DNA from: a virus
Direction: 5' to 3' (one strand)
DNA: 29,374 bases
Virus record (IMG/VR): IMGVR_UViG_3300023235_000098
Location: 1-29,374 of that record
The position numbers and the translations under genes were made by a program. Within the stretch, counting starts at the first letter, position 1; the number at the start of each line of letters is the position of its first letter. Of this stretch, positions 1 through 29,374 are shown piece by piece. Under the pieces are notes generated by a model. That model searched no databases, was not told the DNA's origin, and worked only from the letters and a program-made list of their open reading frames with translations.

Positions 1-258
1 TTTCTTTGAAAACCTTTTATCTAAATCATCTAGGTCTTTTTTAAGATTACCGACTAGCTCATTCATTTTCTTATTTGCGTCTAGTATTTCAGTAAAGTCT
101 TTCTTTTGATTTTCTATAAGTTGTTTTTGTTCACCTATAGCAGACTCTAATTTCTCAGCATTCGCTTTTAGAATACCATTATCTCTTTGTAGTTTAATCA
201 CATAGGCACCAGCACCTATTACAGCGCTGATAATTAGACCTATTAAAAATAATCTCAT
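1..258 (-). CDS. Putative Rz-like inner-membrane spanin, C-terminus beyond window
   Basis: Starts at ATG 258 and stays open for 86 codons to the window edge, so the C-terminal part is missing. Residues 3-23 are a hydrophobic segment rich in Leu, Ile, Ala and Gly with almost no charge. After it, residues 24-86 are highly charged (many Lys, Glu, Asp, Gln, Asn) and look like a continuous coiled coil. One N-terminal membrane anchor followed by a long periplasmic coiled coil is the architecture of phage i-spanins (Rz), which help disrupt the outer membrane at lysis. A GGAA ribosome site precedes the ATG, and the stop of the 35-aa gene upstream lies 3 bp from the start. The spanin reading rests on architecture, not on a recognised family signature; a generic membrane-anchored coiled-coil protein is the alternative. 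Confidence 0.6.
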   Translation of the reverse strand, partial: MRLFLIGLIISAVIGAGAYVIKLQRDNGILKANAEKLESAIGEQKQLIENQKKDFTEILDANKKMNELVGNLKKDLDDLDKRFSKK

Positions 259-261
259 TCG

Positions 262-369
262 TTATTTCCAAAATTTAAGTTTAGATGCTATGTCAGCTAA
301 ATCTTCAAACTTCTCATTGACATACCAACCTAATACAAACCCTATTATTAGTCCTATTGTTAAAAACAT
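262..369 (-). CDS. 35-aa single-pass membrane peptide
   Basis: A short open frame of 35 residues from ATG 369 to TAA 262. Residues 2-16 are a hydrophobic membrane segment with Gly spacing, followed by a short charged, amphipathic tail (residues 17-35) ending in Lys-Phe-Trp-Lys. AGGAG lies 6 bases before the ATG, inside the last codons of the upstream DUF1353 gene, which supports real and probably coupled translation. It lies directly before the spanin-like gene, so a lysis- or envelope-related role is possible, but I do not recognise the family. Confidence 0.65.
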   Translation of the reverse strand: MFLTIGLIIGFVLGWYVNEKFEDLADIASKLKFWK

Positions 370-370
370 A

Positions 371-955
371 TTAGTCTCCTATTTTTGCGTTTCTTTTTCT
401 ATGACCGTTCCATGCTACAAAGCCACCTATTCTTAATGACCAGTATGCAAGGTTATTCATACTGTAAAATCCATTAACTGTTATGTTTATATCTCTAAAA
501 ATTTGGTCAGCTTTCTTTTGATCTACAACTAATAATGCATCTTTTTTATTTACTGGTTTACAAGCTGTGTACTTGTACATATAGTCATGTACTAACCCAC
601 CAAGTAATAAAACACCTACTGGTGAAAAAAATGTTCTTAAAAATTTAGGTATACTAGCGCCGTCAAATTGAAAACCTTTTGGTATAACATATTCAACACC
701 GTCAATATTGTATTTCCAATCTTCTACTAGTTGCCAATTTCTCGTTGATAATAACCACATAACGATTGCTTTCCAAAAACCTTTACCTTTTGTTTTTATT
801 GGTACTGGTTTTAAATGAGGCATACCTGTGTAATTAAATTTAAGTTTTGGTTTTGCTCTCTTATCGGTAAAGTTAATAATCGCAGCAATAATTACGACAG
901 CAATCAATATACTCCATTGCCAAAATTTCATTGCTAATGCTATTAATAGTTCCAT
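371..955 (-). CDS. DUF1353-type protein with N-terminal membrane segment
   Basis: 194 residues. Residues 9-28 form a hydrophobic segment, so the protein is probably membrane-anchored. The following domain has the pattern I associate with DUF1353: a tryptophan-containing strand, then IPKGFQFDGASIP around residues 92-104 and a His-Asp pair (GLVHDYMYKY) around residues 120-129. DUF1353 proteins are common in phages, often near tail or lysis genes; their activity is unknown, though the conserved His-Asp is suggestive of a metal or catalytic site. AAGGAC lies before the ATG, supporting this start over the internal Met 9. It is followed closely by the 35-aa membrane peptide and the spanin-like gene, giving a run of three membrane-associated products. 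Confidence 0.75.
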   Translation of the reverse strand: MELLIALAMKFWQWSILIAVVIIAAIINFTDKRAKPKLKFNYTGMPHLKPVPIKTKGKGFWKAIVMWLLSTRNWQLVEDWKYNIDGVEYVIPKGFQFDGASIPKFLRTFFSPVGVLLLGGLVHDYMYKYTACKPVNKKDALLVVDQKKADQIFRDINITVNGFYSMNNLAYWSLRIGGFVAWNGHRKRNAKIGD

Positions 956-956
956 G

Positions 957-1289
957 TTAGTCCTTTATTATTTTTGTATTAACCATATGTTTATACAATG
1001 TTGATTCTTTTATTTTCTTTTCTACTTTTCTAACTACATCAGTGCCAAAACCTTTTGATGACCAATTCTTTTTTTGTAAGTTTTTAGCGTCTGCTGTTAA
1101 AAAGGGTTTCATAGTACCTGGTGCTTGTGTAGTATAATTAGCAGCTAATCCCATAGCTCTACTATCTCTACCACCTTGACCCTTTGGTGGAGTATCTCCT
1201 AGACTAGCCATAGGTTTTATATTATCTACATAACCTATTCTATGTCCACCGATTGCCATATTACTATATTCTTTAAATGATTTAGTCAT
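957..1289 (-). CDS. Hypothetical phage protein, 110 aa
   Basis: I do not recognise this protein. It has no membrane segment. The N-terminal half is Gly/Pro-rich and low in hydrophobic residues, which suggests extended or disordered structure; the C-terminal third is Lys-rich. The start ATG 1289 overlaps the stop of the next gene upstream by 8 bp in the form ATGACTAA, typical of translational coupling. The beginning (MTKSFKEYSN) resembles the FKxY/F starts of several other proteins in this window. By position it belongs to the late, virion-associated group. Confidence 0.7.
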   Translation of the reverse strand: MTKSFKEYSNMAIGGHRIGYVDNIKPMASLGDTPPKGQGGRDSRAMGLAANYTTQAPGTMKPFLTADAKNLQKKNWSSKGFGTDVVRKVEKKIKESTLYKHMVNTKIIKD

Positions 1290-1641
1290 ATGCTTTTGAT
1301 GTTTCTTTGATAGTTGGTTTAGTTTCTTCAGGTATTAAATCTACTTCATTTGTAATACCATTCTTTTCATCTATTTTCATTTCAACTTTATCAATACCAT
1401 CTAATACTTGTTTTAACATAATGTTATTGTTATCGTTATTCTCTTTTAATTTTCTTTTAAAAGTTTTATACTTACCAAACATTAATGGATCTTTTTCGTC
1501 TTTTTTCTTTTTAGGATTTACACCTGGTTCGCCATCAGGACCAACACCAACTCCGGCAATGTTCCCACCACCAACAGCGTTTGCTGGTGCGTCTTCCATT
1601 TTATTAACAATGTCTTCTGCTACTTCTTTAAATCGTTTCAT
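1282..1641 (-). CDS. Conserved-type T4-like phage protein, Gly/Lys-rich
   Basis: 119 residues from ATG 1641, chosen over an in-frame upstream Met at 1692 because GAGGA sits at the right distance before 1641 and the longer form would run 65 bp into the upstream gene; the chosen start overlaps by 14 bp. It begins MKRFKEVAED, then has a Gly/Ala/Asn-rich stretch (about residues 20-42, NAVGGGNIAGVGVGPDG) and a Pro-Lys run before a charged C-terminus. Similar 'Asn-Ala-x-Gly-Gly-x-Ile-Ala-Gly' linkers followed by lysine clusters recur in small proteins of marine T4-like phages near head genes, from memory. Function unknown; the N-terminus looks like a capsid-targeting sequence. Confidence 0.75.
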   Translation of the reverse strand: MKRFKEVAEDIVNKMEDAPANAVGGGNIAGVGVGPDGEPGVNPKKKKDEKDPLMFGKYKTFKRKLKENNDNNNIMLKQVLDGIDKVEMKIDEKNGITNEVDLIPEETKPTIKETSKAYD

Positions 1642-2107
1642 ATTTGTCCTCTGGATATAGTTCGCCATCTTTTTCATATACATCAATACCAAAACAAGTC
1701 ATATAAGGGTCTTGTTTATAAATTGATTTAACATCACCTTGTTCATTCAAAAGATTGTCGTACTGTTTTGTTTCTTTTAGATAAGATATAATAGTGCTTT
1801 CTATTAGTTTCTTATGTGGAACATACTCTTTGTTTTCTCTTAATAATAAACCAAGAGCTACAGCAAAAGAGCCAAGTCGTCCACCTAGACCAACTTTTTT
1901 AAGTATTCGTTTTAAATTAAAAACAAATCTATGAAGTTGAGTATAAGCATTCTTTTCTTCTCTCTTTTGTAAAGAGGTGTACTTCTTCAATACTTTTCCA
2001 TCTTTATCAATTATACCATATTTAAACGCCTCTTGTCTTTCAAAAGGTGTCACAAGCATTTTTACTACTCTGTATGTTATAACCAAATCAACTGCTCTAT
2101 TAGCCAT
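1628..2107 (-). CDS. Conserved hypothetical protein of T4-like marine phages
   Basis: 159 residues, mostly helical by composition and basic in the middle (residues 45-80, rich in Lys/Arg). The opening MANRAVDLVITYRVVKML followed by a 'TPFE...AFKYGIID' segment is a pattern I associate with conserved hypothetical proteins in marine T4-like phages, but no function is known to me. The start overlaps the upstream stop as TAATG, so translation is coupled to the 120-aa gene. No membrane segment or catalytic motif is evident. The company of small virion-type genes suggests a structural or assembly role; this is inference. Confidence 0.75.
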   Translation of the reverse strand: MANRAVDLVITYRVVKMLVTPFERQEAFKYGIIDKDGKVLKKYTSLQKREEKNAYTQLHRFVFNLKRILKKVGLGGRLGSFAVALGLLLRENKEYVPHKKLIESTIISYLKETKQYDNLLNEQGDVKSIYKQDPYMTCFGIDVYEKDGELYPEDKYETI

Positions 2108-2469
2108 TATAGTTCCTCTAAAAGTTTCTTAATATTCATATCCACTGGTTCCCCATTTAATTCGTGTGGATAGAGATAACCAAGATATATCAATATTGTT
2201 TTTAGTTGAGGCCAATATACTCTATCTATCTTATATAATAGTAAGGTACATGCTGCTTCTACACCAAAAACATTTGATAAGACAATTACATGGTTTACTG
2301 CCAATCGTACTTTTATCTTACCAGTGATACGGTTCTTACGAAAGAGTCTTTTGAGATATTTAAATCTCTTAAGGTCATCATAAAATTCTTGCTCCTTTGA
2401 CAATGTTGGATTGTCATAATAATGCTGAGCAAAAAGTAGCCAGTTATCCTTCGTTATCTCTTTGAACAT
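2107..2469 (-). CDS. Conserved T4-like phage protein, DUF7207-like
   Basis: 120 residues. The sequence has the features I associate with a small family conserved in T4-like marine phages (DUF7207, from memory): an N-terminal aromatic segment ending in DNPTLSKEQEFYDDLKRFKYLKRL at residues 19-42, then a helical core with NHVIVLSNVFGVEAA around residues 59-73 and a hydrophobic C-terminal half. The biochemical role is unknown. It is coupled to the next gene by a TAATG overlap and follows the 148-aa gene by only 3 bp, so these small genes form one translation unit. Confidence 0.75.
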   Translation of the reverse strand: MFKEITKDNWLLFAQHYYDNPTLSKEQEFYDDLKRFKYLKRLFRKNRITGKIKVRLAVNHVIVLSNVFGVEAACTLLLYKIDRVYWPQLKTILIYLGYLYPHELNGEPVDMNIKKLLEEL

Positions 2470-2472
2470 TAA

Positions 2473-2919
2473 CTACACTAATTTAGCGTAGACCTTTGAT
2501 GTTCCGTTTTTAAGAGTTTCATAAGATACTTCCATCTTTAATCCACCCTCTTTTTTATGAGATATACCATCATCATTAATATCAGAACCATCGGTATCTT
2601 TACCAAATCTACCACCAAATTGTTTCACTTCAGCTGTCACTTTACCGCTGTCACCTTCAAGAGCTACATCAGAAACAGTTAAACCGATTCTTTGTAGTTT
2701 TTCTCTTAATTGGTCAACTGCGAATTGTGGTTTTAAATATTCACAATCTGCTACTGAACCAACAAAAGCATTCACTCTCTTTAGTACATCAGCATCGTGT
2801 ATATTATGCACACCAATTGAAGAATCTTCCACACCATTCGCTGTGCTAGTTCCAACTGATGCAGCAGTTTTATCACTTCCACTGTATCTTTCTTTTATAT
2901 GTGTTTTAAATGTTTTCAT
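2473..2919 (-). CDS. Conserved-type hypothetical protein, probable packaged/virion protein
   Basis: 148 residues starting MKTFKTHIKERY, very similar in layout to the T4 capsid-targeting sequence (MKTYQEFIAE) and with a possible prohead-protease site after Ile-Lys-Glu. Residues 41-80 (INDADVLKR-like motif, then 'NAFVGSVADCEYLKPQFAVDQLREKL' spread over about 50-76) resemble a helical domain recurring in marine T4-like phage proteins. The C-terminal part alternates Gly/Asp-rich and strand-like residues. AAGGAAA precedes the ATG. Function unknown; the N-terminus and position suggest it is encapsidated. Confidence 0.7.
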   Translation of the reverse strand: MKTFKTHIKERYSGSDKTAASVGTSTANGVEDSSIGVHNIHDADVLKRVNAFVGSVADCEYLKPQFAVDQLREKLQRIGLTVSDVALEGDSGKVTAEVKQFGGRFGKDTDGSDINDDGISHKKEGGLKMEVSYETLKNGTSKVYAKLV

Positions 2920-2930
2920 TTAATTTTCCT

Positions 2931-3137
2931 TTATTTGTACTTTTCAGATTTTTTTTTAGTACCATCACTTCTTTTGATTAAACCTTTTGCTTTCAAATGA
3001 GTTATATCGCCAAATCCAGCCTTACCAGCTTTGTGACGCTTCATAGCGTCTGCTGTGTTAGGTGGAGTTTCTTTTAATATATCTTCTTCAAAATCTTCAA
3101 AGTCTTGTTCTTTACTAAAAGTTTTAAATCTTTTCAT
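2931..3137 (-). CDS. Small basic hypothetical protein, 68 aa
   Basis: 68 residues. An acidic stretch (DFEDFEEDIL, residues 12-21) is followed by a strongly basic C-terminus with many Lys. The beginning MKRFKTFSKEQ again matches the FKxF..E start shared by other late proteins here. The start overlaps the upstream stop as TAATG. The family is not recognised; small basic proteins behind a targeting-like leader are reminiscent of T4 internal head proteins, which is only an analogy. Confidence 0.65.
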   Translation of the reverse strand: MKRFKTFSKEQDFEDFEEDILKETPPNTADAMKRHKAGKAGFGDITHLKAKGLIKRSDGTKKKSEKYK

Positions 3138-3361
3138 TAACTTGTCGCTAAGTTTAGCGCCTTTTCTTTTTCTGCGGGCATACCCTCAGAGTTTAGTTTA
3201 ATAAATTTATCAACTTGTTGTAGCGCTCCGTAGATCGCATTTAAATTACCTTTCATAGTCACTAAATCTTTTTCCACTTTAGTAATATTACTGTTGAGTT
3301 TATCAAAGTCTGCCTTCAATACTTCTCTTTCAGCTGATAATGTTTTTTCATCAATACTCAT
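3137..3361 (-). CDS. Small coiled-coil protein, 74 aa
   Basis: 74 residues, almost entirely predicted heptad-like helix: from residue 5 to about 58, Leu, Ile, Val and Met recur every three or four positions between charged residues. No Cys and no membrane segment. AGGAG lies 7 bases before the ATG. Short coiled-coil proteins in this position are often structural or chaperone-like in tailed phages, but no specific family is recognised. Confidence 0.7.
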   Translation of the reverse strand: MSIDEKTLSAEREVLKADFDKLNSNITKVEKDLVTMKGNLNAIYGALQQVDKFIKLNSEGMPAEKEKALNLATS

Positions 3362-3380
3362 AATTTACTCCTATTTAATA

Positions 3381-3842
3381 TTAAGCTAATGCTGCGCCAT
3401 TGTTAGCGATAACATTCCAATTTGAATTTTTAAATAACAAAGTCGCAGTTTCACCTGGCGCATTTAGAGTAATAGTTGAGTATCCTCTTAAATTAGCTGG
3501 TGTAATAACTATATTGTTTGTACCACTTGATGATACATTGATGATAGTTTTAACTTGACCATCTGCTCCATCAGCTATAGCACATGCGTGTGTTGCTGAA
3601 GTTGCGTTGATTTCTGTTATTGCTGAAGTCACATCTACTGCAGTAGTTGTAGAACCATCTGCTGTGATTGCTTGAGAAGCTTGTTTTAATCCTAACCAAG
3701 ATGGTATATTATTAAATACATCTTCTGCTGATATTTTTTTATTGATTGGTGTACCAGTTGGATCGTCCACTACATGGAATAAATCTGCTGCTACAATTGC
3801 GTCACCTAAATTAGATAATGCTGTTATTTTCTTGTCTGCCAT
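3381..3842 (-). CDS. Virion structural protein (short fibre/decoration-like)
   Basis: 153 residues rich in Ala, Thr, Ser and Asn with few charges, typical of beta-structured virion proteins. The N-terminus (ALSNLGDAI...DLFHVVDDPTGTP, about residues 8-33) is of the type found at the start of many marine phage fibre and structural proteins, which introduce themselves with 'KITALSNLG..D.LHVVDDP'. The C-terminal part (residues 70-150) has alternating strand-like segments ending TATLLFKNSNWNVIANNG, similar to fibre-head beta domains. AGGAG precedes the ATG, and a 106-bp leader with two hairpins separates it from the upstream gene. Exact location on the virion cannot be told. Confidence 0.7.
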   Translation of the reverse strand: MADKKITALSNLGDAIVAADLFHVVDDPTGTPINKKISAEDVFNNIPSWLGLKQASQAITADGSTTTAVDVTSAITEINATSATHACAIADGADGQVKTIINVSSSGTNNIVITPANLRGYSTITLNAPGETATLLFKNSNWNVIANNGAALA

Positions 3843-3877
3843 TTCTTTTCTCCTGTTAACCCTTTCGGGAATGCTAC

Positions 3878-3895
3878 TTTAGGTAAATACCTAAA
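3878..3895 (-). promoter_or_regulatory. Perfect inverted repeat in leader of the 3842 structural gene
   Basis: TTTAGGT (3878-3884) and ACCTAAA (3889-3895) form a perfect 7-bp stem with a 4-base loop, upstream of the structural gene starting at 3842. A second small hairpin, CCC-GAAA-GGG (minus strand, 3861-3870), lies nearer the start. Together they may stabilise the 5' end of the late mRNA or be a processing site. The AT-rich stretch before them contains TATATATA, one base from the late-promoter consensus, so a late promoter here is possible but unproven. Confidence 0.45.
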
Positions 3896-3911
3896 TCATA
3901 CTATTATATAT

Positions 3912-3932
3912 AAGGGCGCTGAATGCGCCCCT
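3912..3932 (-). terminator. Hairpin terminator after the 190-aa structural gene
   Basis: On the minus strand GGGCGC (3930-3925) and GCGCCC (3919-3914) form a strong 6-bp GC stem around the loop ATTCA, extendable by one GU and one AU pair, followed by TTATATATAAT. It starts 17 bases after the stop at 3949. GC runs are rare in this AT-rich sequence, so the hairpin stands out. The downstream tract is AT-rich rather than pure T, so it may terminate only partially or act as a 3' end stabiliser. Confidence 0.7.
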
Positions 3933-3948
3933 ATAAATTATTTAATTA

Positions 3949-4521
3949 TTACGCTGATACTGTACAAGTTCCAGCCGCTGTACCAATACCTGCACTATTA
4001 GTGATAGTAGATACTGTTGAAGTACCTGCATCTTTAATAGTTCCACTGTTTAATGCAGTTGCGTTAGTACCAATTACTAATATGTCACCATCAGCAGTTG
4101 CTCCGTTAGCTGCGGCAATTGTGATTCTAAATGTAATTTCGTTAGTACCTGTACCTGATAAGTAAGACGCCAAGTGTGGACCTCTACCTGAACCTGCACC
4201 TTGGTTTCCGTTAGTAATAGAAACTTGTGGTGTACCTGTAATATCAACTTGCTCGTTGAATCTTACTAATACATCAATATTTCCACCAGCAGATTTATCA
4301 AATGCTGTAGTCACAAATTCTATTTCTGTGATATTCGCAGTTCCCATATTAACATTCAATCCACCGATTGCTACTAATACTTCTTCATCTGCGCCTGTGT
4401 TTCCGTTTCCGGATAATATTGAACCTGCTTCTCTGACCCAACCTTTAGTAGAGGCAAAAACCTCTTTCTTTTCGGCAGTAGTCAAGTTTTTAGGTTTAAT
4501 ATCGTTTCCCCATAAAGCCAT
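3949..4521 (-). CDS. Virion structural protein with Ig/cadherin-like repeat region
   Basis: 190 residues, low in charge and rich in Gly, Thr, Asn and Ala. The N-terminus (MALWGNDIKPKNLTTAEK, then KGWVREAG at 27-34 and EVLVAIGGL at 46-54) is the type seen in abundant structural proteins of marine T4-like phages. Residues 60-190 contain strand-rich sequence with VLVRFNEQVDITGTPQVSI (about 84-102), the signature I associate with bacterial Ig-like/SwmB-type adhesion domains. It is preceded by AAGGAGAG, a hairpin leader and a consensus late promoter at 4588-4595, and followed by a strong hairpin, so it is probably a highly expressed single-gene late transcript. A head decoration or fibre role is inferred. 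Confidence 0.75.
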   Translation of the reverse strand: MALWGNDIKPKNLTTAEKKEVFASTKGWVREAGSILSGNGNTGADEEVLVAIGGLNVNMGTANITEIEFVTTAFDKSAGGNIDVLVRFNEQVDITGTPQVSITNGNQGAGSGRGPHLASYLSGTGTNEITFRITIAAANGATADGDILVIGTNATALNSGTIKDAGTSTVSTITNSAGIGTAAGTCTVSA

Positions 4522-4541
4522 GCTTCTCTCCTTTTAAATCT

Positions 4542-4562
4542 AGTCGCTTTAAATCTGCGACT
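4542..4562 (-). promoter_or_regulatory. 5' leader hairpin of the 4521 late gene
   Basis: Minus-strand AGTCGC (4562-4557) and GCGACT (4547-4542) pair perfectly with a 9-base AT-rich loop. The hairpin lies between the late promoter (4588-4595) and the ribosome site AAGGAGAG before ATG 4521, so it would form near the 5' end of the transcript. A role in mRNA stability is plausible, as for structured leaders of T4 late mRNAs. Confidence 0.5.
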
Positions 4563-4587
4563 TTTGATTATAGTTAATTAACCTTAC

Positions 4588-4595
4588 TATTTATA
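4588..4595 (-). promoter_or_regulatory. T4-type late promoter, TATAAATA
   Basis: The minus strand reads TATAAATA, identical to the T4 late-promoter -10 element used by the gp55/gp33/gp45 system; the clamp gp45 is encoded in this window. It lies 67 bases before ATG 4521 of a structural gene, between that gene and the stop of the nucleotidase gene at 4600. Confidence 0.75.
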
Positions 4596-4599
4596 ATGA

Positions 4600-5094
4600 T
4601 TAGAACCCTAGTTTTTTCAACTGGGATATTACTTGACCTGCGGACTTAAATGTGATACCTATACCACCTTTAGCCGTGAATTGTGATGTGTTTTTGTCGT
4701 AATCGTCTATTAATATCGCAGGTTGACCAGCGACCATAGCGTAATTTTGTTTGTCTTTTCTTCTTACTAGATTAATCTTTGTTTGAGATATACCTAAGTT
4801 TGATTTACACCAATGACTTTTACCTGGTATACAGTTAGGGTCGTTAGTTTTTTCTAAATATGCTGATAGTATATGTGGACTAAACTTTCTTATATAATTC
4901 CACATTACTTTACCTTGTGGATTCCATGGCATTGTGTGCCAAAATTTAGTATTTTCTAAAACAGGCTTCCACATTTCTTCTCTAGTTCCCTGCATCCATC
5001 TTTGTTTTGACATACCAGATGTCTTTCTAATGGCCGCACTAAAGTCACAAAGGACACCGTCCATATCAATATATAATCTTGGTAAGTTTTTCAT
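4600..5094 (-). CDS. HAD-fold 5'(3')-deoxyribonucleotidase-like phosphatase
   Basis: 164 residues. HAD motif I is clear at residues 8-18 (YIDMDGVLCDF, nucleophile Asp10 and acid Asp12), and the C-terminal acidic motif is ILIDDYDKN (about 132-140). The length and the small cap match the 5'(3')-deoxyribonucleotidase (NT5C-like) group, which removes phosphate from (deoxy)nucleoside monophosphates in the cytoplasm, fitting nucleotide turnover beside phage ThyX and adenylate kinase. It is driven by its own consensus sigma70 promoter (5106-5134), which would place the mRNA start only about five bases before ATG 5094. No ribosome binding site precedes the ATG. The substrate cannot be fixed from sequence. 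Confidence 0.8.
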   Translation of the reverse strand: MKNLPRLYIDMDGVLCDFSAAIRKTSGMSKQRWMQGTREEMWKPVLENTKFWHTMPWNPQGKVMWNYIRKFSPHILSAYLEKTNDPNCIPGKSHWCKSNLGISQTKINLVRRKDKQNYAMVAGQPAILIDDYDKNTSQFTAKGGIGITFKSAGQVISQLKKLGF

Positions 5095-5105
5095 AGTGTG
5101 GAGTT

Positions 5106-5134
5106 ATTATAACATATAACTAGCCTCTTGTCAA
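5106..5134 (-). promoter_or_regulatory. Consensus sigma70 promoter of the HAD gene
   Basis: Minus strand: TTGACA (5134-5129), 17-bp spacer, TATAAT (5111-5106), with TATGT immediately before the -10, i.e. an extended -10. Both hexamers are perfect consensus. It drives the nucleotidase gene at 5094. Confidence 0.85.
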
Positions 5135-5153
5135 GGGAAAAAAGACTAGTTAT
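5116..5153. repeat. Inverted repeat flanking the -35 box
   Basis: ATAACTAG (5116-5123) and CTAGTTAT (5146-5153) are perfect 8-bp inverted arms 22 bp apart. One arm lies in the spacer of the promoter at 5106-5134 and the -35 lies in the loop. It may be an operator, or a weak terminator for the gene ending at 5165. Confidence 0.45.
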
Positions 5154-5164
5154 AGTGTGATTTT

Positions 5165-5935
5165 TTAGTTCTTATAATCTACTTTTGGGTCAACATCAAC
5201 TTTAGTTTCTTTTGATCCTGTATCAGCCTTACCTTTTTCTTCTTTTTTAGGTTTAGGCTTTGATGGTTTCTTATCATCTTTATCATAAGCGTCTTCTTCT
5301 TTCTTATGATCTTTGTCTTTCATAATAGTTCCATCAGGCATTTTGTGAGAACCTGCTGGTACATCTGTTTCTTCTTCAGCTGTACCATACTGTTTAAGTC
5401 TAGTTGCTTTCATGTACTGAGCTTCGCTTTTCATTTTCTCAAGGCTTTCCGCAGACAGTTGCCATACAGATTTAATTGAATCGTTGATTGATTCTGCCTT
5501 TGGTAAAGCAGGTGTTTCTTTTTCACCTTTAGTATCTTTTATTTTGTCATTAACTTCTTTAGTCTTAATATGAGTTTCTTTTTTCTCATCTTTTTCAATA
5601 GACTTAGCAATGTCATGTGCTTTTTCAATAGTCTTTTTATCTAAAGGTGGCTCATCATTCATTTTCTTTTTAGCAACTGCCATACCAATTGCGTGTGGAT
5701 TATCTACAGCTTCCTTTACTTGTTCTTTACTATTTTCATCTTTAGCTTTGTATTTACTATCTATTTTATTAAAGAAATCTTTTTTTTCTTTTGGTGACAT
5801 AGAGCCGATACCTTTACCAGCTTTATCTAGTTCTTTTTTAAACATATCTTGGTAGCCAGCTTCGTTTTGTGATTTACTCATGTTCACGGCTATTTCTTCA
5901 ATACTACCCGGTTTCGTATTTAAGTATTTTGTCAT
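5165..5935 (-). CDS. Lys/Glu-rich hypothetical protein, 256 aa
   Basis: 256 residues, extremely rich in Lys, Glu and Asp, with long stretches likely to be disordered or helical. The N-terminus (KYLNTKPGSIEE at 3-14, then FKKELDKAGKGIGSMSPKEK at about 32-51) and the segment DNPHAIGMAVAKKK (about 79-92) followed by IEKAHDIAKSI are blocks I associate with recurrent modules in marine T4-like phage proteins of unknown function. The C-terminal 70 residues are nearly all charged. GGAG precedes ATG 5935, 1 bp after the stop of the 577-aa gene. It ends the enzyme-rich late block; a head-internal or structural role is inferred. Confidence 0.7.
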   Translation of the reverse strand: MTKYLNTKPGSIEEIAVNMSKSQNEAGYQDMFKKELDKAGKGIGSMSPKEKKDFFNKIDSKYKAKDENSKEQVKEAVDNPHAIGMAVAKKKMNDEPPLDKKTIEKAHDIAKSIEKDEKKETHIKTKEVNDKIKDTKGEKETPALPKAESINDSIKSVWQLSAESLEKMKSEAQYMKATRLKQYGTAEEETDVPAGSHKMPDGTIMKDKDHKKEEDAYDKDDKKPSKPKPKKEEKGKADTGSKETKVDVDPKVDYKN

Positions 5936-5936
5936 A

Positions 5937-7670
5937 CTATTCTCCTTTTACTTTAGCCGCTAAATCTTTGTCAGCGCCTCCCCAAGTTCCTGAGGATTTT
6001 GTTATAAATGAATTGACTCTAGCGTATGCCCACTGTTGTTGACTTGCGCCTGGTCTATGGCCTGATTTCCAAGCGGCCATTCCTCTGTTATATACTTGCT
6101 TTAGAATAGAATAAGACATACCACTCTTGTCAGCTTTCTTTTGTAAACCTGCCATTGCTTCTACTCTTAATCTCATTTCTTCAAACTTACCAGTCTTCTT
6201 ATAGATTTTGTTTCTAGCAAGTGATGTAATAAAAGGTATATTAGCTTTTACTAATTGTCTTAATGATGTTGTATCTAGTCTATCTAAATGTTTTGATAGC
6301 GCAGTTGCCTTTTCAGGTGATAGAGATTTACCTTTTAAATCAGCGTATGATATTTGTAATCTTTTAATCATATTACTTGTAAACTCATCTAACTGTATAT
6401 CATGTTCAACTTCGTTTTTCAACATTTTCTTAGCCAACTCTTTATTCTTACCTTGTAAAGCTGCTTTCTTTTGAGCATCATAATACTTAATCATATCTTT
6501 TGCTCTTTTTTCTCTAGCTGCTTTATCTTTATCTGCGAATAACGGAGATGGTATTGTTGACATAGTTTTTTTGAATACTTTGTCTTTATAACTTTTAATT
6601 TTCTTACCTAGTTCTTTTGATTTTTTAAGAGCTACTTTCATTTTAAGTTTATCAGATATTTCATTCATCAATTTCTCATTGACTAGTTTATTTTCTTTTT
6701 TATCTGAAACTTCTTTTTTAGTTTCTTTTATATTGTATAATTTTTTTGCTTGTGCTATTTTATCTTCTAGTTGTTTTAATTCTTTCTTATCTTTAATCAT
6801 AATAGTACCACTCATACCACCAGATTTAGAAATCATTAAACCTTTTTTAGTTGGATCAACAGCATTCTTATAAGCTTTGATTGAAACATTTTCTTTAACT
6901 TCTTCCTTCTTCTTATCTCTCTCTTTTTTAAACTCAGCAGCAGCAACACCAATTGTTAGTGGTACTTCTCCAGTTTGAGGATTTGGTTCAGGTTTAACAG
7001 CTTTATGTTTTTCATTTTCTAATTTTGTTTTTAACATTGCGATTTGATTTTTTAAAGCTTCAATAGCACTCTCTTTAGTCTTTAATTCTTTATCGTCTTT
7101 TTCTTCTTTAGGTTCTTCTTTAGGTTCTTCTTGTGCTTCACCTAATAATCTCTTAACCATTTTTACAGAAAGTTTTAATCTTTTCGCTATGTCTTCTACA
7201 CTATCACCTTCTTTATTTGATTTGAATATATCACTAATTTTATTTTCTTCTACCCATTCAATATCTTCATTTGCTTTTTGTAAAGCTGATACAACTTCTG
7301 GCTCATTAGATAGACCTTTACTTAATTTTTCTATTTCTTTTACTGCGTTAGACATATCATTTGACATCTTCTTAGCAATTTCTTTTGCCTTTGATACTAG
7401 ATTGGACGCATAAGCTTCTGTGACTGCCTCAGGTTTGTACATCATGTAATCTGAAACTGAATTGATATAGTCTTTTGCTTTTGTAATTTTAGATTGTACC
7501 CAAGCTTCTAATGGGTTGCCATCATCTGACTTTCCGTCTAATGCTGATGATAATTGAGTAGCTTTATCTGCGATTGCTTCTAGCTCACCTCTTGCCATTG
7601 AAATCTCGTGGTCTTTATTATCTTGTTCTCTAACTTGATTTAATGCTTCTGTCATTGAAAATTTAGCCAT
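5937..7670 (-). CDS. Large Lys-rich protein with C-terminal DUF5824-like domain
   Basis: 577 residues with a modular layout. Residues 1-20 (FSMTEALNQVREQD) look like a leader. Residues 54-82 (LEAWVQSKITKAKDYINSVSDYMM) form a helical module seen in marine phage proteins. The middle (170-360) is charged, with a short EEPKEEPKEE repeat near 183-193 and a coiled-coil-like helix. Residues 440-577 contain the DUF5824-like domain: GMSYSILKQVYNRGMAAWKSGHRPG and QQWAYARVNSFI are its hallmark segments. DUF5824 function is unknown. GAGGGGAG precedes the start, which overlaps the upstream stop as TAATG. Late expression and packaging into the head are inferred. Confidence 0.75.
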   Translation of the reverse strand: MAKFSMTEALNQVREQDNKDHEISMARGELEAIADKATQLSSALDGKSDDGNPLEAWVQSKITKAKDYINSVSDYMMYKPEAVTEAYASNLVSKAKEIAKKMSNDMSNAVKEIEKLSKGLSNEPEVVSALQKANEDIEWVEENKISDIFKSNKEGDSVEDIAKRLKLSVKMVKRLLGEAQEEPKEEPKEEKDDKELKTKESAIEALKNQIAMLKTKLENEKHKAVKPEPNPQTGEVPLTIGVAAAEFKKERDKKKEEVKENVSIKAYKNAVDPTKKGLMISKSGGMSGTIMIKDKKELKQLEDKIAQAKKLYNIKETKKEVSDKKENKLVNEKLMNEISDKLKMKVALKKSKELGKKIKSYKDKVFKKTMSTIPSPLFADKDKAAREKRAKDMIKYYDAQKKAALQGKNKELAKKMLKNEVEHDIQLDEFTSNMIKRLQISYADLKGKSLSPEKATALSKHLDRLDTTSLRQLVKANIPFITSLARNKIYKKTGKFEEMRLRVEAMAGLQKKADKSGMSYSILKQVYNRGMAAWKSGHRPGASQQQWAYARVNSFITKSSGTWGGADKDLAAKVKGE

Positions 7671-7873
7671 TACAATTCACTCCCCTCTTTTAACTTATCG
7701 TAATTCTTTTTTAAGTAGTCATTTGCTACTCTACCATCTCTTGTTGAGAAGGCAACTTTACCATCTTTGTCTAATACATTGTATTGACCACCAGATGAAA
7801 TTGAAACATATGGTTTGATTGTTGCTTCTCGTACTTCTTTGTATGCGGTAGACATTGACTTTCTGTATGTCAT
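7670..7873 (-). CDS. Small hypothetical protein, 67 aa
   Basis: 67 residues. The N-terminal KSMSTAYKEVREA (5-17) resembles the SMTEALNQVRE leader of the gene that follows, suggesting a shared targeting sequence. The rest (residues 20-60, 'YVSISSGGQYNVLDKDGKVAFSTRDGR..A.DYL') looks like a small strand-rich domain of a type common in marine phage proteins. Start and stop both overlap the neighbours as TAATG. No function known. Confidence 0.7.
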   Translation of the reverse strand: MTYRKSMSTAYKEVREATIKPYVSISSGGQYNVLDKDGKVAFSTRDGRVANDYLKKNYDKLKEGSEL

Positions 7874-8184
7874 TATAATTCACTCCATACTTCGTCCCAA
7901 TTGGAAACTTTTCTTTTTAATAAAGCTTTTAAAGTTGTTTCTAATCGTTGTCTGATTGTTATTGCATCATTTCCTATTACCCTAGAAAAATCATTATGTA
8001 CCGTTTCTAATGCTTTGTAAGCATCTGCTAATTTTTTATCTTTTAAAATCTCTGAAGCAATATATCTTCTTGTTTCAAAATGATCGTTTCTAGCAGTTTT
8101 AGCTCTAAGGTACTGTAAATTTGTTTTAGAAGCAGTCGCTTCATGTAAATGTGTTCTAAATTCTTTTAAAGTTTTTTTAGTCAT
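7873..8184 (-). CDS. Hypothetical helical protein, 103 aa
   Basis: 103 residues, mainly helical and basic. It opens MTKKTLKEFRTHLHEATA, a good match to the T4-type capsid-targeting leader with a possible cleavage after Leu-His-Glu. The C-terminus ends SNWDEVWSEL. I do not recognise the family. It overlaps the preceding gene by 8 bp and is coupled to the next by TAATG. Confidence 0.7.
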   Translation of the reverse strand: MTKKTLKEFRTHLHEATASKTNLQYLRAKTARNDHFETRRYIASEILKDKKLADAYKALETVHNDFSRVIGNDAITIRQRLETTLKALLKRKVSNWDEVWSEL

Positions 8185-8470
8185 ATTCTTTTATCTCTAG
8201 TTTTAGTTCCGAATTACCTTTATGTAATCTATGAAACATTCCTTTATTAATATGATAATTTTGACCTATCTCTAATTCAGTAGGTAGTTCATTATCATTT
8301 TGTAATTTCCATCCTATACCATAAACAACTTTGACAATACGATCTTTCTTATCCATATGCCATATCAACTGTTCTTGTTTCACATCTTCTTTAATAACTC
8401 TAGTAAATACTTTGTCTGTAATACTATCTTCAAAGTCTTCAAACGGTTTATAGTAATTATCTAAAGACAT
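8177..8470 (-). CDS. Small cupin-like protein, 97 aa
   Basis: 97 residues from ATG 8470; a longer form would need a TTG at 8476, while 8470 makes a clean TAATG overlap with the upstream stop. Residues 33-97 (LIWHMDKKDRIVKVV.GIGWKLQNDNELP..LEIGQNYHI....FHRLHKG.SELKLEI) have the rhythm of a single-domain cupin: His-x-Asp, Gly-Trp, Pro, Gly, a late His and an amphipathic final strand. Cupin-like domains of this kind are, from memory, frequent in marine T4-like phages, without known activity. The fold call is moderate; the function is unknown. Confidence 0.65.
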   Translation of the reverse strand: MSLDNYYKPFEDFEDSITDKVFTRVIKEDVKQEQLIWHMDKKDRIVKVVYGIGWKLQNDNELPTELEIGQNYHINKGMFHRLHKGNSELKLEIKEYD

Positions 8471-9006
8471 TACCAAAAAAAGTTTCCACCGCCACTCATA
8501 CCTAAAGACTTAGCATACCTTGGTAAGTTGCAAGCCCAGTAAGCCGCTGAAGTTCTATCTTTCTGCTGAGCACATTTGTGTCTAGCAGCAAAACTTTTTC
8601 TGGCTTTCTTATCTTTTAACTTAACAGATAAACCAGTAGTATCTCCCCAAGTGACTTTCTTAATCTTATCACCATCACGGACAAATACATAAAACTTTTT
8701 TGGTCCACCTCTTTTTGGTTTGTTCAAAGGTGGGTCTTTTTCTTCTTCTTCAATTGGCATATCTAGTGGCACTTTTTGATCTTCAAATAAATCAAATTCA
8801 CCAATATCAGTTCCTAGTAAATGTTTATCCCAATCACTAGTGACTTCTAATATACCGTCATTATAGAGTTCTCTAGCTTCTCTAAACAACTTATAAAATT
8901 CTTCACTATGTAAACGATAGATATTCTCTGCTAGAGGTATCTTATTCTCTACATGGTAGTGAACAGCTCTACTAATCTTATTTGTATAATCACTAAACTT
9001 CAACAT
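8470..9006 (-). CDS. DUF5872-domain protein
   Basis: 178 residues from ATG 9006, with GGAG 8 bases upstream; the alternative TTG at 9009 is less likely. The C-terminal 80 residues hold the pattern I associate with DUF5872: KKVTWGDTTGLSVKLKD, then KSFAARHKCA and YWACNLPR, i.e. a Trp-Gly-Asp turn and two Cys in a basic Ser-Phe-x-x-Arg-His context. Such domains are found at the C-termini of many marine phage and giant-virus proteins; the His and Cys could bind a metal. The N-terminal 90 residues are acidic and helical with a Glu-rich linker (about 91-96). It overlaps the 788-aa gene by 14 bp. Confidence 0.75.
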   Translation of the reverse strand: MLKFSDYTNKISRAVHYHVENKIPLAENIYRLHSEEFYKLFREARELYNDGILEVTSDWDKHLLGTDIGEFDLFEDQKVPLDMPIEEEEKDPPLNKPKRGGPKKFYVFVRDGDKIKKVTWGDTTGLSVKLKDKKARKSFAARHKCAQQKDRTSAAYWACNLPRYAKSLGMSGGGNFFW

Positions 9007-11359
9007 CAAGTTTCTCCATCATTCGTTGTACGACTTCATTTAATTTAGATCGCCATTCTTCTTTGTATCGTTGTCTATATTTATCTATTGTAGCATCCGA
9101 TAAAGCCCATTCTTCAATATCTTTTTTCTTTACATTATCTTCGGGTTTTCCTCTATCTTTAGCGTCAACAGCCTTTCCAGCTGGTACTTGACCAGGTGTC
9201 ACCTCTTTTGTATGATTGGCGTAATCTGCCCCAATTTCATACGATTCAGGTACACAATTTGGTACTTGTTTTCCATTTTTGTCTTTCATACCTACTTGTT
9301 TGTATCCTTTCCAACAAGCATCGGATAATTCTTTTTTTAGTTCACCAAACATCTTCTTATACTTTAATGTATGTTTAGATGGTTTAGTTTTAGCGTCTTT
9401 ATCGCCTGGTGCTGCTTTGTAATCATCTTCATCATCAGATTTTTTATATTTTGATTTTTTGAAATGATCTGCTCTTTTTTCTTTCTCACCTTTTGACAAG
9501 TCTTTGTAATACTTCTTAGGTTGAGTTCCAGGTTTTTTAGCCACCGTTTTATCTTGTGGCGTTTTATCTTCTTCTATATTTGAAACCGCTGTAAATCCAT
9601 AATCTATATTTAAGTTGTATTCTCTTACTTCTGCTTCTCTGTCAGCAGCATTTGGAATACAATCCCATATCCATGCTTTGTGTAAATTGTTATTATTATC
9701 TTCTAGTACAATGTAATTTGTACCTCGTCTTTTTACTATTCCTTCTATGCCTTCTTTGACATACTTTATTTTATCGTTAATGTTAAAGATTATTTCTCTA
9801 ACATACAAATCTCTTATTTGGTTTTGTTCAAACTCTTTTAGTGACGCAACTGGTTTCTTATTATCTACATTAATCATTCCACCATATGAAGCTGCCAATT
9901 TAGTTTTAATACCCATTCCAACTCTCACACTACTCATTAATCTTTCTATGTCTGCTGGATTTCTATAACTTGCTGGTAAACCTTTTTTAAATGCTTCGTA
10001 GTCACCTTTTGCTGCGGCATCTCTCATCTTACTTGCCGACATACCAGTAGTTCCTTCAGCGTCTGGATCTCTTTCTCCAGCAGATACTACTTTAATTTTT
10101 TGAAAGTCATAAAAACCATGTCTATTTTTCTCGCCATTATACTTGTTTAGTATACCTTCAAATTCTTTAACTCTATCACTACCTACAACCATAGTGACAT
10201 CTGTAAAACCTTTTCTGTGTAATTTAGTCATCAAGTCTAATATCATATTAGTTGGACTAATTTCTAAATCTGCTCTTGCTGCTTTAAATATATCTCTCAT
10301 AAATCTAAACTTAACATCTGGTGATAGTGGATTCTTTTTACTATCTTGTGATCTACTTAAATATATTTTATGAACATTTGCTGAAACAGATTTTACTTTT
10401 CTAATTAACTTTTCGTGTCCTATTGTAGGTGGATTAAATCTACCAAATGTAAACGCAATAGATTTTTCTCTAGCTTCGTGTATCTCTAAATCTTTTACTT
10501 CTTTATCTGTCACAATACCATCTTCTAAAATCTTCTTACATTTTTTATAAAATGTTAAGTAGTGATATTTCTCTAACATTTTGTAAATAACATTCTTAGG
10601 TAATCTATTTTTAATACCATAAGTTCTTATTTGATCTGGTGTCATATCTGTATTAAATGCTGCTCTTCTTTCAGCATCAACACCGTCACCAATCTTAACA
10701 ATGTCCTCTAAACTATCTTCTATTTCTTCTAACTTATCTTTTACTTTTTCTTGTAAGTTTAAAATATCGTTTGGTGTTAATTCTGTTAGTTCATTGTAAT
10801 CTATAATATCTCTTTTTAGTTCACCTTTAATTACATCTAACTCTTGTACTTTTCTTTCAAAGTCTTTTAAATATAAGTTCATATCAAAAGTAAAATCATC
10901 TGGTCTTTTGATAAACTTGTTAGCTTGAATATCAAACACAGCATCAGCTTTCTTATTCTGATCGTCATAAGTTTCTTTATCTGTAATGAAATAAAAATTA
11001 ATTGGGTGTTTAGAACCAGGTATTAATTTACCTTGAATATTTTTTGGGTTCTTTGCTGACAAATATTTTTGTGAAAGGTCAACTCTTTCTTGTTCTTGTT
11101 TTTCTTTTGGTACATCAAATAAGATATTAATATCTAAATCAGCATCATTTCTATATCTCTTGGTAAGTATAGAACCAATTAACGCAATCTTTAATACTGG
11201 ATATTCTTTAAACTGTTTAATCTGATCATTAATTTGTTTTAGAACACTCTCTTTAATTTTAGGATTTTTAGTATCAGCACTATCAAACACAGCTGGCGCA
11301 TATGCTTGTCTAGGTATATCTATGATACTTTCGTTTTTTATAAAATCTTTAAAATTCAT
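8993..11359 (-). CDS. Multidomain nucleotidyltransferase: Pol-beta-type plus NadD/HxGH-type
   Basis: 788 residues with several domains. Residues 55-82 hold a Pol-beta-superfamily nucleotidyltransferase motif: Gly62-Ser63 followed by DADLD at 72-76, the usual GS...DxD metal site. Residues 300-450 form a Rossmann-type cytidylyl/adenylyltransferase domain like NadD/NMNAT: TFGRFNPPTIGH at 304-315 (T/HxGH), VVGSDR at 391-396 and MSASKMR at 440-446 (ISSTxxR-like). Residues 510-570 look like a small KOW/SH3-like module, and the C-terminus (600-788) is lysine-rich, with DACWKGYKQVG and VPNCVPE segments recurrent in marine phage proteins. The leader MNFKDFIKNE resembles a capsid-targeting sequence. 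NAD metabolism or RNA/protein nucleotidylation are both possible; the substrate is unknown. Confidence 0.8.
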   Translation of the reverse strand: MNFKDFIKNESIIDIPRQAYAPAVFDSADTKNPKIKESVLKQINDQIKQFKEYPVLKIALIGSILTKRYRNDADLDINILFDVPKEKQEQERVDLSQKYLSAKNPKNIQGKLIPGSKHPINFYFITDKETYDDQNKKADAVFDIQANKFIKRPDDFTFDMNLYLKDFERKVQELDVIKGELKRDIIDYNELTELTPNDILNLQEKVKDKLEEIEDSLEDIVKIGDGVDAERRAAFNTDMTPDQIRTYGIKNRLPKNVIYKMLEKYHYLTFYKKCKKILEDGIVTDKEVKDLEIHEAREKSIAFTFGRFNPPTIGHEKLIRKVKSVSANVHKIYLSRSQDSKKNPLSPDVKFRFMRDIFKAARADLEISPTNMILDLMTKLHRKGFTDVTMVVGSDRVKEFEGILNKYNGEKNRHGFYDFQKIKVVSAGERDPDAEGTTGMSASKMRDAAAKGDYEAFKKGLPASYRNPADIERLMSSVRVGMGIKTKLAASYGGMINVDNKKPVASLKEFEQNQIRDLYVREIIFNINDKIKYVKEGIEGIVKRRGTNYIVLEDNNNNLHKAWIWDCIPNAADREAEVREYNLNIDYGFTAVSNIEEDKTPQDKTVAKKPGTQPKKYYKDLSKGEKEKRADHFKKSKYKKSDDEDDYKAAPGDKDAKTKPSKHTLKYKKMFGELKKELSDACWKGYKQVGMKDKNGKQVPNCVPESYEIGADYANHTKEVTPGQVPAGKAVDAKDRGKPEDNVKKKDIEEWALSDATIDKYRQRYKEEWRSKLNEVVQRMMEKLDVEV

Positions 11360-12573
11360 CTTTTCTTTAACTCTAATTCTTTCTTTATCCAGTTCATGGC
11401 AACGCCATTTTGTGGTTTAGTTCTTAATTTACTTCTAATAAATTTAGAAGCTTGACTTATTACCATAGTCACTAATTCTTTTTCACTTCTATTATTATCA
11501 ACAACTAACATTTTACCTGGACTAAAAACTCTTTGATAAGCTCCAATGTTTGCTTGAACAGCATCCCAATTCTTTTTAACCAAGTATTCAGGTATTGTTC
11601 TAGGTCTATTTGCATTTCTTTCTATCGCAATCTCTAAGCTAGTATTAACAAAAATCATATGACAATCATAACCAATAAGTTTTAACATACCTACTTGTCT
11701 TTGAACAAGTGATAAATCTCTTCCGGTAGCGTCTATAACTAAACCTAAACGCCCTTCCATATATTTATCTAATTGATTACCGGCGGTTGTCTTAGCTCTT
11801 TGTCTAATTATATTTCTAAAGTATTCTTCTTCATCTGGCATTTTAATTGATAGATTAGCTTTCTTTAATCCACTTTCAAATGCGTTATCTGAATTAACAA
11901 CTTTTAAACCAGTGCCAGAAAATGCTGCTTGTGTCACAAACGACTTACCTGAACCTGGACCACCTGCTAAAAAGAATGCTTTGAATATACCAGGGTCATA
12001 AACACCTTCATTTAAATACTCTCTAAATTCTCTCAATGACTTAACCTTTAGTTGTTTAATAATTTTACTAGCAATAGCTTTTGGCTCACCACCTTCTGCT
12101 TTTACTTCTATGAAACCAGGTTTCTTTCTGTAATATTCTATTACTGGTCCTGTTTCTTTCTTATATAAATCAATTCTATTTTTAATAACCTCTGGTTTAT
12201 CATCTGCTCTACCTCTTGCTGTAAGTCTTTTTATTACTTCTTGTTCACTTACATTTAGATAAACCACTTTGTCTATTTTAATATTCTTCTTTTCTAAATC
12301 TCTAACTTGTTGCATGTATCTAGGAAAGCCATCAAATACAAATCCATTCTCTGCTTTTTCTACAGCGTCAAATACAAGTTTTAAAACTATATCATTAGGA
12401 GCGAAACCACCTTTACCTAAATTAGATAATCGTTTTGCTATCTCGCCACCTTTTTCTTTTTCTTTTCTTAATAAATCTCCTGGATAGATATGTTCTATAT
12501 CAAACTCTTTTTTTATAAATTCAGAATAAGTTGACTTACCTGAGCCTGGACCACCTATTAAAACTATATTCAT
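11356..12573 (-). CDS. Adenylate kinase fused to a zeta-toxin/PNK-like P-loop kinase
   Basis: 405 residues from ATG 12573 (TAATG overlap with the upstream stop; a TTG 9 bp earlier is less likely). Residues 1-175 are a short-form adenylate kinase: P-loop GGPGSGKST 7-15, DGFPR 81-85 (AMP site) and TARGRADD 118-125 (lid Arg); it makes ADP from ATP and AMP. Residues 197-384 are a second kinase with its own P-loop GGPGSGKS 204-211 and VIDATGR 279-285, resembling zeta-toxin and polynucleotide-kinase-like enzymes; its substrate is unknown. Between them, residues 179-189 read SLREFREYLNE, like the capsid-targeting leaders at other N-termini here, hinting that the fusion joined an adenylate kinase to a packaged kinase. 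It overlaps the next gene by 4 bp. Confidence 0.85.
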   Translation of the reverse strand: MNIVLIGGPGSGKSTYSEFIKKEFDIEHIYPGDLLRKEKEKGGEIAKRLSNLGKGGFAPNDIVLKLVFDAVEKAENGFVFDGFPRYMQQVRDLEKKNIKIDKVVYLNVSEQEVIKRLTARGRADDKPEVIKNRIDLYKKETGPVIEYYRKKPGFIEVKAEGGEPKAIASKIIKQLKVKSLREFREYLNEGVYDPGIFKAFFLAGGPGSGKSFVTQAAFSGTGLKVVNSDNAFESGLKKANLSIKMPDEEEYFRNIIRQRAKTTAGNQLDKYMEGRLGLVIDATGRDLSLVQRQVGMLKLIGYDCHMIFVNTSLEIAIERNANRPRTIPEYLVKKNWDAVQANIGAYQRVFSPGKMLVVDNNRSEKELVTMVISQASKFIRSKLRTKPQNGVAMNWIKKELELKKR

Positions 12574-13787
12574 TAGTTCCAACCTTTCGGCATTGTAAAG
12601 TTAGCTCTACTAAATTCCATTCTATCTACTAACTTAACTGCTCCAGCAACTCTATCAACAGCTACAAATCCTTCTGGCGCTGTCACTCTATAACCAGTAG
12701 AAGTTTTTAAAAAATGTCCAATATTTTGTATCTCACTCATTTTATTGATTAAGAAGTTCTTAGCATTTTGTAATGTGACATGAGAAGCGATTGCCATTAT
12801 TAATGGGTTTCTATTTCTATCTATAAATTTTAAATTTGTTTTAAGTATATCTTTATACTTTTGTTTTCCTTTGTCAGATTTCTTAGCGTCTATCTCTGCT
12901 TGTAAAGTATTGATATAGTAATCTCTAAACATATCAGCTAGTTCTCTTACTTTAGCCATATGACCTTGTGTGTTTCTTATATAATAGTTAAAGAAAGTTT
13001 TAAGTCTAAATGGAATACCTAGAGCATCTGCTGTTGATTTTTGTAATTCATCTAACATAGGTCCAGCTTTTTGTAAAGAGCCTTCTGCCATTCTTAATCT
13101 TGCGTTAAATGTTGATAGTTCACTTCTAGTTAGTTTCGCAGAACCAGATACATCTTTATAACCAGCACTTGCTAAAAATACATTTTTAGCTGAACCTCTA
13201 ACTGTACCAAATCCAGCTGTCATACTATCTAAAGTTTTACCTGTATATTTTGTGTGAAATACTATTCCCATTCTAGCACTTGATATTCTTTTACCAATTG
13301 ATGAGTTTGCTGGAACAGCGTATGTGATTGTATTTGGTGTGAAAGAGATCATAGCTTCGCCATCTATGTTTACTTTCTTTAAATCTGATTGTGAGAATAA
13401 AAAGTCACCTTGTAATACACCATTAATACCTAAACGACCAAGTTCTCTTAAAGCAATAGATAGTTTCTCTGCCAAAGCACCTGAGTGATTTTTTCTTATG
13501 TCGCCGGTTGTGTAATTGACTTTTGGATTTTTATTGAATACTGATTTAGTACCGACAAAGAATTTGCCGTTTTCTGGGTTAGTACCACAGATGATAGCTG
13601 GTGCGCCATCCCATTTGACAGTCATATTAACTTTTTTGCCAGATGAACCGGCAAGCATATTTCTAACTGACTTTAAAAAATTGATAGCATTTTCCCCACC
13701 TTTAGAACCACGATTAATTATATCGTCTTCTAGGTGTTCTAAATGTACATTTCTTTCTTTTGTTATGAATCCTTTAAAACTAAACAC
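12573..13787 (-). CDS. DUF6267-like protein with ligase-like KxDG motif
   Basis: 404 residues, starting at GTG 13787 after GAGGAT. The pattern HLEHLEDDI (15-23), VKWDGAPAIICG (57-68), KFFVGTKSVFNK.PK (75-89) and GVLQGDFLF (123-131) matches the DUF6267 family of T4-like phages as I remember it. Lys58-Trp-Asp-Gly61 resembles motif I (KxDG) of DNA/RNA ligases and capping enzymes, and QGDFLF lies where their motif III would be, so a covalent nucleotidyltransferase is a reasonable hypothesis. It is the first gene of the late block, directly behind a compound early/late promoter at 13845-13880. The leader MFSFKGFITKE resembles a capsid-targeting sequence. Confidence 0.75.
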   Translation of the reverse strand: MFSFKGFITKERNVHLEHLEDDIINRGSKGGENAINFLKSVRNMLAGSSGKKVNMTVKWDGAPAIICGTNPENGKFFVGTKSVFNKNPKVNYTTGDIRKNHSGALAEKLSIALRELGRLGINGVLQGDFLFSQSDLKKVNIDGEAMISFTPNTITYAVPANSSIGKRISSARMGIVFHTKYTGKTLDSMTAGFGTVRGSAKNVFLASAGYKDVSGSAKLTRSELSTFNARLRMAEGSLQKAGPMLDELQKSTADALGIPFRLKTFFNYYIRNTQGHMAKVRELADMFRDYYINTLQAEIDAKKSDKGKQKYKDILKTNLKFIDRNRNPLIMAIASHVTLQNAKNFLINKMSEIQNIGHFLKTSTGYRVTAPEGFVAVDRVAGAVKLVDRMEFSRANFTMPKGWN

Positions 13788-13844
13788 TCTATCCTCATTA
13801 ATTCCATAAACGAATACACTTTTCCCATATAATTCAATTGATAA

Positions 13845-13880
13845 TATTTATATTATATACTATTTATGACTGATTGTCAA
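13845..13880 (-). promoter_or_regulatory. Compound promoter: sigma70 (early) plus T4-type late elements
   Basis: The minus strand carries TTGACA (13880-13875), a 17-bp spacer and TATAAT (13857-13852), a perfect sigma70 promoter. Within the spacer lies CATAAATA (13868-13861), and overlapping the -10 is TATAAATA (13852-13845), an exact T4 late element. It drives the 13787 block, and the stop codon of the 253-aa gene lies inside the -35. Confidence 0.8.
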
Positions 13881-14638
13881 GTGGTTTTTTGGTTAAAATA
13901 GTCAATGATTTGTTCAGTATTACCAACTATTATCCTGTGTTTGTGAGATAAACAAGTTTCTTTTAGTCTATCAATGTGACTTTCGCCTTCTATTCCGTCT
14001 AATTGAATAAAAAATATACTAGTATCATTATTTTGATTACAGTATAATTTAGCTTGTTCGGCAAACATAACTGCCTCTGTCATCTGTTGAGTTTGAATTG
14101 AACCAGAGTCTTTTGAATATTTTAAAAAGCCATATGCTGTAAAGCTATAATCGTATGGTTGAATTTTAACATCAATGCTTCTTGCTTCACCTATACCAGA
14201 TGTGACAGTATCTATCTTACCATTTCTTAAAGTAAGAGAACCACTTGATAAACTTATGATTTCTTTATCGCTATTAATATAACGCTTTAATGTTTCGTAT
14301 TGTACAATTTCATCTACACCTTGTCGTGTACTATCTCTACATAAAGATATTTGAATTGACTTTGGGCAAACCAAGTAATCTTTTGCTAATGATTTTATGT
14401 GATTAAAAGTTATATCTTCTTCACTCTTTAACCCATGGAATTGTAAGTTCTTAACTAATCTATTTTTTAAACCTTTAATAACAGATTTTATATTCTTATC
14501 TGTGCTATCTTCTTCGCACTGTGATATTGTTTTCCACTTTTCTCTATCTTCTATTAAATTTGATTCATTAGTTGCTTGACGACTTTTCTCTATATTATAA
14601 GTTCCGTTTTTACTTTCAACTATAATTTGTTTTGACAT
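13877..14638 (-). CDS. Unidentified 253-aa protein, possible nuclease fold
   Basis: I do not recognise this protein with confidence. Residues 1-90 are charged and helical. Residues 94-120 (SIQISLCRDSTRQGVDEIVQYETLKRY) read like a strand followed by a polar loop with Arg-Gln-Gly-x-Asp-Glu and a helix. Residues 153-160 (RSIDVKIQ) contain Asp156-x-Lys158, which could be the (D/E)xK half of a PD-(D/E)xK nuclease. Residues 165-215 alternate strands and helix with a hydrophobic core strand SIFFIQLDG. A restriction-like or recombination endonuclease is a guess from these motifs. It starts by a TAATG overlap and is the last gene of the uvsX-gp41 transcript. Confidence 0.65.
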   Translation of the reverse strand: MSKQIIVESKNGTYNIEKSRQATNESNLIEDREKWKTISQCEEDSTDKNIKSVIKGLKNRLVKNLQFHGLKSEEDITFNHIKSLAKDYLVCPKSIQISLCRDSTRQGVDEIVQYETLKRYINSDKEIISLSSGSLTLRNGKIDTVTSGIGEARSIDVKIQPYDYSFTAYGFLKYSKDSGSIQTQQMTEAVMFAEQAKLYCNQNNDTSIFFIQLDGIEGESHIDRLKETCLSHKHRIIVGNTEQIIDYFNQKTT

Positions 14639-14898
14639 TACAAAGTAATATGTAAAAACTTAGGAATACCACCTTCTAAATTCCATACTTTGTTTTTGTT
14701 TTGAAATTTTACTAATCTATGAGCATCTTCTTCAAAAAAATATTCAGCAACAACAACCTTATTAGGATACTCTAACACTTGCCAAATTATATCACCGTTT
14801 TTCTTTGTCATCTTTTTACGATAATGTAAATCTTTTTTCTGTTGGTCACCAGGTCTTTTATCGCCTCTATGAAATTTAACTTTTTGATTTTTAGCCAT
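14638..14898 (-). CDS. Small basic hypothetical protein, 86 aa
   Basis: 86 residues with a strongly basic N-terminal third (KKDLHYRKKMTKKNG) and a C-terminal half with strands and aromatic residues (VVVAEYFFEEDAHRLVKFQNKNKVW). It may be a small nucleic-acid-binding protein; no family is recognised. TAATG overlaps on both sides couple it to the gp41-like helicase and the 253-aa gene. Confidence 0.7.
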   Translation of the reverse strand: MAKNQKVKFHRGDKRPGDQQKKDLHYRKKMTKKNGDIIWQVLEYPNKVVVAEYFFEEDAHRLVKFQNKNKVWNLEGGIPKFLHITL

Positions 14899-16280
14899 TA
14901 TAATTTGAAGTCACTAAACTTGTCATAACTCTCCTCTGGTGATGGGTAGTTCTCTTTCTCTTTAGTTTGATTACTACCAACTATGTTTTGTGCTGAATTT
15001 TCTGTATCATATAATCTCATCTTAGCTTTATCAACACCTATGATAAATGATCTATTAATACCTGGGTCATTATATCTATTCTTTAATTGTTTTACTTTCA
15101 TTTGACCTAGTTGTTCTAGTTCTTCATTTGACATAAGAGCAAACATAAAGTCAGCAGTCGCTGGTAGACCAAATGATTCTGATGTATCTTCTAAACCAAT
15201 ATCTGTACTTACAAAACCAGTTCTAGTTGTTTGTGTTGCACTAAAGATTGGCACATCAAACTCAACAGCCAAACCTCTTAATTCTTCTGCGATTGCTTTG
15301 ATGTAGAAGTATGAAGATATATTACCACCTTTAAATCTACTAGAGCCACATATGTTTAGATAATCAATAAAGATTACTTGTGGTTTAAATGATTTCTTTA
15401 ATGATAATTCATTTAGTAATGCTCTAAAGTGACCAGAGTGAGCAGATGCTGTAGGATATTCTTTAATAATTAATTTACCTTTTGTCTTGCCTTCAATCTT
15501 ATTTAATTTACTATCATATAAATCTTTTGGCATATCATGTAAATCGTCCATAGAAACATCTAATAAGTTAGCGTCTATTCTTTCAGCAATTCTTTCTTCA
15601 GCCATTTCTAGTGTGATATAAAGAACATTCAAACCTTGTGTTAAAAAACTTGAAGCACAATGACACATAAACAAAGATTTACCTACACCTGTACCAGCAA
15701 GAGCAATGTTTAATGTCTTACTTGGTATACCACCTTTTGTAATTCTATTAAAGTATGATAAGTCAAATGGGTATTTCTTTTCTTTAGTGTGGTACCAATC
15801 AAATCTCTCTTGAGCGTCAGCAATGTAATCATGCCCAATATGATTATCAAATGAAACTGCTAGAGCATCAGCAAGAATACTTGGTATTGCTTCAGACTGT
15901 CGTTCTTTATCTTTACCATCTAATATTTTAATACCGTCAAGTACAGCATTATGTACTGCTCTATCTTTACAAAACTTTTCTGTTGTATCTAACAACCATT
16001 GTAAATCAGTATCTTCATGTGCTAGTGAATTGATTAATGTTTTAACACCTTGGTATTCTTCTTCATTAATATCTTTTCTATTATTAATTTCAATGGTGAT
16101 TGATTCTTTTGTAGGAACATTTTTATATTGTAAAACAAACTTTTCTATTTCTTCAAATAACAATCTCTCATCTCTTTTGTTAAAGTATAATGGTTTTAAG
16201 AAAGGTAAAGTCTTTCTAGTAAATCCTTCATTATAAAAGAGATTTGATAATATTGTTGTTTCAATTCTTTCGTTATTCAT
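14898..16280 (-). CDS. 41: Replicative DNA helicase, T4 gp41-like (DnaB family)
   Basis: 460 residues, close to T4 gp41 (475). The N-terminal domain (1-140) is helical. The RecA-like core begins with GGIPSKTLNIALAGTGVGKS (183-202), with Walker A at 195-202 (Lys201), followed by LYITLEMAEERIAERIDANLL (220-240) and Walker B VIFIDYLNI (302-310, Asp306). SATQTTR (347-353) is the helicase sensor-like segment. As the hexameric 5'-3' helicase it unwinds the fork ahead of gp43 and recruits the primase. It overlaps the upstream 111-aa gene by 8 bp and is in the uvsX operon. No primase gene is present in the window. Confidence 0.93.
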   Translation of the reverse strand: MNNERIETTILSNLFYNEGFTRKTLPFLKPLYFNKRDERLLFEEIEKFVLQYKNVPTKESITIEINNRKDINEEEYQGVKTLINSLAHEDTDLQWLLDTTEKFCKDRAVHNAVLDGIKILDGKDKERQSEAIPSILADALAVSFDNHIGHDYIADAQERFDWYHTKEKKYPFDLSYFNRITKGGIPSKTLNIALAGTGVGKSLFMCHCASSFLTQGLNVLYITLEMAEERIAERIDANLLDVSMDDLHDMPKDLYDSKLNKIEGKTKGKLIIKEYPTASAHSGHFRALLNELSLKKSFKPQVIFIDYLNICGSSRFKGGNISSYFYIKAIAEELRGLAVEFDVPIFSATQTTRTGFVSTDIGLEDTSESFGLPATADFMFALMSNEELEQLGQMKVKQLKNRYNDPGINRSFIIGVDKAKMRLYDTENSAQNIVGSNQTKEKENYPSPEESYDKFSDFKL

Positions 16281-16608
16281 CTATTTTAAAACTTCCATTA
16301 GTCATTTGTTCCTCTATCAATTCAACAAGTATATCACCGATATAGTTTCTAAATTCAGTATCTTCTACTTCTACTTTATTAGGATTAAGAAAAATATCAT
16401 AAGTAAACTTTAATGGTATCTCACCATTCGCATTTTCTGTTTCAGAAAACTTGACATTGTTATACTTATAAATTATATCTTTATATTTACCCTCTGCTAA
16501 CTTTATACAACTAAAGTCATCACCTTCTTTTTGAGCAAAGATATATCTTTTATTCTGTATCTTCTTCTTCGTCTGATCCGTAGCTGAATTTTCTTTTTGC
16601 TTGTCCAT
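16273..16608 (-). CDS. Conserved-type hypothetical protein between uvsX and gp41
   Basis: 111 residues if it begins at ATG 16608. That start lies 59 bp inside uvsX in another frame and has no convincing ribosome site. The first 20 residues are polar and biased (Lys, Gln, Asn), as expected from read-out of an overlapping gene, while the protein-like part begins near [13 protein letters not shown] (20-32) and runs through [13 protein letters not shown] to [16 protein letters not shown]. The true start may therefore be a non-ATG codon near the uvsX stop, where GAAGAAGA could act as ribosome site. The function is unknown; its position in a recombination-replication operon suggests an accessory role. 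Confidence 0.7.
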
Positions 16609-17587
16609 CTATCTTGTCTAACACTTCCTTTGTAAAATACTTCTCTGGATTATCGTTGATGTTCTTACCAAAGACTTTAGACCCATCTGGCATTTCATAT
16701 CTTGTAGATACTTTCTTAAAGATACCAGCTTCTTCAGCAAGTTCTATAAGACCATAATATTTGTCTAAACCTTTTTTATAAGTAAGTTTTACATCTATTT
16801 GTGCGTTTTCTTTTGTTAACCTAGATTTAAAATTTTTACAATGTATAATGTTTCCAACGACCTCAGTACCTTCTTTGTCTTTTCTTTTGCTGAGATAGAT
16901 GATTGATGAGGCAGCGTATTTCAAACCACTTCCACCGCCCATTTCTTTTTGAGGGAACATTGAACCTATGACATCATAAGTGTGGTTGGTCATAATTAGT
17001 GGGCAGTTTGCTCTACCAAGTTTCAATGTTAATACTCTAAATGTTGATTTGACTATTTGTGATCTAGTCATATCTCTTGTTTCTTTACCTGCGGCAGTAT
17101 CTTCCATTTCTTTTGTAGTTGATAACATACCTAAACTATCTAAAACAAACATCAAAGGCTTTCTAGTCTTCTCTGGTTGTTCTATGTATTTGTCTAATAT
17201 TTTAATTGATTGATTTCTAAATTCTTGTACAGTGGCAACTGGTACGATAACCATTCTTTTAGAATCAATACCTCTGCTCTCAATCATATCTTTTGAGATA
17301 GCACTTTCTGATTCAAAGTAGATAATACCTGCATCTGGGTCTTTATCTAAAAATGCTTTACATATACCTAATGCGAAAAATGTTTTACCTGTTGCGGCTT
17401 CACCAGCGATTGCTGTGATCTTGTTTCCTGGCATACCCTTATAGATACTACCAGATAATAATGCGTTAAACGAATATGAGCCTGTGTCAATAAAACTTGT
17501 CACATCAGCACTATCAATACCGTCACTTACTAAACCAGCATACTCATTACCGGTTTCTTTAATTATGTCTTTTAAAAAATTACTCAT
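16550..17587 (-). CDS. uvsX: UvsX, RecA-family recombinase
   Basis: 345 residues from ATG 17587, which has AAGGAG 8 bases upstream; an in-frame TTG at 17593 is too close to that site. Walker A is GEAATGKT (62-69), Walker B is LMFVLDSLG (145-153, Asp150), and the [18 protein letters not shown] segment near residue 217 is the DNA-binding/core region characteristic of phage UvsX. The C-terminus is acidic (SDEEEDTE), like RecA tails. UvsX forms filaments on ssDNA with gp32/UvsY and drives strand exchange and recombination-dependent replication. It is the first gene of the operon from the promoter at 17612-17640. Confidence 0.95.
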
Positions 17588-17611
17588 ATTCAATCTCCTT
17601 ATTTGTGGTAT

Positions 17612-17640
17612 AATATATCATACTTATATCTATTTGTCAA
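17612..17640 (-). promoter_or_regulatory. sigma70-type early promoter of uvsX
   Basis: Minus strand TTGACA (17640-17635), 17-bp spacer, TATATT (17617-17612), with TATGA immediately before the -10. It fills the short gap between the CmoA-like gene and uvsX and is followed by AAGGAG and ATG 17587. Confidence 0.85.
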
Positions 17641-17650
17641 CCCTAATTCC

Positions 17651-18328
17651 TTACTTCTTTAACGCAATAGCGCCCATAAAATTAAAGTTCTGCCAAAAGT
17701 TATGTACTTCAAAACCTGCCTTATTAAACATATTATATATTTCTGTTTTACTATTTAACTTCATCATATGCCTTAGCTGTACTTCTTTGTCTAATATTTC
17801 TTTATCAGTAAAGTTCTTTCTCTTATAATCATAGAAAGTAAAAGTCATCATATCTTGTATCCTTGGATTACAACTAAAAGTTTTTTCTGAAAAGATAAAC
17901 GCACCACCAGTATTTAAACCAGCATAAACTTTGTTAATAATTTCTTGTCTATCTTTGGGAGACATAAACTGTAAAGTAAATATAGAAGTCACTAAAGAAC
18001 AGTTTTGAAAATTAAAATCTCTTACATCACCTTTGTAATAATTTAAATGTTGATATTTGTCTTCATCAAAAGTATAGTCACCATAAAAATCTTCTTCTAT
18101 TTCTATACCTGTATATTGTGCGTGTGGTATATGAGGTTCATTTTGTTCTATCATACCTTTTAAAAGTTTACCTGTTGAACAACCAATGTCAACAACTTGT
18201 GTAAAATCTTCTACAAAATATTTTGATAGGGTAAGTATATCACCCCATAAGTGACTGTACCCTCTAACAGATTTATCAATGTGATTATCAAATCCTTCTT
18301 TGTCTGTGGCAAATGTAAATTTAGTCAT
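17651..18328 (-). CDS. CmoA-like class I SAM enzyme (carboxy-SAM synthase homologue)
   Basis: 225 residues with CmoA-type signatures over nearly the full length: SVRGYSHLW (20-28; CmoA SVPGYSN), VDIGCSTG (46-53; SAM motif I), GDVRDF (100-105), IFTLQFMSPKDRQEIINKVYAGLN (116-139), GGAFIFSEK (141-149) and YKRKNFTDKEIL (168-179), ending FNFMGAIALKK. In bacteria CmoA makes carboxy-S-adenosylmethionine from SAM and prephenate, used by CmoB for tRNA wobble uridine modification. No CmoB is in the window. The residue aligned (my hand alignment) with the Cx-SAM-binding Arg199 of E. coli CmoA is Glu182, with an Arg four residues later. It overlaps the cytosine methyltransferase by 8 bp (ATGACTAA) with AAGGAG at good spacing, so the two are co-translated. 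Confidence 0.8.
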   Translation of the reverse strand: MTKFTFATDKEGFDNHIDKSVRGYSHLWGDILTLSKYFVEDFTQVVDIGCSTGKLLKGMIEQNEPHIPHAQYTGIEIEEDFYGDYTFDEDKYQHLNYYKGDVRDFNFQNCSLVTSIFTLQFMSPKDRQEIINKVYAGLNTGGAFIFSEKTFSCNPRIQDMMTFTFYDYKRKNFTDKEILDKEVQLRHMMKLNSKTEIYNMFNKAGFEVHNFWQNFNFMGAIALKK

Positions 18329-19484
18329 TCATTATCTCCTTATATGGTTTTAATACTTTATTGTAAACACTTTCAGCAAGTGCCTTCATCATTAACGGAG
18401 GTACCATACGACCGATTCGTTCTGATTTTTGATTGTGTTTACCTGTTAGTTTAAAATCTTCAGGTAATGACATAATTCTTTTTAGTTCTTTAATAGTAAA
18501 TTTTCTATCTTCTGTTGGGTGGCAAGTACCAGCAACACCAGCAAGATTACCCATCGCAGTAATTGTTGGACAAGGTTTTCTTAAACTACTTCTTTTTAAA
18601 TTAAAGTGATGACCTTTGTCGTGGTAATCCATACCAGTCAATACTTTGTCAGGGTCTTTTGGCATTTTCATTAGTGTTTTACCAACAGCTCTTTCAGGAC
18701 TAATCTTATCAAACAAATATTCTAGTTCTTCTTTATCTTCATTCACTACATCATTAATAGCTTCACCAAGTGTAGTTCTAAAATCATTCTTATCAGGATA
18801 CAATTGATACATAGTCATAAAGTTTATACCAACTTTCTCAGCAACATCTTCTCTTACACCTATGAAGAAACATCTTTTACGAGATTGTGGTACACCAAAA
18901 TAACTTGAGTCTAATACATTAGCAACTATAAGATAACCTATTTCTTCAAATGTATTTTGTATCTTATGAAAATACTCTTTAGCTTCACCCATTGTCAAGC
19001 CTTCTACATTCTCGCCAATAATAACTTTTGGTTTTATATCTTTAGCCACTCTTAAAAATTCAAAGAATAAATCTTCTACATTCTCTACGCCTTTAATATC
19101 TGAATACTGTTTCTTTTTACCAAACGCATCTGCGTGAGTTCTACCCTCACCATGAGATACTGAACCTGCCATACTAAACGCTGAACACGGAGGAGAGCCA
19201 TCTAATATATCTAACTCACTAACTTTAACTCCAGCTTGTTCCATTAAATATGTACCTGTCAATTCTTTTATATCACCTGGTACGATAGTTGTATTTGGAT
19301 AATTTGCTCTATAAGTATTTTGTGCTTCAGGTACAAATTCATTAACTGCTAGTATCTTACCACCAGCCAATCTATAACCAGTTGACGAACCGCCACCACC
19401 AGCAAAAGTTGATAGTACATTAAATAGATTTCTTTTTTCACTATCTAAAGTATCTTGTAAAGTATATCTTTTATACATCTTCAT
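18321..19484 (-). CDS. C5-cytosine DNA methyltransferase with altered motif X
   Basis: 387 residues from ATG 19484 (ATG 19478 has better spacing to GGAA and may be the true start). Motif I is FAGGGGSSTGY (27-37), motif IV GSPPCSAFS (96-104, catalytic Cys100), motif VI GENVEGL (157-163), motif VIII FGVPQSRKRCFFIG (196-209), a short target-recognition region (about 210-300) and motif IX near 330-345. All catalytic parts are present, so it should act on C5 of cytosine. Motif X reads ERIGRMVPPL (355-364): Arg359 replaces the almost invariant Asn of GNAV/GNSV. That Asn lies in the cofactor pocket. With the CmoA-like gene directly downstream, use of carboxy-SAM is a strong hypothesis. No cognate restriction enzyme is recognised. 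Driven by the promoter at 19526-19554. Confidence 0.88.
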   Translation of the reverse strand: MKMYKRYTLQDTLDSEKRNLFNVLSTFAGGGGSSTGYRLAGGKILAVNEFVPEAQNTYRANYPNTTIVPGDIKELTGTYLMEQAGVKVSELDILDGSPPCSAFSMAGSVSHGEGRTHADAFGKKKQYSDIKGVENVEDLFFEFLRVAKDIKPKVIIGENVEGLTMGEAKEYFHKIQNTFEEIGYLIVANVLDSSYFGVPQSRKRCFFIGVREDVAEKVGINFMTMYQLYPDKNDFRTTLGEAINDVVNEDKEELEYLFDKISPERAVGKTLMKMPKDPDKVLTGMDYHDKGHHFNLKRSSLRKPCPTITAMGNLAGVAGTCHPTEDRKFTIKELKRIMSLPEDFKLTGKHNQKSERIGRMVPPLMMKALAESVYNKVLKPYKEIMND

Positions 19485-19525
19485 TATTCCATTTCATTAA
19501 TAACCATACGATAAAACCAAATATC

Positions 19526-19554
19526 ATTATAACATAAAGTATTGATAATGTCAA
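19526..19554 (-). promoter_or_regulatory. Consensus sigma70 promoter of the cytosine methyltransferase operon
   Basis: Minus strand TTGACA (19554-19549), 17-bp spacer, TATAAT (19531-19526), preceded by TATGT (extended -10). Both hexamers are perfect. It starts the cytosine methyltransferase/CmoA-like transcript. Confidence 0.87.
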
Positions 19555-19562
19555 GTCTATAA

Positions 19563-20099
19563 TCATACTTCATTCCCCCAACTTGTCCAGCCTTCTCGTT
19601 TTCTACGAGCAAATAGTTCAATGTATGGTCCTTCTAACATATTCTCTATGTGGTTGTACACTATATCTGGCTTTCTACTATGTTCTCGTCTTTGTTCCAC
19701 AACTAATTGTGGTATACTTTTATTTAGCCGTTTAGGTTTACCCCTTGTAGCCAATAAGCACATTTCTGGATTGCCTCTTGTCCAATATCCTAGACCTGTA
19801 AAGAAACCCATTTTAACCCGATTCGTTTTCGCCCAAGTAAAACCTACTGTCTTGTACTTGAAACCCCACGCATCAATTACTTTAAATGCTTTGTCTAGCA
19901 AAGGATCAACTACCCACATTAAAAGGACTGCATCGTCCTTAGCAAGGTCGCTAACAGGTAAAGAAATAATGTCAGACATAGACATACAATCATAGTGTCT
20001 TTCAGGGCTTTTATCTTTGCCTTTGTCACTGTAAGTTTTAAAGGTCCAAGGTGGATCCGCATATATTACTCCATGTTTTTTGTTTATATTAAATTCCAT
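19563..20099 (-). CDS. MT-A70-type adenine methyltransferase
   Basis: 178 residues. DPPW at 15-18 in VIYADPPWTF is the catalytic motif of the MT-A70 N6-adenine methyltransferases. The rest matches the family's small single-domain phage forms: HYDCMSMSDIISLPV (35-49), LLMWVVDPLL (59-68), FTWAKTN (88-94), YWTRGNPEMCLLATRG (104-119) and the C-terminal ELFARRKREGW (160-170). The expected product is N6-methyladenine in DNA, protecting phage DNA or marking it. It overlaps the small membrane gene by 11 bp. The target site cannot be told from sequence. Confidence 0.88.
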   Translation of the reverse strand: MEFNINKKHGVIYADPPWTFKTYSDKGKDKSPERHYDCMSMSDIISLPVSDLAKDDAVLLMWVVDPLLDKAFKVIDAWGFKYKTVGFTWAKTNRVKMGFFTGLGYWTRGNPEMCLLATRGKPKRLNKSIPQLVVEQRREHSRKPDIVYNHIENMLEGPYIELFARRKREGWTSWGNEV

Positions 20100-20220
20100 A
20101 AGTTAAAAAAAAGTATCTCATCAATAATATTATTATTATAAATCTAGGTATAGACCAATCTGCTTTATGCGCCAATAGAGCACCAGTGGCAAATCCCCAA
20201 TGAATACAAACTAATACCAT
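20089..20220 (-). CDS. Small two-segment membrane protein, 43 aa
   Basis: 43 residues from ATG 20220, 7 bp after the polymerase stop. Residues 1-17 and 25-40 are hydrophobic, with a short basic/polar loop between them, so a hairpin membrane protein is likely. A longer reading starting inside the polymerase gene is less probable. The ribosome site is weak (GGAGGA about 16 bases upstream); translation is probably coupled to the polymerase gene. The end overlaps the MT-A70 start. Function unknown. Confidence 0.6.
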   Translation of the reverse strand: MVLVCIHWGFATGALLAHKADWSIPRFIIIILLMRYFFLTYGI

Positions 20221-20227
20221 AAAAAAA

Positions 20228-22717
20228 CTAGACAAAGAAGTCCTCCAGACTAGCTGTCTTCTCAGTAGACCAACCAATAGAATTAAGTATAAAACTCATA
20301 GGGTCTACAAATGTTTTTTGAAACATAATATCATAGTCAATATATTCTTGTAGTTTAAATTCACTTGGTAGTTTTGTGACATAACTTATTACATCAAACT
20401 TAAATGGGTTTGCTTCTACTAGTTTTAGAAATTTAATCTTATCACCTTCTTGTATCAATGGATATTTTCTATGTAGTTTAAATTGTTTTAATTGTTCATT
20501 ATATATCAAAGCACCTTTAACATGAATAGGTGTTCCTTTAATAAAGATATTACTACCATGTTTATATTTAACTAGATTATTACAAGACCTAGGAAAAGAT
20601 ATTTGTTCAGCTGTCATTTGATAAAACTCTGTTTTAAAATTAGCAATAAACTTTTGTAAAGTTTCTTCATCTTCTGTCATTATAAGTTTAATTGCTTGTC
20701 TAATATTCCCTCTACAAACTTCAGGTGTTGATGACTTCACAGCTTCAATACCCATAATCTTTAACTTAGGTTCATCAAAAGTAATACCTTCTTCATCTAA
20801 TACATTTAACATATATCTTTTTTTAGCAGTCCATATACCTTTGTCAGCTATTACTTCTCTTTTCATAACCATTTTTTGTTTAATAGCATTTGTATATTCA
20901 GCAAGTTCATCAAAACATTTATCTATAAAAGGTTCAATTCTACTTTCAACAACTTTGTTTAAAAACTTTAATGTATCAGCTTTTGATTTATCTTTACAAG
21001 TCGCTTGTACTAGTTTGTCTAGTGTAAGATAGATTGAATCTGTATCTGACGCAACAATATAATCAACTTCATTTGTTGATTTTAAAATCTTATTCATATA
21101 CTCATTTACATTTTTTTGAATATAACGAATTACAAATTGACCAGCTGATGTTATAGCAGTTGCTTGTCTTACATCATAATATCTAAAGTATTGATTACCA
21201 ATAGCGCCATAAGCAGAGTTAAGAGCAATCTTCTTTGACCATTGTATGTTATGACAACGAGATATTTCTTTTAATAAAGTTTTATCTTTTGTCTTTTGAT
21301 ATTCTTGTTTTGCTTTAAACTCTAAAGTCTTAAACTTAACCCTATCATTGTACATACTTTCCATAAGTCTAGGTAAGAAACCAGGACTATCTACTTTAAA
21401 CTTAGCACCATTTGGTGTAATACAAGCGCCTTCAGCTTTTAAATGTGTTAACGGTGTCGCATTGTTTAACAATTTATCAACTGATATACCTGATGGTTCT
21501 ACTCCGATAATTTTTTCTGGTGAGATATTATATTGCATAATCAAGTGTGGATATAGTGAGTTAATATCAAATGATACAATCCAATTATGCATACCTGTAA
21601 TAGGGTCTTTTACATAAGCGCCTTCGTACTTATCGTCTTTAATATTATTTTCTTTAGGAGGAATCATAATATTTTCTTTTTTCAAATAATTGTAAATTAA
21701 CATATCCCACATTCTTACTTGTGAGAATACATCTGTATAATTTACTTTAGCTTCATACGCCATAGTTAAGACTAGTTCAATTAGTTTTAGTTTATCTTCT
21801 AACCCATCAACTATCTCAACATCTTGTATATTGTAATCTATAAATGATTGAAAGTCTTTTGTATACCATTCTCTAAATGTATCATAAGGCATTTCATCTT
21901 TACCTTTACCAAGTTCTACTTTACCAATATAGTCAAGTTTATAACTTTCTGGCTTTGTTGGAATAAACTTTTTGTATAGGTCCAGATAATCTAACATAGC
22001 GATACCAAAAATATTATAGTGAGTTTGTTCTCTACCTCTTACTACAATAGACTCTTTCTCAACTAAATTCCATGGACTAAATTTCTTTAATACTTTTTCA
22101 TCTACTATATTTCTTATTCTATTAAACATATATGGAATATCAAAAAACTTTGTATTCCAACCAGTAATAACATCAGGATAGTTTTTGGTCCAGAATTTCA
22201 TAAACTCCATAACCAAACTCTTTTCATTCTTACATTTAATATAAGTCACATCTGGTCTATCAGTTTTAAAGTCACCAATACCCCAAGTTATAATTTGTTT
22301 ATTAGATTGATTTTTAACTGTGATTGCTAATAGTTCTTCTACTGGGTTATCTATATCAGGAAAACCATTTTCAGCAGTACATTCTATATCAACTGTAAAT
22401 ATTTTAATTGCATCTTTATCAAACTTCATGTCTTCTGGATATTCGTTAGCAATCCATTGATACTGATACCGATCCATTCCATACAATGGTGAGTTATCTG
22501 TATCATAACTTCTTTTAAATTCTCTTGCTTTTGATATACTAGGAAATTGAATTGGTCTTAACGATTGTCCATGTAATGTTTTAAATTCTGAATCTTCTTG
22601 TGTAATACCATATAGAGTTGGTGAAAAGTCTAATTTATTTTTATACTCTTTACCCTCGTGTATACCACGAACAAGTAATTTGCCTCTATGTTCAATAACG
22701 CTTTTATAAAAATTCAC
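20228..22717 (-). CDS. 43: DNA polymerase, family B, T4 gp43-like
   Basis: 829 residues (T4 gp43 is 898), starting at GTG 22717 after AGAGGA. Exonuclease motif Exo I is FTVDIECT (107-114, Asp110/Glu112), Exo II GWNTKFFDIPY (186-196) and Exo III around YNIQDVEIVDGL (295-306). Polymerase motif A is SFDINSLYP (382-390), motif B KKIALNSAYGAIGN (495-508) and motif C ASDTDSIYL (556-564). Both proofreading and polymerase sites are intact. The C-terminus TASLEDFFV resembles the clamp-binding tail that docks gp43 on gp45. It is the fork polymerase. Unlike in T4 it is separated from RegA by five auxiliary genes. It overlaps the Mom-like gene by 14 bp. Confidence 0.96.
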   Translation of the reverse strand: MNFYKSVIEHRGKLLVRGIHEGKEYKNKLDFSPTLYGITQEDSEFKTLHGQSLRPIQFPSISKAREFKRSYDTDNSPLYGMDRYQYQWIANEYPEDMKFDKDAIKIFTVDIECTAENGFPDIDNPVEELLAITVKNQSNKQIITWGIGDFKTDRPDVTYIKCKNEKSLVMEFMKFWTKNYPDVITGWNTKFFDIPYMFNRIRNIVDEKVLKKFSPWNLVEKESIVVRGREQTHYNIFGIAMLDYLDLYKKFIPTKPESYKLDYIGKVELGKGKDEMPYDTFREWYTKDFQSFIDYNIQDVEIVDGLEDKLKLIELVLTMAYEAKVNYTDVFSQVRMWDMLIYNYLKKENIMIPPKENNIKDDKYEGAYVKDPITGMHNWIVSFDINSLYPHLIMQYNISPEKIIGVEPSGISVDKLLNNATPLTHLKAEGACITPNGAKFKVDSPGFLPRLMESMYNDRVKFKTLEFKAKQEYQKTKDKTLLKEISRCHNIQWSKKIALNSAYGAIGNQYFRYYDVRQATAITSAGQFVIRYIQKNVNEYMNKILKSTNEVDYIVASDTDSIYLTLDKLVQATCKDKSKADTLKFLNKVVESRIEPFIDKCFDELAEYTNAIKQKMVMKREVIADKGIWTAKKRYMLNVLDEEGITFDEPKLKIMGIEAVKSSTPEVCRGNIRQAIKLIMTEDEETLQKFIANFKTEFYQMTAEQISFPRSCNNLVKYKHGSNIFIKGTPIHVKGALIYNEQLKQFKLHRKYPLIQEGDKIKFLKLVEANPFKFDVISYVTKLPSEFKLQEYIDYDIMFQKTFVDPMSFILNSIGWSTEKTASLEDFFV

Positions 22718-23483
22718 TTAAGGTTCCTCTTTTAAACGATTCTACATTCTTCTTATTATACACATAATCCTTTGATAAGTCAAATGGTATTTTGGTCGTT
22801 GTTGTATAGTCTTTTTCGCCTGGTCTTTTTATCTTCCATACTAAATCTTTACCCTTTGGATAGTTAGTTGTCCATTCTGTTGTAGATTTTTTTAACCATC
22901 TTCTATATTTTTTAGTCATAGGATAAATGTATCTAAATTGTTTACCTTTAACTCTACTTAATTTTAATTCTATTAATTGTTGAGGATTTGGTCTCATACC
23001 TACTTTACGATTTTTAGTGTTAGGTATTATTCCTTGTAATGTTCTTGGGTGTATCTTCTCACCTGTTTCTGAAACATATGTATCTGTAAATGAGAAACCA
23101 CCATATAAAAAATTAGCAGCTTGATATACATAACCAGGTTTACCAACTAAACCATCTGCCCAAGTAAACAAATATTTTATAGTAGTGTTTTCTTTTAACC
23201 AAGATATTGCTGAAGATAGTAATTGCGATTCACTATTCCTAAGTAGTTTATCATCTAAGCACATCTTACCTATCTCGTAATAATCTTTTGTGTCTAGCTC
23301 TGGAAACAACTTTTGTATTGTATGTTTAGGTCTTGTACCCCAACCAAATGTAATCACACCAACTAACTCCTCATTATCAAAATAACCTAGATAGTGTTTT
23401 GTCAATCTAGGCATTACTGCTGAATAGTGTCTAGTAGAAACAAACTCTGCCGCAGTGTATTTGTTTACTATTTTTAATATCAT
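22704..23483 (-). CDS. Mom-like adenine-modification protein (GNAT-fold family)
   Basis: 259 residues from ATG 23483, which forms an ATGA overlap with thyX; a TTG at 23501 is a poorer choice. The sequence fits the Mom/adenine-modification pattern of phages as I remember it: TRHYSAVMP (17-25), YLGYFDNEELVGVITFGWG (31-49), YEIGKMCL (69-76), SESQLLSSAISWL (85-97), LFTWADG (105-111) and GYVYQAANFLYGG (117-129). Phage Mu Mom converts DNA adenine to an N6-carbamoylmethyl form that blocks restriction. The C-terminal 100 residues are basic and may bind DNA. Whether this homologue makes the same base is unknown; a generic GNAT acetyltransferase is the alternative. It sits between thyX and gene 43. Confidence 0.7.
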   Translation of the reverse strand: MILKIVNKYTAAEFVSTRHYSAVMPRLTKHYLGYFDNEELVGVITFGWGTRPKHTIQKLFPELDTKDYYEIGKMCLDDKLLRNSESQLLSSAISWLKENTTIKYLFTWADGLVGKPGYVYQAANFLYGGFSFTDTYVSETGEKIHPRTLQGIIPNTKNRKVGMRPNPQQLIELKLSRVKGKQFRYIYPMTKKYRRWLKKSTTEWTTNYPKGKDLVWKIKRPGEKDYTTTTKIPFDLSKDYVYNKKNVESFKRGTLSEFL

Positions 23484-24109
23484 ATTGTTAAATATTTCCA
23501 ACTATACGGAAACTCTTTATCACAGATTTTATACATCTCGTCTGCAACATCTCTGGTTTCTTTTTGTGTATCTGGTTTACATCTTAAATTACATACCCTA
23601 GAAAATGCGTATAATGTTCCTGACCAATACCATTCTGTCATCATTGATTGTGGTAATACCATTCGTGCTTGTTCTGGCGCCACACCTTTTGTTAACAAAG
23701 TATTATAAAGTATTAGACAACTCTCCATCGCTGTTTCCATATTATGATTGATTGTTTGGTCTAGTTTTATCTCACCATCACTACCTTGTTTAGAGTTCTT
23801 TGGTCGTCCTCTCCATGTTTCTGGTTTATATAGTTCTGGTGGAAAGTCAACATAACGCCTACTGACTTCATTCCAAGCTAATCCTACTTGATGTTTAACT
23901 AATTGTCTTGCGACAAAGATTGGTGCTTTAATTCTAAATTGTAAACTTGCGTGAGCAAAAGGTGACCAATGATTATGTTCTGCTAGATACTTAATAAGTT
24001 TCTCATCAGAAAAATCAAAACTTGCTTTAGTCTTTGAATAACTTACTCTAGCAGCATTTACTACTGTCAAGTCATTCCCCATTTTATCTACTAGTTCAAC
24101 TTTTATCAT
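23480..24109 (-). CDS. thyX: Flavin-dependent thymidylate synthase
   Basis: 209 residues, within the usual ThyX range. ThyX signature in phage-variant form: ARQLVKHQVGLAWNEVSRRY (67-86), with Lys72-His-Gln74 in place of the classical Arg-His-Arg and one extra residue before NE. HNHWSPFAHASLQFRIKAP (45-63) and the late EQARMVLP (about 145-152) are the other flavin/dUMP-binding segments. The segment WRGRPKNSKQGS is also typical of the phage form. The enzyme makes dTMP from dUMP with FAD, NADPH and methylene-tetrahydrofolate, supplying thymidine for an AT-rich genome. ATGA coupling to the Mom-like gene; the ribosome site is weak. Confidence 0.93.
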   Translation of the reverse strand: MIKVELVDKMGNDLTVVNAARVSYSKTKASFDFSDEKLIKYLAEHNHWSPFAHASLQFRIKAPIFVARQLVKHQVGLAWNEVSRRYVDFPPELYKPETWRGRPKNSKQGSDGEIKLDQTINHNMETAMESCLILYNTLLTKGVAPEQARMVLPQSMMTEWYWSGTLYAFSRVCNLRCKPDTQKETRDVADEMYKICDKEFPYSWKYLTI

Positions 24110-24111
24110 AA

Positions 24112-24450
24112 TTAAATTTTGTGATTATCCAATAAATGTACAACCAAACCATCGTGTTTCTTTTCTAATTGTATTTGACAAGCCAATCTACTTTGCATAC
24201 GATCATAACCTTTTTCGTATTCAATTAAATCTGTTTCAATAGAACCTTGATTAGGTTGACCTACAAGTAAAGTCCAGTTTCTATCTACTATTATATGACA
24301 AGTAGCACAAGCACAACAACCTGAACAATCTGCTGGTATCTCATCAATAGGATTAGTAGAGTAATCTCTAGCCGCCTCCATCAATGTCATACCTTCGTCA
24401 ACCTGGACAGGAATAATTTCCTCTCCTCTAATAAAATTAACAGTTATCAC
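24112..24450 (-). CDS. 2Fe-2S ferredoxin, adrenodoxin/ISC-type
   Basis: 112 residues, starting at GTG 24450 in a TAGTG overlap with the gene upstream. The cluster ligands are visible: Cys42, Cys48 and Cys51 in the segment DCSGCCACATCH (41-52), and Cys91 in LACQ. Two extra Cys (45 and 46) are unusual. The spacing C-x5-C-x2-C and the final LACQ identify the adrenodoxin/Isc ferredoxin type rather than the photosynthetic PetF type. It can carry single electrons to a reductase, desaturase or ribonucleotide/flavin enzyme; its place directly before thyX suggests a partner role in nucleotide metabolism (inference). Confidence 0.92.
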   Translation of the reverse strand: MITVNFIRGEEIIPVQVDEGMTLMEAARDYSTNPIDEIPADCSGCCACATCHIIVDRNWTLLVGQPNQGSIETDLIEYEKGYDRMQSRLACQIQLEKKHDGLVVHLLDNHKI

Positions 24451-24764
24451 TATAATTTTGGTACTGAGTTTTCTGTAATTAGACCTGGAGCTTTTATAAT
24501 ACTACTAGTATTTTGTTCGTAAGATTTTAAAATCTCATCTTTTGGTTCTTGTGTTGAAATAATGTTCTCTGGTTTAATTGTGACTGTATCACTCTTACTA
24601 TAAGGTGCATACAAAGTCATCATTAATTGAACAGGTTTTCCAGGGCCTTGTTGGTGTGGGATAATAACGAAAGCTTGTTTTAAACTTACGCCTTGGTCGT
24701 TCTCTCCTACTTTAGCGATTACATCTTCGCCAGTAGTCATTCTTACTATTTTCACTTCTTGCAT
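24450..24764 (-). CDS. Small Sm-like/conserved hypothetical phage protein
   Basis: 104 residues. The N-terminal VKIVRMTTGEDVIAKV followed by strand-rich sequence and a hydrophobic middle (AFVIIPHQQG, LMMTLYAPYS) recalls the small LSm-like beta-barrel proteins I remember from marine T4-like phages, though the match is weak. The C-terminal 30 residues are polar. AGGAG lies 8 bases before ATG. It is the first gene of the transcript from the promoter at 24786-24814 and is coupled to the ferredoxin gene. Function unknown; RNA binding would fit an Sm-like fold. Confidence 0.7.
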   Translation of the reverse strand: MQEVKIVRMTTGEDVIAKVGENDQGVSLKQAFVIIPHQQGPGKPVQLMMTLYAPYSKSDTVTIKPENIISTQEPKDEILKSYEQNTSSIIKAPGLITENSVPKL

Positions 24765-24785
24765 AATATCTCCTATTTGTGTTAT

Positions 24786-24814
24786 ACTATATCATAAGTT
24801 GACTTGTTTGTCAA
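24786..24814 (-). promoter_or_regulatory. sigma70-type early promoter before the Sm-like gene
   Basis: Minus strand TTGACA (24814-24809), 17-bp spacer, TATAGT (24791-24786), preceded by TATGA. It fills the gap after the ATP-grasp gene and precedes TAGGAGAT and ATG 24764, starting the ferredoxin-thyX-gene 43 transcript. Confidence 0.85.
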
Positions 24815-24817
24815 TGC

Positions 24818-26332
24818 TTATTTTTCGTCATTGTCTTCTTTATCTGGTTCAAAACCAACTCTTTTATCTTTACCTTTTTTGTCAATCGGTTTTAATCGTT
24901 TACTCAATACAAATGTTCTATTAGGGTTGACACTAATATTCATTAATCGCATTAAATCTCTATTTACAAGTAAGTCAGAACCTGATCTAGGTCTTTGGTC
25001 TAAACCAATCTCTATATCTTTATATGTAAAACCATTAAATGTTAAATCCATTAATATAGTTGGTCTTGTTTCTGATGGCTCATCTGTTGCATTTGATCTA
25101 AACACTTTACTTGTACCATGTCTAGGTTTACTAAATGTTTTACCATTGTATTTCCATTTAATAATCTTACCATCTTCTAAAATTTCATCTGCGTGTAAAG
25201 CACAAGCTGCTGAACCATTACCTGTGTCAAACTTAACTCTTACTTTACCTACTTCATCTAACTCAACTGTTTCTAACCAACCAGTTTCTATAAGTGATTG
25301 TCTATCCCAATGAGCTCTATCGGAAATATAATCTACTACATTGGCCATCATCTGTTCACCATCTATTCTACCAGCTGGTTCTGCGTCAGAATAATAATCT
25401 CTGTGTTGATAACCTTCATAATCAGCGCCTGATCCAGGACTACCATTAATCTCTAATAGATAAGGTTTTTTATTGTGTACAATATGATCTACACCTACCA
25501 TGTAAGCTCTGGATACTCTACTTGCTTTTAATACAAGTTCTCTTTCTTCATCACTTAATATATATGGTGACGCCTCTGCGCCTCTGTGTGTGTTTGATCT
25601 AAAGTCATAACTACTGTGAGTTCTTTTTGTACTAGCAAAAATTTTATTATCTATTACGAAAGTTCTTACATCAAAACTACTAGGCATATATTCTTGTATT
25701 AGAAGTTCGGCCTCTAGTTTCCACATGGCTTGTACAGTCGCCACCAAAGCTTCGTATGTATCAATCTTAATAACACCAACACCTTGTGTACCTGTAAGTG
25801 TTTTTAGAATTAATGGAAATTTACCACCAATCATATCTACACCACTTTTGATATTATTTTCGTTTGTAATGAATGCTGTTTTTGGAGTTGGTAAACCAAA
25901 TTTCTCAAATAGTAAAGCTGTTGTTAATTTATTATCACAAGTCAACATTGCTGCTCTTGTGTTTACCATAAACGCTTGTGAGTTTTGAAAAGATGATATT
26001 AAAGATAACCCAGCTTCATCTTCAAGTGCGCCACCTCTAGTTATACAAACTGTATCTCTACCTGTAAAAGTATGTTCAGCACCTTTGCCGTCATAGTTTG
26101 ATACAGTCAAAGTACCTTTGTCTTCATCTTTTGAAGTGATGATTGTAGTTTTAGTATTTACAATAATACATTCAATCTTTTTTTTCTTACATGCTTTTGT
26201 AATTAAATCAGCTGTTGTATTTTCTTTAGGGTCTTGTGAATCAGCTACTGTGACAATAGCTACTGTGATAGATTTATCTTTACGACCTATATCTGTTTCT
26301 GTTATATATTCTCTAAATTTAGGAACCAACAT
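24818..26332 (-). CDS. RimK-like ATP-grasp ligase fused to RimB-like aspartic protease domain
   Basis: 504 residues, two domains. Residues 22-345 are an ATP-grasp ligase of the RimK group: KFPLILKTLTGTQGVGV (171-187, Lys177), LIQEYMPSSFDVRTFVI (211-227), FRSNTHRGAEASPY (244-257; RimK FRSNxHRGG) and the metal site YLLEINGSPG (291-300). RimK adds glutamates to the C-terminus of ribosomal protein S6. Residues 350-485 look like the RimB/DUF-type retropepsin domain that trims such tails: VRVKFDTGNGSAACALHADEI (365-384 region, DTG at 369-371) and GSDLLVNRDLM (451-461). RimK and RimB are usually separate proteins. It begins with KFREYITE, like a capsid-targeting leader. It follows regA with no gap. 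The target could be S6, another host protein or a modified base. Confidence 0.87.
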   Translation of the reverse strand: MLVPKFREYITETDIGRKDKSITVAIVTVADSQDPKENTTADLITKACKKKKIECIIVNTKTTIITSKDEDKGTLTVSNYDGKGAEHTFTGRDTVCITRGGALEDEAGLSLISSFQNSQAFMVNTRAAMLTCDNKLTTALLFEKFGLPTPKTAFITNENNIKSGVDMIGGKFPLILKTLTGTQGVGVIKIDTYEALVATVQAMWKLEAELLIQEYMPSSFDVRTFVIDNKIFASTKRTHSSYDFRSNTHRGAEASPYILSDEERELVLKASRVSRAYMVGVDHIVHNKKPYLLEINGSPGSGADYEGYQHRDYYSDAEPAGRIDGEQMMANVVDYISDRAHWDRQSLIETGWLETVELDEVGKVRVKFDTGNGSAACALHADEILEDGKIIKWKYNGKTFSKPRHGTSKVFRSNATDEPSETRPTILMDLTFNGFTYKDIEIGLDQRPRSGSDLLVNRDLMRLMNISVNPNRTFVLSKRLKPIDKKGKDKRVGFEPDKEDNDEK

Positions 26333-26779
26333 TTATTCATTCTCTGGTTTTGTTTCTTCCTTAGTTTCTTCAACTTTTTTACCAATATTATATTTAGCAG
26401 ATAGTATCCATTCTTTTTTTTCTTTAAAAGGTAATACTTTTATTTGAGATAATGGTGCCTTATTTTCAGCTTGTGTTCCATTTACTATATCAATTAAATT
26501 CCAATCTTGTAATAAGATGGATATGGTATTTCGTCTTTGAATATCGTTTTCAGATAAAGTTGCTTTCTTACCGTCTAAAGCAAATAGTTCTTTAAAGTGT
26601 GTGATGTAATACTTACCTTGTTTGTGTAAGATATGACAAGATTGATATAGTGTTTTATCTTTTCTACTAGCGACACCAATTCGTGTCAATGTTTCTCTAA
26701 TTTTTAGGAAGTCGTCTGGTTGTTTGATAGTGACCTCTAACATACTGTCCACTGACCAATTTACAATTTCTTCATTCAT
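26333..26779 (-). CDS. regA: RegA translational repressor
   Basis: 148 residues (T4 RegA is 122). The core matches T4 RegA: MLEVTIKQPDDFLKIRETLTRIG (13-35), KDKTLYQSCHILHKQGKYYITHFKE (40-64) and the DIQRRNTISILLQDWNLI segment (79-96). RegA binds near the start codons of early phage mRNAs and represses their translation. The start at 26779 makes an ATGA overlap with gene 62 and has GGTGGGAG upstream; Met13 would give the T4-like length and is the alternative. The extra C-terminal tail is Lys/Glu-rich. Its place after genes 45-44-62 is the same as in T4. Confidence 0.93.
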   Translation of the reverse strand: MNEEIVNWSVDSMLEVTIKQPDDFLKIRETLTRIGVASRKDKTLYQSCHILHKQGKYYITHFKELFALDGKKATLSENDIQRRNTISILLQDWNLIDIVNGTQAENKAPLSQIKVLPFKEKKEWILSAKYNIGKKVEETKEETKPENE

Positions 26780-27168
26780 TTTGTTCTCCCACCTTTTAAT
26801 AAGGTACCTTTTATATGTTCAATTTGTTTATCAGTTAGTATGCTGAGAGCAGATTTGGCTTTCTCATTGCTATATCCATAATACTCTTTTACATACTCTA
26901 AATTCTTCAACTTGGCTTGTGATAACCACTTGCCACCAAATCGCTTCTTTTTTCTAATACTATTTATGTAAAAATTAAACTGGACATTCTTCTCTAAAAA
27001 GTGATAGCCATTCATTTCATTCGCTTGAGCTATACAGTCGTAGTGCATGGAAAGACACTTGTTTATTACAAAAGGAGGGTATTTCTTCTCCCATGTAAGG
27101 TCATCTGTGTCTAGTAATTTTTCCTTAGTGAAATTAATTGCATTAAGATAGTCTGATAATTGATACAT
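26776..27168 (-). CDS. 62: Clamp loader small subunit, T4 gp62-like
   Basis: 130 residues, shorter than T4 gp62 (187). The pattern PFVINKCLSMHYDCIAQANEMN (32-53), a stretch of hydrophobic residues with HFLEKNVQFNFYINSIRKKKRF (56-77) and KWLSQA is typical of the marine-phage gp62 family. With gp44 it forms the ATP-driven loader of the gp45 clamp. Position between gene 44 and regA is as in T4. The ATGA overlap couples it to regA. The C-terminal domain appears reduced relative to T4. Confidence 0.88.
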   Translation of the reverse strand: MYQLSDYLNAINFTKEKLLDTDDLTWEKKYPPFVINKCLSMHYDCIAQANEMNGYHFLEKNVQFNFYINSIRKKKRFGGKWLSQAKLKNLEYVKEYYGYSNEKAKSALSILTDKQIEHIKGTLLKGGRTK

Positions 27169-27185
27169 AATATAAACTTGACTTT

Positions 27186-27341
27186 CTATTTTTTTCTATT
27201 GTGTCTATTGTGACCTTTGTGACTACCCATGTAATACTCGCTTGGTTCATAATTCCAAACTTTGCCATGATGTCCTCTGATGTCAGCCCAAAACATTCTT
27301 AATTTTACTATAATTTTTCTATATAAAGTTCTTTTCGCCAT
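27186..27341 (-). CDS. 51-aa basic protein between genes 44 and 62
   Basis: 51 residues from ATG 27341 to TAG 27186. A basic N-terminus (MAKRTLYRKIIVKLRMFW) is followed by aromatic residues and a His/Arg/Gly-rich tail (GSHKGHNRHNRKK), suggesting nucleic-acid contact. AAGAGA lies before the ATG, 9 bp after the gene 44 stop. It fills what would otherwise be a 180-bp gap inside a compact replication operon, with biased, protein-like codon content. No family recognised. Confidence 0.75.
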   Translation of the reverse strand: MAKRTLYRKIIVKLRMFWADIRGHHGKVWNYEPSEYYMGSHKGHNRHNRKK

Positions 27342-27350
27342 TCTATTCTC

Positions 27351-28304
27351 TTATTTAAATTTACAACTTGCCATTATTTCTGTTAGACAAGCAATCATAT
27401 TTATTTCTTGATCAGCAACAAACGCAGATTTATATTGGTATCCAGCCAAAATAAGTATGGATTGAGGAACAGATTTAGAATCTAAACTTGTATAAAGAAG
27501 TTCGTATATGGTTCTAAACAAATGAGAAGGTTCTTTATCTAAATTTTGAACAACCCATTTTCTCATATCGTTGAATCTCTTATCTTTTAAAGACGCTACA
27601 AGTTCTTTTGTATTAACTTCTGATAAATTAAACAATATACCACTATCAATTTTACCCCTTACAGAGTATCTTTGTAGTTCGTTTATTGTTCTTCTAAAGT
27701 CAGGATAATACTTTTGAATCAACTCTGCTAAGACATTCTTATCAAACTCTATATCTTCACCCTTTAAAACGCCTTCCATGCGCTTCATAAACGCCACAGC
27801 AGTCTTTTTGACTTGACCATTGTTGATCTTAAAGTCAATTACTGTACAACGACTATGTAGGGCTGGTATGATTTTATTCTTATAATTACAAGTAAATATA
27901 AATCTACAATTCTTATAAAAGGTTTCAATGAAGTTTCTTAACGCTGGTTGAACACTATCAGCATTCATATAATCAGCCTCGTCTATTATAACAACTTTAT
28001 GATTAGCGTCTTCAGTAAGAGAAACAGTAGAGGCAAAGTTTTTAATTTTACTTCTAACTGTATCAATTTGTCTACCTTCATCGGAACCATTAATGATGAT
28101 ATAATCAGCACCTAGTTCTTCACATAAAGCTCTAGCGACAGTAGTCTTACCTGTTCCAGCGCTTCCTGATAAAAGTAGATTTGGTATTTCTTTTTGTTTT
28201 AGAAATTGAGTAAATGTATTCTTTAAGTCTTCAGTTAATATACAATCTTCAATTCGTTTTGGTCTATACGCTTCTGTCCAAAGGAAGTCTTTTGTTTTTT
28301 CCAC
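27351..28304 (-). CDS. 44: Clamp loader ATPase subunit, T4 gp44-like
   Basis: 317 residues (T4 gp44 is 319), starting at GTG 28304 after AGAGGTGA. AAA+ motifs: Walker A LLLSGSAGTGKTT (43-55, Lys53), Walker B VVIIDEADYM (104-113), sensor 1 FIFTCNYKN (135-143) and the SRC arginine finger motif LHSRC (149-153). The opening LWTEAYRPKRIEDCIL (8-23) is the classic loader N-terminus. Together with gp62 it opens and loads the gp45 clamp at primer ends. It lies between the clamp gene and gene 62, as in T4. Confidence 0.95.
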   Translation of the reverse strand: MEKTKDFLWTEAYRPKRIEDCILTEDLKNTFTQFLKQKEIPNLLLSGSAGTGKTTVARALCEELGADYIIINGSDEGRQIDTVRSKIKNFASTVSLTEDANHKVVIIDEADYMNADSVQPALRNFIETFYKNCRFIFTCNYKNKIIPALHSRCTVIDFKINNGQVKKTAVAFMKRMEGVLKGEDIEFDKNVLAELIQKYYPDFRRTINELQRYSVRGKIDSGILFNLSEVNTKELVASLKDKRFNDMRKWVVQNLDKEPSHLFRTIYELLYTSLDSKSVPQSILILAGYQYKSAFVADQEINMIACLTEIMASCKFK

Positions 28305-28398
28305 TTATCACCTCTTTCATTATATAATATTCAGTTTTACCAAGTTTTCTTTTTGCTTCCGCAATAGATTTATAAGTCGATAACTCTCTAAAATTCAG
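28264..28398 (-). CDS. Candidate 44-aa mini-gene overlapping genes 45 and 44, non-ATG start
   Basis: An open frame in a third reading phase runs from CTG 28398, which overlaps the last 11 bases of gene 45, to TAG 28264, 41 bases inside gene 44. The product (NFRELSTYKSIAEAKRKLGK at 2-21, then TEYYIMKEVISGKNKR at 22-37) is strikingly protein-like: alternating helix-forming and charged residues, no low-complexity runs. The segment 28305-28387, which belongs to no other gene, codes for its central part. There is no ATG before Met28 and no clear ribosome site, so it would need re-initiation after gene 45 at CTG, or it is a remnant. Function unknown. Confidence 0.45.
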   Translation of the reverse strand: MNFRELSTYKSIAEAKRKLGKTEYYIMKEVISGKNKRLPLDRSV

Positions 28399-29053
28399 AG
28401 TCAGGTTCTAATGCTATCCAATATTGTACGGCTTTGTTTCTATTTACAAAATGAGAAATCTTTGCTTTTGATATTGCGACATCATAATCATCTACTATTT
28501 GTTTAAAGTTTTCTGTTCTAAAGTAAGCAGTAAACTCTTTGTCTGTTTCACCAACATCAATAGAATAAGTGTTTGACGACTTGTTCTTTTTGTCAGTAGC
28601 AACCATTGAGATTTTACCTGATTTACCTACAACAGAAATATCTGGTAGATTTAAAGTAGTAGCACCTTTCATCATTTTAGTAAATGAATCTTTTTTAAGT
28701 GTAAAAGTCACATGCTTATCTGGCATACTAATACTTTTACTTGGCGATACTATTACCGATTTGTCAGCAAAGAAATATTTTATTGCTTGATTTTTATTAC
28801 TCTCTGTGATATTTACATAACCACCACCGTTAAATTTTAGGTCTGGTTTATCAAATAACTCAACTGATCTTAAAAATTCAGGTAAGTCATATATCGCAAA
28901 TTCACTATCAAACTTTTCAGCTACTTCAGCCTCAGCCAAAATATTTTTCATAGTTGATATTGTTTGTACTTTATTTCCTGGCTTAATCAATAAGTTTTGA
29001 TTTATGTCAGAAAAGTTTTTTAACACACTTAATGTGTCACTTGATAGGTTCAT
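28388..29053 (-). CDS. 45: Sliding clamp, T4 gp45-like
   Basis: 221 residues from ATG 29053 (T4 gp45 is 228); AAGGAG lies 6 bases before it, so the GTG at 29059 is unlikely. The sequence shows the gp45 pattern: LSVLKNFSDINQNLLIKPGN (8-27), TISTMKNILAEAEV (31-44), FAIYDLPEFL (52-61) and a hydrophobic alternating C-terminal half ending WIALEPDSEF. It forms the trimeric processivity ring for gp43 and, as known for T4, is also the mobile activator of late transcription, linking it to the TATAAATA promoters in this window. It is driven by the promoter at 29087-29115. Confidence 0.94.
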   Translation of the reverse strand: MNLSSDTLSVLKNFSDINQNLLIKPGNKVQTISTMKNILAEAEVAEKFDSEFAIYDLPEFLRSVELFDKPDLKFNGGGYVNITESNKNQAIKYFFADKSVIVSPSKSISMPDKHVTFTLKKDSFTKMMKGATTLNLPDISVVGKSGKISMVATDKKNKSSNTYSIDVGETDKEFTAYFRTENFKQIVDDYDVAISKAKISHFVNRNKAVQYWIALEPDSEF

Positions 29054-29086
29054 GTTCACTCCTTTTTCATAATTTAATATAATATA

Positions 29087-29115
29087 ATTGTATCATAGTT
29101 TAGTTTAATTGTCAA
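29087..29115 (-). promoter_or_regulatory. sigma70-type early promoter of the gp45 operon
   Basis: Minus strand TTGACA (29115-29110), 17-bp spacer, TACAAT (29092-29087), preceded by TATGA. It lies between the peroxiredoxin stop and gene 45 and starts the 45-44-62-regA transcript. Confidence 0.85.
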
Positions 29116-29117
29116 TG

Positions 29118-29374
29118 TTATAAGACATCATCACCATTTTTCATGTTTAGATATTTCATAACTGTTTCTGGCGATGATTCTCCATATGGGTCAGAAGCAC
29201 AATTATCTTCTTTACCTGGTTCTTCAAACATCTTTTCAACTACACCGTTATTAATAATAGCAGCATACCTCCAAGACCTTTCACCGAATCCTAAATTGTC
29301 TTTTTTAACTAGCATATTCATACCCTCAGTAAAGACACCTGAGCCATCTGGTAATACTTTCACATTTTTGATAC
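29118..29374 (-). CDS. Peroxiredoxin (Prx5-type), N-terminus beyond window
   Basis: The frame is open to the window edge, so the N-terminal part with the peroxidatic Cys is not visible. The visible C-terminal 85 residues match Prx5-type peroxiredoxins: [20 protein letters not shown] (Prx5 LPDGNGEFTKxMGM), [20 protein letters not shown] and MFEEPG, ending with a helix (SPETVMKYL). Such proteins reduce hydrogen peroxide and alkyl hydroperoxides with glutathione or thioredoxin. A GTG at 29363 is in frame but inside the conserved part and not the true start. Its phage context suggests protection against oxidative stress during infection. Confidence 0.85.

Follow-up and report, generated by a model that had tools for sequence, protein, structure and literature searches.

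In December 2025, Yang et al. (Nat Commun 2025; PMC12783734) described for the first time the phage enzymes CmoX and CmoA and their product 5-carboxymethylcytosine (5cxmC), together with 5,615 CmoX homologues. As described there, CmoX of Synechococcus phage S-B43 (SpCmoX) acts on DNA cytosine, with GC as the S-B43 target, and was crystallized with carboxy-S-adenosyl-L-methionine (Cx-SAM), revealing that Arg350, at the place of Asn304 of M.HhaI, touches the carboxymethyl group. The wild-type enzyme takes only Cx-SAM and the R350N variant is inactive, taking neither cofactor. S-B43 also has a ligase, CmoY, which attaches glycine, making 5cxmC an intermediate only and 5-glycyl-cxmC the actual DNA base. 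The structure 8YF3, entitled ‘DNA cytosine C5-carboxymethyltransferase in complex with Cx-SAM’, is that of the S-B43 CmoX. For the synthase, Arg199 of E. coli CmoA was found to bind the cofactor carboxylate (PMC3663124).

The window analysed here is the whole of a 29,374-nucleotide virus record, a genome fragment of a marine T4-like phage (nearest DNA matches, P-TIM68 and HTVC008M), which carries on its minus strand two overlapping genes, cmoX and cmoA. By homology, they are very probably the core genes of the phage system described above and would produce 5cxmC in the phage DNA. As judged from its sequence, the pair is another member of the published CmoX/CmoA kind rather than a new kind of system, and the window adds an abundant marine lineage to this DNA modification.

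The overlapping genes cmoX and cmoA

The cmoX gene (18321-19484, minus strand) is a complete open reading frame for a 387-residue homologue of the DNA cytosine C5-carboxymethyltransferases. A preliminary description, made from the sequence alone, had given its coordinates and residues correctly, leaving the strand unstated, and had rightly taken the catalytic motifs to be intact: GSPPC with Cys100, ENV (158-160) and QSRKR are all present, PF00145 (C-5 cytosine methylase) covers residues 21-373 in a profile search (E 1.8e-56), and the Dcm profile is also a strong match. Motif X reads IGRMVPP (357-363) and, as proposed in the same description, its Arg359 occupies the Asn position, being aligned with Asn304 of M.HhaI, with the Asn of M.HaeIII, with the Arg of 8YF3 and, in a multiple alignment, with Arg350 of SpCmoX. 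SpCmoX is 58% identical to CmoX over 372 residues, and among solved structures 8YF3 is the nearest in sequence (E 7.8e-142). Foldseek, queried with an AlphaFold2 model of CmoX (pLDDT 87.2), also ranked 8YF3 first (E 2.4e-41; TM 0.93 on target), with M.MpeI (4DKJ) only at rank 50. Alignment and fold match do not place Arg359 away from the cofactor, an arrangement that the preliminary description had named as incompatible with its proposal. The Cx-SAM contacts F25, E47, F48 and D69 of SpCmoX are kept in CmoX as F27, E49, F50 and D71, and its nucleophile Cys98 and Arg350 are likewise conserved. The earlier suggestion that the Arg would lie against the cofactor carboxylate is consistent with the contact reported for Arg350 of SpCmoX (PMC12783734).

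Carboxymethyl transfer had been predicted for this enzyme from an M.MpeI precedent and now gains support from the 58% identical SpCmoX with its Cx-SAM and, as the decisive local evidence, from the overlapping cmoA, which had escaped notice; the earlier reading is already accounted for by the published system. The precedent is engineered M.MpeI N374K, in which replacing the motif X Asn by a basic residue reportedly lets the enzyme take Cx-SAM. CmoX shares the basic residue, but M.MpeI N374K is engineered, has Lys and is CpG-specific, whereas CmoX is natural, has Arg and is accompanied by its own Cx-SAM synthase gene. Natural enzymes would appear to exploit the principle on which the engineered variant relies.

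The cmoA gene (17651-18328, minus strand; 225 residues) lies directly downstream of cmoX, the end of which it overlaps by 8 bp. Its assignment as a carboxy-S-adenosyl-L-methionine synthase homologue is consistent across profile, sequence and fold comparisons: the NCBIfam CmoA models TIGR00740 and PRK15451 match at E ~1e-30, with scores under the equivalog cut-offs (107 versus 285 and 105 versus 193 bits), the sole close solved relatives are the E. coli and H. influenzae CmoA proteins, a fold search places CmoA (4iwn/4gek) on top, and the identity to SpCmoA is 52%. The E. coli enzyme (4GEK, 4IWN) and that of the window are alike in fold, in most cofactor contacts and in Glu164. They differ at the Arg199 column, which is Glu in the window protein with an invariant Arg at +4, approximately one turn of helix further along; the biochemically active SpCmoA has the same Glu and Arg(+4) arrangement. 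A role in the tRNA cmo5U pathway was rejected as unlikely for this protein because CmoB (PF08003) was not found in the window nor in nine relatives.

Compared with S-B43, the catalytic Cys, the Arg, the Cx-SAM contacts and the presence of CmoA beside the gene are all shared, but the gene order is cmoX-cmoA in the window and cmoA-cmoY-cmoX in S-B43, the window fragment is without CmoY, and the target sequence of the window CmoX may differ from the GC of S-B43. From the biochemically proven homologues, which are 52-58% identical, we infer the following reactions. CmoA would convert SAM and prephenate into Cx-SAM; CmoX would flip out a cytosine, the C6 of which would be attacked by Cys100, with Arg359 binding the extra carboxylate of the cofactor, and would transfer the carboxymethyl group to C5 to yield 5cxmC in the phage DNA, presumably countering host restriction. 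The final mark would be free 5cxmC or an amide formed by a ligase encoded off the fragment.

Transcription unit and neighbouring genes

A perfect consensus sigma-70 promoter (TTGACA, 17-nt spacer, TATAAT, with an extended -10 TG) is found at 19526-19554 on the minus strand, 41 nt upstream of cmoX. Matches of 10-12 out of 12 positions lie within 100 nt upstream of the cmoX start in 69 of 75 relatives versus 30 of 375 random windows, and the distance between promoter and cmoX is mostly equal among the relatives listed. A promoter-like site (11/12 match; 17612-17640, minus strand) follows cmoA and precedes uvsX, so that the two sites together suggest that cmoX and cmoA form their own transcription unit. 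Across the phages compared, the two genes either occur together or are both missing between uvsX and a gene for an MT-A70 type N6-adenine methyltransferase homologue (19563-20099, minus strand), which is the upstream neighbour of cmoX in most relatives. The possibility that the MT-A70 protein acts as an N6-carboxymethyltransferase was rejected: its gene stays in some phages when the cassette is absent, which sets it apart from cmoX-cmoA, and the conserved promoter separates it from cmoX.

The window also encodes a Mom family protein (PF25680, E 8.8e-52; 22704-23501) between thyX and the DNA polymerase, so that three different DNA-modification genes, for Mom, MT-A70 and CmoX, lie within 6 kb. 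Mom was considered as a component of the CmoX system since it also adds a carbamoylmethyl-type group, and was rejected, as its relatives occur both with and without the cassette and it thus has no link to cmoX-cmoA. A 253-residue open reading frame adjoining the helicase gene (13877-14638) has no match in Pfam, PHROGs or PADLOC.

The motif X residue and its partner gene

The closest 80 viral relatives of CmoX (77-100% identity) were compared with relatives of other phage C5-methyltransferases as controls, giving 344 phage methyltransferase rows in all. Among the closest relatives, Arg is found in 83 of 83 readable motifs X, so that Arg359 is neither a sequencing nor a chance oddity, and cmoA is close to cmoX in all those whose contig extends past cmoX. 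In the full set, Arg is accompanied by CmoA in 158 of 168 phage loci, rows that are not independent, as on a tree built without the motif X residue itself Arg requires only three changes. The ten exceptions comprise four contigs that end at the gene, two that end soon after, one spurious fragment and three similar loci (L346-L348) in which Arg is present and CmoA was not found, and which count against the pairing. Gly is accompanied by CmoA in 4 of 4 rows, versus none of the 170 with Leu (80), Met (79), Asn (10) or Asp (1). A tree-aware test of the Arg-CmoA contrast has only two to three independent pairs, which puts significance out of reach, and the joint presence of Arg and CmoA is for the most part inherited from common ancestors. 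One of the contrasts carries weight by its content: the sequence of locus L264 (2760-6184), where CmoA, CmoY, an HhaI-type (GFPC) C5-methyltransferase with Arg (GRTV) and a second methyltransferase with Gly stand in a row, indicates that Arg arose independently next to CmoA, outside the GSPPC clade.

According to the preliminary description, Asn is nearly universal at this position in the family. This fails for the phage GSPPC subfamily, whose members without CmoA have Leu (80/80) or Met (79), and because of them a departure from Asn is not by itself diagnostic there, while Arg, as far as the sequences allow one to judge, is. Residue and partner gene together offer a simple rule for predicting which phage cytosine enzymes transfer methyl and which carboxymethyl groups.

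The Leu enzymes are found in Melnitz-type phages (Methylophilales), which encode a GSPPC methyltransferase 43% identical to CmoX, with Leu where CmoX has Arg, between DNA polymerase and uvsX (L084-L163; L083, 4010-6194). A TET/JBP oxygenase (PF12851) adjoins the Leu enzyme in 64 of 80 loci, and CmoA was not found in a complete 141-kb Melnitz-type genome. The two arrangements are alike in the GSPPC enzyme and in the genome slot, but pair Leu with an oxygenase in one case and Arg with CmoA in the other. Phage TET systems are said to have been treated by Burke et al. in PNAS in 2021. The Leu loci would probably make 5-hydroxymethylcytosine, through 5mC, instead of a carboxymethyl mark. Tree support for nesting the Leu enzymes inside the Arg clade is moderate (SH-aLRT 90-93), and the simplest reading would be a shift from carboxymethylation to methylation plus oxidation, residue and partner gene changing together.

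These comparisons also bear on whether CmoX could be an ordinary SAM-dependent 5mC methyltransferase in which the change to Arg is neutral and to which CmoA is a bystander for tRNA modification. The strong PF00145 and Dcm matches would fit such an enzyme, and the Leu and Met relatives without CmoA imply that the position tolerates change; nevertheless, we regard it as very unlikely given that, in the published account, wild-type SpCmoX is restricted to Cx-SAM and loses activity as R350N, that CmoA adjoins in every relative with a long enough contig, that CmoB was not detected in the window or the nine relatives, and that Arg never occurs with a TET partner in the 344 rows. Use of Cx-SAM by CmoX on another base or on RNA appears extremely improbable, as the cytosine-handling motifs ENV and QxRxR and the catalytic Cys are intact and the homologue SpCmoX is reported to act on DNA cytosine (PMC12783734).

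Several other loci deserve mention. An SPPC-based search would miss the HhaI-type enzyme of L264. In Staphylococcus SPbeta-like phages (L244, 7983-9682; L243, 7959-10477; L262, L263 and L265) CmoA adjoins a GSPC-type C5-methyltransferase, with one gene between the two in L243; these enzymes carry Gly in place of the motif X Asn (VVGGVINQ) and possibly represent another carboxymethyltransferase type without Arg. The Met enzymes (79 rows, L351-L430) are GSPPC methyltransferases of the Flavobacterium-phage type, with neither CmoA nor TET in their flanks. The CmoX-like methyltransferase of Erwinia phage Y3 (L247, 30409-32538) carries, directly after the catalytic Cys, an insertion of several hundred residues that ends, like an intein, in VVHN-C; because of this insertion the Y3 enzyme was excluded from the tree.

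Free 5cxmC or an amide as the final mark

In S-B43 the carboxymethyl group is only a step on the way to an amide, and the system of the window may continue in the same manner, with a CmoY encoded outside the contig or with another ligase conjugating an amine to 5cxmC. Such an added step is compatible with the CmoX/CmoA reading and has, in our opinion, nearly an even chance of being correct. In addition to the S-B43 precedent (PMC12783734), it is favoured by the fragmentary nature of the contig and by the relative L080, in which CmoY stands beside two CmoX copies. On the other hand, CmoY (PF00733), the third component of the CmoA-CmoX-CmoY system, was not found on the 29-kb contig, and PF00733 is also absent from all but one of the 20 long contigs of relatives and from the complete genomes of two cyanophages that encode CmoA-CmoX, S-CRM01 and RN05-S. 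In RN05-S (L434, 5268-7107) 25 bp separate CmoA from CmoX, at the place taken up by CmoY in S-B43. Because of these absences, the final mark in the window phage may be free 5cxmC, and ligase-free members can show whether 5cxmC alone protects DNA. As a candidate for the alternative ligase, a 504-residue RimK-type ATP-grasp protein (24818-26332) was rejected since relatives that lack CmoX, Melnitz/TET phages among them, have its gene as well, so that it is not tied to the CmoX system. We take the C-terminal half of this protein to resemble a RimB-like protease domain.

A broader picture may tentatively be drawn, although we would give it somewhat less than an even chance: the slot by the DNA polymerase in marine T4-like phages would switch between Arg359 with CmoA and Leu with TET, 5cxmC would stay unligated here, its extra negative charges being the final mark, and the HhaI-type Arg and the Gly enzymes would be further carboxymethyltransferase lineages. 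What the present comparison contributes is the pairing of Arg with CmoA as against Leu with TET, an Arg that arose independently, Gly enzymes next to CmoA, and members that have no ligase; these were not found in the passages of the PMC12783734 main text that the comparison covers.

In L080 (6641-10405; also L077-L079) CmoY, two CmoX paralogues, both with Arg, and CmoA are encoded in a row, which suggests that the paralogues may have two target specificities. In Aeromonas phage HJ05 (L248, 2645-7420) CmoA is followed, three genes on, by a DAHP synthase (AroG-like, TIGR00034, E 7.6e-82), through which more prephenate, the CmoA co-substrate, might become available.
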